A DNA stretch of 47,765 bases from a virus (IMGVR_UViG_3300021600_000010:1-47765); one strand, 5' to 3'. Counted from the first letter of the stretch, positions 1 to 47,765 are shown. Numbers and translations are program-made. The notes: generated from the letters alone by a model not told the origin.

Positions 1-702
1 ATGGCTTTTAAAGGTTTAACAGGTCCAGAATCTTTAGCGGCATTAGGTAGTGTAATAGCAATTATGGTTGGTTTTGCTTTTATGATAGATGTTGTGGCTG
101 CGGCCGCGTTACCAGCCGCACTTCCGTTATTAGCTTTAGGAGTGGCATTCCTTATGATAGGTGGTGGTATCGCTATAGCGGCTTTAGGATTGTCAGTATT
201 AGTGGGTTCATTCACAAAAATGTTTTCAGTGATAGGAGATAATGGAAGTAGTCTTATATTAGCTGGAATAGGATTTATGTCCATGGCCGCTGGTATAGGG
301 GCCTTATCAATTTCATTAATTGCTTTGGGAGCTGCATCACTACTTGCTTTACCTGGTTTATTAATATTGGGTGGTGTTACTTCGATGTTAACAGAAACAG
401 CCTCAGCTCTCGCCTCAACAGGTGGGTCAGAAGGTATCACAAAGACTATAAGTGCAATAAATTCTGTTGATACAGGTAAACTTGAAGCTTTAAAAGAATT
501 GTCCGTGTGGATGTCATTATTGGGTGCTACAACAACAATTAAATTTGACGAAAGTCTTCACGTAGATGGTTCAATAGAAATAAACGGTCAAGCTGGTGGT
601 AAAAAAGATACTGATTGGATATCAGACCCAATATTCATAAGTAAATTAAAAGAATTTGTTGCTGATGCAACTAAGAAAGATAAAAATGGCGGCTATATAT
701 AA
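1..702 (+). CDS. Probable tail tape-measure protein, C-terminal part (5' end outside window)
   Basis: This reading frame is open from base 1, so the first ATG is probably an internal methionine of a longer gene cut by the window edge. The first ~140 residues are a series of very hydrophobic, Ala/Gly/Leu-rich segments (for example ALGVAFLMIGGGIAIAALGL) resembling the membrane-spanning part of phage tape-measure proteins. These proteins set tail length and may help DNA cross the inner membrane. A polar C-terminal tail follows, with a short beta-rich stretch (SLHVDGSIEING) and a terminal helix (DPIFISKLKEFVADATKK), an ending often seen in tape-measure and tail proteins. Its place just before baseplate genes fits T4 gene order (29, then hub and wedge genes). 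The tape-measure call is inferred from composition and context; a different membrane-active virion protein is possible. Confidence 0.55.
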   Translation: MAFKGLTGPESLAALGSVIAIMVGFAFMIDVVAAAALPAALPLLALGVAFLMIGGGIAIAALGLSVLVGSFTKMFSVIGDNGSSLILAGIGFMSMAAGIGALSISLIALGAASLLALPGLLILGGVTSMLTETASALASTGGSEGITKTISAINSVDTGKLEALKELSVWMSLLGATTTIKFDESLHVDGSIEINGQAGGKKDTDWISDPIFISKLKEFVADATKKDKNGGYI

Positions 703-789
703 TATGCTTTATTTAAGCTGCTTTTATATTATAATTGCTTAAGCTTTATAGGATCCGCGCTAATATTAGCAATAAAATTCCTTTAAGTA

Positions 790-807
790 AATATTTATAT
801 TAAAAAG
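790..807 (+). promoter_or_regulatory. Candidate late promoter element, TATTTAT type
   Basis: TATTTAT at 792-798 lies 25 bp before the ATG at 817, in the only sizeable gap (114 bp) of this part of the window. The surrounding AATATTTATATTAAAAAG matches the element found ahead of several other transcription-unit starts. The same gap also holds a perfect 12-bp palindrome, GCTAATATTAGC, at 759-770, with no U-tract after it. Confidence 0.45.
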
Positions 808-816
808 ATTTAAAAG

Positions 817-3800
817 ATGCCATCAAATGCTATAAATCCAAATAATTACAATATTGACGATTTCGACAGTGGGTTCTTAGGACCTATAACGGATACTAAT
901 TTTCGTACTTATTTATTCTCACATAATTTATCCAATGTTAACCCAATTGTTAATGCCGATTTAGGTGGTAACGCTTTACAGGATAGAGGTACAGAATACG
1001 ATGTTAGTCAGTCAAACCCAAATATTGTAGATGTACCTGATTTAGGTACTGTCGCGGTTACACCTTCAGTATACAATAATTTTACTGATCCAAGACAGTT
1101 GAATTTGGATATGAACCCAACTTCTAATCAATTAGCAAGTTGGTACCCTGATTATGGGGCTATCTATAATCAATTAAATAATGATTATGCATCACAATAC
1201 GGTGTTCCGCAAACCTTAAGAATTGGTTTTGTTGGTAATGTGGACAGTTGGGTTACAAACGGATATACAGTTACAGCTCACGAAATAAGAGATATTGAAT
1301 TATTAAACCCACTAAATAACAGATACGGGCCAAGTGAAATTATTGCATATTCCACAACAGGTGCTGATGATTTAATTTATAGTAATACAGGTTATATTGA
1401 ATATAGTACTTTTTCACAAGGTGATTTCCGTGACCAATTATTAAGTAGAAGTTTAGGTGTTGGTATTGTACCGTTTAGTACGTTAGGTTCTGGTATTGAT
1501 TTTAAACCTGATGGTAAAAACATATCTGAATTAGATACAATTGCCAGAAAAAGAAGAGGTGAAGAAGTTGCTAATAGAATTAAATTAAATTTTACCAATA
1601 ATACAATCGGTATGTTAAATACAAGTCCTTTTGATTTATTGGCGGGGGGAAACTTAATTCAACAAAATTATAAAATCACTGTACCTAAAACATCCATTGG
1701 TAAAGCTGCAGAATTTGCTGCTGACCTTGCTGGATTTACTTTACCTACAAGTATTATACCTGCTGGTGCCTTTGGTGAGTACGGTGTAGATACTACATCA
1801 ATAGATGTTACAAGTGATATCATAGACTATACAGGTAGTGGACAAAAATCTTTACTATATAATGCACTTTTTATTAACAAATATGGTCCGAAAATAAAAT
1901 CTAATCCTACAACTTCATTGTTAGGGATTATTAAAGAAAAGTTAGGTGCGGGACAACAACCACAAACACAAAATTATTTAAATTATTCTGAAAAAAAAAT
2001 TAGTGGTAATAGATCCACATCTATTATTGACGCAATAAATAACGCGGTTAAAGGTGTATTAACCAAATCAAGTGGTAACTCCCCAAAACCACCAGAAGAA
2101 GATATATCACCAAGTAGTCCTGGAAGTGATAAGTACGGTGGTTTCTACGGAAGGTTTGAACAATATAGTTCTGTAGGTAAGAACACATTAAGTGAAAACG
2201 GTGGTTTTAATGGTGATGTACCTATATATGATGATAAAAATAAAAATTTAACAACCTATAATGGTACACCTACAAAACAAGATATTACCGTTACTGATGA
2301 AAGATTTGATTGGAGAGCCACTACAGACGGTAGTAATCCGTTTAAAAGGGGTTTGTTAAAATATACACAGGATTTAGTTAATAAATCTAAGTTAGGTTCA
2401 GCTGCTGGTTATATAGGGTATTTTGATTCAGTTGGTGGAGACGGGGCTTTAGTTAATGGAGCACATCAGACAGGTGTTAAAACTGCTAACGAAAAACCTA
2501 ATAATCCTTCTAAAGGTAATACTGTTAGAAATTTAAAATTTACAAGTAATAATGGTTCTCTAACAACAAATATGGGTGGTGGTGATAGTTACTGTCGTTC
2601 ATGGTCTTCTCGTAAAAAATATCATACATGGTCAGATTTAATTAGAAGTGGCGGTAATTGGTGGAAAGGTGGTAACAATAACACTGATATGACTATGAAT
2701 AATTTTGGCCAAGATAACGTAGGTATACCTAAAATAGCTTGGGAAAATTCGGATTCAGTTGAATTTAACAATTTAGTTGATTTCACTAATGGAGTTAATT
2801 CAATTAATAAAGGTGTAAATAGTAATTATAAAGGGTTGTTAATACCATATATGTTTTCTATAGAAAATTTAGCTTGGAAAGATGCCCCACAAATGACGCA
2901 ATTACCACCTTGTGAGGTAGGACCTAATGGTGGTAGAATAATGTGGTTTCCGCCTTATGATATTAATTTCACTGATAACACTTCTGTTAGTTGGGATAGC
3001 ACTAACTTCATTGGTAGGGGTGAACCGATATATACTTATAACCATACTGAAAGAAGTGGTTCATTAGATTTTACTATTATTGTTGACCACCCTTCAGTTT
3101 TAAATGACATAAAGAAAACTTTCAAAGATAATGTTCTTAGTGACGAAGCTTATCATTCTTTCTTTGCTGGGTGTGATGCTGACACTTTAAAAGAAATATT
3201 TGCTAATTATATACCTTCTAATTTAGATACGACAAATACAACAAATAATAGTGATAATAACCCTTCAATACCTAAGATACAACCTAAAGATCCTGCAGAA
3301 CCACCATTTAATAATATTAATATATTTTTTGAAAATTGTAGGACCTCTAACGATACTATAGGAAGGGAAGTTGATTTAGATAAATATGAAGTGACCGTAC
3401 CAAGCATTGTTAACGTTAATGAGAATGATTGGAACGGTGATGGTGAATTATACCCTTGTGGCCCTGCAGGTGATAATAGTTACGAATACCTAAACAAAGG
3501 TATTAAAGACCAATTAAATGAATTGGCGACTTTTTTAGTGACAGAAGAAGGTAAAAATTATACAATAAAAATTAATGGTTATACATCACCAGCACAACCA
3601 AATAATAATTTTAATGTTAAGTTATCACAGGATAGGGCTAATAGTACACAGGCATATCTTTATGATTTGATGGATACTGAAGAAGGTGGTGACGCAGCAC
3701 ATTTAGATGGTCTTAATAGTAATCCACAATACCCTTTAGAAAGTGATAGTAATTACACACTAAAAAGGTGGGTTGTAACTGGTATACCTAATGAAAGTGC

Positions 3801-4866
3801 GCCAAACCCATGTACCCCAAGTAGTAATTGTATAAATATTAATGGACAAAATGATTGTTGTGATGGTAACCCTTGTGACATTACATTAGAATGGGGACAA
3901 GCTAATTCAAGTGTTGCTAAATCACATAGGTATTCAGAAATAATTCTTGAAAAGAATTTGGATACACAAATTCTTTTGAGACAACAAATAAAAAACGATA
4001 CAACAAAACAGAATACACAACAAAGTTCTAACAATACACAAAATAAGGCTACATTAGCTGATGTTATTTCTAAAAACTTTATAACAGAATGTGATTATTT
4101 TGAGTCCATAAAAAAGGATAGTCCTTTTATTTATAATTCCTTTAGTGAAAAAATAAAAAATTTTCATCCAGCATTCCATTCTATAACACCTGAAGGATTT
4201 AATTCGAGATTAACTTTCTTACATCAATGTACAAGACAAGGACCTCAAATTATTGATCCAACACAACCCTCAAATATGGTATTTGGAAGGCCACCGATTT
4301 GTGTTTTAAGAATTGGTGATTTTTATCATACAAAAATAGTTATTGATAGTATGAATATAACATACGAACCTTTACAATGGGATTTAAACCCAGAAGGAAT
4401 TGGTGTACAACCTATGTTAGCAAAGATAAATATGTCGTTTAAATTCATTGGAGGTAGTTCATTAGGAGGTCCTATTAAACAATTACAGAACGCTGTATCA
4501 TATAATTTCTTTGCGAATACAGGTGTTTATAACCCAGCAAAGATATTAGAACAAAAAATAGGGGATAGAATGAAATTTATTTATGGATCCTTCTTAAATC
4601 CAAATGATGAAGATACAGCCATGAATGCGTTAAGTGAAAATTTGGCTGAAATACAATTAAAAATAAATGTACAAAACGCATCCTCTGTAAATTCAACTTC
4701 TAAAGGTAAAGAAGCTGCAGCAAGTAGTGGTACTACAACACAAACAGACACTAATATACCTAAAAATGATACAACTGGTGTTTCAGGTAATGATAATGTA
4801 TATTCTGTAACACCAAATAATTCTTCCGTAGTGTCACAAGTTACCAAACCAGTCACTAACCCTTAA
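817..4866 (+). CDS. Large baseplate/tail-tube-associated protein with an embedded OmpA-like domain
   Basis: This 1349-residue virion protein lies between the tape-measure end and the gp53-like gene, where T4-like phages keep baseplate hub and tube-cap genes. Three regions stand out. Residues ~678-758 contain WFPPYDINF, then FIGRGEPIYTYNHTERSG and FTIIVDHP, a pattern I associate with baseplate adaptor proteins. Residues ~866-1045 resemble an OmpA/MotB peptidoglycan-binding domain, with INGYTS and LSQDRANSTQAYL matching the usual GHTD...LSxxRAxxVxxYL. The Asp of GHTD is Ser here, while the following Arg is kept. Residues ~1159-1213 have IDSMNITYEPLQWDLNPEG followed by FKFIGG, another conserved-looking beta domain. 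The tail is Ser/Thr/Asn-rich. The start at 817 follows an A-rich leader and a promoter-like element. Virion function is likely; the exact T4 counterpart (gp48/gp54 or other) is uncertain. Confidence 0.6.
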   Translation: MPSNAINPNNYNIDDFDSGFLGPITDTNFRTYLFSHNLSNVNPIVNADLGGNALQDRGTEYDVSQSNPNIVDVPDLGTVAVTPSVYNNFTDPRQLNLDMNPTSNQLASWYPDYGAIYNQLNNDYASQYGVPQTLRIGFVGNVDSWVTNGYTVTAHEIRDIELLNPLNNRYGPSEIIAYSTTGADDLIYSNTGYIEYSTFSQGDFRDQLLSRSLGVGIVPFSTLGSGIDFKPDGKNISELDTIARKRRGEEVANRIKLNFTNNTIGMLNTSPFDLLAGGNLIQQNYKITVPKTSIGKAAEFAADLAGFTLPTSIIPAGAFGEYGVDTTSIDVTSDIIDYTGSGQKSLLYNALFINKYGPKIKSNPTTSLLGIIKEKLGAGQQPQTQNYLNYSEKKISGNRSTSIIDAINNAVKGVLTKSSGNSPKPPEEDISPSSPGSDKYGGFYGRFEQYSSVGKNTLSENGGFNGDVPIYDDKNKNLTTYNGTPTKQDITVTDERFDWRATTDGSNPFKRGLLKYTQDLVNKSKLGSAAGYIGYFDSVGGDGALVNGAHQTGVKTANEKPNNPSKGNTVRNLKFTSNNGSLTTNMGGGDSYCRSWSSRKKYHTWSDLIRSGGNWWKGGNNNTDMTMNNFGQDNVGIPKIAWENSDSVEFNNLVDFTNGVNSINKGVNSNYKGLLIPYMFSIENLAWKDAPQMTQLPPCEVGPNGGRIMWFPPYDINFTDNTSVSWDSTNFIGRGEPIYTYNHTERSGSLDFTIIVDHPSVLNDIKKTFKDNVLSDEAYHSFFAGCDADTLKEIFANYIPSNLDTTNTTNNSDNNPSIPKIQPKDPAEPPFNNINIFFENCRTSNDTIGREVDLDKYEVTVPSIVNVNENDWNGDGELYPCGPAGDNSYEYLNKGIKDQLNELATFLVTEEGKNYTIKINGYTSPAQPNNNFNVKLSQDRANSTQAYLYDLMDTEEGGDAAHLDGLNSNPQYPLESDSNYTLKRWVVTGIPNESAPNPCTPSSNCININGQNDCCDGNPCDITLEWGQANSSVAKSHRYSEIILEKNLDTQILLRQQIKNDTTKQNTQQSSNNTQNKATLADVISKNFITECDYFESIKKDSPFIYNSFSEKIKNFHPAFHSITPEGFNSRLTFLHQCTRQGPQIIDPTQPSNMVFGRPPICVLRIGDFYHTKIVIDSMNITYEPLQWDLNPEGIGVQPMLAKINMSFKFIGGSSLGGPIKQLQNAVSYNFFANTGVYNPAKILEQKIGDRMKFIYGSFLNPNDEDTAMNALSENLAEIQLKINVQNASSVNSTSKGKEAAASSGTTTQTDTNIPKNDTTGVSGNDNVYSVTPNNSSVVSQVTKPVTNP

Positions 4867-4878
4867 TAAAAAAATACT

Positions 4879-5208
4879 ATGGCAAAACAATATTACGATA
4901 GATATCAAGATTTTAGGTTTAATAATGAGGTTAAAGTTTTACCATTTATTAAATTACCTAACAGAAATACCGATATCATTATAGAGTACAAAAGTAACAG
5001 AACAAGACTTGACATTGTTTCTAACACATACTATGGTACACCTTACTATGGTTGGTTAATAATGCAATCAAACCCTGAATATGGCGGTTTAGAGTTTGAC
5101 ATACCTGACGGAGCGTATGTTAGAGTACCATTTCCATTGGTTAATGCTTTACAAGATTATCAAAAAGCAACAGAAAATTATAACGTTTTATATAATATTA
5201 ACGATTAA
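4879..5208 (+). CDS. gp53-like baseplate wedge protein
   Basis: This 109-residue protein has the pattern of the gp53/LysM-like baseplate family: a short N-terminal strand region, then TRLDIVSNTYYGTPYYGWLI, where a repeated 'D.(I/V)(A/S)..YYGTP.Y.W.I' helix-loop is typical, and then an EFDIPDGAYVRVP segment. In T4, gp53 joins wedges to the central hub. Its position directly before the hub gene supports this role. The stop overlaps the next start as TAATG, so the two genes are probably translationally coupled. The ATG at 4879 follows an A-rich leader (AATAAAAAAATACT) with no Shine-Dalgarno site. The family call rests on motif and position and could equally be phrased as a LysM-like baseplate protein. 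Confidence 0.6.
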   Translation: MAKQYYDRYQDFRFNNEVKVLPFIKLPNRNTDIIIEYKSNRTRLDIVSNTYYGTPYYGWLIMQSNPEYGGLEFDIPDGAYVRVPFPLVNALQDYQKATENYNVLYNIND

Positions 5209-8200
5209 TGTCTTATACAAAGAGTGAATTTACACCTAATCTAATTAGTGGTCCTGGATTAAGTCAACAAAATGATGTTAGGATTTTAGATCCTAATCCG
5301 TTAGGTCAGATTGTCCCACATGAGGATTTATTTATTTATGCTAGTTTAAAAGCTAGACAAAAAAGTAAAACAGTTTTAACTGAAAACAGTTTGGGTAAGA
5401 TAGAATTATCAAACCTAATTCAACAAGATATTAGTTTAACTTCTCCTACATCCACACAGGTAATCGATAGAGAGGTTTTATTTAAAACAAAGCCTGTTCT
5501 AACAACAGATTGGACTGAAATTGGTGGGTGGAAAAGTAGTGCAAATAAAATATACCAAGATTTTGAAGGTTTTGGTATTACAAACATTGATATTGAAATT
5601 AAAAGTCAGGTAGCACCAAAAATTGTTATAGATTTTGTTGATGTTCGTGGGGCTACACTTTTCGAACAAGGTTCTTGTTCTCCTTACGGTTTATTCTTTA
5701 ATTTACCATACCCCATATTTGAACTTACGTTAAAAGGTTATTACGGTAAAGCAGTAAATTATTATTTAAATTTAGTTAAATTCAATTCAAAATTCAACTC
5801 AGAAACAGGGAATATGGAATGTAGGGCTGAATTTATTGGTTATACTTTTGCTTTTCTTTCCGACATGATTGTTAGTTATGTTGAGGCATCACAAAATTTA
5901 AAAGATCAGTACAACCCACAAGGTATTTTACGTCAGAAATATGCTGATACAAAGAAATTTTATGTTAATAACGGTATAAATATAGTAGGTAATGGCGAAC
6001 AACCTTGGTGTGATACACCAAAAAACCCAAACCACTGTACAACTATAATGGACTTAATTGGTGCTTTAAAAACATTCGATGATGTTCAAAAATCAAATAT
6101 TGTTGGTAGCCCCGAATATACTGAATTAAATGATTTAGTACAATTAGAAAAGGATTATAAAGACTATGCAAACCAAGTTTATAATTTAATAAATGAATTA
6201 AATAAAGACAGTAACGTTAAATCTTCAACAAGTTCAAGTATTAATTCAAATACACAACCATGGAAGTTTTGTACTACTACCAATAATGGTACAACACAAG
6301 AAGTAGTTGACGGTGGTACTATATATAAATATTTTAATAAAACAAATAATGGATTATTATTAAATTCAGTAAATACTATTTTAAGTAGAAAAATTGGTAA
6401 AAGTAATGTCTATGATAGTAATATAGGTATAACTTGTTTAGTTGATGATCCAGCTAATTTTACAGATAAAAAAAATCTATATAGTAGTAAGAATTTAAAT
6501 ACAAAACCTTGGATGTTGGGCCTTTTAAAACCATTAGGTTATCCAGCTGTAACAGGTGAAGAAGATTTTATAAATTCAGATCCTGTACTATACCCACCAG
6601 GTTGGTCAGTTTCATCAACACCTGTGAAAGAAGGCCTTGGGTTAATCGATTTAGGATATATTGTGGATGACATTAATAGAGAATTAGATTTATTAAATAA
6701 CCCAGATAACGGTATTATAACTTTAAAAAGAAAAGAAGTTATAGACGGTATAAACGCTATTATATCTGAAAACATAGGGTTCAACCCAACAATTAGAAAT
6801 ATATTCACAGTTCTTTTATGTAATACAGACGCATTTATGGAAATACTTAAAAATGTTGCTGTTGCTGCAGAGAACTATCATAAAACAGAAAATCTAACTA
6901 ATTATGTATCAGCTAATGGTAATGAACAAATAATTTCTGGTAATAATAAATATGTATATCCATGGCCTACCTATTTAGAAAAGGTACATACACCAAAAAC
7001 AACGTCAAATGGTTTAGCTAATAATCAACAAGGTACTAAAGAAGTTTATCCTGGTAATAAATTCCCTAATTGGCCAGAAACAATATTTGTTGAAGATTTT
7101 ATTAAAGCTTTATTGGTATTAAAAAGACAAAATGATATACAAAATAATAAAACCGAAGGCATACCTGGTTACGATAATTACGCACCGATAAACCCACTGG
7201 AGTCCCAATATTGGGAAACAACACCAAGCCCAATTAAGTATACGGATGTTGAAGGTAAAAACGACATTCTAAAAATAATAGGTGAAAGGTTGTTTATTTC
7301 ATTAGACCACTCATTTTTTCAACCAATAAGGTTAACAGAAGATAGTTTATTAATACCTAGAATAGGTGTCGGTAATTGGAACCCAATTAAAAATAACCAA
7401 GTAGGTGGTGGTTTTTTAGACCAATTAGCTAAAGTTGAGGCTTGGAATTTAGCTAATACGTTAGATAATAAAGATAGGTTGAATGGTTTTATAAACTATT
7501 CGGATAGTACCACTTTTATAGATGATGTGTTTAAACAACTAAATCTTAGTAACAATAATAATGGCGGAGTTTTTAAAATAGTAACAGGTAATGATATAAG
7601 AAAAGGTTCAGTAATATCAGGTGGTGATGACATGGGTTTTAACCCTAACGAACAGTATTGTGTTTTTAAATCAGAAACTAATGGTATAATGATTAAGAAG
7701 ATAGACGGAAACCCTTCATATGTTCATCCAAACCCTTTTAAAATGGATGTTAATAATTTGATAAAACTAATCCCGCCTAGTCGTCAATCAGAATTTAATA
7801 ATAAGAAAATACAAATAACCAATAAAACATTTTCTGATAGTATATTAAAAAATTACCAAAATCAATTTGTTTCTTCAACAAATAATATAGATTTTAGTAC
7901 TACAGCATTTAAAGCAGGTGCAACTGGGTTTCCAAAAAGTTTAGTAGGGTTTGACGATAATCAAAAAATATTATCTTTCGATAAACCACAATTATATAGT
8001 ACATTAGCTATAACTGTAGGTAAAAATCTTATTAAGGACATTGATTTTAGTGATTGGTGGTTGAACGGCACACTTACAGATGATAGTTTAGCTGGTAGTT
8101 TAACCTCTAACATGGGGCTGGTAACTTATTGGTCTAAATTTTATGCAGCAAACCCTACTAATAACTATGTTAGTGAAATTAGTTTTTTGACTATAGATGG

Positions 8201-11200
8201 TGGTAGATTTTCTGGTTTACCAGAAAAACAAACAGATCAAATCATATATAACAATAATTTATATGATAAAATTAAAGGTGATGTTAAAACATTATCTGAG
8301 GTTACAATAGAGTTAGAGGGTAGTAACTCTACAAATGCTGATGTAAGACCTTTTTATAGTATATATGCAGCACTTAGTGTGGGTACACCATTGGTTACCA
8401 CACCACTTTGGTTAGACAATGTTAATAATTTTAGAAAACTAACAAGAGGTAATGGTGTGGTAACGTTATCTGAACCTGATGAAGCTAAAAATTTAGCTTA
8501 TTTATTTTTACATAGTTTAAAAATGACACCTAATATTGTTAGGGTTATTAATAATAATGGTAATTTTTATCACGGTTCTAAAAACTCTAGCGTTATATGG
8601 TCTTTAAAAGCTTTTAATACATCATCTGGTGTGGCAAAAGTACCTAAAGCTTGGTTACTAACTTTAGGTGCGCAACTTTGGAGATGGAGGGAATTTGTTG
8701 GTGTAGACAATAACGGCCGTTGGAAAAAACCTTTAACTTGTATACGTTGTGGTACAGGTGATTTACCAATAGGTAATGGTGATCCTTTAGTACAACCAGG
8801 TTGGAATTCTGTTGATGGTGGACCTCGTAATAATGGAAATGGTAAATTAGACTTTAGAAACGATAAAACACAATATTTAACTGAAATATACGGTGCTTCT
8901 CCCGCAACAACTGGTTATAAATACCCGTCTGTCTTTGGTCCTAATTACCAAGCCCTAACAGATACTAGTAGAGGTTCTTCAAAAACAAACGGTGATGGAG
9001 ACTATAGTAAATATATTGGTTTTAGATACTATAATTTTTACCAAGAAAAAACTGGAAAATTGTCACAATATTTGAACAAAGAAGTTGGTGACACCGTAGT
9101 TAAGGAGTATAGTTGGCCACAAACATATATAGCACCACATCATATACCTTATATATCACCAGCAACCTGGGATAATATAAGTAATGGTCAGGGAAGTGCT
9201 TTTGTAGTTTTAACAGACGGTAAAATAGGTTTTCAAGATTATGTAACATTAATGCCTAATAAACGTACAGTTACAGGTACAAATACTAATCTTGATTATA
9301 ACGAAGATGGTACACCAATTAGTAATAATATTTACGCACACAGATCTAAAGAAGAAGATGGTAATTTAGGTTTGATAATACAAAACTTAGATGATAGGGT
9401 TAAGGATTTAATTGTTAACGAATTCGAAACTTGGGCTATAGATGAATGGAAAAAAACTTTATTACCTATAGTTGATCCAGTTAATTTTCCACCAGTAGGT
9501 GGTACTTTAACTTCCTCATATAGTTATTTGACTGGTCAAAAATCACCTTCATCACAACAATTACCAGTAACTAATCTTGATGATGATATATTTACTTTAG
9601 CTTTAAATTCAACTTCTGGTTTACTTTATAATTATTTATTAACACAAGAATATTGGATTTTAAATTCTACACCTAAAATTTGGTATGGTTATGGGGATGA
9701 CACACAACTTGATACAGACAAAACAAACCAATTTTATGATGATGGGTTTGTAGTAAGTAAAAGTCAATTCGACCAATATTTAACAACTTTCTTAAGTGAA
9801 TGGAATGCAGCTAAAACAGCTCGTCTTAAAGAGTTAGATGATCAAAATAAAAATAATAATAAAACTAACGGTTTAGAAGATACTGTAACAGACGATACGG
9901 ATGTTAAATTAAGTCTTTATAGAACATTTAAATCTTTAACTGATAAATGGATATCTTCATCAACAAAAGGTACCATGTTCTTTAATATAGTTAATAGTGC
10001 TAACGGCTCTTCTTGTGGGTATAAATCTGTACCAACAACTTTAGCATCACATTTTCAATATGTTAATAGGGTAATGGGTGATATCGGTAATTTGGCTGTA
10101 ATAGATATTAACAAACTAAGTGTATTAAAGGATAATTTAAAAATTACTCTTTACCAATATTTGTCAGACCTTTTAGTAGATAACGAATATCTTTTCTTCC
10201 CTTTACCTACTTATGTAAATTTAACAGGACAGGGGGTTAAAGGTGAAGATTTATTAGATATGTTTAGGCCTTCATTATTAGATATTAAAGATATTAGTTG
10301 TGGACCTCTATTCTTATGTATGTACGTAGGTGGTACGTCAAGACAACTAAAGTTTAAATCGTCACAAAATTGTCCTATAGATCAAAACGTTTTAAATAAC
10401 ATAGCTGATGATGGCTTTTCATTAACTGATTTAAATGCTCCAGAAGAAATCCTTAATCCAACAAACATTAAAGGTAGTAAGAGTGACGGATATACGGCAT
10501 TTAAAGTTCTTTACGGTGTTGAAAATCAAAATCATTTTAAAAATATTCAATTAGACCAATCTGAATTTAGTGAAACAGCGGAATCTTTATTGGTAATAGA
10601 TAAGATATCACAGCAAGGTGGTAGTGACCAATCGTCCAAGGGTCAGAACTTAAACAGTATGTATTTAACACGTTCATATACTGCAACAATTGAATCAATG
10701 GGTAATATGATGATACAACCAATGACATATTTTGATTTGGCTGGAGTACCTATGTTTAGTGGAGCGTACCTGATAACAGAAGTTAGACATAATTTTAAAC
10801 CTAACAATGCTTCAACAACATTTAAAGGTGTAAGACAACCAAGAGCTACTATACCTATCGTAACTGATGCCGCTTTAGCAATGAAGATTGATTTCAAAGA
10901 TGTTAAAGGTACACCAAACGGTTCTATTAAAAACCTAGCCACTTCTTCTACTTCTGGAAACGGTACAATACCTGTAGTAGACCCAAGCCATTACCCTGAT
11001 ATTAGTCAAGATATATTAAAACTATTCGGTAACCCTGTTATCTGTACTAGCCAACCAAAAATAAACAGCCCTTATTATCGTAATAGTAATGGTGAATACC
11101 ACGGTGGACTTGATATTGGGTTTTCTAATCCTGACACAAAAGATGTTAATGGTAAAGGTACATCAGCTAAAGTTATTTCAGCTTATAATGGTGTTGTTAC

Positions 11201-11687
11201 AAACGTTGGGACGGATCCCAAAAAAGAATTTGGTACACCTCCAAATGGTGGGTGGATTATTGTTAGATATGGTGATAGTGACGGTACAAAACCATTCTCA
11301 GACGGTTATTATTATTTCTTCGTATACGGTCACTGTAACGCTAATTCTAATATTACTGTAGGTAAAACAGTGAAAATAGGTGATGAGTTAGGTAGTGCAA
11401 AATGGGCAGCTGGTAGTTCTACTGGATTACATTTACATTTACAAGTACATAGATTAACAACAACCGTATGGTCAACAAACGGTAATATAGATCCTTCAGT
11501 GTTTTTAAATAAAAAAGACGATTGTATAACAAACTTAAATGTACCAACACCAGTTGTTACTGCAGCTCAAGACGGTACAAACCCAGAAACCACAAGTTCA
11601 AGTGGTGATGGTGATAATAGTGGAACTCAATCTTCAGTGGCTAATATAGGAACAAGATTAAACACAAATAATTTAGGTAACATATAA
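5208..11687 (+). CDS. Giant baseplate hub protein with C-terminal M23 peptidase domain
   Basis: This is a 2159-residue protein. The N-terminal ~250 residues include IDIEIKSQVAPKIVIDFVDV and a GSCSPYGLFFNLPYPIFELTLKGYYG-like beta region typical of hub proteins that cap the tail tube. The long middle is Asn/Thr-rich with no family I recognise. Around residues 1770-1840 there is another hub-like segment (MMIQPMTYFDLAGVPMFSGAY). The C-terminal ~200 residues form a lysostaphin-type metallopeptidase: H1965-GGL-D1969, a YGH motif ending at H2042, and H2075-L-H2077. These match the zinc-binding and catalytic HxxxD and HxH signatures of peptidase M23. The role would be local cutting of peptidoglycan cross-links as the tail penetrates. 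A short Ser/Gly/Asp-rich tail follows. TAATG coupling joins it to the preceding gene, and the muramidase gene follows after one base. T4 uses a lysozyme domain in gp5 instead. Confidence 0.75.
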   Translation: MSYTKSEFTPNLISGPGLSQQNDVRILDPNPLGQIVPHEDLFIYASLKARQKSKTVLTENSLGKIELSNLIQQDISLTSPTSTQVIDREVLFKTKPVLTTDWTEIGGWKSSANKIYQDFEGFGITNIDIEIKSQVAPKIVIDFVDVRGATLFEQGSCSPYGLFFNLPYPIFELTLKGYYGKAVNYYLNLVKFNSKFNSETGNMECRAEFIGYTFAFLSDMIVSYVEASQNLKDQYNPQGILRQKYADTKKFYVNNGINIVGNGEQPWCDTPKNPNHCTTIMDLIGALKTFDDVQKSNIVGSPEYTELNDLVQLEKDYKDYANQVYNLINELNKDSNVKSSTSSSINSNTQPWKFCTTTNNGTTQEVVDGGTIYKYFNKTNNGLLLNSVNTILSRKIGKSNVYDSNIGITCLVDDPANFTDKKNLYSSKNLNTKPWMLGLLKPLGYPAVTGEEDFINSDPVLYPPGWSVSSTPVKEGLGLIDLGYIVDDINRELDLLNNPDNGIITLKRKEVIDGINAIISENIGFNPTIRNIFTVLLCNTDAFMEILKNVAVAAENYHKTENLTNYVSANGNEQIISGNNKYVYPWPTYLEKVHTPKTTSNGLANNQQGTKEVYPGNKFPNWPETIFVEDFIKALLVLKRQNDIQNNKTEGIPGYDNYAPINPLESQYWETTPSPIKYTDVEGKNDILKIIGERLFISLDHSFFQPIRLTEDSLLIPRIGVGNWNPIKNNQVGGGFLDQLAKVEAWNLANTLDNKDRLNGFINYSDSTTFIDDVFKQLNLSNNNNGGVFKIVTGNDIRKGSVISGGDDMGFNPNEQYCVFKSETNGIMIKKIDGNPSYVHPNPFKMDVNNLIKLIPPSRQSEFNNKKIQITNKTFSDSILKNYQNQFVSSTNNIDFSTTAFKAGATGFPKSLVGFDDNQKILSFDKPQLYSTLAITVGKNLIKDIDFSDWWLNGTLTDDSLAGSLTSNMGLVTYWSKFYAANPTNNYVSEISFLTIDGGRFSGLPEKQTDQIIYNNNLYDKIKGDVKTLSEVTIELEGSNSTNADVRPFYSIYAALSVGTPLVTTPLWLDNVNNFRKLTRGNGVVTLSEPDEAKNLAYLFLHSLKMTPNIVRVINNNGNFYHGSKNSSVIWSLKAFNTSSGVAKVPKAWLLTLGAQLWRWREFVGVDNNGRWKKPLTCIRCGTGDLPIGNGDPLVQPGWNSVDGGPRNNGNGKLDFRNDKTQYLTEIYGASPATTGYKYPSVFGPNYQALTDTSRGSSKTNGDGDYSKYIGFRYYNFYQEKTGKLSQYLNKEVGDTVVKEYSWPQTYIAPHHIPYISPATWDNISNGQGSAFVVLTDGKIGFQDYVTLMPNKRTVTGTNTNLDYNEDGTPISNNIYAHRSKEEDGNLGLIIQNLDDRVKDLIVNEFETWAIDEWKKTLLPIVDPVNFPPVGGTLTSSYSYLTGQKSPSSQQLPVTNLDDDIFTLALNSTSGLLYNYLLTQEYWILNSTPKIWYGYGDDTQLDTDKTNQFYDDGFVVSKSQFDQYLTTFLSEWNAAKTARLKELDDQNKNNNKTNGLEDTVTDDTDVKLSLYRTFKSLTDKWISSSTKGTMFFNIVNSANGSSCGYKSVPTTLASHFQYVNRVMGDIGNLAVIDINKLSVLKDNLKITLYQYLSDLLVDNEYLFFPLPTYVNLTGQGVKGEDLLDMFRPSLLDIKDISCGPLFLCMYVGGTSRQLKFKSSQNCPIDQNVLNNIADDGFSLTDLNAPEEILNPTNIKGSKSDGYTAFKVLYGVENQNHFKNIQLDQSEFSETAESLLVIDKISQQGGSDQSSKGQNLNSMYLTRSYTATIESMGNMMIQPMTYFDLAGVPMFSGAYLITEVRHNFKPNNASTTFKGVRQPRATIPIVTDAALAMKIDFKDVKGTPNGSIKNLATSSTSGNGTIPVVDPSHYPDISQDILKLFGNPVICTSQPKINSPYYRNSNGEYHGGLDIGFSNPDTKDVNGKGTSAKVISAYNGVVTNVGTDPKKEFGTPPNGGWIIVRYGDSDGTKPFSDGYYYFFVYGHCNANSNITVGKTVKIGDELGSAKWAAGSSTGLHLHLQVHRLTTTVWSTNGNIDPSVFLNKKDDCITNLNVPTPVVTAAQDGTNPETTSSSGDGDNSGTQSSVANIGTRLNTNNLGNI

Positions 11688-11688
11688 A

Positions 11689-12279
11689 ATGGCGGCAACA
11701 GTAACATCAAAATATTATAAAGCAATGTTAGAAACTTTGGCTTATACTGAAGGAACATTAGGTGTTTCTCAAAACGGTTATGATATATTATTTAACAATT
11801 TCATAATAAAAGGTTGGAACCCTAATTGTAAGTTTGGTCATGGTGGCAATAAATGGTTACAAAAGATTAATAAAAAAGGGGATAAAACTTCAGCCGCAGG
11901 CAGGTATCAATTTACAAGTGAAACTTGGTTTGAACTTTCTAAACATAATGAAAGTGTTTTAGGGTTAAAAAAACTATCAACACCAATAAGTTATGGTGGT
12001 AACACTTACGAATATAACGCACCATTTAACAAGACAAATCAAGATTATTTTGGTTATAAGTTATTATCGTCAAAGGTAAGTGAGAATGATTTAAAAAAGG
12101 CTGAAACATCTAAAGCTGATTTTGAGGCTGTTGCCAGACTTTTAGATAGGACTTGGACTTCACTTGCTAGGGTTAATGGTGATGGTAAAATACTTAACCC
12201 ACAAATATGTAAAGCTGGTTGTAAGTCAGCAACAGAAGAAGTTTGGACTGTTTACACTATAGCATTAGCAAAATATTGA
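11689..12279 (+). CDS. Lambda R-type muramidase (lytic transglycosylase, GH104-like)
   Basis: This 196-residue protein aligns by eye with lambda endolysin R. LETLAYTEGT matches the lambda LDMLAWSEGT stretch, so E21 is the likely catalytic glutamate. GYDILF, SAAGRYQFTSETW and RTWTSLARVNGDG match GYDVI, GAGRYQLLSRWW and NIWASLPGAGYG. Enzymes of this type cleave the glycan backbone of peptidoglycan and release anhydro-muramic ends. No signal peptide or transmembrane segment is visible. The gene starts one base after the hub stop codon, inside the baseplate block. It may therefore be a virion-associated enzyme working beside the M23 domain of the hub, rather than, or as well as, a lysis endolysin. 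No holin was seen nearby. It ends in TGA, one of few genes here to do so. Confidence 0.8.
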   Translation: MAATVTSKYYKAMLETLAYTEGTLGVSQNGYDILFNNFIIKGWNPNCKFGHGGNKWLQKINKKGDKTSAAGRYQFTSETWFELSKHNESVLGLKKLSTPISYGGNTYEYNAPFNKTNQDYFGYKLLSSKVSENDLKKAETSKADFEAVARLLDRTWTSLARVNGDGKILNPQICKAGCKSATEEVWTVYTIALAKY

Positions 12280-12314
12280 TTTATTTTATCGTTTTAATTA
12301 ATTATATTTAAAAT

Positions 12315-12944
12315 ATGATTATTGTAGGAAATATTGTAACCGAAGGTGGTTTAACAGGAGTACCTAATAACTTTAATATTTTAAGTATTGAAGATTATTT
12401 GAAAAATCCTGTGCATGATTTGCCGACAATATTCGTTGGTTGGGACTTAACAAAAACTTATATCGGTGAGGTTTCTATCTTGAAAAAGAAAATAAAAGAA
12501 AATCTTTATTGGACTTTTTCATCTTCTGAAAAGAGAACAAATTTCGAAAATGATTTGAAAAAATTCATTAATCGGTCTTATGATGATTATGTGAAAAAAA
12601 TAAAATTCATAAGTATAGACCCAATCATTTATAAAATAAATAATACTGAAGAATTTATTAGCAAAATAAACAACGTTGCAGGTGGTTTTGCATATTTATA
12701 TCAAAACAAAGTTGTGTATGTATACAATAACTTTGTTATTTATTCTATCGACTTAGAACAATTAGATTTTATAGGTTTTGATAGAGAAATAATATTAAGT
12801 AAACTAAAGGAGTTAACCAACTTTTCTAATACAGATGAGTTGAAAAATTTTAAAGGTGAACTAAAACATTTGAATATAAAATATTTGCCATACCTGATAT
12901 ATGCAACAAAAAATATTACTCCTAGCCTCATTCCTCAAGAGTGA
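12315..12944 (+). CDS. Hypothetical protein (209 aa)
   Basis: I do not recognise a family. The protein is Lys/Ile/Asn-rich, looks soluble and mixed alpha/beta, and has no signal peptide or clear transmembrane helix. It has VGWDLTKTYIG near residue 45 and a hydrophobic stretch near residues 125-155 (AYLYQNKVVYVYNNFVIYSI). It follows the muramidase by 35 bases and overlaps the next gene by 44 bases, so the two are probably co-expressed. The overlap is in a different frame and each frame has its own plausible start, so I do not read it as a frameshift. Confidence 0.7.
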   Translation: MIIVGNIVTEGGLTGVPNNFNILSIEDYLKNPVHDLPTIFVGWDLTKTYIGEVSILKKKIKENLYWTFSSSEKRTNFENDLKKFINRSYDDYVKKIKFISIDPIIYKINNTEEFISKINNVAGGFAYLYQNKVVYVYNNFVIYSIDLEQLDFIGFDREIILSKLKELTNFSNTDELKNFKGELKHLNIKYLPYLIYATKNITPSLIPQE

Positions 12945-13308
12945 TAGTTTAGATTTCTTCCTAAACAAAATTCAAAAAAATTTCGGAGTTAAAAAAGAAA
13001 ATGTATTTTTCTTTAAATTGGATAATGGTGATTATTTAATCACCTATAAACTTCAATTGGATATTGATAGTAAAATCGATATTAAAAAAGAACTTCCTAA
13101 AACAATACAAGTACATAAAAAAGGTGACACCATTTTTACAATTAATGCATTAAATAAGTTAATTGAAAAAGAAAGTGGTTTAAACGGTAATGTTAACCAT
13201 AAAGATTATAAAATAAATTGGGAAACATTTAAGAATAAGTTAATCTTATTGAAAGCAGACAACCTTGAGATATCTAATATTGAAAGAGTATTTTTACCAC
13301 GATCATGA
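12901..13308 (+). CDS. Hypothetical protein (135 aa)
   Basis: Unrecognised small basic protein. The N-terminus MQQKILLLASFLKSDSLDFF is moderately hydrophobic but too charged for a convincing signal peptide. The rest alternates short strands and helices (YLITYKLQLDIDSKIDIKKE; NWETFKNKLILLKADNLEIS). It begins inside the preceding gene (44-base overlap) and ends in TGA just before a promoter-like element at 13307. It therefore probably closes the transcription unit begun upstream. Function unknown. Confidence 0.65.
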   Translation: MQQKILLLASFLKSDSLDFFLNKIQKNFGVKKENVFFFKLDNGDYLITYKLQLDIDSKIDIKKELPKTIQVHKKGDTIFTINALNKLIEKESGLNGNVNHKDYKINWETFKNKLILLKADNLEISNIERVFLPRS

Positions 13309-13325
13309 TATTTATTAAATAAAAG
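13307..13325 (+). promoter_or_regulatory. Candidate late promoter element, TATTTAT type
   Basis: GATATTTATTAAATAAAAG, with TATTTAT at 13309-13315, lies exactly 22 bp before the ATG at 13331. The same 22-bp spacing occurs at 23239 and 43431. It overlaps the TGA of the upstream gene, marking a new unit that would run through 13331-14372 to the terminator at 14382. Confidence 0.5.
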
Positions 13326-13330
13326 AAATC

Positions 13331-13525
13331 ATGATTAGAAATAATAAGAAAAAAAATACGGACGATATCAGTTCAAAACTTGACACATTTCTTAATAAAA
13401 CAAAAGATGCGACTTGTGACGGTGAAGAATGTTTGATAAACAACCAAGAAGAAATCGTTAAACGTGAACATAAGAAAATCATCACTAGTGATGGTAGACA
13501 ACTTTTAAGTGAATATACAAACTAA
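13331..13525 (+). CDS. Small hypothetical protein (64 aa)
   Basis: A charged 64-residue protein, Lys/Asn/Asp-rich at its start, with two cysteines in DATCDGEECLIN and a C-terminal ITSDGRQLLSEYTN. No family recognised. It is supported as a real gene by a promoter-like element 22 bp upstream and by the next gene starting one base after its stop. Being in a putative late unit, it may be a minor virion or assembly protein, but that is only inferred from context. Confidence 0.6.
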   Translation: MIRNNKKKNTDDISSKLDTFLNKTKDATCDGEECLINNQEEIVKREHKKIITSDGRQLLSEYTN

Positions 13526-13526
13526 A

Positions 13527-14372
13527 ATGGCAAAAAACGAACTAAATGAGGCTCTAAATAGATATAGAGAACTTCTTAATTATGATGTTAAGAACGGTAA
13601 GACTTCTTTAAATGAAAAAAGAAATCATAGTTATCTATTAAATGAAGAAGACCCTGAAGAAGGAAATGATAATGCCGATTTCGATTTTGGTGATGAAAAA
13701 GGTGGAGAAGACAAAGGTGGTAAAGAAGAAGGCGGCGACAACGCAGACTTTGATTTTGGTGGGGAAGATACAGGTGGAGAAGGAGACGACGCAGGATTTG
13801 ATTTCGGCGGCGGAGAGGAAGGAGGTGAAGAAAAAGAAACTGATGAATTTGGTACCGCAGATGAGTTTAGTGCTGCTGATGATATAGAAGCTGAAGATAC
13901 TGATAGTGATGTTGAAGAAATTGATGTTACTGATATTGTAAAAAGAGCTGATGATGCTAAAGGTTATGCTGAAAAAGCTGTTACTGCAGCTGAAGAAGGT
14001 AAAGGTATGATTAAAGATTTGATGACAAAGTTTGACGCTTTACAATCATCACTTTCTAAAATCGACACCGTATCAACAGAAATTGCTAGTATCAAAAAAG
14101 ATATGCAAGCACAGAAACCAAAAGAAAAGTTAGAATTACGTTCTTTAGATAGTTATCCATTCAACGTTAAACTTACTGACTATTGGAATGACGAAAAATT
14201 AAAAGATAATTATGAAATCACAAACGGTTCTGAACCTGACGCACAGACACCAAGTGGGGATGTTAAAGTTTGGAAATTAGATCCTGAAGACGCTAAAGAT
14301 TTCAGTGAATTGGATATTAAAAAATCTTTTGTCCCTGAAAGCAAATCTAAGAAAAAAGTTTTATATAAATAA
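13527..14372 (+). CDS. Highly acidic repeat protein with coiled-coil middle
   Basis: This 281-residue protein starts at the ATG one base after the preceding stop; an in-frame GTG 18 bases earlier is less likely because it overlaps the upstream gene. After ~40 residues comes a Glu/Asp/Gly-rich stretch with three copies of a short repeat around FDFG (NADFDFGDEKGG, NADFDFGGEDTGG, AGFDFGGGEEGG), then more acidic sequence to about residue 140. Residues ~145-200 look coiled-coil (ADDAKGYAEKAVTAAEEGKG and onwards). The last ~75 residues look folded (SLDSYPFNVKLTDYW; SELDIKKSFVPES). Disordered acidic repeats plus a coiled coil would suit a scaffold, an internal head protein or a DNA mimic. I cannot decide between these from sequence alone. 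Confidence 0.75.
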   Translation: MAKNELNEALNRYRELLNYDVKNGKTSLNEKRNHSYLLNEEDPEEGNDNADFDFGDEKGGEDKGGKEEGGDNADFDFGGEDTGGEGDDAGFDFGGGEEGGEEKETDEFGTADEFSAADDIEAEDTDSDVEEIDVTDIVKRADDAKGYAEKAVTAAEEGKGMIKDLMTKFDALQSSLSKIDTVSTEIASIKKDMQAQKPKEKLELRSLDSYPFNVKLTDYWNDEKLKDNYEITNGSEPDAQTPSGDVKVWKLDPEDAKDFSELDIKKSFVPESKSKKKVLYK

Positions 14373-14381
14373 AAAACGAAG

Positions 14382-14408
14382 AAAGGGGAGTAAAATCCCC
14401 TTTTTTTA
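14382..14408 (+). terminator. Intrinsic (rho-independent) terminator
   Basis: An 8-bp perfect stem, AAAGGGGA (14382-14389) with TCCCCTTT (14396-14403), closes a 6-base loop and runs straight into a T-tract ending near 14407. It sits 10 bases after the stop of the acidic protein and 72 bases before the gp32-like gene. It therefore separates the putative late unit from the replication module. Confidence 0.88.
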
Positions 14409-14479
14409 TTTACAAATGTGTGTTTCATACATATACTTGTTTTAAGTATTTTATGTTTAACAATTAAAAAAAAGTAAAA

Positions 14480-15319
14480 ATGAGTAATGTATTAGATGCG
14501 ATTATGTCGCAGTATGAAAAAAACAAAAACTCTTCAGGTGGTAAAAATTTTGCTGAACCTGATTTCTCTAAGTACTTTAACCCAAGATTAGAAGATGGAG
14601 AAAAGAATGGTGAAGTAACCATTCGTTTGATGCCAACTAAAGACGGTGCATCACCGTTTGAAGAAGGTTATTTCCATGTTATGCAAGTTAATGGACAATG
14701 GAGAAAACTCTACTGTAGAGAACACAACAACGGTGAAACCTGTCCGTTATGTGAAGTAGAAAAGGCTTTAAAAGCTACAGGTAGTGAAGACGATAAGAAA
14801 ATCGCTAAAACTTACAAAGCAGCTAAGTTTTATTTAGCTCGTGTAATTGACCGTTCTAAAGAAGAAGACGGAGTTAAAATTTGGCGTTTCCGTCACAACT
14901 ACAAAGGTGAAGGTGAATTGGATAAGATGATACCACTTTTCACAAAAAAAGGTAACCTTTCTGACGCAAGAGAAGGTCGTGACTTAATTCTTATGTTAGG
15001 TCGTGGTGATAAGAATAACACAAAAGTTACTTCTATCATGGCAGAAGATCCATCAATGTTGACAAATGATAAAGCAAAAGCAACTGCATGGATGAAAGAT
15101 ACATCAACATGGAAAGATACCTATAAGGCATCTCCATTGGAATATCTTGAAATAATCGCAAACGGTGAAAACCCAGTTTGGGATAAGAAACTTGAAAAAT
15201 TTGTTGCAAAGGGTGAAGAAACTTCCAAAAAGGAAACACCAACCACAAGTGCAAAATATAAAGCTCCTGTTGTGGATGATGAAGCATCAGATGAAAACGA
15301 AGATGAAATGCCATTTTAA
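14480..15319 (+). CDS. 32: gp32-like single-stranded DNA-binding protein
   Basis: This 279-residue protein (T4 gp32 is 301) coats single-stranded DNA during replication and recombination. The core shows a zinc-site pattern matching T4 gp32: H66, C79, C88 and C91 in HVMQVNGQWRKLYCREHNNG and ETCPLCEVEKA; T4 uses H64, C77, C87 and C90. The C-terminus is strongly acidic (DDEASDENEDEMPF), the tail that in gp32 contacts partner replication proteins. It is the first gene after a terminator and leads the uvsX, nuclease and helicase cluster, so it probably opens the replication transcript. Its upstream region lacks the TATTTAT element seen at late units. The leader A8-GT-A5 before the ATG is almost identical to the one before the gene at 43431. 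Confidence 0.92.
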   Translation: MSNVLDAIMSQYEKNKNSSGGKNFAEPDFSKYFNPRLEDGEKNGEVTIRLMPTKDGASPFEEGYFHVMQVNGQWRKLYCREHNNGETCPLCEVEKALKATGSEDDKKIAKTYKAAKFYLARVIDRSKEEDGVKIWRFRHNYKGEGELDKMIPLFTKKGNLSDAREGRDLILMLGRGDKNNTKVTSIMAEDPSMLTNDKAKATAWMKDTSTWKDTYKASPLEYLEIIANGENPVWDKKLEKFVAKGEETSKKETPTTSAKYKAPVVDDEASDENEDEMPF

Positions 15320-15329
15320 TATTTAAGAT

Positions 15330-16385
15330 ATGTCCGAAAAACCAAAAAAATCCATAGGAAAAAAAGAGTTCTCATTAGATACTCTAAAAGATAGATTTAG
15401 TACTAAAACTAAATACAAAGCTGATAGATTTATCGACTTGGGTTCCGCATTCCAAAAAGCTACAGGTGTTCCTGGGCCAGCTCTTGGACACTTGAACGTT
15501 TTCTTGGGACATTCTGATACTGGAAAAACTACAGCATTATTAAAAAGTGCGATATGGTGTCAGCAAAATGGTATTCTACCAGTTTTTATTATTACAGAAA
15601 AGAAATGGAGTTTCCCTCACACTCAACTAATGGGTTTAGACGCAGTCGAAAAAAACCCTGGAGAGTGGGACGGCTTCTTCCTTTTCCGTGATGATTTTGA
15701 TTATATTGAACAAATCACAGAATATATTAATGAAGTGTTGGATGCACAATCAAAAGGTGATATCCCATATGACATAGTATTTTTCTGGGATTCCGTTGGT
15801 TCAATCCCTTGTAAGATGACCTACGAAGGTAAAGGTGGTAAGATGCATAACGCATCTGTCTTGGCCGATAAGATAGGTATGGGGTTAAATGGTAGGATTA
15901 CATCCTCAAGAAAAGAAACTTTATCAGACGGTAAAGTAAACAAATATACAAACACAATAGTGTTCGTTAATCAACCATGGGTAGAATTACCAGACTCCCC
16001 AATGGGTCAACCAAAAATTAAGATGAAAGGTGGTGAAGCCATTTATTTGAATAGTACTTTGATATTCCTTTTCGGTAACCAAAAAGGTGCTGGTACTAAC
16101 AAGATTATGGCAACAAAGAACGGTAGAAAGATTAAGTTCGCTGCACGTACTAAAATATCTATTCTTAAAAACCACGTAAATGGTATTGGTTATGAAGACG
16201 GTAGAGTTATCGTAACACCACACGGTTTTATTGATGACACCAAGGAAGCAGAAGAAGTTTACAAAAAAGAATATTCTGATTATTGGGCAGACACATTCAT
16301 TAAGAATGGTTTGGAAATTAAAGATGGTGAAGACTTTGAATTGGAAAGTTCAGCCATGGATATAGATTTAGAAGGATTAGAATAA
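15330..16385 (+). CDS. uvsX: UvsX/RecA-like recombinase
   Basis: A 351-residue RecA-superfamily strand-exchange ATPase (T4 UvsX is 391). The Walker A motif is GHSDTGKT at residues 60-67, and Walker B lies in DIVFFWDSVGS near residue 150. A FVNQPWVELPDSPMG stretch corresponds to the RecA motif-3/L2 region, followed by KIKMKGGEAIYLNSTLIFLF. The C-terminus is acidic (FELESSAMDIDLEGLE). It loads on single-stranded DNA covered by the gp32-like protein encoded 10 bases upstream and drives recombination-dependent replication and repair. The small gene at 16387 follows after one base, so the operon continues. Confidence 0.92.
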   Translation: MSEKPKKSIGKKEFSLDTLKDRFSTKTKYKADRFIDLGSAFQKATGVPGPALGHLNVFLGHSDTGKTTALLKSAIWCQQNGILPVFIITEKKWSFPHTQLMGLDAVEKNPGEWDGFFLFRDDFDYIEQITEYINEVLDAQSKGDIPYDIVFFWDSVGSIPCKMTYEGKGGKMHNASVLADKIGMGLNGRITSSRKETLSDGKVNKYTNTIVFVNQPWVELPDSPMGQPKIKMKGGEAIYLNSTLIFLFGNQKGAGTNKIMATKNGRKIKFAARTKISILKNHVNGIGYEDGRVIVTPHGFIDDTKEAEEVYKKEYSDYWADTFIKNGLEIKDGEDFELESSAMDIDLEGLE

Positions 16386-16386
16386 A

Positions 16387-16623
16387 ATGAAAATAGACTA
16401 CGAAAGATTAAAACAATTAAATATAGAGGCTATATTGGCTGATGGAAATCAAATGTCTTGTTATTATATAATACAATTAAGTATTGAAAGATATGTAACT
16501 GGTGATACCTTAACCAATGAAGCCATGAATTTTTTAATCGATTTAGGCATTCTAATACCAACTGAAGAAGACAAAAAAAAGATTGTAGAACCCTTTAATT
16601 TTACGGGTAATGACAGGCCTTAA
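16387..16623 (+). CDS. Small hypothetical protein (78 aa) in replication operon
   Basis: Unrecognised 78-residue, mostly helical-looking protein (YERLKQLNIEAILADGNQMS; TNEAMNFLIDLGILIP). It lies between uvsX (one-base gap) and the nuclease gene (14-base overlap), so it is almost certainly translated with them. The position would suit a small recombination mediator or regulator such as a UvsY-type protein, but I see no motif to support that. Function left open. Confidence 0.65.
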   Translation: MKIDYERLKQLNIEAILADGNQMSCYYIIQLSIERYVTGDTLTNEAMNFLIDLGILIPTEEDKKKIVEPFNFTGNDRP

Positions 16624-17632
16624 GGTAGTTAGAAAAAAAGAAAAAACCAAAACTCTACTTATTGACGGTAATGTTCTAATGAAACGCTCTTTTAACGGAG
16701 CTAAGAATGTTTTCTATAAAGACAGACATATTGGTGGCATCTTTCAATTTTACACCACATTGAGAAAACTTATCGTTGAGTTATCAATAGACAAAGTTAT
16801 AGTGATGTGGGATGGTGAAAGAGGTGGTTACCTTAGGCTTGACTACTATCCAGAATACAAAAACAATCGTCCAAAATACTTTGACGAGAATTATGAAATC
16901 CAAAAACTAAGAGTTAAAGCTTACGCTGAAGAATTATCTATTCGTCAGTACGAGCATCCTGATTGTGAATCCGATGATTTATTGGCTTACTATGCTCTTA
17001 ATAAAAAGAAAACTGAAGAAGTTATTATTTACACTAACGACAGAGACCTTTGTCAATTAATAAGTGATGAAGTAAGTCTTTTCTTAGCAGATAAAAAAAC
17101 TTTATTAGGTATCGGTAACTATAGTTGGCATTTCCAACATTATTATGAAAATGCTGGTTTAGTAAAAATAATTGAAGGTTGTGGCACTGACAATATTAAA
17201 GGTATTGTCGGCGTAACCGAAACAACTTTATTAACCCACTTTCCTGAACTTAAAACAAGAAAGATGACGTTGGAAGAAATTATAGAAAAAACTAAAGTAT
17301 TGAAGGAAGAAAAAAATTTAAAAGTTTTTGATTCAATCATTGAAGGTAAAACAAATGGGGCACATAAGGGTAATGTTTATGAGATAAACAAAATTATAAT
17401 TGATTTACACGAACCTCTTTTAACGGGTGAAGCCAAAGAAGAAGTATTAAATCTCGTAAACTTACCATTAAACCCTGAAGGTAGAGATTACAAGAACGTC
17501 TTAAAAATGATGTTCGAGGATGGCGTTATGTATGCCATACCAGGTGGAGAAAACGGGTACGTAAATTTCCTCGATCCGTTTCTTAAATTAAGTAAGAAGG
17601 AAAAAACAAATTTTAAAAATTCAAAAATATGA
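16610..17632 (+). CDS. T4 RNase H-like 5'-3' exonuclease (FEN family)
   Basis: A 340-residue metal-dependent flap/5'-nuclease (T4 RNase H is 305) that would remove RNA primers and flaps. The acidic metal-binding positions of the family are visible: LLIDGN near residue 17, MWDGERGG with RLDYYPEYKNNR near 65-85, CESDDLLAYYA near 120, YTNDRDLCQLI near 140 and GCGTDNIKGIVGV near 190. The last is the H3TH DNA-binding region, although its usual GIxGIG sequence is altered to GIVGVTE. It overlaps the upstream small gene by 14 bases and the downstream gene by ATGA, showing tight coupling in the replication operon. Confidence 0.85.
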   Translation: MTGLKVVRKKEKTKTLLIDGNVLMKRSFNGAKNVFYKDRHIGGIFQFYTTLRKLIVELSIDKVIVMWDGERGGYLRLDYYPEYKNNRPKYFDENYEIQKLRVKAYAEELSIRQYEHPDCESDDLLAYYALNKKKTEEVIIYTNDRDLCQLISDEVSLFLADKKTLLGIGNYSWHFQHYYENAGLVKIIEGCGTDNIKGIVGVTETTLLTHFPELKTRKMTLEEIIEKTKVLKEEKNLKVFDSIIEGKTNGAHKGNVYEINKIIIDLHEPLLTGEAKEEVLNLVNLPLNPEGRDYKNVLKMMFEDGVMYAIPGGENGYVNFLDPFLKLSKKEKTNFKNSKI

Positions 17633-18066
17633 AGAAATTCGAATTTATGCTACGCATAAATAATAACATTATATGTCAAAGATATTTTGCCATTAAAAAC
17701 TTTAACTCAAAATCAATGGCATCTTTAGATATCATTGAATGTCTTAATGATTGTGTTGAGATGGTACAAAATCAATTAAAGATTAAATCTTTAGAGTATT
17801 TGTGGTCACAGTACAACGCTTACGATAAACAAACCGAAGAACAAATAAATAGAACTTCTATCTATGATAAAGAAGATATTTTCGACTTTGAAATTAGAAT
17901 AGATGAAAGAGTTGTGGCAGCTAGACGTTTCACTGGAAATGTTTATCCACAAAGAGTTAGATATAGTGTTGATATTCGTGAATTGATACCTAAAATTATA
18001 ACCCTAATACAGGAAACTTTAGGTCAAGAAAAATTCAATGTGGAATACGCAACAACAAAATTCTAA
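17629..18066 (+). CDS. Hypothetical protein with internal duplication (145 aa)
   Basis: No known family recognised. The two halves look like diverged copies of one ~50-residue unit. FEFMLRINNNIICQRYF (residues ~4-20) lines up with FDFEIRIDERVVAARRF (~84-100), and each is followed by a segment with S.DI.E and a helix ending near Q..L (SLDIIECLNDCVEMVQNQL; SVDIRELIPKIITLIQETL). A Lys/Tyr/Gln-rich linker separates them. The start ATG overlaps the TGA of the nuclease gene, so it is co-translated with replication genes. A role beside nuclease and helicase is inferred from position only. Confidence 0.7.
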   Translation: MKKFEFMLRINNNIICQRYFAIKNFNSKSMASLDIIECLNDCVEMVQNQLKIKSLEYLWSQYNAYDKQTEEQINRTSIYDKEDIFDFEIRIDERVVAARRFTGNVYPQRVRYSVDIRELIPKIITLIQETLGQEKFNVEYATTKF

Positions 18067-18068
18067 TT

Positions 18069-18082
18069 ACTATTTATGAATA
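18069..18082 (+). promoter_or_regulatory. Candidate promoter element, TATTTAT type
   Basis: ACTATTTATGAATA, with TATTTAT at 18071-18077, lies 26 bp before the ATG at 18097. The downstream leader GAATATACAAAGTAAAA closely resembles the one before 13527 (GAATATACAAACTAAAA). The element overlaps the alternative ATG at 18076, which argues for the later start of the helicase. Confidence 0.35.
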
Positions 18083-18096
18083 TACAAAGTAAAAAA

Positions 18097-19488
18097 ATGG
18101 CTAAAAATGTTACACTAGGTTATTTAGGTTATAAATTTCAAACAGAACTAATAAACCAACTTCTACATCCCGCGAATAAAAAGTTTTCAGATAGAATAAT
18201 AGACATAGTACACGCAAAGTACTTTGACAATGAATATTTTCGTCTCATAGTAGCCCAAATAAAGGACTACTATGAGAAATACGAAAAAATTCCAGCTATG
18301 GACACTTTGGAAACAATTCTTAGAATGGATATTAAAGACAAAGTTACACAAGACTATGTCTTTGAAATGTTTAAAGAAATTCGTGATTTAAATGTAGTAG
18401 ATTGGCAATTCGTACAAAATAAGGCATTAAATTTTTGTAGACAACAAGAACTCAAGAAAGCAAATGAAAAAATCACTAAGATAGTTGATAATGGTGAGTT
18501 CGATAACTACGAAACTTGTGCTGAAATTTTAAGAGAGGCATTAACAGTCGGTTCTGAAAAAGATGAAGGTACCTCAATTACTGAAAACATTGAAGCTGTT
18601 TTGGAAAAAAACTTCAGACATCCAATTCCTACGGGAATAAGTGGTATAGATAATTTAACCGATGGAGGCCTATCAAGAGGTGAGTTAGGGGTTGTTTTAG
18701 CACCGTATGGTGTTGGTAAAACAACCATTTTAACCAAGTTTGCCAATTCAGCTTATAATGAAGGGTATAATGTTTTACAAATAGTTTTCGAAGATATGCC
18801 TGATGTAATCAAAAGAAAGCATTTAGCTTGTTGGTCAGGTATTGATTTAAACGATTTAACTGATAGAAAGGAAGAAGTCTTAACAAAACACAAAGAAGTA
18901 ACTTCAAACAGGTCAAATGACCTTAGAATAAGAAAGTTCTCTTCTGAGGGTGTAACTATGCAGACGATAAAATCTTTCATCAGGCATGAAATTTCAACAG
19001 GTTTTAAACCAGATATTCTTGTTTTGGATTACATAGATTGTGTTGAATCAACAAAACAATATAGTGACGAATGGTCTGGTGAAGGCAATGTTATGAGAGG
19101 TTTTGAATCAATGTTAAGTGAATTTGAATTAGTTGGTTGGACTGCAGTTCAAGGTAACAGAAGTTCGATTAGTGCTGATGTTGTAACAGGAGACCAAATG
19201 GGGGGTTCCATTAAGAAAGCTCAGATAGGACATTTTATTATGTCAATAGCTAGAACCTTACCACAAAAAGAATCTGGAAGAGCTACAATAGCTGTTTTAA
19301 AATCACGTTTTGGACGTGACGGAGTTGTATTCGAAGATTGTACTTTCGATAATGGTAAGGTTTATATCGATACAGAAACCTCACAAACTTTCTTAGGTTA
19401 TGAGAAAAAACAAGAGGAAAGAAAGGAATCAAATGTCCGTGATAGAATACAAAGAGCAAAAGAGTTACAAAAACAAAATAATAATTAA
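18097..19488 (+). CDS. 41: gp41/DnaB-type replicative helicase
   Basis: A 463-residue hexameric helicase of the DnaB/T4 gp41 family that unwinds DNA ahead of the phage polymerase. The N-terminal ~150 residues are helical, like the DnaB collar. The RecA-like C-terminal domain has Walker A APYGVGKTT (K208, T209), Walker B in DILVLDYIDCVES, a WTAVQGNR segment carrying the sensor glutamine, and the DnaB-like MGGSIKKAQIGHFIMSIART stretch. The C-terminus is charged. I chose ATG 18097 (MAKNVTLGY) over an in-frame ATG at 18076 because a promoter-like element overlaps the earlier one and the MAK start matches 13527. The reductase gene follows after 15 bases. No separate primase or helicase loader was seen in this window. 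Confidence 0.9.
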   Translation: MAKNVTLGYLGYKFQTELINQLLHPANKKFSDRIIDIVHAKYFDNEYFRLIVAQIKDYYEKYEKIPAMDTLETILRMDIKDKVTQDYVFEMFKEIRDLNVVDWQFVQNKALNFCRQQELKKANEKITKIVDNGEFDNYETCAEILREALTVGSEKDEGTSITENIEAVLEKNFRHPIPTGISGIDNLTDGGLSRGELGVVLAPYGVGKTTILTKFANSAYNEGYNVLQIVFEDMPDVIKRKHLACWSGIDLNDLTDRKEEVLTKHKEVTSNRSNDLRIRKFSSEGVTMQTIKSFIRHEISTGFKPDILVLDYIDCVESTKQYSDEWSGEGNVMRGFESMLSEFELVGWTAVQGNRSSISADVVTGDQMGGSIKKAQIGHFIMSIARTLPQKESGRATIAVLKSRFGRDGVVFEDCTFDNGKVYIDTETSQTFLGYEKKQEERKESNVRDRIQRAKELQKQNNN

Positions 19489-19503
19489 TTAAATTTTTAA
19501 AAT

Positions 19504-21117
19504 ATGGAACTGTCAAGTAAGTTACTTTCAGACATTAGTGTCTACATGAAGTACGCTAAATATATCCCCGAATTAAATAGAAGGGAGACTTGGGAAGAAT
19601 TGGTCACAAGAAATAAAGAGATGCACCAAAAGAAATATCCCCAACTAAAAGAAGAAATAGAAGAAGTTTACAAATTGGTTTACGATAAGAAAGTTCTTCC
19701 TTCAATGAGAAGTTTACAATTTGGTGGTAAACCAATAGAAATTTCTCCAAACAGAATTTATAATTGTGCATATATGCCAATTGACCATCCAGATTCTTTC
19801 TCTGAGGCAATGTTTTTATTGTTAGGAGGTACAGGGGTTGGATATTCTGTTCAAAAACATCACGTAGAAAAACTACCTGAAATAAAAAAACCAAGTTCTA
19901 CAAGAACAAGAAGATATTTAATAGGCGATTCAATCGAAGGTTGGGCGGATTCAATTAAAGTTTTATTGGAATCTTATCTTGGAATGAAGTCATCGACACC
20001 AGTGTTTGATTTTTCGGATATTCGTCCAAAAGGGGCACGTTTAGTAACAAGTGGTGGTAAAGCACCTGGTCCTCAACCTTTGAAGGATTGTTTACATAAC
20101 ATTAAAAAAGTTTTAGATAATAAAGAAGATGGAGAAAAACTTAAACCAATCGAAGTTCACGATATCGTTTGTTACATTGCAGACGCTGTACTTGCTGGAG
20201 GTATTCGTAGAGCAGCTCTCATTAGTTTGTTTTCTGCTGACGACGACGATATGATTTCTTGTAAATCAGGAAATTGGTGGGAATTAAATGCACAAAGAGG
20301 TAGAGCTAATAACTCAGCCGTTCTTATGAGACATAGAGTAACTAAAGATTATTTTATGGAACTATGGAAGCGTATTGAATTAAGTGGTTCAGGTGAACCT
20401 GGTATTTATCTTTCTAACGATAAAGATTGGGGAACTAATCCGTGCTGTGAAATTGCACTTAGACCATACCAATTCTGTAATTTATGTGAAGTAAACGGTT
20501 CAGATATTCAATCACAGGAAGATTTTGAAGCAAGAGTTAAGGCAGCTTCATTTATCGGAACCCTACAAGCTGGTTACACTGATTTCCACTATCTACGTGA
20601 TGTTTGGAAACGTACTACAGAAAAGGAAGCACTTATTGGTGTTGGTATGACAGGTATTGGTTCAGGCGTTGTATTGGGTTACGATATGAAGAAAGCGGCT
20701 AAAGCGGTAAAAGAGGAAAATGAAAGGGTAGCTGGTTTATTAGGTATTAACAAAGCAGCTAGAACTACAACTGTTAAACCTTCAGGTTGTCAAATTCCGT
20801 CAACTGAAATAAAAACTAATTTAGGTGTATTATCTTTAGATGAAATATTTAAAATAAATGGTATCGATTTAGGTGAAAAATTAGATGAAAATAGAACTTG
20901 GTATGATGTTAAAGAAGAGATTAAAGTTTTAAATCAGTTTAATGAGGAAAAATTAATAACAAAATTATTTATTAATGGATTTGAGGAGACTATTGAATTC
21001 ACGATGGAAGATGGTTCTACGATTGAGTGTACACCTAATCATAAATTTATGATGGAAGATGGTTCGTGGAAAGAGGCTAAAGAAATTACCGAAGATGATG
21101 ATTTTTTAATAAAATAA
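19504..21117 (+). CDS. nrdJ: Class II ribonucleotide reductase NrdJ, N-terminal fragment fused to split-intein N half
   Basis: Residues 1-428 are the first part of an adenosylcobalamin-dependent ribonucleoside-triphosphate reductase of the monomeric Lactobacillus leichmannii type. This family makes deoxynucleotides using a B12-generated thiyl radical. C88 and C325 fit the active-site redox pair, C314 and E316 (NPCCEIAL) the radical cysteine and its partner; the spacing 314-325 equals 408-419 in the Lactobacillus enzyme. At TVKPSG the normal sequence stops and an intein begins at C429, continuing for 109 residues to a TAA at 21115. On its own this half lacks the C-terminal part of the barrel and the redox tail, so it should be inactive until spliced to the product of 22187-22870. 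It starts 15 bases after the helicase gene. Confidence 0.92.
   Translation: MELSSKLLSDISVYMKYAKYIPELNRRETWEELVTRNKEMHQKKYPQLKEEIEEVYKLVYDKKVLPSMRSLQFGGKPIEISPNRIYNCAYMPIDHPDSFSEAMFLLLGGTGVGYSVQKHHVEKLPEIKKPSSTRTRRYLIGDSIEGWADSIKVLLESYLGMKSSTPVFDFSDIRPKGARLVTSGGKAPGPQPLKDCLHNIKKVLDNKEDGEKLKPIEVHDIVCYIADAVLAGGIRRAALISLFSADDDDMISCKSGNWWELNAQRGRANNSAVLMRHRVTKDYFMELWKRIELSGSGEPGIYLSNDKDWGTNPCCEIALRPYQFCNLCEVNGSDIQSQEDFEARVKAASFIGTLQAGYTDFHYLRDVWKRTTEKEALIGVGMTGIGSGVVLGYDMKKAAKAVKEENERVAGLLGINKAARTTTVKPSGCQIPSTEIKTNLGVLSLDEIFKINGIDLGEKLDENRTWYDVKEEIKVLNQFNEEKLITKLFINGFEETIEFTMEDGSTIECTPNHKFMMEDGSWKEAKEITEDDDFLIK
20788..21114 (+). other. Split intein, N-terminal fragment (109 aa)
   Basis: It starts with the catalytic cysteine (C429 of the host protein) in CQIPSTEIKTNLGVLSLDEI, the intein block A. 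Block B is GSTIECTPNHKFM, with the TxxH motif TPNH, followed by WKEAKEITEDDDFLI, the usual end of the N-terminal splicing half. It is interrupted by TAA exactly where cis-inteins carry a linker or homing endonuclease. The insertion point, after KPSG and before TSSLVLG, is in a conserved reductase active-site loop that is a known intein site in this enzyme family. Confidence 0.9.
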
Positions 21118-21149
21118 TTTATAATTTTAGTTGGTTTTACTGTTGTTGT

Positions 21150-21166
21150 GATATTTATTATAAAAG
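21150..21166 (+). promoter_or_regulatory. Candidate promoter element ahead of the intein-borne homing endonuclease
   Basis: GATATTTATTATAAAAG, with TATTTAT at 21152-21158, lies 23 bp before ATG 21175. It is followed by AAAAGGAAA, one of the few Shine-Dalgarno-like stretches in the window. This suggests the endonuclease is expressed separately from the reductase halves. Confidence 0.5.
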
Positions 21167-21174
21167 GAAATATT

Positions 21175-22212
21175 ATGGCATCAGTAAAACAAGCTTGGAT
21201 TAAAAAATATGGTGAAGAAGAAGGTTTAAGGCGTTGGGAAGAACGAAAAAAACTTTCAGCCACAACTGAAGAAATTTTAATTAAAAAATATGGTGAGATT
21301 GAAGGGTTAAAACGTTGGGAATCATATAAGAAAAAATTAGAAAAACGTGGTACTAAAAATTGGTTCATTGAAAAATATGGTGAGGTTGAAGGTGTGACGA
21401 AGTGGAAAGAAAAGAATTCTAGATTATCAGTTAGTAAAGAATCATTAATTAAAAATGGTTTTTCTGAAAGTGAGATAGAAACTATAAGGGATAAACATCG
21501 TGAAAAATCAATTAGAAGTTTAGATAACTTTATAAAACAATATGGTGAATCTGATGGTTTAAAATATTATAACGTTTATAGAGAAAAAAATAAATTAACA
21601 TCCTCTTGGGGTTTAGAATATTGGATTCATAGATGTAATGGTAATATTGAAGAAGCAAAAAATAAACTTAATTTTCATCAGAATAGAAACCTTGATTGGT
21701 GGGTAAGTAAGTATGGTGAAATTGATGGTGTTAAGAAACATGGGGAATGGGTTAAAAAGATAACTAAAGTTATTATGAGTGGTGATAGTATATCCAAGGG
21801 TCAGATGTTATTAGAGGATGAAATTAGGGTAGTATATGGCGGTAAAATTCTTGGGTATAAAGACCAATATGGTATTATATTAACTAATGATGAAAAAAGA
21901 ATTTTTAAAATTAAAAACTCAATAATCTACCCAGATATCATATTAAAAGATTTAAAAATAGTTATAAATTACCATGGCGATTTTTGGCATGCATCACCAT
22001 TAATATTTACGGATGAAAATTTAGTTGTCCCTAGAATCAATAAAACGGTAAAACAAATAAGGTTAATTGATTTGGAAAAAGATAAATTATTAACCGAAAG
22101 AGGTTATTTAGTTATAACAATTTGGGAAAATGATTTTAAACGAAAAAAAGAAGAAATAATAGAAACAATTAAAAAAACAATAGAAAATGAGAATAGTAAA
22201 AAAAGAAATTAA
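21175..22212 (+). CDS. Vsr-like (EDxHD) homing endonuclease inside the split intein
   Basis: A 345-residue free-standing homing endonuclease. The N-terminal ~200 residues carry about five copies of a short module around KYGExEGxxRW (IKKYGEEEGLRRWEE, IKKYGEIEGLKRWES, IEKYGEVEGVTKWKE, IKQYGESDGLKYY, VSKYGEIDGVKKH), probably DNA-contacting. The C-terminal ~130 residues look like the very-short-patch-repair (Vsr) nuclease fold: LEDEIRVVYGG, then YPDIILKDLKIVINYHGDFWH, then LTERGYLVITIWENDF. These features characterise the EDxHD homing endonucleases found inside fractured phage genes. The expected Asp after the WH motif is not obvious (WHASP). I chose ATG 21175 over GTG 21148 because a promoter-like element and AAAAGGAAA lie just upstream. 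The 3' end overlaps the C-terminal reductase fragment by 26 bases. Its likely target is the intein-less nrdJ of a related phage. Confidence 0.85.
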   Translation: MASVKQAWIKKYGEEEGLRRWEERKKLSATTEEILIKKYGEIEGLKRWESYKKKLEKRGTKNWFIEKYGEVEGVTKWKEKNSRLSVSKESLIKNGFSESEIETIRDKHREKSIRSLDNFIKQYGESDGLKYYNVYREKNKLTSSWGLEYWIHRCNGNIEEAKNKLNFHQNRNLDWWVSKYGEIDGVKKHGEWVKKITKVIMSGDSISKGQMLLEDEIRVVYGGKILGYKDQYGIILTNDEKRIFKIKNSIIYPDIILKDLKIVINYHGDFWHASPLIFTDENLVVPRINKTVKQIRLIDLEKDKLLTERGYLVITIWENDFKRKKEEIIETIKKTIENENSKKRN

Positions 22213-22288
22213 GAAAAACTTCACTGTAGATATTGAAGTGGCTGAAACACCAGTTTACCAATTGAAAAATGGAATTGTATCGCATAAC
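22187..22288 (+). other. Split intein, C-terminal fragment (34 aa)
   Basis: MRIVKKEIKKN followed by FTVDIEVAETPVYQLKNGIV and SHN is a standard intein block F/G ending, with the penultimate His and the cyclising terminal Asn. The +1 extein residue is Thr, one of the three nucleophiles (Cys/Ser/Thr) that support splicing. The lysine-rich N-terminus contrasts with the acidic end of the N fragment (EITEDDDF), which would help the two halves associate by charge. Confidence 0.9.
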
Positions 22289-22870
22289 ACATCTTCATTA
22301 GTATTAGGAACATCGTCAGGTATTCACGCATGGCATAATGATTACTACATTCGTAGAATTAGAGTTGGTAAAAATGAGGCAATATACACTTACCTTTCTA
22401 TTTACCACCCAGAATTGGTTGAGGATGAATATTTCCGTCCACATGATACAGCAGTAATTTCTATACCACAAAAAGCACCTGAGGGAGCTATAATGAGAAC
22501 GGAATCCGTATTCCAACAATTGGAAAGGGTTAAAAAGGTATCTCAAGAATGGGTAAGATCTGGACATAGAAGTGGAGCTAACACACATAACGTATCAGCA
22601 ACAATTTCAATTAGAGATAATGAATGGGATTTAGTTGGTGAATGGATGTGGGAAAATAAAGAAAGTTATAATGGCTTATCTGTGTTAAATTATTCTGGTC
22701 ACTCATATAAACAATCACCTTTTGAGGATTGTGATGCGGAGACATATGAAAATTTATTAAAAACATTGAAAGACATTGATTTAACTAAAGTAGTTGAGTT
22801 GGATGACAATACAAACTTAAGTGGTGAAGCCGCGTGTGCCGGGGGAGCGTGTTCTGTGGATTCGTTTTAA
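22187..22870 (+). CDS. nrdJ: Split-intein C half fused to class II ribonucleotide reductase NrdJ, C-terminal fragment
   Basis: This 227-residue product has intein residues 1-34 and reductase residues 35-227. After the intein's terminal Asn, TSSLVLGTSSGIHAWH resumes the reductase sequence broken after KPSG. The remainder covers the end of the catalytic barrel and a C-terminal CAGGAC (CX4C) pair 11 residues from the end, the cysteines that re-reduce the active site. Joined to residues 1-428 this gives a 621-residue enzyme, shorter than the Lactobacillus protein (739). An in-frame TAG at 22181-22183 leaves ATG 22187 as the only sensible start, so this half is a separate translation product. It overlaps the endonuclease by 26 bases in another frame. 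Confidence 0.92.
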   Translation: MRIVKKEIKKNFTVDIEVAETPVYQLKNGIVSHNTSSLVLGTSSGIHAWHNDYYIRRIRVGKNEAIYTYLSIYHPELVEDEYFRPHDTAVISIPQKAPEGAIMRTESVFQQLERVKKVSQEWVRSGHRSGANTHNVSATISIRDNEWDLVGEWMWENKESYNGLSVLNYSGHSYKQSPFEDCDAETYENLLKTLKDIDLTKVVELDDNTNLSGEAACAGGACSVDSF

Positions 22871-22919
22871 ACTAGAGAAGAAAACACAGAAAAACCTACA
22901 ATTAACTAAATCATTTCAC

Positions 22920-23123
22920 ATGTACTACATTAAAGGTAATGTACAATGGTTACATAAACACGTTAATATAATGAAAAATAGTTTCCCACAGGAAATGTTT
23001 ATATATCTATGTAATAAGATAACCGAAAATAATAAAATAGATAACCCGATAATAAATGACATAAATAATTTTAAATGGGGTCTAAACACTAAATATGAGG
23101 TAGACATAGTATTACCTAAATAA
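22920..23123 (+). CDS. Small hypothetical protein (67 aa)
   Basis: A 67-residue protein beginning MYYIKGNVQWLHKHVNIMKN, Asn/Ile/Lys-rich, with no recognised family. The frame is open back to 22821, but that would overlap the conserved 3' end of nrdJ and lacks a sensible start, so I take ATG 22920, 50 bases after nrdJ. A possible terminator follows, which would make it the last gene of the replication and nucleotide module. Confidence 0.5.
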   Translation: MYYIKGNVQWLHKHVNIMKNSFPQEMFIYLCNKITENNKIDNPIINDINNFKWGLNTKYEVDIVLPK

Positions 23124-23133
23124 TCTAACAAAA

Positions 23134-23159
23134 CCCCCTAAAAACTTAGAGGATTTTTT
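23134..23159 (+). terminator. Possible intrinsic terminator
   Basis: CCTAA (23137-23141) can pair with TTAG-GG (23146-23152, one bulged A), followed by TTTTTT. The stem is short and imperfect, but it lies just after the last gene of the module and before the gp25 promoter-like element, where a stop is expected. Confidence 0.4.
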
Positions 23160-23214
23160 ATGTAATAAACTTTACACTTTAGATTTTATTTTTTGGTGGT
23201 AAATTTCCTAATTA

Positions 23215-23231
23215 GATATTTATAAATAAAG
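23215..23231 (+). promoter_or_regulatory. Candidate late promoter with exact TATAAATA
   Basis: GATATTTATAAATAAAG contains TATTTATA (23217-23224) overlapping TATAAATA (23221-23228), the T4 late-promoter consensus. TATTTAT begins 22 bp before the gp25 ATG. It opens the second structural block. Confidence 0.6.
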
Positions 23232-23238
23232 AAAATAA

Positions 23239-23625
23239 ATGGCACAAAAATCCTACATCAATATTCAATTTCCGTTTCAGGATGATCCTGATGGTAAGTT
23301 TTTGGAATTGAACAATGATGCTAAGTTAGCAATCAAATCAGATTTGGTTCATCTACTATTAACCAATAAGGGTGAAAGACTATATTTACCTGATTTTGGT
23401 GCGAATTTAAGAAAGTATATTTTCGAACCAAACGACGAGGCATCGGCAAACGCAATAAAAAATGAAATAAATGAGGCAATAAAAACTTATATACCAAACT
23501 TAAAGGTGACACAATTAACAGTTACACCTTCAGAAGAAAGTATATACGCTGTTGTAGTGAGAATTGATTATATAGTAACAGTTTCCGCATTACAATCAGC
23601 TGATTTTGTTATTTTAACACTATAA
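23239..23625 (+). CDS. 25: gp25-like baseplate wedge protein
   Basis: A 128-residue protein of the gp25 family, conserved in all contractile tails and type VI secretion baseplates. It links the wedge to the sheath. The central LVHLLLTNKGERLYLPDFGA followed by NLRKYIFEP is the family signature (LLT.KGER...P.FG..L...LFE). It is followed in the genome by a gp6-like gene, the usual 25-6 order, although an antisense homing endonuclease now sits between them and overlaps its last 58 bases. The family call is secure; the last residues are encoded in DNA used on both strands. Confidence 0.93.
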   Translation: MAQKSYINIQFPFQDDPDGKFLELNNDAKLAIKSDLVHLLLTNKGERLYLPDFGANLRKYIFEPNDEASANAIKNEINEAIKTYIPNLKVTQLTVTPSEESIYAVVVRIDYIVTVSALQSADFVILTL

Positions 23626-25235
23626 AAAAATTTTTTATTACCACAATCATAAATTTTATCTAAACCTATTTCAGACATTATTTCGGCTTCTGTTTTATTT
23701 TTATCATAACCCATTTTCACTAATTTATGTTTTTGGTATTTAAACCTACTTTCTCTTTTTTTATTTACAATATAAGAGTAATTAACATCTGTGTTTGACA
23801 TAAATTTAAAACCATTTTTAATATAAACATCCCCAACCCCAAATCTTCTATCTGAATACGTAATTAAAGTATTTATACCGGTTTCTTTTATAAAGTGTTT
23901 TAATAACTTAGAAAATGAACCAACTACACTGGTATTAATTACATTACAAAACCTAATCACCTCATGTTCACCGTTTTTTAAAATGCCACGTTTACCAACA
24001 GTTAATAGACTAACAATATTACCTTCATAAAATAAAGCTAAATTATATCTAGCATTTGTATAACCCTGTATGTGATTTTTTAATAAAAAATCCTTACTTA
24101 ATTTTGAATTGATATTTTTTATTTCACATTTTCTGGCATAAATAATATTTTCGGTAACACCCATTTTATGTTTTATCATTGACATCAATAATTCTTTTTT
24201 ATCTAACCATTCATCCTCAAAAATGTGTAATAAACTTATCTTTAGTTTTTCACATTCAATAGTTTTATTTAAATGATAATTTTTATTTTTAAATTTATCT
24301 GAATGCCAATATAAACCATTAAATTCTATTGCTAATTTTTTTTCAGGTACATAAATATCAATCTCTAAATTTTTTAAAACATCTCTAGAATTAAAAATTA
24401 CACTATAACCTAGACCCTCAATAAATTCTTTAATTTCACTTTGTGGTTTAGAATAATTATTACAACATAAATTACAACCACATTCACTATTAAGGTGATA
24501 AAAAGGCGTGGTTTTAATTTCACCATGTTTTACACAATTTATAACACATTCATTCCGTGTGTTTTTATATGTTGTATTTTCGTAAGTAAATTTGTTTTCA
24601 AATAAAGTTTTTGATGCATCAATAAAAGATTGTGTATCAAAAACTCTTAACGAACAATGTGGGCAACCTTGTTTTTTAGATAAATGATTACTCGGAAATA
24701 CTTCAAAATCACCATGAGTTGGACATGTTATGATAACCTTATCTTTACCTATAATATAATCTGTTTTTTTGTAATCATATTTATCACCATGAGTATTTTT
24801 TGATTTAAAAATAAACAATTTGGTATCCATTTTTGATGTACCCCCACAATATTTACAACCCTTACCTTTTAAATGGTTAGACGCAATTTGTTCAAAATTG
24901 CCGTGTATGGGACAAATTAATGTTATTTTTTTACCATAAGTTTTATAATTACACAATGAGTAATCGTATTTATCACCATGAACGTTTTTTGATTCTGTAA
25001 TAAATTCTTCTTGTGTTTTTTTTTGTTTATCCCCCATACTAATTTTTCCACATTTAGGGCAACCTTGTTTAGCTTTAATATGTTTTATTGGTCTTTGTTC
25101 AAAAACGCCATGTATTGGACAAATTATTTTAACTTTTTTATTATTACCACAATATATTGATAACGAATAATCGTATTTATTACTGTGGATGTTTTTTGAA
25201 TCGTTTATGAAATTTTCTTGTGTTTTTTTTATCAT
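23568..25235 (-). CDS. Free-standing Vsr-like homing endonuclease with zinc-ribbon repeats (antisense)
   Basis: A 555-residue protein, the only gene on the minus strand. Roughly residues 1-262 are four copies of a ~65-residue unit with F(I/K)xxSKxxHGxKYDY, then CPxHGxFExxPxxHLxxxxGCPxC, a zinc-ribbon DNA-binding repeat (DUF723-like) common in phage endonucleases. Residues ~265-345 resemble the Vsr/EDxHD nuclease core: SEIKEFI, EIDIYVPEKKLAIEFNGLYW, HSD. The C-terminal ~200 residues (FLLKNHIQGYTNARYNLALF; VIRFCN; SYSDRRFGVGDVYIKNGF) form a domain that usually accompanies this type of nuclease. IYDCGNKK is where such proteins normally end. Here the frame runs on about 20 residues into the antisense of gp25. 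It probably entered as a mobile gene next to conserved baseplate genes. Confidence 0.85.
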   Translation of the reverse strand: MIKKTQENFINDSKNIHSNKYDYSLSIYCGNNKKVKIICPIHGVFEQRPIKHIKAKQGCPKCGKISMGDKQKKTQEEFITESKNVHGDKYDYSLCNYKTYGKKITLICPIHGNFEQIASNHLKGKGCKYCGGTSKMDTKLFIFKSKNTHGDKYDYKKTDYIIGKDKVIITCPTHGDFEVFPSNHLSKKQGCPHCSLRVFDTQSFIDASKTLFENKFTYENTTYKNTRNECVINCVKHGEIKTTPFYHLNSECGCNLCCNNYSKPQSEIKEFIEGLGYSVIFNSRDVLKNLEIDIYVPEKKLAIEFNGLYWHSDKFKNKNYHLNKTIECEKLKISLLHIFEDEWLDKKELLMSMIKHKMGVTENIIYARKCEIKNINSKLSKDFLLKNHIQGYTNARYNLALFYEGNIVSLLTVGKRGILKNGEHEVIRFCNVINTSVVGSFSKLLKHFIKETGINTLITYSDRRFGVGDVYIKNGFKFMSNTDVNYSYIVNKKRESRFKYQKHKLVKMGYDKNKTEAEIMSEIGLDKIYDCGNKKFFYSVKITKSADCNAETVTI

Positions 25236-25247
25236 ACCTTTAGAAGT

Positions 25248-25261
25248 GTATTTATAAATAC
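25248..25261 (-). promoter_or_regulatory. Palindromic TATTTATAAATA element ahead of antisense endonuclease
   Basis: GTATTTATAAATAC is a perfect 14-bp palindrome holding TATAAATA on both strands. On the minus strand its TATTTAT begins 25 bp before the endonuclease ATG at 25235, the spacing seen at other units. It could also fire towards gp6. Confidence 0.5.
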
Positions 25262-25294
25262 ATATTAATATAATATTAAAAACATAAATCTAAA

Positions 25295-25310
25295 TATTTA
25301 TATTTATAAA
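25295..25310 (+). promoter_or_regulatory. Candidate late promoter ahead of gp6 gene
   Basis: TATTTATATTTATAAA contains two overlapping TATTTAT copies (25295-25301 and 25301-25307), 38 and 32 bp before the ATG at 25333. The spacing is longer than at other sites, so the assignment is weaker. It would re-supply transcription to gp6 downstream of the inserted endonuclease. Confidence 0.35.
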
Positions 25311-25332
25311 CTATACCTTATATAATAATATT

Positions 25333-27150
25333 ATGGCAGAAAAGAAAATAAATTACTTTTCTAGGAATTTCCTAGACGTAAGAACAGAACTTATAAGTTT
25401 TGTACAACATTATTACCCAGAACTATATCAAGATTTCAACGATGCCTCTATAGGTACAATGATGATTGAGTTAAACGCTGCGGTATCAGATATGTTATCA
25501 TACCATACTGATAGAATGTTTACAGAGACCCAAATTGATTACGCTCAAGAAAGAAGGTCTATCATGAATATCGCTAGAACTTTAGGACTTAAAATACCTG
25601 GTAAAAGATCATCAATAACCTTGGTAGATTTTTCCGTTTCTGTCTTACCTTATGGTGATACTTTTGATATTAGATATGCCCCTATTATTAAAACAGGAGC
25701 ACAAGTAGTTGGTGCTGGACAAACATTTGAAACTCTATATGATATAGATTTTTCTTCACCTTATTCGGCTGGTGGTATACCTAACAGATTGATTATACCT
25801 GTTATTGATAATAATAATAAAATAACAAGTTATACTTTAGTTAAAAGAGAGATTGTTAGTAATGGTATTAGTAAAATATTTAAAAAGGTTTTAGGGCCTA
25901 ATGACGCCGTACCATTCTTAGAAATAATACTACCAGATAATAATGTGGTGTCAATAGACCAAATTATTACAAAAGACGGTACAACATTCTCAACCAATCC
26001 AACAAGTGCTGAATTTACTGATCCAACATTAAGTTGGTATGAAGTGGATTCATTAGCTGAAGATAAGATTTTTGTTCCAGATACTCTAAGAAGTAGTGAT
26101 AACAGTGGTATTACGCCAGGTAAATGGATATCTGTTACTAAGAAATTTATTAAAGAATATACCGATACAGGGTTTTGTAAGATTACTTTTGGTTCGGGAT
26201 TTTCTGACAAACAGTACTTACAAAGTTATACAAATGACCAATATGTTTTACAAATAGCTAATTATTTTAATAGTATTGCTTTAGGTGAAATACCAAAACC
26301 AAACAGTACTTTATTCATAAACTATCGTGTAGGTGGTGGTGCTGGGGCTAACATAGGGGCTAATACAATAAACGGTTTGGGTTATATCGATATGGTGGTT
26401 AATGGTCCTAATGCGTCTAATAATCAAACAGTTAGAAATTCTTTAAGAGTTAACAACCCTATACCTGCATTTGGTGGTGGTGATGATCCTACTTTGGAGG
26501 AAGTTAGATTTATGACTAAATATAATTTTGCCTCACAAAATAGAGCAGTAACCATTAAAGACTATATAGCAACAATATTTAAGATGCCAGGTAAGTTTGG
26601 TGTACCTTTTAGAATGCAAGTTGCTGAAAACCAAAACAAAGTTGAATTTAGTATTATAGGACTAGATTCAAACGGTAAGTTGAACAACACTTCAACTAAC
26701 ACATTAAAAGAGAATATGGCAACTTGGTTGGCTGATTACAGAATGATAAATGATTATGTTCTAATAAGAGACGGTAAAATAATAAACATTGCTTTTGAAG
26801 TGGATGTTTATACAGATAAGTCTTTTAATCAAGGTGAAATTGTTAACAATATCATTAGTACGGTTAGTGGTTATTTTGACATTAAGAAATGGCAAATGGG
26901 TCAAAATATTTATATGGCACAATTGATTGAGGCTGTCAATAATGTTGCTGGTGTATTAAACGTTGTTGATATTAGAATTTATAACAAAGTTGGCGGTACA
27001 TATTCAGCTAATGCAACATCACAAGCCTACTTAGACCAAAACACAAGAGAAATAGATTTAACTGCTGACTACGCTTTATTTGCTGATTATGACAGTATGT
27101 TCGAAATAAAATACCCAAACTCAGATATATTAGTAAGAACTAAATCTTAA
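25333..27150 (+). CDS. 6: gp6-like baseplate wedge protein (baseplate J family)
   Basis: A 605-residue protein (T4 gp6 is 660) of the baseplate J/gp6 family, which forms the ring of the wedge and passes the contraction signal to the sheath. The N-terminus (FSRNFLDVRTELISFVQHYY, PELYQDFNDASIGTMMIELN and DMLSYHTDRMFTETQ) is highly characteristic. The middle has GDDPTLEEVRFMTKYNFASQ then NRAVTIKDYIATIF, the typical 'xRAVTxxDYxxL' signature, and the C-terminal part has a domain around DYVLIRDGKIINIAFEVDVY. The stop overlaps the next start as TAATG. It would follow gp25 directly without the endonuclease insertion. Confidence 0.92.
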   Translation: MAEKKINYFSRNFLDVRTELISFVQHYYPELYQDFNDASIGTMMIELNAAVSDMLSYHTDRMFTETQIDYAQERRSIMNIARTLGLKIPGKRSSITLVDFSVSVLPYGDTFDIRYAPIIKTGAQVVGAGQTFETLYDIDFSSPYSAGGIPNRLIIPVIDNNNKITSYTLVKREIVSNGISKIFKKVLGPNDAVPFLEIILPDNNVVSIDQIITKDGTTFSTNPTSAEFTDPTLSWYEVDSLAEDKIFVPDTLRSSDNSGITPGKWISVTKKFIKEYTDTGFCKITFGSGFSDKQYLQSYTNDQYVLQIANYFNSIALGEIPKPNSTLFINYRVGGGAGANIGANTINGLGYIDMVVNGPNASNNQTVRNSLRVNNPIPAFGGGDDPTLEEVRFMTKYNFASQNRAVTIKDYIATIFKMPGKFGVPFRMQVAENQNKVEFSIIGLDSNGKLNNTSTNTLKENMATWLADYRMINDYVLIRDGKIINIAFEVDVYTDKSFNQGEIVNNIISTVSGYFDIKKWQMGQNIYMAQLIEAVNNVAGVLNVVDIRIYNKVGGTYSANATSQAYLDQNTREIDLTADYALFADYDSMFEIKYPNSDILVRTKS

Positions 27151-29009
27151 TGGACGTAAATAATGTTACAAATATAATAGGTGGTTCTAGGTATAAACTA
27201 GCGACTAATCAAAACACAAACGTACAAATAGGTTTAGAAGAAACAACTAAACCTTTAACTGAGTTTGATATTATTGATATAGTTAACCAAAATCTTCTTT
27301 CACAACAAGAAAGAGAGGCCTGTACCAAATACAGGTTTAATGGTAAACTAAACATTTATACCTCAAACGTCTTATCGTCTGGTTCTACAGCATATGTGAA
27401 CGGTGTTTTTGATGATAGTTCATGGAACCCAATGTTTTATGGTAATCCACCTGTTGCCCCAAGTAATTGGGTTATGCAAGTTACTTACCCATCCGTATCT
27501 GATTTTAATTATTTAATAACCTCAAGAACGCCAGTTGGAACAATATCTTCTAATGCTTATCGTGGGTTACAATATCAATCGTTAGGTTATACAATTATAA
27601 ATAACAGTAACTATTTAACAATAAGTGGTGTTCAAAATCATAACTTGTCGGAAGGTGATTTTATCTATATCTATAGTAATATTTTCTATAACTCTTTACA
27701 AGGGATATATACAGTAAGAAGTTTAGGTATTAATGGTAATAACACACAAAAAGATTTAACATTGGATGTTATTGTAGATCCAACTTATTTACCTACAGGT
27801 TTCGGTAATTTTGTAAAAATAGTAAATCCTTCTCCTGATGATATAAGTTTTAATAACACTTATCCGTTTATTGCTGCTACAGCAACAGATATAACAGGTG
27901 GTACCACAGGTTCTTACTCTGTTGGTGAAACTTTATATACAAAGATTACCACATATCAACCACATAATTTAATAGTTAACGATTTTGTTGATATTAGAAT
28001 AGGGGCCGCGAACCAAACTTTAAACGGTACTTGGAGAGTTTATAATATAATTGGTACTTCTGGTACCTCAACACAATTTATAATTAGAGCTTCAATATCT
28101 AATGTTAAAGGTACTAATATCACTTTCCCTGGTTTAACACCACAATATAGGTTTTTAGACGGAACACCTTCAGAATATTATATTAGAAAATTTGAGGTTC
28201 TAACTTCAAACCAATACGAAGTTTATCCAGCTGCTTTTAGTTCTAACATTTACTCTGACGTTTCAGATATAACTTTGGGTTCTGTAAACGGTACTTGGTT
28301 ATTTCAATTTAACCAAGACGTTAATACACAGAGATTGGTAACAAATACCAATGGTTCTGTAACTGAATTTTATTATACTATAACTAAAAGGTCTGGAACA
28401 AATCCTTATAATTGGAGTGATGTTGTGGCTGATTGGGACTTTAATTTCTCTACAACCAACACTACAAACGGCATTGAAACAATTTCCAAAAATAACCCAA
28501 CAGGTATAGGTAGTATTGAAAAATATTCAGGTAGGACAGAAAGTATAGACGCAAATGGTAATATACAAATAACACAAGGTAGTTTATATGTAGGTGATTT
28601 TATTGATTATAATTCAGCCTTAATACAAGAAATAACAATTGCTGAGGTTATACACAGATTTGGTGTTAATACAAACCCAAACGGGGAGGGTTATTATTAC
28701 AAACCTTTTAAAAAATTAGAAGTTAGAAAATATTCTAATAATATAGAAGTTGCTGGGCCTAATGAAATAATCATAGATGTACCCCAAAACTATGTGACAT
28801 ACGCAGACGGTTCTATCGCATGGAGAGATATTTTAACAATAGGGTACTATGAAGAAGGTACAAACGGTGTTGACTATCCGTTTTTAAATGGTGCAAACTA
28901 TTTATACTTTAATCATAACCTATACATTAGAAGACAAACACCACCACCAGCAACATTAATTAACCAAACAGGTGTTAATATTATGACAAATATAAACGAA
29001 AAATGTTAA
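27150..29009 (+). CDS. Baseplate/tail structural protein with duplicated beta domain (619 aa)
   Basis: Coupled to gp6 by TAATG, in the place of T4 gp7/gp8, but I see no direct similarity to them. Near the N-terminus, VNQNLLSQQEREACTKYRFN has a counterpart in the next protein. Two internal copies of a beta domain are visible: VQNHNLSEGDFIYIYSNIFY with GIYTVRSLG (residues ~157-195) and YQPHNLIVNDFVDIRIGAAN with GTWRVYNI (~268-305). Both have the 'HNL..(G/N)DFV.I...N..L.G.Y.V' pattern of tail-fibre-like domains. The composition is Asn/Thr/Tyr-rich, as in other genes of this block. A structural role is very likely; a specific one is not assignable. Confidence 0.7.
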   Translation: MDVNNVTNIIGGSRYKLATNQNTNVQIGLEETTKPLTEFDIIDIVNQNLLSQQEREACTKYRFNGKLNIYTSNVLSSGSTAYVNGVFDDSSWNPMFYGNPPVAPSNWVMQVTYPSVSDFNYLITSRTPVGTISSNAYRGLQYQSLGYTIINNSNYLTISGVQNHNLSEGDFIYIYSNIFYNSLQGIYTVRSLGINGNNTQKDLTLDVIVDPTYLPTGFGNFVKIVNPSPDDISFNNTYPFIAATATDITGGTTGSYSVGETLYTKITTYQPHNLIVNDFVDIRIGAANQTLNGTWRVYNIIGTSGTSTQFIIRASISNVKGTNITFPGLTPQYRFLDGTPSEYYIRKFEVLTSNQYEVYPAAFSSNIYSDVSDITLGSVNGTWLFQFNQDVNTQRLVTNTNGSVTEFYYTITKRSGTNPYNWSDVVADWDFNFSTTNTTNGIETISKNNPTGIGSIEKYSGRTESIDANGNIQITQGSLYVGDFIDYNSALIQEITIAEVIHRFGVNTNPNGEGYYYKPFKKLEVRKYSNNIEVAGPNEIIIDVPQNYVTYADGSIAWRDILTIGYYEEGTNGVDYPFLNGANYLYFNHNLYIRRQTPPPATLINQTGVNIMTNINEKC

Positions 29010-29782
29010 TAAAATATCAGATAAGGAATAATTTTCAAACAACAACAGCTCAAACTGTTTTGTTTAGTGGTGTTACTAATACGTATAAATCTATAAATAT
29101 ACCTATTAATACCGAATTTTTTCCTATTGATAATGGTGAAACAATACAAAACATAGTATCACAGGAAGAAAAAAACGCTATTAATCCTACATTCGACGGT
29201 GAAACAATAAAATATACTTTTAATAATATTTCAGCAAATTCAAATCAAGGTCTTTTAGTACAGTTTAACTTTTGGAATGCATCTGCATCCACTTATGATA
29301 TATCTTATAGTGCGACAGGTTTTACAACGTTAGAAGTGAATAAAAATATGAATGTCTTTAAACAGAGTTTTTTCAGATTATATTTTTATGACAGTAATAG
29401 TGGAGATACCAATAATTTAATATTCACTGAAGATATCAATGTGTTCGATACAACAAAACCGATTATACCTTTCAACAGACTTTATTGGTTAAGGAATGAC
29501 GATTATTTTGTTAAAAACAATACCAATAGGACTGTATATATGGACGCAAGATTTTTTAATGCTAAGACTGGTAAAGTAAATAGGTTTATAAATCCAAACC
29601 TACCTGCAACACCGTTGAGTGTTATTTCTTATAGTGATCCTAATAATAGAAGTTGGAGAACAAGTGAAATAAGTATTATAAACCCTAAACTAAATAACGG
29701 TAATTATAATTTTAATCCAATAGTACCTTCAGGTGCTAACACACCCATGGTGATAACATTGTCAGAATTTATTATGCAATAA
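29003..29782 (+). CDS. Baseplate/tail structural protein (259 aa)
   Basis: It overlaps the previous gene by 7 bases and the next by TAATG. Residues ~49-70 contain IVSQEEKNAINPTFDGETIK followed by YTF, resembling NLLSQQEREACTKYRFNGKL in the preceding protein, so the two may share a docking element. The rest looks beta-rich (GLLVQFNFWNASASTYDISY; FFRLYFYDSNSGDTNNLIF). It has no signal peptide or membrane segment. Probably a small wedge or fibre-attachment protein; function inferred from position. Confidence 0.65.
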   Translation: MLIKYQIRNNFQTTTAQTVLFSGVTNTYKSINIPINTEFFPIDNGETIQNIVSQEEKNAINPTFDGETIKYTFNNISANSNQGLLVQFNFWNASASTYDISYSATGFTTLEVNKNMNVFKQSFFRLYFYDSNSGDTNNLIFTEDINVFDTTKPIIPFNRLYWLRNDDYFVKNNTNRTVYMDARFFNAKTGKVNRFINPNLPATPLSVISYSDPNNRSWRTSEISIINPKLNNGNYNFNPIVPSGANTPMVITLSEFIMQ

Positions 29783-31581
29783 TGGAAGTTTATAAAAGAG
29801 AAGTTGGTTATGAAGATTTAGGTAGAGCACATAATTTAACTGTGACTGCCACCACTTTGTATTTTCCTTTTTTATTAACCCACAACTTTGAAGACATGGG
29901 TATTTATACTGATGTTGAAAACACTATATACGAACTTGTAGACCTTTCAGGTGTATGGAATTTATCTAACACAGGTGTTACAAAACCTTGTTTGGTGTTA
30001 AATAATTGTAGTGTAAACTTTACATCATCACCAATAACATATTACAATGCTAACAATGGTACATTATCAGCCATAGTAAATGGGTGTCCATCACCACAAA
30101 CGGTTACTTGGAGTGGACCTAATGGGTTTACAGCCAATACTTTAACAGCGGGTATGGGAAATTTAAGTCCAGGTAGTTATACATTAAAAGTAACAGACGC
30201 TAAATGTGACATCACTTATGCTTCTTATGTATTACAACAACCACAATCTTTGAATTTCAATCTTTCAACCAGTAACTCACAAACAAATGCAACTACACCT
30301 GGTGGGTGTGATGGTACCGCATACATAACACCACAAGGTGGTCAACCACCATATACTTATTTATGGTATTCTGGCAATACATCAAATAGTTATGGTACAA
30401 CTACAGGTGTAACATCACTATGTGCTGGAAGTTATACTGTACAGGTTACGGATGCAAGTGGAACTATTGTTTCACAAACATTTACAATTGGTGAACCCAC
30501 ACCTATTACAGGTAGTGTGATAACAACAACTAATATAAATTGTTTTGGCGGTAATACAGGTTCTATAACCTTAGGTGCTTCAGGTGGTATAAATACACCT
30601 AATGGTTATAAATTCATTTTAACAGGCCCTACACCATCAACAATAACTGGTAGTACTGGTTCAGCTGTATTTAATAATTTATTGGCTGGTGCTTACACAA
30701 TACAAATTTTTGATAGTGTTGGAAATACTATAACATTACCTATTGTTAATATAACACAACCTGTTGCTGTTACGTTTACAACAACACCTACATATGTTAC
30801 TTGTTATGATAACGCTGACGGTATTATTTCAATAACCCCTACAGGTGGTAGTGGTAGTTATAACGTAGATTTAAAATTAGGTTCATCACTTATCAGTCCA
30901 TCACAAAGTGGTTCAGGTCCTTTCACATGGACAGATTTAGATGTTGGAACTTATACTATATATGTTAAAGACACTAATCAATGTCCAGCTCCAACACAAA
31001 CAGTTACATTGTTAGAAAAACCAAAACTTAATTTAATAACTGGTAGCATACCATCATTAAATGGTTTCAATATACCATGTTATGGTGGTACAACAGGTGT
31101 TACATTCTCAACTAACTACACAACTGTGTTAGGTGTAACATATCCAATAACACCAACAATATATTATTATGTTGATAACGTATTAATAACAAGTGCTGTA
31201 GGTATGGTTACATCAACAAGTTTAACATTAAATGCTGGAACCCATACAATAAAAGTGGTGGATTCAATAGACAGTTATGGGGTATCTTGTTCAGCGTCAA
31301 CAGTTGTAACAATAACACAACCACCAATGCCATTATACATATCTTCTGGACAAACACACTCTGAAGACGCATCTTGTTCAGGTTGTCCTGGCACAGATAA
31401 TTGTAGACAGGGTGTAATAAGTATTGAGGGTGGAGTAACCCCATACACAATATCTTGGAGTGATGGTAGTACATCTATAACATCTAACCCACATTGTGTT
31501 CACAGTGGTCCATATAGTTTAACTGTTACAGTAACAGATATTAACGGTTGTACAATAACAGAAACATTAACATTAACATAA
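29782..31581 (+). CDS. Tail adhesin-like protein with SprB-type repeats (599 aa)
   Basis: The first ~75 residues are a phage-specific head. The remainder is about six tandem Ig/PKD-like units of 80-100 residues. Recurrent elements are a Cys near the unit start (NINCFGGNTGSITL, YVTCYDNADGIISI), GGxPPYTYxW or similar, and a closing L.(A/P)GSYT(L/V)(K/Q)VTDA with a final 'Q(P) ' turn. This matches the SprB repeat known from the flavobacterial gliding adhesin SprB and many Bacteroidetes surface proteins. A phage could use such repeats as a receptor-binding or capsule-binding stalk. Flanking TAATG junctions on both sides place it in the baseplate operon, so a virion location is likely. The repeats may have been acquired from a host. 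Confidence 0.75.
   Translation: MEVYKREVGYEDLGRAHNLTVTATTLYFPFLLTHNFEDMGIYTDVENTIYELVDLSGVWNLSNTGVTKPCLVLNNCSVNFTSSPITYYNANNGTLSAIVNGCPSPQTVTWSGPNGFTANTLTAGMGNLSPGSYTLKVTDAKCDITYASYVLQQPQSLNFNLSTSNSQTNATTPGGCDGTAYITPQGGQPPYTYLWYSGNTSNSYGTTTGVTSLCAGSYTVQVTDASGTIVSQTFTIGEPTPITGSVITTTNINCFGGNTGSITLGASGGINTPNGYKFILTGPTPSTITGSTGSAVFNNLLAGAYTIQIFDSVGNTITLPIVNITQPVAVTFTTTPTYVTCYDNADGIISITPTGGSGSYNVDLKLGSSLISPSQSGSGPFTWTDLDVGTYTIYVKDTNQCPAPTQTVTLLEKPKLNLITGSIPSLNGFNIPCYGGTTGVTFSTNYTTVLGVTYPITPTIYYYVDNVLITSAVGMVTSTSLTLNAGTHTIKVVDSIDSYGVSCSASTVVTITQPPMPLYISSGQTHSEDASCSGCPGTDNCRQGVISIEGGVTPYTISWSDGSTSITSNPHCVHSGPYSLTVTVTDINGCTITETLTLT
30007..31578 (+). repeat. Six SprB-like repeat units (protein level)
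   Basis: Unit closings are LSPGSYTLKVTDAKC (~30165), LCAGSYTVQVTDASG (~30418), LLAGAYTIQIFDSVG (~30679), LDVGTYTIYVKDTNQC (~30937), LNAGTHTIKVVDSID (~31228) and SGPYSLTVTVTDINGC (~31504). The units are diverged in DNA, so the array is old or under selection rather than a recent tandem duplication. Confidence 0.7.
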
Positions 31582-32027
31582 TGATATCAGGGTATACATC
31601 ACATAAGTTAGATATTGTTAGAACTTTTAACAGAACCAATCCATTTCAGATTGGGGTTAACGGTGTAACAAGTATTGGTTATGATCCTATAACCTTAACA
31701 GCAGTAACATCAATATCTTATACAATAGGTAATATAAATTATGTTACACAAAATATTTCACCTTCATACCCAACAATATTTTTCACAAGTGCAACAGGGT
31801 ATAATTTTGAACCTTACTATATACCACCATATTCACAAAATACTTTTGATATAAAAGAAGAAGCGAAAATGGGTTTAGTTTTCCCTCCAAAAGTAACTAA
31901 CGAGCTATTTATAGAAAGACAAAGTTCAGGGGTATTTGAGAGACATTCAAGACTTTCAGAAATTAAAACTATAGATGGATTAATAAATTATAGAAACGGA
32001 TATTATAACATTATACAAAATTTTTAA
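31581..32027 (+). CDS. Baseplate/tail structural protein (148 aa)
   Basis: I start it at the ATG within TAATG (31581) rather than the upstream in-frame ATG at 31548, because nine other gene junctions here use that overlap. The C-terminal part has AKMGLVFPPKVTNELFIERQ then SSGVFERHSRLSEIKTIDGL and INYRNGYYNI. The QSSGVFERHSRL stretch is echoed by QSSVYERHSSL in the 848-residue protein at 36190. No family recognised; a virion role is inferred from operon position. Confidence 0.6.
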   Translation: MISGYTSHKLDIVRTFNRTNPFQIGVNGVTSIGYDPITLTAVTSISYTIGNINYVTQNISPSYPTIFFTSATGYNFEPYYIPPYSQNTFDIKEEAKMGLVFPPKVTNELFIERQSSGVFERHSRLSEIKTIDGLINYRNGYYNIIQNF

Positions 32028-32030
32028 AAA

Positions 32031-32927
32031 ATGGCGACAGGTAATTATGGTGTAGTTAGACCAGCAACAATAACAGCAGACGATATGGAAATTTGGTACA
32101 CATATACCCCATCGAGGGATGTTGCACCAACAATACCATTACAACAACTATCACCAGCTCAGGTTATTTCAACATTTAATCACCCAATTGCTAATGCAAA
32201 TGGTGTACCACTATTCGATGGGTTATATAACTTACAACTACCTGTTGCAAACTTTTCAGCAAAAGGTATTTATAATGTTATTGTTAGACCTAAAGAAATT
32301 AAAACAACAATAACTGATTGTGGTGTATTGGCCGCTTTCCCTGATATTAAAGGTATTGTTTTAGATATGAACCAATTGGGCATTCAAGACGCATCAAAAC
32401 TTGTTGGTTATCGTGTTGAATATTATAACTCAACTGGCGCTAGAATACCTAATTTTTTTAGGGTAATTACTTCTGCAAATAGAACTGAACCTGTAAATGT
32501 AAATCTTCAGAATACAACACAAAAATCTGTTAACTATAGATTTAATGATACTTCTAACCTTGTTTTCTGTACACTAACACCAAGTTCAGCACCTAATGTT
32601 AGACCTAACGCATTCCCTGATATTGGGTCACCAAATCAAGCAATATCTATAACAAATACTTTCTTCAATCCAATATTGTTAGAAATAGACATGGTTGAAT
32701 ATGATATGGAAACATTATCATATGGTATATTTGGTAACCAAACTAAATCTATTGCGGATGGTATGTACACAATATACGATAGTTCAAACAACATTTATAA
32801 ACAATATAACTTATATGAAATACAAGACCAATTCACTGGACAACCTTTATTTGAAGTTCGTCAATTGGTAAATAATATTGATCTCACAAAAGATTTCAAT
32901 ACGATAACTAATATTCCTACAGCATAA
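32031..32927 (+). CDS. Baseplate/tail structural protein (298 aa)
   Basis: An unrecognised, beta-rich 298-residue protein with PDIKGIVLDMNQLGIQDASK and VGYRVEYYNSTGARIPNFFR in the middle and LLEIDMVEYDMETLSYGIFG further on. It has no cysteine-rich region, signal peptide or membrane helix. A three-base gap precedes it and TAATG follows, so it is part of the same operon. Probably a wedge component between the small protein at 31581 and the large one at 32927. Confidence 0.6.
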   Translation: MATGNYGVVRPATITADDMEIWYTYTPSRDVAPTIPLQQLSPAQVISTFNHPIANANGVPLFDGLYNLQLPVANFSAKGIYNVIVRPKEIKTTITDCGVLAAFPDIKGIVLDMNQLGIQDASKLVGYRVEYYNSTGARIPNFFRVITSANRTEPVNVNLQNTTQKSVNYRFNDTSNLVFCTLTPSSAPNVRPNAFPDIGSPNQAISITNTFFNPILLEIDMVEYDMETLSYGIFGNQTKSIADGMYTIYDSSNNIYKQYNLYEIQDQFTGQPLFEVRQLVNNIDLTKDFNTITNIPTA

Positions 32928-35900
32928 TGGGGACAGTTAAAGTTGTACCTGGTTCACTAACCGAAGCGTATAAAAAAAGACAAGGTGACTTTGCACCTAA
33001 TTTAGTGGGTTTTCAATTCACTGAAGGTGCTTCTTTATTTACATTCGGTAACTTTGAAATCACTACTAACTTAAGTAATAAGTTAAGCACGGACTTTATT
33101 CTTGGTGGTGAATGGTCAAACTATTATTCTTTAGATACTTTAAACTTAACAGAAAGTACGTCAACAATGTTGGCATCTAATGATATTTTTGTTAAACTTA
33201 ATTTTAACCCATTCAATATTAATAGGTATGTTTATTTTGGTAGTTTCTATGAATTTGCTAGAGTTACTTTAGAAGAGATAATACAGGAATGGAAGGGTTC
33301 TATTTATTTAAACCCTACATCGAATACTAATACACCTGTAAATACAATACTTTCATTTAACTATAATAGTGGTACTAACATTACAAGTTTTTTAATACCT
33401 AAAAGTGTTATTACAAATAATTTCCAACTTATTGTTGATAGTAATAATAACTTTAGTAGTCTAAGCCCTACAGATATTTATAACCTATCAAGAGATTATA
33501 ACAAATATGTTATTTGGGCAGGTGGTGATGACTTTCCAGTTATTGGTTATACTGGTTCTACAACTACATATCCTTATATTACAATACAAACAGAAGGTAA
33601 TCCATTCCCTTCTTTAACCGCATCAACATTTGGTCAGTTAACATACCATTTAAAACCTAATGCAACTGAAGTTCAGTTATTTTTCAGTCAGTTAGCTGAT
33701 TTTAATGAGGTGTTATTAAACAGACTTACCACACCAATATACACAGCTTCTTTCACTGTACCAATAGAGGCTAATGGTATTACATATACAACAACAAAAG
33801 ATTTAACTTGGCCAGTAAGTGACGGTTATAATATTGATATCAATACACAGGCATATACTAATTATGTACAAGATTTGTTGGCTGTTGCCGATGATTTTGA
33901 CCAAAACAAAACAGACTTAGTTTCACGTAGGTTTGTATCGGAATCAATTCACGAATTCGATACTAATGGTGGAGGTAATCAGCTATATGGTATGAAAGTT
34001 ACAAAACTTCTTAGAATATATGGTAGAGAATTTGATGAGGTTAAAAAATATATTGATGGTATTTCTTTTGCTAATGTTGTAACTTATGACAAACTTGATA
34101 ATACATCTGATGACTTAATCAAGATGATGGCAAGTAATTTAGGTTTTGACACAATACTTACGGTAGGTACAGATAATTTTGATATTTTACAAGTATCCCA
34201 ACCATCACTTGAAACACCTTTTAGTGGACATTCAAGGGGTTTATCAGCAAAAGAATTAGATATAGAATTATGGAGAAGGTTAGTTATTAACGCATGGTGG
34301 TTGTTTAAATCTAAAGGAACAAGAAAAGTTATAGAATTTTTCTTTAACTTATTTAAGATACCTGGTTGTATGGTTAGTCTTGATGAGTATGTTTATTTAG
34401 CTGAAAATAGATTAGATGTTAATAGTATCTACAACCAAATAGTTAACATATATAATTTTGCCGGATTAACCGCAACAACACCTACATTATCATCTATACC
34501 AATGGATACTTACGGTTTCCCAATGGCACTTACTGAAACAAATGATAACTATTTTCAGATGGGTGGTTTTTGGTATAATGGCGGAAATCAAAACACTAAC
34601 GGTAATAACCCACATATTGGGCCTTACGATTATGGTGTAAGTTATTTCAATCAATTTGAATGTTTTGTACCTAACTTTAATCAATTAGTAACTGGTGGTA
34701 CTACAGTAATTGTAGAAGAAAATTATTTCAACAACTATAACCACGGTACTTTTGTTTTTGACCAAACAGGGTTACCAGTACCATATTACAGTAGTGGTTA
34801 TGCAAATTCTTTAAATACTAACGGTTTAGTACAAAACGCTATAGTAAATTCAGCCGGCCTAACATATGTTGGTGGCAGTAACGCACCTAACTACGGTGTA
34901 CCAAGTGGTGATACATATTCGATGAAAATTAGTTTTACAACAGGTACAGGTACAACTTGTACTGTTTGTGCAACTCCCACTTACTTTGGTGATGACGGTA
35001 TAGTTTACATACAAGGAACTACAACACCTTTAAACGATTTTAGTTGTTGTCATAACTATTGGTTACCATCACCAACCACACTTGGGGGTCCTGTATTTAC
35101 CACTAAACCGCCTTATAAATGTTATTGGTGCCCACCAAACCCACAAGTGGTTTGTAACCCAGATGATTATATTTCTACGTTAAGTAGTGATGCAATCACA
35201 AATTTAGCTATTGAATTAGGATGGAACAATCAATGTGGCTTAAGTACTACAGATTTTTTATCATCAGCTTTAACATCACTATTTACCAAATTAAACGGTT
35301 GTTTAATTTTAACTGAAACTAATGATATAATATCAAACAAAGCTTGTTGTACACTTAGTGGTGGTAATTTAGTAATGGTAGATAATATAAATTATTGTGT
35401 TCAACCACCACCTGTAAATCCATGTGATAACGCAACTGTAAACCCTACACATGTATACATAACACCAGCCGGTGATTTATTACCTGAAGGTTGTTGCAGT
35501 ATTGGTACTTGGACTGATGGTACTGTTACAGTTACAGAAGGTAGTGAAACTGTTACAATTATTGATAGTGTAGGTTTAGGGTTTGCTAACCAACTTTCAA
35601 GTAATAACTACTGTAGTGCATGTCCTACATCTATAAACATATCACCCACGAATTTAATAATTACAGACAGTAATAGGGTTGGGTTAACACAAAACTGTTG
35701 TGTTGATTATGGGTATAATTATGATACGGTAAATAATATATGTTACACATGTCCACCACCTAAAGCAATTGGATATTCAATAGTTTCTGGTGAAGTGTTA
35801 TTTAATGGATTATCTTTATTTGAGGTTTGTTGTAAAGAATACGCTACTTCAACAAATAATTCTAACATATCATGGGACGCGACATCACAAAAATGTTTAA

Positions 35901-36160
35901 TTAAACCAGCTGAACCAACTTCTTATACCATACAAGTAGGTAATGAAATAAAATGTCCTCTTTGTACATTGTCTGGGGTACATTCAACATTAGTATACGT
36001 TCCAAATGGGTATACAATATTAAACGCAACAACATTATATACAAATTCGGCATTAACAATACCACTAAATTATAACTTCATTCAATATGGCGGAAGTATT
36101 TATAGTTATTCATCTGGTAGTGGTGTAAGTTCTATATGTATTGCTGGTGGTGGTTGTTAA
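32927..36160 (+). CDS. Large tail/baseplate protein with P2 gpI-like region and Cys-rich C-terminus (1077 aa)
   Basis: Residues ~345-490 include YDKLDNTSDDLIKMMASNLG and ELDIELWRRLVINAWWLFKS, KGTRKVIEFFFNLFKIPGC. This pattern (LW..L..N..W...SKGT...I..FF..F.IP) resembles the phage tail protein I family, which helps assemble the baseplate and attach fibres. From about residue 690 the protein becomes strongly Cys-rich, with repeated CC pairs (SCCHNY, ACCTLSGG, GCCSIG, NCCVDYG, VCCKEY), each followed after 10-30 residues by a single Cys or CxxC-P (ICYTCPPP). The same module occurs in the next protein. TAATG couples it to the upstream gene; a 29-base gap follows. The baseplate role is likely; the function of the Cys modules is unknown. 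Confidence 0.65.
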   Translation: MGTVKVVPGSLTEAYKKRQGDFAPNLVGFQFTEGASLFTFGNFEITTNLSNKLSTDFILGGEWSNYYSLDTLNLTESTSTMLASNDIFVKLNFNPFNINRYVYFGSFYEFARVTLEEIIQEWKGSIYLNPTSNTNTPVNTILSFNYNSGTNITSFLIPKSVITNNFQLIVDSNNNFSSLSPTDIYNLSRDYNKYVIWAGGDDFPVIGYTGSTTTYPYITIQTEGNPFPSLTASTFGQLTYHLKPNATEVQLFFSQLADFNEVLLNRLTTPIYTASFTVPIEANGITYTTTKDLTWPVSDGYNIDINTQAYTNYVQDLLAVADDFDQNKTDLVSRRFVSESIHEFDTNGGGNQLYGMKVTKLLRIYGREFDEVKKYIDGISFANVVTYDKLDNTSDDLIKMMASNLGFDTILTVGTDNFDILQVSQPSLETPFSGHSRGLSAKELDIELWRRLVINAWWLFKSKGTRKVIEFFFNLFKIPGCMVSLDEYVYLAENRLDVNSIYNQIVNIYNFAGLTATTPTLSSIPMDTYGFPMALTETNDNYFQMGGFWYNGGNQNTNGNNPHIGPYDYGVSYFNQFECFVPNFNQLVTGGTTVIVEENYFNNYNHGTFVFDQTGLPVPYYSSGYANSLNTNGLVQNAIVNSAGLTYVGGSNAPNYGVPSGDTYSMKISFTTGTGTTCTVCATPTYFGDDGIVYIQGTTTPLNDFSCCHNYWLPSPTTLGGPVFTTKPPYKCYWCPPNPQVVCNPDDYISTLSSDAITNLAIELGWNNQCGLSTTDFLSSALTSLFTKLNGCLILTETNDIISNKACCTLSGGNLVMVDNINYCVQPPPVNPCDNATVNPTHVYITPAGDLLPEGCCSIGTWTDGTVTVTEGSETVTIIDSVGLGFANQLSSNNYCSACPTSINISPTNLIITDSNRVGLTQNCCVDYGYNYDTVNNICYTCPPPKAIGYSIVSGEVLFNGLSLFEVCCKEYATSTNNSNISWDATSQKCLIKPAEPTSYTIQVGNEIKCPLCTLSGVHSTLVYVPNGYTILNATTLYTNSALTIPLNYNFIQYGGSIYSYSSGSGVSSICIAGGGC

Positions 36161-36189
36161 AAAAAGAAAATAAAAATAATTATAGGTAG

Positions 36190-38736
36190 ATGGCACAAAT
36201 AATAGAACAAGGTGGGATATTCCCTAATAAGGTTGGTTGTACAGACCCTTTAGCTACAAACTATGATCCTAACGCATTAATAGATTGTGTAGATTGTTGT
36301 AAATACAACACTGAGATTATTGGTTGTAAAGATGTTTTAGCTTCAAATTATAACCCATTGGCAACTACTGCTTGTAATAATTGTTGTCTTTATAGGGAAG
36401 TACCTACCAAACCATCTAATATTTTTCAAATATCAGAAAATATTGAAATTTGTCCACCATCAACATGTGTAGGTTGTGATAATTTTGATTGGTGGAACGA
36501 TACCTATATTGCAAACCACGACGGTCAAAGTTTACAAGTCTCTTCACCAACGTTATGGCAGCAAATTGTTAATTTAGTTACAAATAGCGGTCAAACTTTT
36601 TACGTAAATTCAACAAATGGAGAATTATTAAACCAAACTTGTTGTACGCAAGTTAATGGTACTTACGGTCACACGTCAAGTAGTAACGGTCTTCGCACGT
36701 TACAATACGGTATTTGTTTTTGTGAAGCACCAATAGAAACTTTTACACCACAATGTATTTCAGACTTAACGGGTGTTTTAAATTTAATATCAACACCTTC
36801 AGGTTATACATTTTTTATCACTAACTTTCAAACAATAGGGACATCTTTAGGTTTAACAACCGAACAGATAAACTTTATTATAGCAAATATAGTTAATAAT
36901 ACAGGTGAAAACGATAGTTGCATCCCTAACTTAACTGAAGCTAGATTAATATTGATGAATGCTTTAACCGCCACAGGTGGTTTCTACGTCAATTTTAGTT
37001 CTATAACTAATAATCCGATTTTAGTTACACAAAGCGTTTGCAGTCAATATAATGGTTATTGGGACGGTACAAACTGTATGTGTAACCCAATAGTTAATCA
37101 ATGTGATATTGATATTACAGAAGTTGAAGTGGTGAGTATATTTGATTTCTACAACAATCAAATACAAATTGTTCAGTATAACAGTCAAAATGGAGGTCAA
37201 CCAATAAGTGAGGCATGTTGTAATCGTCTAATTAAAGATTATAAATTACCTTGGGCATGGCAAAATCAACCAACCCCAGCATGTTATGCAACACCAAAAG
37301 ATAGTTGTTTACCTGTATTATTTAGTTTAAACAGTACACCTATGAGTGTACCACCTTGTGGAACCGATTTAGAGATATCTATGTGGGTTTATTTTGGTAA
37401 ACCAGCAAATCCTTGTCAAACAATACCTAATCCACCTGATACTGATGTAATTGTAATAGACGGTGTATTTTGTGATATTACATTAACACCTAATACTGGA
37501 GCGGTACAACCAAATCCTAATGTTAGACCAATAATACCAATAAGACCAACAATCAGTATTTCAGAAGTGATAGTTGGAAATGCACTTGAAAAGCCTTGTT
37601 GTTATAATACGTCAAATCCCATACTCGCTAGAGTTAGTTTAACAGACCCTACATTAAATTCTAACTTAACACAAGTGGTCGAATATAATTCATCAACGGA
37701 CTATTTTGATAGATGGGTACAAATTAAGGCGACATTACCAAGTTCTGGTTTAACATTAAACTTTGGTGTGAACCTTGAAATATACCAAGGATTAAATTGT
37801 TGTTGTGATTACGATATCTTTATTGATGACATTAAAGTTAATTGTGCAACACCAGAATCAGCATTACTTGTTAATGATGTTGAATGTCCTGGTTTTAATA
37901 TAACACGTGTAATTGATAACAAAAAATCTTGGGTTTATAATCCTGGATTACCTGATGTAGGTATTTCAGAGTACGACGGAGTTATTAGGTCAGATAGTAC
38001 ATTTGGGTTATTAAACGGACATGGTGTTATTGATAGAACTTTCGCCCCAAGTTTAGACGCGGATATTCCTTGGAGGTATACTGACTATTGGCAACAATCA
38101 AGTGTGTATGAAAGACATAGTAGTTTAGTGTTAAACTCTAAAGAACTTGAACTTGTATTTGATATGTGCGCAGATTGTCCTGTTACGGCATCTACATTAA
38201 CATGTCTTAGTGGGTTTACATTATCGGCAAATACAAGTGTTTGTTATGATATTAGTGGTAACACAACAAGTGCTATTACTGTAAACACAATATCTACATT
38301 AAGTATTTACGAATTAAAAAATTACAAGAAACAGTTCCAAAGTTTTTGGATACCGTTTATGGAACAGTTTATACCAGCTACAACACTATGGGTGGCTGGA
38401 GAAAGGTGGTGTAGTCCTGTTTGTACGGTTATAAGTCCTTGTGATTATGATTTTGAATTGGTGGAGGCAGATGTTAGTGTACAAACAATACCTACAGGGT
38501 TTTTACCTTCAGGTGTTACAAGTAATGGTTATAGAATTACAATACCATCTTCATTACCTTCACAAACAACATTAGGTACACCTAATGCAATAAGAGTGTT
38601 GACCACACCGTTAATCACACCTGTAGTTGATTTAGGGTTAACTACTACAAGAAATTTAACAGTAACAAATAGTATTGATATTCAGGCATATAGAAATAAA
38701 TTTACAAAACCTACAACAGAAACAATAATAATATAA
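36190..38736 (+). CDS. Cys-rich tail protein with GCTD-type repeats (848 aa)
   Basis: The N-terminus carries two ~25-residue repeats, GCTDPLATNYDPNALIDC and GCKDVLASNYNPLATTAC, each ending in a CC pair. This is the motif widespread in secreted Bacteroidetes proteins. The next ~270 residues hold more Cys modules (QTCCTQVNGTYG to GICFC; SVCSQYNGYWDGTNCMCNP; EACCNRLIKDY). A central beta domain surrounds CCCDYDIFIDDIKVNC. The C-terminal ~230 residues contain QSSVYERHSSLVLNSKELEL and FQSFWIPFMEQFIPATTLWV AGERW. No signal peptide is present, so this is a virion rather than a secreted protein. It ends in TAATG with the next gene. The function is probably structural or adhesive. Confidence 0.65.
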   Translation: MAQIIEQGGIFPNKVGCTDPLATNYDPNALIDCVDCCKYNTEIIGCKDVLASNYNPLATTACNNCCLYREVPTKPSNIFQISENIEICPPSTCVGCDNFDWWNDTYIANHDGQSLQVSSPTLWQQIVNLVTNSGQTFYVNSTNGELLNQTCCTQVNGTYGHTSSSNGLRTLQYGICFCEAPIETFTPQCISDLTGVLNLISTPSGYTFFITNFQTIGTSLGLTTEQINFIIANIVNNTGENDSCIPNLTEARLILMNALTATGGFYVNFSSITNNPILVTQSVCSQYNGYWDGTNCMCNPIVNQCDIDITEVEVVSIFDFYNNQIQIVQYNSQNGGQPISEACCNRLIKDYKLPWAWQNQPTPACYATPKDSCLPVLFSLNSTPMSVPPCGTDLEISMWVYFGKPANPCQTIPNPPDTDVIVIDGVFCDITLTPNTGAVQPNPNVRPIIPIRPTISISEVIVGNALEKPCCYNTSNPILARVSLTDPTLNSNLTQVVEYNSSTDYFDRWVQIKATLPSSGLTLNFGVNLEIYQGLNCCCDYDIFIDDIKVNCATPESALLVNDVECPGFNITRVIDNKKSWVYNPGLPDVGISEYDGVIRSDSTFGLLNGHGVIDRTFAPSLDADIPWRYTDYWQQSSVYERHSSLVLNSKELELVFDMCADCPVTASTLTCLSGFTLSANTSVCYDISGNTTSAITVNTISTLSIYELKNYKKQFQSFWIPFMEQFIPATTLWVAGERWCSPVCTVISPCDYDFELVEADVSVQTIPTGFLPSGVTSNGYRITIPSSLPSQTTLGTPNAIRVLTTPLITPVVDLGLTTTRNLTVTNSIDIQAYRNKFTKPTTETIII
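36235..36394 (+). repeat. Two GCTDPxAxNYxPxA-type repeats (protein level)
   Basis: Copy one spans 36235-36303 and copy two 36322-36394. Shared residues are GC.D.LA.NY.P.A....C..CC.Y. The copies differ in DNA sequence. Confidence 0.75.
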
Positions 38737-40325
38737 TGGGATTTTTATGTATAAATAATGAAAATAATAAAAACGTAAGTATTGAAGCTTTGAAGAAGCA
38801 GGAATTTTTACGTCTTAATGGGTTAGATAATGTCCATAACTTAAATCCAGAAATAAATTTTTGTTCTGAAATATTTCTTAGTCCACAATTCTATGTTAGT
38901 GGAGCTAGTAAACTATACACTGGTATGACATCTACAGTAACAGGATGTACTACTGGTATGACTTCTATATATAATTTAGACTACACGTCAGATATAACAA
39001 TAGATTTTGTCATTACTGGTAATACAGATTACACAGGTTATACTGGTAATTTTTGTTGTAGAATTTTTCCTGATACAAGATTTGGTATAACACCAACAGG
39101 TATTTTAACTGCTGGTTCAGAGATAGTAAATGACTGTGTACCATTCAATATGATAACTGGTGGTACAATATCTTTAGATTTTATGGAAGGTTATTTACCT
39201 AAAACTTGGGCACAATATTTAATAAGACCTTATTATAGTTTTGAGAGTAAAACTTGTAACCCTGGTTTATATTTTAATAGTTGGGATCAAAATGAACAGT
39301 TAAATAGTTTTGACAATAATACAGACTATTATTTCATGACGGTAACAAACCCACCAACACCAAACTTAAATCCACCAAACGGACAAGGTATGGGTAACTA
39401 CGCTTTAGTGACAGATAAACTATATGTAAATGGTACTTCAGGACCAAGGGGACCACAATCAATTAATGGTAGTTTAAATTATTTCATGTTAAGTTCTATA
39501 CCATCTAACGGTCAGGTTTTATTAATACTTAATGGAGTTCAATTAACACAAGACTATGATTTTACGTTAATAAGTCAGGGTTATGGAATACCACCTTTAA
39601 TTAAAATAAGTAACGACATAACATCCACAGATTGGTTATTAGCCACATATATTAATGGAGCTACACCTAATACAACAACTAATTTTGGTACGTATTTTAT
39701 AGATACAATACTTGTTAGTTCATTTACTAATCTATCTACCAATAGTTATAGAGTAGTTGGTGATAACACATTAAACTATAACCCAATAACTTTAAATTAC
39801 GAATTCTTCACTACATTACCATTGGATCCAACATATTCATTAGTAGTTAGTGTAAACGGTGTTAAGTTAGCCGAAAACGAACAATTCTTTAAAAGCACAT
39901 CTTTTGATGGTAAAATAATATTTAATAAAACATCTACAACATTTAATATTGGTGACGTAATATCGGTATTAGCTGTTAGTAAAAGTTTTAATAATAACGA
40001 TTATGGAAGTTTGTCTAAGAACGAATTCTTGGTTCAGTGGTCGGTTCCACCAACATTTACTAATAGTGATGTTACTGGTAGATTTATTATACAGGCTTTT
40101 AATGACAATACATCTGTACTAACAAATCAAACATTTGTTGATTTTGTACCAGGTCAAGCAAATTATCAGTCATTACTTACAAATTTATCTCTAAATATAA
40201 ATTATAGGTTTAGAGTTACTTTTGAAGCAACCTATTATGGTTATTTAAATAATGTGGTTATAACTTGTTCATATTCGGAAGGTTATTTCGATACAACAAA
40301 TAGTTATATTAATAATACATATTAA
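38736..40325 (+). CDS. Tail structural protein (529 aa)
   Basis: An unrecognised Thr/Asn/Tyr-rich beta protein linked to both neighbours by TAATG overlaps. It contains FCSEIFLSPQFYVSGASKLY near the start and NYFMLSSIPSNGQVLLILNG then VQLTQDYDF near residue 245. A second copy of the latter unit occurs as YSLVVSVNGVKLAENEQFF near residue 365, so two tandem 'phage-fibre-like' beta domains are likely. A YRFRVTFEATYYGYLNNVVI segment lies near the end. Probably part of the fibre/baseplate periphery. Confidence 0.6.
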   Translation: MGFLCINNENNKNVSIEALKKQEFLRLNGLDNVHNLNPEINFCSEIFLSPQFYVSGASKLYTGMTSTVTGCTTGMTSIYNLDYTSDITIDFVITGNTDYTGYTGNFCCRIFPDTRFGITPTGILTAGSEIVNDCVPFNMITGGTISLDFMEGYLPKTWAQYLIRPYYSFESKTCNPGLYFNSWDQNEQLNSFDNNTDYYFMTVTNPPTPNLNPPNGQGMGNYALVTDKLYVNGTSGPRGPQSINGSLNYFMLSSIPSNGQVLLILNGVQLTQDYDFTLISQGYGIPPLIKISNDITSTDWLLATYINGATPNTTTNFGTYFIDTILVSSFTNLSTNSYRVVGDNTLNYNPITLNYEFFTTLPLDPTYSLVVSVNGVKLAENEQFFKSTSFDGKIIFNKTSTTFNIGDVISVLAVSKSFNNNDYGSLSKNEFLVQWSVPPTFTNSDVTGRFIIQAFNDNTSVLTNQTFVDFVPGQANYQSLLTNLSLNINYRFRVTFEATYYGYLNNVVITCSYSEGYFDTTNSYINNTY

Positions 40326-43300
40326 TGGCAAATCAGTCAATAAGGGTAAGAACAACACCAGGTGTTTCTAATAATATTAGAGTTAAGTTAGACCAAGATT
40401 TTGATTTTCTTGAGATATTAAGTCTTAAGATTAGTCAAGAAGACTTGTATCAAACTTTCTGTGCTAACTACGGTGTTGTTGTTGGTCGTGTTATAGCAAA
40501 CAAAGGTTTCGGTGTACCCAATGCAAAAGTTTCGATATTTGTCCCTATAACTGATGCAGACCAAAACAATGCATTAATAAAAGATTTATACCCATTCAAG
40601 ACACCATATCAAAAAGATAAAAATAATATTAGATATAATCTACTATTATCTAAAACAACATGCCAATTAAATACACCTGTTGGTACGTTTCCAACAAAAG
40701 AAGAAGTTTTAGATAATGATATTATGTTAGAGGTATTTGAAACCTACTACAAATATACAACAAAAACTAATCATGCTGGTGATTTTATGATATTTGGTGT
40801 TCCTGTTGGGCAACAAACAGTACATATGGACTTAGATTTAAGTGATATAGGTGCTGCAAGTGTTAGACCTTACGATTTAGTTTCTTCAGGATATCCAGAA
40901 AATTTATTCAATTCACAATCACAGTTTAAATCATCTACAAACCTAGATTCATTACCACAGATTAAATCTGGTAACATAGCGGTTGATGTTATTCCTTTTT
41001 GGGGTGATACGGAAACTTGTAGTATTGGTATTAGTAGAGTTGATTTTGATACAAATTTTGAGATAACAACTTCAGCATTGTTTATGGGTTCAGTATTTAC
41101 CGACTCTGGTAGAATGGCCTTGAATAAAGAGTGTAGCCCAAGACAAAACCAAGGGGAACAAAATCATCTTAGGACTGGTGCTGGAACTATAGAAATGATA
41201 CGTGTTAGCGATTATGACCATGAAGAATGGTTTACTAATGGCGATATAAACCCATCTAATTTAGAGAGTTTTAGTGTTGATGGCGGACAGTTAATAGATG
41301 ATGACGGCGTATTCACCTTTCCAGTACCAATGAATATCGGACACGTTATTACAGATGAATACGGTAATTTAGTACCGTCATTAGACCCAGCTGTAGGTAT
41401 TGCGACTAAAGGTATGTATAGGTTTAAAATGGCACTTACAGAAGCTAATACTAACCCTAAATTTAGAACTGCAAACATGATATTTCCAAGTTTAGGATCT
41501 AATTTTGGTGGTACTTTAGGTATGGTAGATACTGGTTTTTTAGCTCAGGCTAATGGAACACAAGACCAACGTTGGACAACAGATATAAGTCAATATCACA
41601 TTAACACATACCCCAATTCAAGAATAGACTTAGATTTTCATACTTTTGAATGGAAACAATTATATACAATAGCTCATTTTATTAAGAAATATAAATATGC
41701 AAACCCATTTTCTACTGGTATACCTAATACAGAAAGATGGGGTTTCTTGGGTATTAAAAATACTGATATAACTAGCCAAGCAAACTTATTTCCTTTTACA
41801 ACAGCAATATGGAATTTTAGTCCTATATACTATGTTTTAGCTTCATTTGTTGATTTTTTTGCCTTTATGATACAGATATTGTTAACATTGATTGGATTAT
41901 GTATTCAACTGTGTTTTCAATTAGTAATATCATTTAATATTGGGAGACATAATTTTAGTTTCACCATAATACCACCCTTCTGTTATCAAATATGCCCATT
42001 TGCTTGGTTAGGTGGTTTAATACCTTCATTTTCATTACCTTGTCAAAATGCCCCAAATGAAGTGTATACCATACCACCTAACGGTTTAGGTACTTTGGCC
42101 AGTTGTAACCCTAACGGTTGTAGTAATGGCAATCTAGGATGTAATTGTAATCAATATAATTATAACATAGTACCTGATGTAATTGGCTTGAATATAAATG
42201 GTCTTAGCTCTTCAAGTAATGTATGTTTACAATCTTTAAACGATTGGAAATGTTGTATAAAGTTAAATATAGCTGATGCAAATAACGTTATAAGATTAGT
42301 ATTTAACGATGCTTGGGTATTCGGTACGGCTTATATGTTCCAGTTTAAATATAAACAAACTATTGGTGGTAAAGAAAAATTCTGTGGCCCTGGTTCAAAA
42401 CAGTTACATTCGGTAGATTATGGCCATAATACTTGTTGTATAGATAATTTTGATCCTATAGTCGCTTGCACTAAATGTTTATTGAGAGGACCTAATGAAA
42501 CAAGAACTAATCATCATAACGACCCAATGTCCCTTTATCATATAGATTACCATAACTATTCGTTGTCAAACTTTCCTGACGGTTCTAAAAATGGTGCTTC
42601 AGATGTGGGTGGTATTATTTATTGTAACTCACTTATGTCCACAAAGATTGTTTCTTTAGGTAGGATTGAGATGTGTGACGAAGCTTTAGAAGAAATACAA
42701 TCTTCAATACAGGCAGGTCAAGCATTAAATCAATATGTACAGTCAGGTGGGTTTTATACAGGTACATTTTTTGAAGACGGTTGGAATACCGATTATTGGG
42801 AAAACATATTAAAGGAAACTTCTTATGAAGATCCAAGAGATGTATTAATGTATCTTAGTTTACAAACACACCCTACATGTAGTCTAAGAGAATTGTTTAC
42901 TTTAGGTGGAATAGTTGACGGTCAATTTTGTCATGAGCATGAATTAAAAGATAACCCTTATTTTTTAATGAAAGAAGTGTCAAAAATATATGCCGACATT
43001 GAGTTAGATAATAGTACAAATTCATCTAGTTTCGGTTCATTTAATCCAGATACCAATAATATGTTTCCTTACGCTGACCTATTAAGTGAAGACCCGTATC
43101 ACGGTGGTTTTGTCGTTAATAAAGATGTGGCAAGTAGGTTCAGTCCTTGTGGTGGCGGGCCTTCAAATGAAAATTGTGTAGGTCAACCTAACAATAAGTG
43201 GACTAATAATGGTATAGCCGTCAACCCAAATGAAGCTGATAATGACGCTTGGGATTATTGGAACGATAGAAACGGTAGAAATAACCAAAATACAAGGTCT

Positions 43301-43387
43301 AACATACCATACTATTATTTTGGTATTAAACCTGGTAAAACAGCAATAAACAAATTAAGAAAAATTTATTTTACCCCTAATAAATAA
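40325..43387 (+). CDS. Large tail protein with carboxypeptidase-regulatory-like domain and a membrane-type segment (1020 aa)
   Basis: Residues ~45-190 look like a CarboxypepD-regulatory/CNA-B type beta sandwich: GVVVGRVIANKGFGVPNAKV, then YYKYTTKTNHAGDFMIFGVP and GQQTVHMDLDLSDIG. Residues ~500-537 are a continuous hydrophobic stretch (YYVLASFVDFFAFMIQILLT, LIGLCIQLCFQLVISF) long enough to span a membrane once or twice. A Cys-rich stretch follows (FCYQICPF; CNPNGCSNGNLGCNCN). The last third is soluble, with several conserved-looking HxH/Cys spots (HSVDYGHNTCCIDNF; TNHHNDPMSLYHIDYHNYS). Coupled to the upstream gene by TAATG. The membrane-type segment is unusual for a baseplate-region gene. It could be buried in the particle or inserted in the host envelope on infection. 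Confidence 0.6.
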   Translation: MANQSIRVRTTPGVSNNIRVKLDQDFDFLEILSLKISQEDLYQTFCANYGVVVGRVIANKGFGVPNAKVSIFVPITDADQNNALIKDLYPFKTPYQKDKNNIRYNLLLSKTTCQLNTPVGTFPTKEEVLDNDIMLEVFETYYKYTTKTNHAGDFMIFGVPVGQQTVHMDLDLSDIGAASVRPYDLVSSGYPENLFNSQSQFKSSTNLDSLPQIKSGNIAVDVIPFWGDTETCSIGISRVDFDTNFEITTSALFMGSVFTDSGRMALNKECSPRQNQGEQNHLRTGAGTIEMIRVSDYDHEEWFTNGDINPSNLESFSVDGGQLIDDDGVFTFPVPMNIGHVITDEYGNLVPSLDPAVGIATKGMYRFKMALTEANTNPKFRTANMIFPSLGSNFGGTLGMVDTGFLAQANGTQDQRWTTDISQYHINTYPNSRIDLDFHTFEWKQLYTIAHFIKKYKYANPFSTGIPNTERWGFLGIKNTDITSQANLFPFTTAIWNFSPIYYVLASFVDFFAFMIQILLTLIGLCIQLCFQLVISFNIGRHNFSFTIIPPFCYQICPFAWLGGLIPSFSLPCQNAPNEVYTIPPNGLGTLASCNPNGCSNGNLGCNCNQYNYNIVPDVIGLNINGLSSSSNVCLQSLNDWKCCIKLNIADANNVIRLVFNDAWVFGTAYMFQFKYKQTIGGKEKFCGPGSKQLHSVDYGHNTCCIDNFDPIVACTKCLLRGPNETRTNHHNDPMSLYHIDYHNYSLSNFPDGSKNGASDVGGIIYCNSLMSTKIVSLGRIEMCDEALEEIQSSIQAGQALNQYVQSGGFYTGTFFEDGWNTDYWENILKETSYEDPRDVLMYLSLQTHPTCSLRELFTLGGIVDGQFCHEHELKDNPYFLMKEVSKIYADIELDNSTNSSSFGSFNPDTNNMFPYADLLSEDPYHGGFVVNKDVASRFSPCGGGPSNENCVGQPNNKWTNNGIAVNPNEADNDAWDYWNDRNGRNNQNTRSNIPYYYFGIKPGKTAINKLRKIYFTPNK

Positions 43388-43406
43388 GATAAAAACATAA
43401 GATAAC

Positions 43407-43424
43407 GATATTTATAAAAAAAAG
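43407..43424 (+). promoter_or_regulatory. Candidate late promoter element, TATTTATA type
   Basis: GATATTTATAAAAAAAAG, with TATTTATA at 43409-43416, lies 22 bp before the GTG start at 43431. It opens a unit of fibre-like genes running out of the window. Confidence 0.55.
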
Positions 43425-43430
43425 TAAAAA

Positions 43431-45473
43431 GTGAGTTATATCCAAAAAAATAGTAACATCGTAGTAAGTGCGAGGATGACCAATAAAGGTAGAGAATTAC
43501 TTTCTTTAGGTCAATTAACTTTCGACACATTTAGATTAGGTGATTCCGAAATCGATTATACAACTTTAGGTTCTACCTATGATGTATCATTAGAGAACAT
43601 TATTAGGGCTAAAGCTGAAAATCCTGATGTAAAAACACCAATATTACCTACGGCTAATGCAACAACTAATTATGTTTCAATACCGACACTTAGTCCAGTG
43701 ATATTGGAAACTTTAATTACAGCACCAAATCTTGGTTTCTTTCAGTATAATTCAGGTACAACAATTCAATATACAGCATATACCGACACTGTTTGTCATA
43801 CACTACAGTCTGATGCTATAATACCAATTTCAGGTATTACTGGAGGTACTTTAATTTCAGTATATCAAGCACCTACATACGGTTCTAACACATATGAACC
43901 AAAAATTGGTGATTTAATGATGGTTAAGATGACTAACGATGAGTTATCTACAACACAAAGTCAGTCAATAGTTGAACTAAATACTCCAGTACCTTATTTG
44001 TGGTACCAAGTTCAAAATGTTAGTGGAACATTATTTGGTAACAACTTAGTTGTAGAAATTGATAGAAACTTTGCTAGTTTCCCATCTTATGCTGGTTCTA
44101 ACTATTGTTGGACAACATTCTACCCGCTCGGTACTGGTGTAACTAAAGATTATTTATTCAGTGATGGTGGTTACTTCAGTGGTGGTTGTGTTTGGAATAT
44201 GAACAATGTATGGTCTTACCCAATACCTGGTGTTAACCCAGCAACACACGAAACATTTAATTCTTATGGTTCAGAAAGTTATGTAGGTAGTAAAGAATAT
44301 TTTGGATATACATCTGAAATAGCTTTAATGTTTACAGGAGATGCAGCTTGTAATTTAATACCTTCAACAAGTATTATTCACTATACAAACCCACAAAACT
44401 GTAGTAACCAAAGTGAACTTACATACGGTCAAAGATTTTATGTAGATACTACAATACCAGCTTCACCTAAATTAATTTTACCTACGTTAATGTGGCACAG
44501 AAGTTATACAGGAAGTACAATAGGTCATTCTTTTAGTGGTTCAGGTTATACACAATATGTAACACTTTCAGGTTCTAATACAACAGTATCTTTCACACCA
44601 TTAGTTGATAACTACGGTAATCAAGTTGGTAGAATGTACCCTGAATTAGAAATCTTTTCAATAGATGATCAGGAATTGGTTGCAGCACTTTCTTATAAAT
44701 CTAACAGAAATTGGACATTACCTACATTGGATGCTGGTGTTGTTGCAAGTACTGACGGTATTATAGATGCGACTGAAAACCTTTATGTTACTTATCTTTT
44801 AGAAAGTACTTCAGGTTATACTTCAGGTTTACACTGTCAAAATATTGTTTGTGTTAATTTTCCTTCAGAAAATTGTCCACCAACACTTACACAAGCCGTT
44901 AACGTTCAATTCCCAACTGGACAATTACCTTATATGAATGTAAGTGGTGGTACAGGTTGGTACGCTAATAAATTTTATATTTTAGCACAAAGACAACCAA
45001 TTGGTACATTCCCAGATCCAACACAATGGACTTTAATGGATTACACTTCAAGTATTAATAATCAAATAGTTGGTCAAAGAATTAGTTCAACAAATCTTGA
45101 GGCAACAACATTTACAATAACTAACACGGCATACATTAGTGGTACTACTTATGATTTAAGTAATTTTATTAAAATACCACAAGTTGCTGAAAGTAATTAT
45201 TTACAGTTCGGTGATGAAAGGTTCTTGTTTGGTAATATAGAAGCTGTAGGTGTAACCGATAAATATAGAACAAAATTTGTATTCAATGTTTCACCAACAA
45301 TGTTCAACAATAGTACTAACCCTACTTGGGCTGGTTCAAACGAAAATGTTCATATTAGCGAAGTTGGTGTATACGATGTAAATAAAAACTTAGTTGCAAT
45401 TGGTAAAAATAATTACCCAATTGATAAAGTAACAAACGCAACAATAATAATTGAAATAGCTTTTGACTTATAA
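43431..45473 (+). CDS. Tail fibre/collar-like protein (680 aa, GTG start)
   Basis: The GTG start (MSYIQKNSN) is supported by a promoter-like element 22 bp upstream and an A-rich leader nearly identical to that of the gp32 gene. Residues ~15-45, ARMTNKGRELLSLGQLTFDT then FRLGDSEIDY, resemble the N-terminal attachment domain of phage tail-collar fibres (LTNxGxxxLA...LxxxxxxxGD). The two following proteins have a related start. The rest is beta-rich with a Gly/Thr/Ser/Tyr composition. The C-terminal SNYLQFGDERFLFGNIEAVG with VHISEVGVYDVNKNLVAIGK resembles fibre N-terminal domains that end in 'ISEVGVyD'. TAATG joins it to the next gene. Confidence 0.65.
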   Translation: MSYIQKNSNIVVSARMTNKGRELLSLGQLTFDTFRLGDSEIDYTTLGSTYDVSLENIIRAKAENPDVKTPILPTANATTNYVSIPTLSPVILETLITAPNLGFFQYNSGTTIQYTAYTDTVCHTLQSDAIIPISGITGGTLISVYQAPTYGSNTYEPKIGDLMMVKMTNDELSTTQSQSIVELNTPVPYLWYQVQNVSGTLFGNNLVVEIDRNFASFPSYAGSNYCWTTFYPLGTGVTKDYLFSDGGYFSGGCVWNMNNVWSYPIPGVNPATHETFNSYGSESYVGSKEYFGYTSEIALMFTGDAACNLIPSTSIIHYTNPQNCSNQSELTYGQRFYVDTTIPASPKLILPTLMWHRSYTGSTIGHSFSGSGYTQYVTLSGSNTTVSFTPLVDNYGNQVGRMYPELEIFSIDDQELVAALSYKSNRNWTLPTLDAGVVASTDGIIDATENLYVTYLLESTSGYTSGLHCQNIVCVNFPSENCPPTLTQAVNVQFPTGQLPYMNVSGGTGWYANKFYILAQRQPIGTFPDPTQWTLMDYTSSINNQIVGQRISSTNLEATTFTITNTAYISGTTYDLSNFIKIPQVAESNYLQFGDERFLFGNIEAVGVTDKYRTKFVFNVSPTMFNNSTNPTWAGSNENVHISEVGVYDVNKNLVAIGKNNYPIDKVTNATIIIEIAFDL

Positions 45474-45703
45474 TGGCTTTTGCAGGTGGAGATAATGATA
45501 AATTAAAGTTCATCCTGACACAGTTGGGTCAAAAAACTTTAGCGACTAAAGGTTTAGAAAAAGAAATTCTTTACTATACTCTTTACGATCAGGAAGTTAA
45601 CTATCAAATAAACGCTTATCCTAACTTAGTTGTAGATATAACAGGTAGTAAGAAGAGTGTAGTACCAGATAGTATAAATTTTAGAGATAATTTAATAGCA
45701 TAA
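45473..45703 (+). CDS. Small fibre-attachment-like protein (76 aa)
   Basis: A 76-residue protein, essentially a free copy of the N-terminal module shared with its neighbours: FILTQLGQKTLATKGLEKEI then LYYTLYDQEVNYQINAYPNL. Compare TLTPLGYQTLMKKGLVNNII and YYNINDNYHNYTVSADENL in the next protein. TAATG junctions on both sides indicate strict co-translation, perhaps with defined stoichiometry. It may be an adaptor or plug for fibre attachment; function inferred. Confidence 0.6.
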   Translation: MAFAGGDNDKLKFILTQLGQKTLATKGLEKEILYYTLYDQEVNYQINAYPNLVVDITGSKKSVVPDSINFRDNLIA

Positions 45704-46833
45704 TGGCAACATTACAAACAACTTTAACACCACTTGGATATCAAACCTTAATGAAAAAAGGTTTGGTGAACAATATCATTTATTATAATATAAACGATAA
45801 TTACCATAACTACACTGTTAGTGCGGATGAAAATTTAGTTCCTGGTGTTAACGGTAAACACAGTCAAATTACAACTTCTTATTGTAATTTCGCTGAATAT
45901 AGTGGTGTTTTCTCTAAAACGCCTTCAGCAACAGAAATTCAAAACGCAGTTAGTAGAGTACAATATAGTTTTGTTAATGAGGATTGCTCATACGGTAATT
46001 TCAATCAACCAAACTTAAACATTAACATAAATATTAATAGTTGGTTAACTCAATTATCCGCCTCAACATATAATTTTGATATGGGAGGTTTGACTTTAGA
46101 TTTATGGGACTATGTTACAGCAACGGTACAAACTTTAAATTTATCAACAAAGAATTATGATAATGTTAGATACTTAACAAATTTAGGACTTAGTTGGTCT
46201 CCTAAAACAATTTTTGACTTAAATAATCTAACAAGTATTTCGCCAAGATATGTACAATTAGCGGCAGGTAATACAAGACAGATGGTAGATAATAGTAATA
46301 TTAGATTTGGTTCTCCATTCTTTTTATCCTTCTCTACATATTCAGTTAATGGTACTGCAACAAATAATACCGCTGGTAGATTTAGTTTAGTACCTAATGA
46401 AGTTGGTTATTGGGTTAATGGTAATACTTTCTTAAGTACTACAACAGTAGAAACATCTGATTTAAGTACATATACTACAGTTACCCCAGCGGCTAAAGTT
46501 GGTAGTAATATTTATTATTTAAGTGATAACACATCATGGCCAACTAAAGCTGGTTTCATTGGTTACGCTTTAAAGATGGTTAAAACGGATGGTAGTGGTG
46601 AAACATTATTAACAGGTTTAATTAATCAAGCAAAATTATTTATGAAAACATATGGTTTTGTAGGTCCAAGTCATCTTTCTGGTCAAAAATTATATACAAT
46701 ACCTGTAACTATGAATGTTATAGCAACTAACCCAGAAATCAATTTTATTACAGATAAGTTTGGTGGAAATGTAAGATTAAATTTCATTTACGACCCTACC
46801 TATAACAACAAACCAATAATCGAACTTTTATAA
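45703..46833 (+). CDS. Tail fibre-like structural protein (376 aa)
   Basis: The N-terminal ~50 residues are paralogous to the 76-residue protein upstream (TLTPLGYQTLMKKGL, YYNINDNYHNYTV). The remaining ~320 residues are beta-rich: INININSWLTQLSASTYNFD, VQLAAGNTRQMVDNSNIRFG and KLYTIPVTMNVIATNPEINF. There are few cysteines and no signal peptide. It is coupled by TAATG on both sides. Probably a fibre or baseplate-periphery protein; the exact role is unknown. Confidence 0.6.
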   Translation: MATLQTTLTPLGYQTLMKKGLVNNIIYYNINDNYHNYTVSADENLVPGVNGKHSQITTSYCNFAEYSGVFSKTPSATEIQNAVSRVQYSFVNEDCSYGNFNQPNLNINININSWLTQLSASTYNFDMGGLTLDLWDYVTATVQTLNLSTKNYDNVRYLTNLGLSWSPKTIFDLNNLTSISPRYVQLAAGNTRQMVDNSNIRFGSPFFLSFSTYSVNGTATNNTAGRFSLVPNEVGYWVNGNTFLSTTTVETSDLSTYTTVTPAAKVGSNIYYLSDNTSWPTKAGFIGYALKMVKTDGSGETLLTGLINQAKLFMKTYGFVGPSHLSGQKLYTIPVTMNVIATNPEINFITDKFGGNVRLNFIYDPTYNNKPIIELL

Positions 46834-47051
46834 TGGCATTAATATTACCAACATACGGTCCTGATTTTATAAACTATAGAATACCAGACCAAATTACAAG
46901 TCCGACTATATCAAGTAAGGATTATTTCTATACCGCAGATAATAAGGATTTTATTTTCAAACAATCAAACGGTGTGGTTTCTTACATTAATATAGATTTT
47001 TTAGGATTAGATAATTCATATTTCAATAATAGAATATTTACAACAGTTTAA
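46833..47051 (+). CDS. Small structural protein (72 aa)
   Basis: A 72-residue protein beginning MALILPTYGPDFINYRIPDQ, with aromatic residues throughout. No family recognised. It is joined to the previous gene by TAATG, and the next gene follows after one base, so it belongs to the fibre operon. Confidence 0.6.
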   Translation: MALILPTYGPDFINYRIPDQITSPTISSKDYFYTADNKDFIFKQSNGVVSYINIDFLGLDNSYFNNRIFTTV

Positions 47052-47052
47052 A

Positions 47053-47765
47053 ATGAGTTTACAAAAAGTAGAAAACGTATTTACATCAGAAAAGACAGAT
47101 ATTTCAAGTATCTATACGTTAGGAATAGGGAGTGAAATAAAGTATTATAAAATACCATCATATAATGATGTTAACTTTGTGAATAGTTCTTTATCACATT
47201 TATGGTCATTCTTTAATTTAAGAACTGAAACTGATTATAATGCAACTAACCAACCATTTGCAAATGGTGGATTACTTGGCACCGCATTACAAGGATTACC
47301 TGAGGCTTTTTGGTCTACAGGTATGGTAGGTTTTTCACTACCAAACTCTAATTACAGAGTTCAAGTATATGGACAAAATGAGGCAATTAAAATTCCTTTA
47401 AATTCTTCATATACAGGTATGACTTCAGGTTTAACTGCAACAACTTTATATAGTTCATTCACATACAATCCTGATAATCTTAAAAAAGACCCATCATCAT
47501 TATGTTCTGGAGTTCAGGCAGATGAGTTTAAAAGTGAACCAGCATTTGAATATACAAACAATTTTGGTATTGGATATGGTTATGCACCAGGTAAAAACCC
47601 TAACCCAGCTTCAGACTATAAATTCTTTGACAGTGGTTTAGTTTATTTAGTATCTAACGATGTTGAATACACATTCTCAGGAGCTACCAAACCATTCTTT
47701 ACTGGTTGGGATTATCTATATGGTCAACCTAACAAATATGCAAACGGTTCATCAACAATAAGTTT
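47053..47765 (+). CDS. Tail structural protein, N-terminal part (runs off window end)
   Basis: An ATG at 47053, one base after the preceding stop, opens a frame that stays open to the last base (237 complete codons). The protein starts MSLQKVENVFTSEKTDISSI and includes YKIPSYNDVNFVNSSLSHLW and FNLRTETDYNATNQPFANGG. It is Asn/Ser/Tyr-rich like its neighbours, with one Cys in the visible part. It is presumably a large fibre or tail protein continuing beyond the window; no family recognised. Confidence 0.7.
   Translation, partial: MSLQKVENVFTSEKTDISSIYTLGIGSEIKYYKIPSYNDVNFVNSSLSHLWSFFNLRTETDYNATNQPFANGGLLGTALQGLPEAFWSTGMVGFSLPNSNYRVQVYGQNEAIKIPLNSSYTGMTSGLTATTLYSSFTYNPDNLKKDPSSLCSGVQADEFKSEPAFEYTNNFGIGYGYAPGKNPNPASDYKFFDSGLVYLVSNDVEYTFSGATKPFFTGWDYLYGQPNKYANGSSTIS

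Follow-up and report, generated by a model that had tools for sequence, protein, structure and literature searches.

The class II ribonucleotide reductase gene in the window (the whole 47,765-nt stretch of viral DNA that was analysed) is divided into two ORFs, each carrying one half of an intein, with a nuclease ORF between them (Table 1). Very probably, to judge from the sequence, this is a split-intein element that resides in the phosphate-binding loop of the reductase, is trans-spliced to give a 621-residue NrdJ and spreads by homing of its nuclease.

Structure of the interrupted reductase locus

The N-side ORF (19504-21117, 537 aa) encodes the reductase through KPSG428 and continues into IntN; Cys429, which is intein Cys1, lies at nt 20788, and the frame ends at a TAA stop (21115-21117). 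The C-side ORF (22187-22870, 227 aa) starts with MRIVKKEIKKNFTVDIEVAETPVYQLKNGIVSHN, and its IntC ends in SHN at nt 22288, directly before TSSLVLG. Removal of the 109 and 34 intein residues leaves a joined extein of 621 aa that contains all the catalytic cysteines. On the PHROG 367 model the N half stops at position 520, exactly where the C half picks up, and the RTPR profile TIGR02505 matches both halves. The split layout proposed in the first-pass annotation was thus confirmed to the residue by coordinates and profiles, and the KPSG/T insertion site with Thr at +1 by the exact junctions and by relatives.

Table 1. Features of the interrupted nrdJ locus and the evidence for each.
Feature	Coordinates	Strand	Evidence
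NrdJ N-extein, residues 1-428	19504..20787	+	TIGR02505 E=2.9e-58; PHROG 367 E=2e-92; homologous to L. leichmannii RTPR 1L1L
IntN, 109 aa, Cys1 and block B TPNH (T82, H85)	20788..21114	+	TIGR01445 above cut-off; PDB intein profile matches
Free-standing homing endonuclease ORF, 345 aa (putative)	21175..22212	+	TIGR00632 E=2.9e-6; PDB sequence matches to Vsr and I-Bth0305I; AF2/Foldseek
IntC, 34 aa, MRIVKKEIKKNFTVDIEVAETPVYQLKNGIVSHN	22187..22288	+	TIGR01443 E=0.029, 14.6 bits (cut-off 15.6); 85% identity to L085 IntC; omega 0.05
NrdJ C-extein, 193 aa, from Thr+1 TSSLVLG	22289..22870	+	TIGR02505 E=4.1e-19; collinear with 1L1L up to the C terminus

The window, a 48-kb fragment, comes from a T4-like phage and includes genes for a baseplate wedge protein, a UvsX-like protein and a DnaB-like helicase. 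For the nuclease, the start ATG 21175, preceded by AAAGGA, was preferred over GTG 21148 of a longer frame. Its ORF overlaps the C-side ORF by 26 nt. Almost every family member whose nuclease is intact has a similar layout, with the IntC start lying within the nuclease ORF or at its end (overlaps of 0-38 nt, often as ATGA), which suggests translational coupling of the nuclease and IntC-ExtC ORFs. Promoter-like signals around the gap gave fewer matches than in shuffled sequences. A group I or II intron in place of the intein was ruled out, as an Rfam search returned no match to either.

According to the alignment with 1L1L, the catalytic residues of the reductase are distributed over both halves and all are present. 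The motifs NPC-C-E, NCAY, FCNL and CAGGAC align with C408/N406/E410, C119, C419 and C731/C736, respectively; the N half thus holds the equivalents of the thiyl Cys408, Cys119 and Cys419, and the C-extein holds the C-terminal redox pair (CAGGAC) equivalent to Cys731/736. The thiyl Cys with its N/E partners, the redox pair and the C-terminal pair are the features of a class II (AdoCbl) enzyme. On the 1L1L alignment, the insertion point falls between the positions that match Gly551 and Thr552 of Lactobacillus leichmannii RTPR, in the counterpart of the PSxTSS loop that binds the substrate phosphate in class I enzymes. The reductase is interrupted in its active-site phosphate-binding loop (KPSG/TSS), and without splicing the active site of the pair would be disrupted.

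Both intein halves are recognizable. IntN scores 24.8 bits against intein_Nterm TIGR01445 (cut-off 24.5), with profile matches in PDB to DnaE, NrdJ-1 and other inteins, and IntC falls slightly below the cut-off of intein_Cterm TIGR01443 (Table 1). The set of splicing residues is complete, comprising Cys1, block B TPNH, the block F Asp, H33-N34 and Thr+1; C1, T82 and H85 are invariant across 14 diverse relatives. The block F His is replaced by Pro in the window subclade (TPVY), and the same replacement is found in L095, L097, L101, L102, L106 and L107. The sizes of the halves place the split at the canonical endonuclease position, for which an IntN of about 100 aa and an IntC of about 35-40 aa are typical (PMC11923092). 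As a stand-in for the window pair, the contiguous relative L111 was modelled (pLDDT 95.5). The model has the HINT fold, with 59 PDB matches at E<=0.001, inteins at the top and Npu DnaE as the best match (E=1.9e-7). The opposite charges of the halves hold for the window (-14/+2); as a family signature they were ruled out by L093 and L078, which differ. The dN/dS values were 0.08-0.12 for IntN, 0.05 for IntC, 0.25 for the nuclease and 0.04-0.19 for the exteins. Both intein halves and the nuclease are under purifying selection.

The C-terminal domain of the nuclease is Vsr/EDxHD-like. Its TIGR00632 match (Table 1) lies under the curated cut-off; profile matches in PDB are 1VSR and 3R3P, and the AF2 model (pLDDT 84.5) has Vsr 1VSR as its best Foldseek match, with a probability of 0.99 but an E value of 0.06. 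D254, H272 and D299 are invariant in 13 nuclease sequences. The first acidic position of the EDxHD motif is Gln210 in the window and its nearest kin and Glu in other relatives, and Glu214 lies nearby. The N-terminal 200 residues are modelled as helical KYGxxEG repeats, presumably DNA-binding; no convincing relative of this array was found in PDB. Profiles, relatives, trees and fold predictions together bear out the initial description of a class II reductase with a Vsr-like nuclease between its halves.

Proposed trans-splicing and alternative explanations

In the proposed mechanism, two precursors would be made, ExtN-IntN and IntC-ExtC, the latter translated from the ATG that overlaps the nuclease gene at its end. 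Once IntN and IntC had come together as a single HINT domain, class 1 trans-splicing would proceed by an acyl shift at Cys1 and transesterification to Thr+1, with cyclisation of Asn34 assisted by His33, and would yield a scarless 621-residue NrdJ. Intein-less nrdJ alleles would be cleaved by the nuclease, either at the site or close to it, so that the whole IntN-nuclease-IntC segment of about 1.5 kb is copied in. Points against this scheme are the Pro in place of the block F His, the Gln210 at the first acidic position of the EDxHD motif and the absence of a visible co-conversion tract in the DNA comparison with L003.

We infer that the enzyme depends on trans-splicing, and this is strengthened by the break in the phosphate loop, by purifying selection on the intein halves and by the presence of one nrdJ in related large genomes. 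Ten related records of 63-214 kb, which are not certified complete, carry one nrdJ each; the window itself is a fragment, and the rest of its genome could hold a second reductase. No second nrdJ was found in any of the ten, up to 214 kb, and in the L085 record (190 kb) the sole nrdJ is the interrupted one.

The two ORFs could instead encode non-covalent subunits that work without splicing, the intein halves being relics. Such an enzyme has a precedent in NrdA of Aeromonas phage Aeh1, a gene in pieces split by mobE that, as described in PMC3653736, keeps its function (Friedrich 2007, cited in PMC10448857). Aeh1 NrdA resembles the window in that a free-standing homing endonuclease breaks an RNR gene; unlike the window, it has no intein, and its two subunits act unspliced. 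Here, however, the intein halves are intact, their catalytic residues are invariant in very divergent relatives with omega of 0.05-0.12, and the break falls in the active-site phosphate loop and not in a surface turn. We consider this explanation very unlikely.

Less likely still is a decayed pseudogene, that is, a reductase killed by insertion of the homing endonuclease and out of use. Phage RNR genes can indeed be broken up by free-standing nucleases, some of which persist as remnants (PMC3653736), but purifying selection acts on all five segments of the locus, each of which is an open frame; no catalytic residue has been lost, and the same intact arrangement occurs in many phages. Since the record is a metagenomic fragment, an assembly or frameshift artefact joining unrelated sequences was also considered, and it has the least claim to credence. 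The junctions coincide exactly with the splice points of the intein, and an equivalent layout recurs in independent assemblies (L097/L098/L099, L094/L095, L107/L108/L109 and L120/L121/L122). This recurrence across independent metagenomes excludes, in practice, the assembly error that the first-pass annotation had named as a possible refutation.

Empty sites, mobility and relation to known systems

The site is empty (gap 0, exact codon join) in 79 of the 80 nrdJ homologues that are closest to the window in IMG/VR; N-exteins of the empty-site homologues are 80-95% identical to that of the window. The exception, L078, has an insertion of 1626 bp that contains IntN, nuclease and IntC. Comparison with L003 and other empty alleles showed no step in DNA identity at the junction that would mark a co-conversion tract.

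Relatives of the element were found by searches with the nuclease and with IntN. The same element is carried by L085/L097-L099 (IntN 78%, nuclease 64% identity) and L095 (IntN 85%), as well as by L107-L109, L113 and L114/L093. Independent assemblies supply about 50 distinct phage loci with related split inteins in the same loop (KPSG/T), and the arrangement recurs in a more distantly related reductase of a public unannotated jumbo-phage record, LR756500 (L327). No IntN of a named phage in INPHARED exceeds 33% identity to that of the window. A first scan of cellular genomes for relatives returned none, and a second gave 10 weak matches, nine of them partial and centred on block B. The sole full-length cellular match, L258 (29%), does not lie at a reductase site.

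The reductases of L113-L117 are ~33% identical to that of the window (measured on L093/L114), while their inteins are ~55% identical and form the sister of the window's intein group in the tree. L078/L120 show the opposite pattern: their N-extein is 80% identical to that of the window, but the intein falls in the other half of the tree. The conflict between the intein and extein trees shows that the split-intein element has moved between reductases. The extreme N terminus of the nuclease, MASVKQAWIKKYGEEEGLRKW, is near-identical in the nucleases within split gp41-like helicases (L087, L088), which indicates that this nuclease type has also moved between split inteins of different host genes.

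'Fractured genes' with split inteins and Vsr-like nucleases were described in 2009 (Dassa et al., NAR 37:2560, via PMC3653736); as summarized there, the GOS ocean-metagenome cases comprise seven nrdA and two nrdJ. In the features covered by that summary, the window matches these cases, with an RNR in two ORFs, an intein half on each, a Vsr-like/EDxHD gene between them and a phage origin. It differs from them in being a new intein lineage, a distinction drawn from the descriptions of the GOS cases in citing papers. Moreover, compared with the cases as described, relatives of the window also include loci without a nuclease, with HNH or GIY-YIG nucleases, or with a contiguous intein.

As in NrdJ-1 (PDB 8UBS), the host protein is a class II reductase and the intein is naturally split, with Cys1, block B and a HINT fold. 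The two inteins match in sequence over ~42 residues around block B only (E=7e-5), so that membership of the NrdJ-1 allele family was not supported. NrdJ-1 sits at NPC/SEI with Ser+1, the window intein at KPSG/T with Thr+1. The gp41-1, gp41-8 and VidaL inteins are likewise natural phage split inteins, but with another host gene and site; the gp41-1 profile match has E=0.79, and the link to gp41-like loci is the N-terminal module that the L087/L088 nucleases have in common with the window nuclease. The latter resembles I-Bth0305I and Vsr in its C-terminal domain, by profile and fold, and differs from them in its N-terminal KYGxxEG array and, in the subclade, in the Gln at the first motif position. 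The comparison with NrdJ-1 and gp41-1 suggested at the outset supports the reading as a new split intein. Given that this kind of gene has been known since 2009, that the NrdJ-1 match is confined to block B and that INPHARED holds no closer IntN (<=33%), the locus appears to be a new split-intein branch within a known arrangement.

Gap contents across the wider family

Most of the best 80 IntN relatives lie at the homologous RNR loop (KPSG/, KPAG/, KPEG/ or PTES/), and almost all are split. Among 48 distinct representatives, counted from pattern-based searches with near-duplicates removed by hand, the gap holds an EDxHD nuclease in 14, an HNH nuclease in nine and a GIY-YIG or GIY-like nuclease in three (L152 being a degenerate one); 19 have no intact nuclease, and three are contiguous. 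Several nuclease-less loci retain remnants, namely an EDxHD C-terminal remnant in L132 and L147, a GIY N-terminal remnant in L145, and C-terminal nuclease tails in L133, L157, L161 and L167. In L104, L110, L115, L158 and L159 the halves lie within 30 nt of each other or overlap. Nuclease type also switches within close intein lineages, as in L131 (EDxHD) and L160 (HNH), which group with 100/97 support. The GIY-YIG nuclease of L165 and the HNH nuclease of L136 have a 130-aa C-terminal region in common (52% identity), which points to a swap of nuclease domains on a common DNA-binding tail.

A contiguous intein was found at four loci (L111, L125, L151 and L290). The first three retain a Met in precisely the column where IntC starts; L290 does not. 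The same three are those placed on the tree, where they do not form one clade and parsimony gives three changes. A single origin of the contiguous forms was rejected (AU test, p=6e-8), for a group that was named after the tree had been seen. The contiguous forms are probably re-fused split inteins; retention of an ancestral contiguous state is the less probable alternative. With gaps that hold a remnant or nothing, and with contiguous loci scattered on the tree, the split outlives the endonuclease and may sometimes be undone.

On balance, we lean towards a reading in which split inteins are fixed at the RNR phosphate loop and the gap serves as a reusable nuclease dock: the nuclease would be repeatedly lost, obligate trans-splicing kept and the split sometimes re-fused. 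Under such a reading EDxHD, HNH and GIY-YIG nucleases would occupy the gap in turn, including by domain swaps onto a shared DNA-binding tail, and a re-fused contiguous intein would retain the former start Met of IntC.

If trans-splicing is needed, DNA-precursor synthesis in the phage would hinge on the meeting of two precursors. The cycle across the family is of more interest than the window locus alone. This split-intein family is surprisingly large and evolutionarily dynamic, and protein engineers could draw on it for dozens of naturally occurring split inteins that have diverged deeply and have Thr+1 and an IntC of 34-37 aa. Its members show the states of the cycle side by side, from the empty site through split with nuclease, split with remnant and bare split to the contiguous intein, so that the origin, persistence and reversion of split inteins become testable.

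Insertion site and intein continuity within the split family

Related inteins at loci L282, L288, L292, L296 and L305 follow KPSGNA, two residues downstream of the KPSG site in the same loop, and by sequence they represent a shifted insertion site. Where the C-terminal intein half (IntC) was seen (L282, L288, L292 and L296), the +1 residue was Ser. Three contiguous inteins were nested within the split family, each with a Met at the former IntC start. They may be products of natural re-fusion of a split intein.

Coordinates of intein and nuclease features in the window and in related loci (L-numbers; positions are those of each record)
Feature	Record	Positions	Strand	Remarks
Second homing-endonuclease-like ORF	Window	23568-25235	-	555 aa; DUF723/zinc-ribbon repeats and EDxHD/Vsr-like domain
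Short ORF resembling HNH nuclease C-terminus	Window	22821-23123		Likeness judged by eye
Contiguous intein	L111	1468-1887
Contiguous intein	L125	6001-6459
Contiguous intein	L151	709-1155
DnaB-like helicase, intein atypically split, at Walker A motif	L088	4170-7059
Split reductase (IntN, EDxHD nuclease, IntC)	L327 (LR756500)	2004-6175		Unannotated; public 462-kb phage genome

Nuclease exchange and other intein-bearing genes

The same intein gap holds a GIY-YIG nuclease in L165 and HNH nucleases in L136, L150 and L137. Their C-terminal regions of about 130 aa are 51-53% identical between L165 and the HNH proteins, which by sequence comparison points to an exchange of nuclease domains on one DNA-binding tail.

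In the split helicase, IntN comprises about 60 aa and IntC about 136 aa, and the nuclease inside shares its N-terminal module with the window nuclease. In L087 (3627-8680), adjacent helicase and reductase genes are both apparently intein-split, with nuclease-like ORFs between the halves in each. A single nrdJ gene of L085 (1310-6690) carries three inteins together: contiguous ones follow NRIYN and WGTNP, and the split one lies at KPSG.

Nuclease-like ORFs near nrdJ and gp25

The second nuclease-like ORF of the window is similar to the described CapR/DUF723-EDxHD outgroup (PMC12350094). The end of this ORF and the 3' end of the gp25-like baseplate gene share 58 nt. Intact HNH nucleases occupy the place equivalent to that of the short HNH-like ORF in L085 (6754-7311) and L086 (1608-2180); this ORF is probably a nuclease remnant between nrdJ and gp25.
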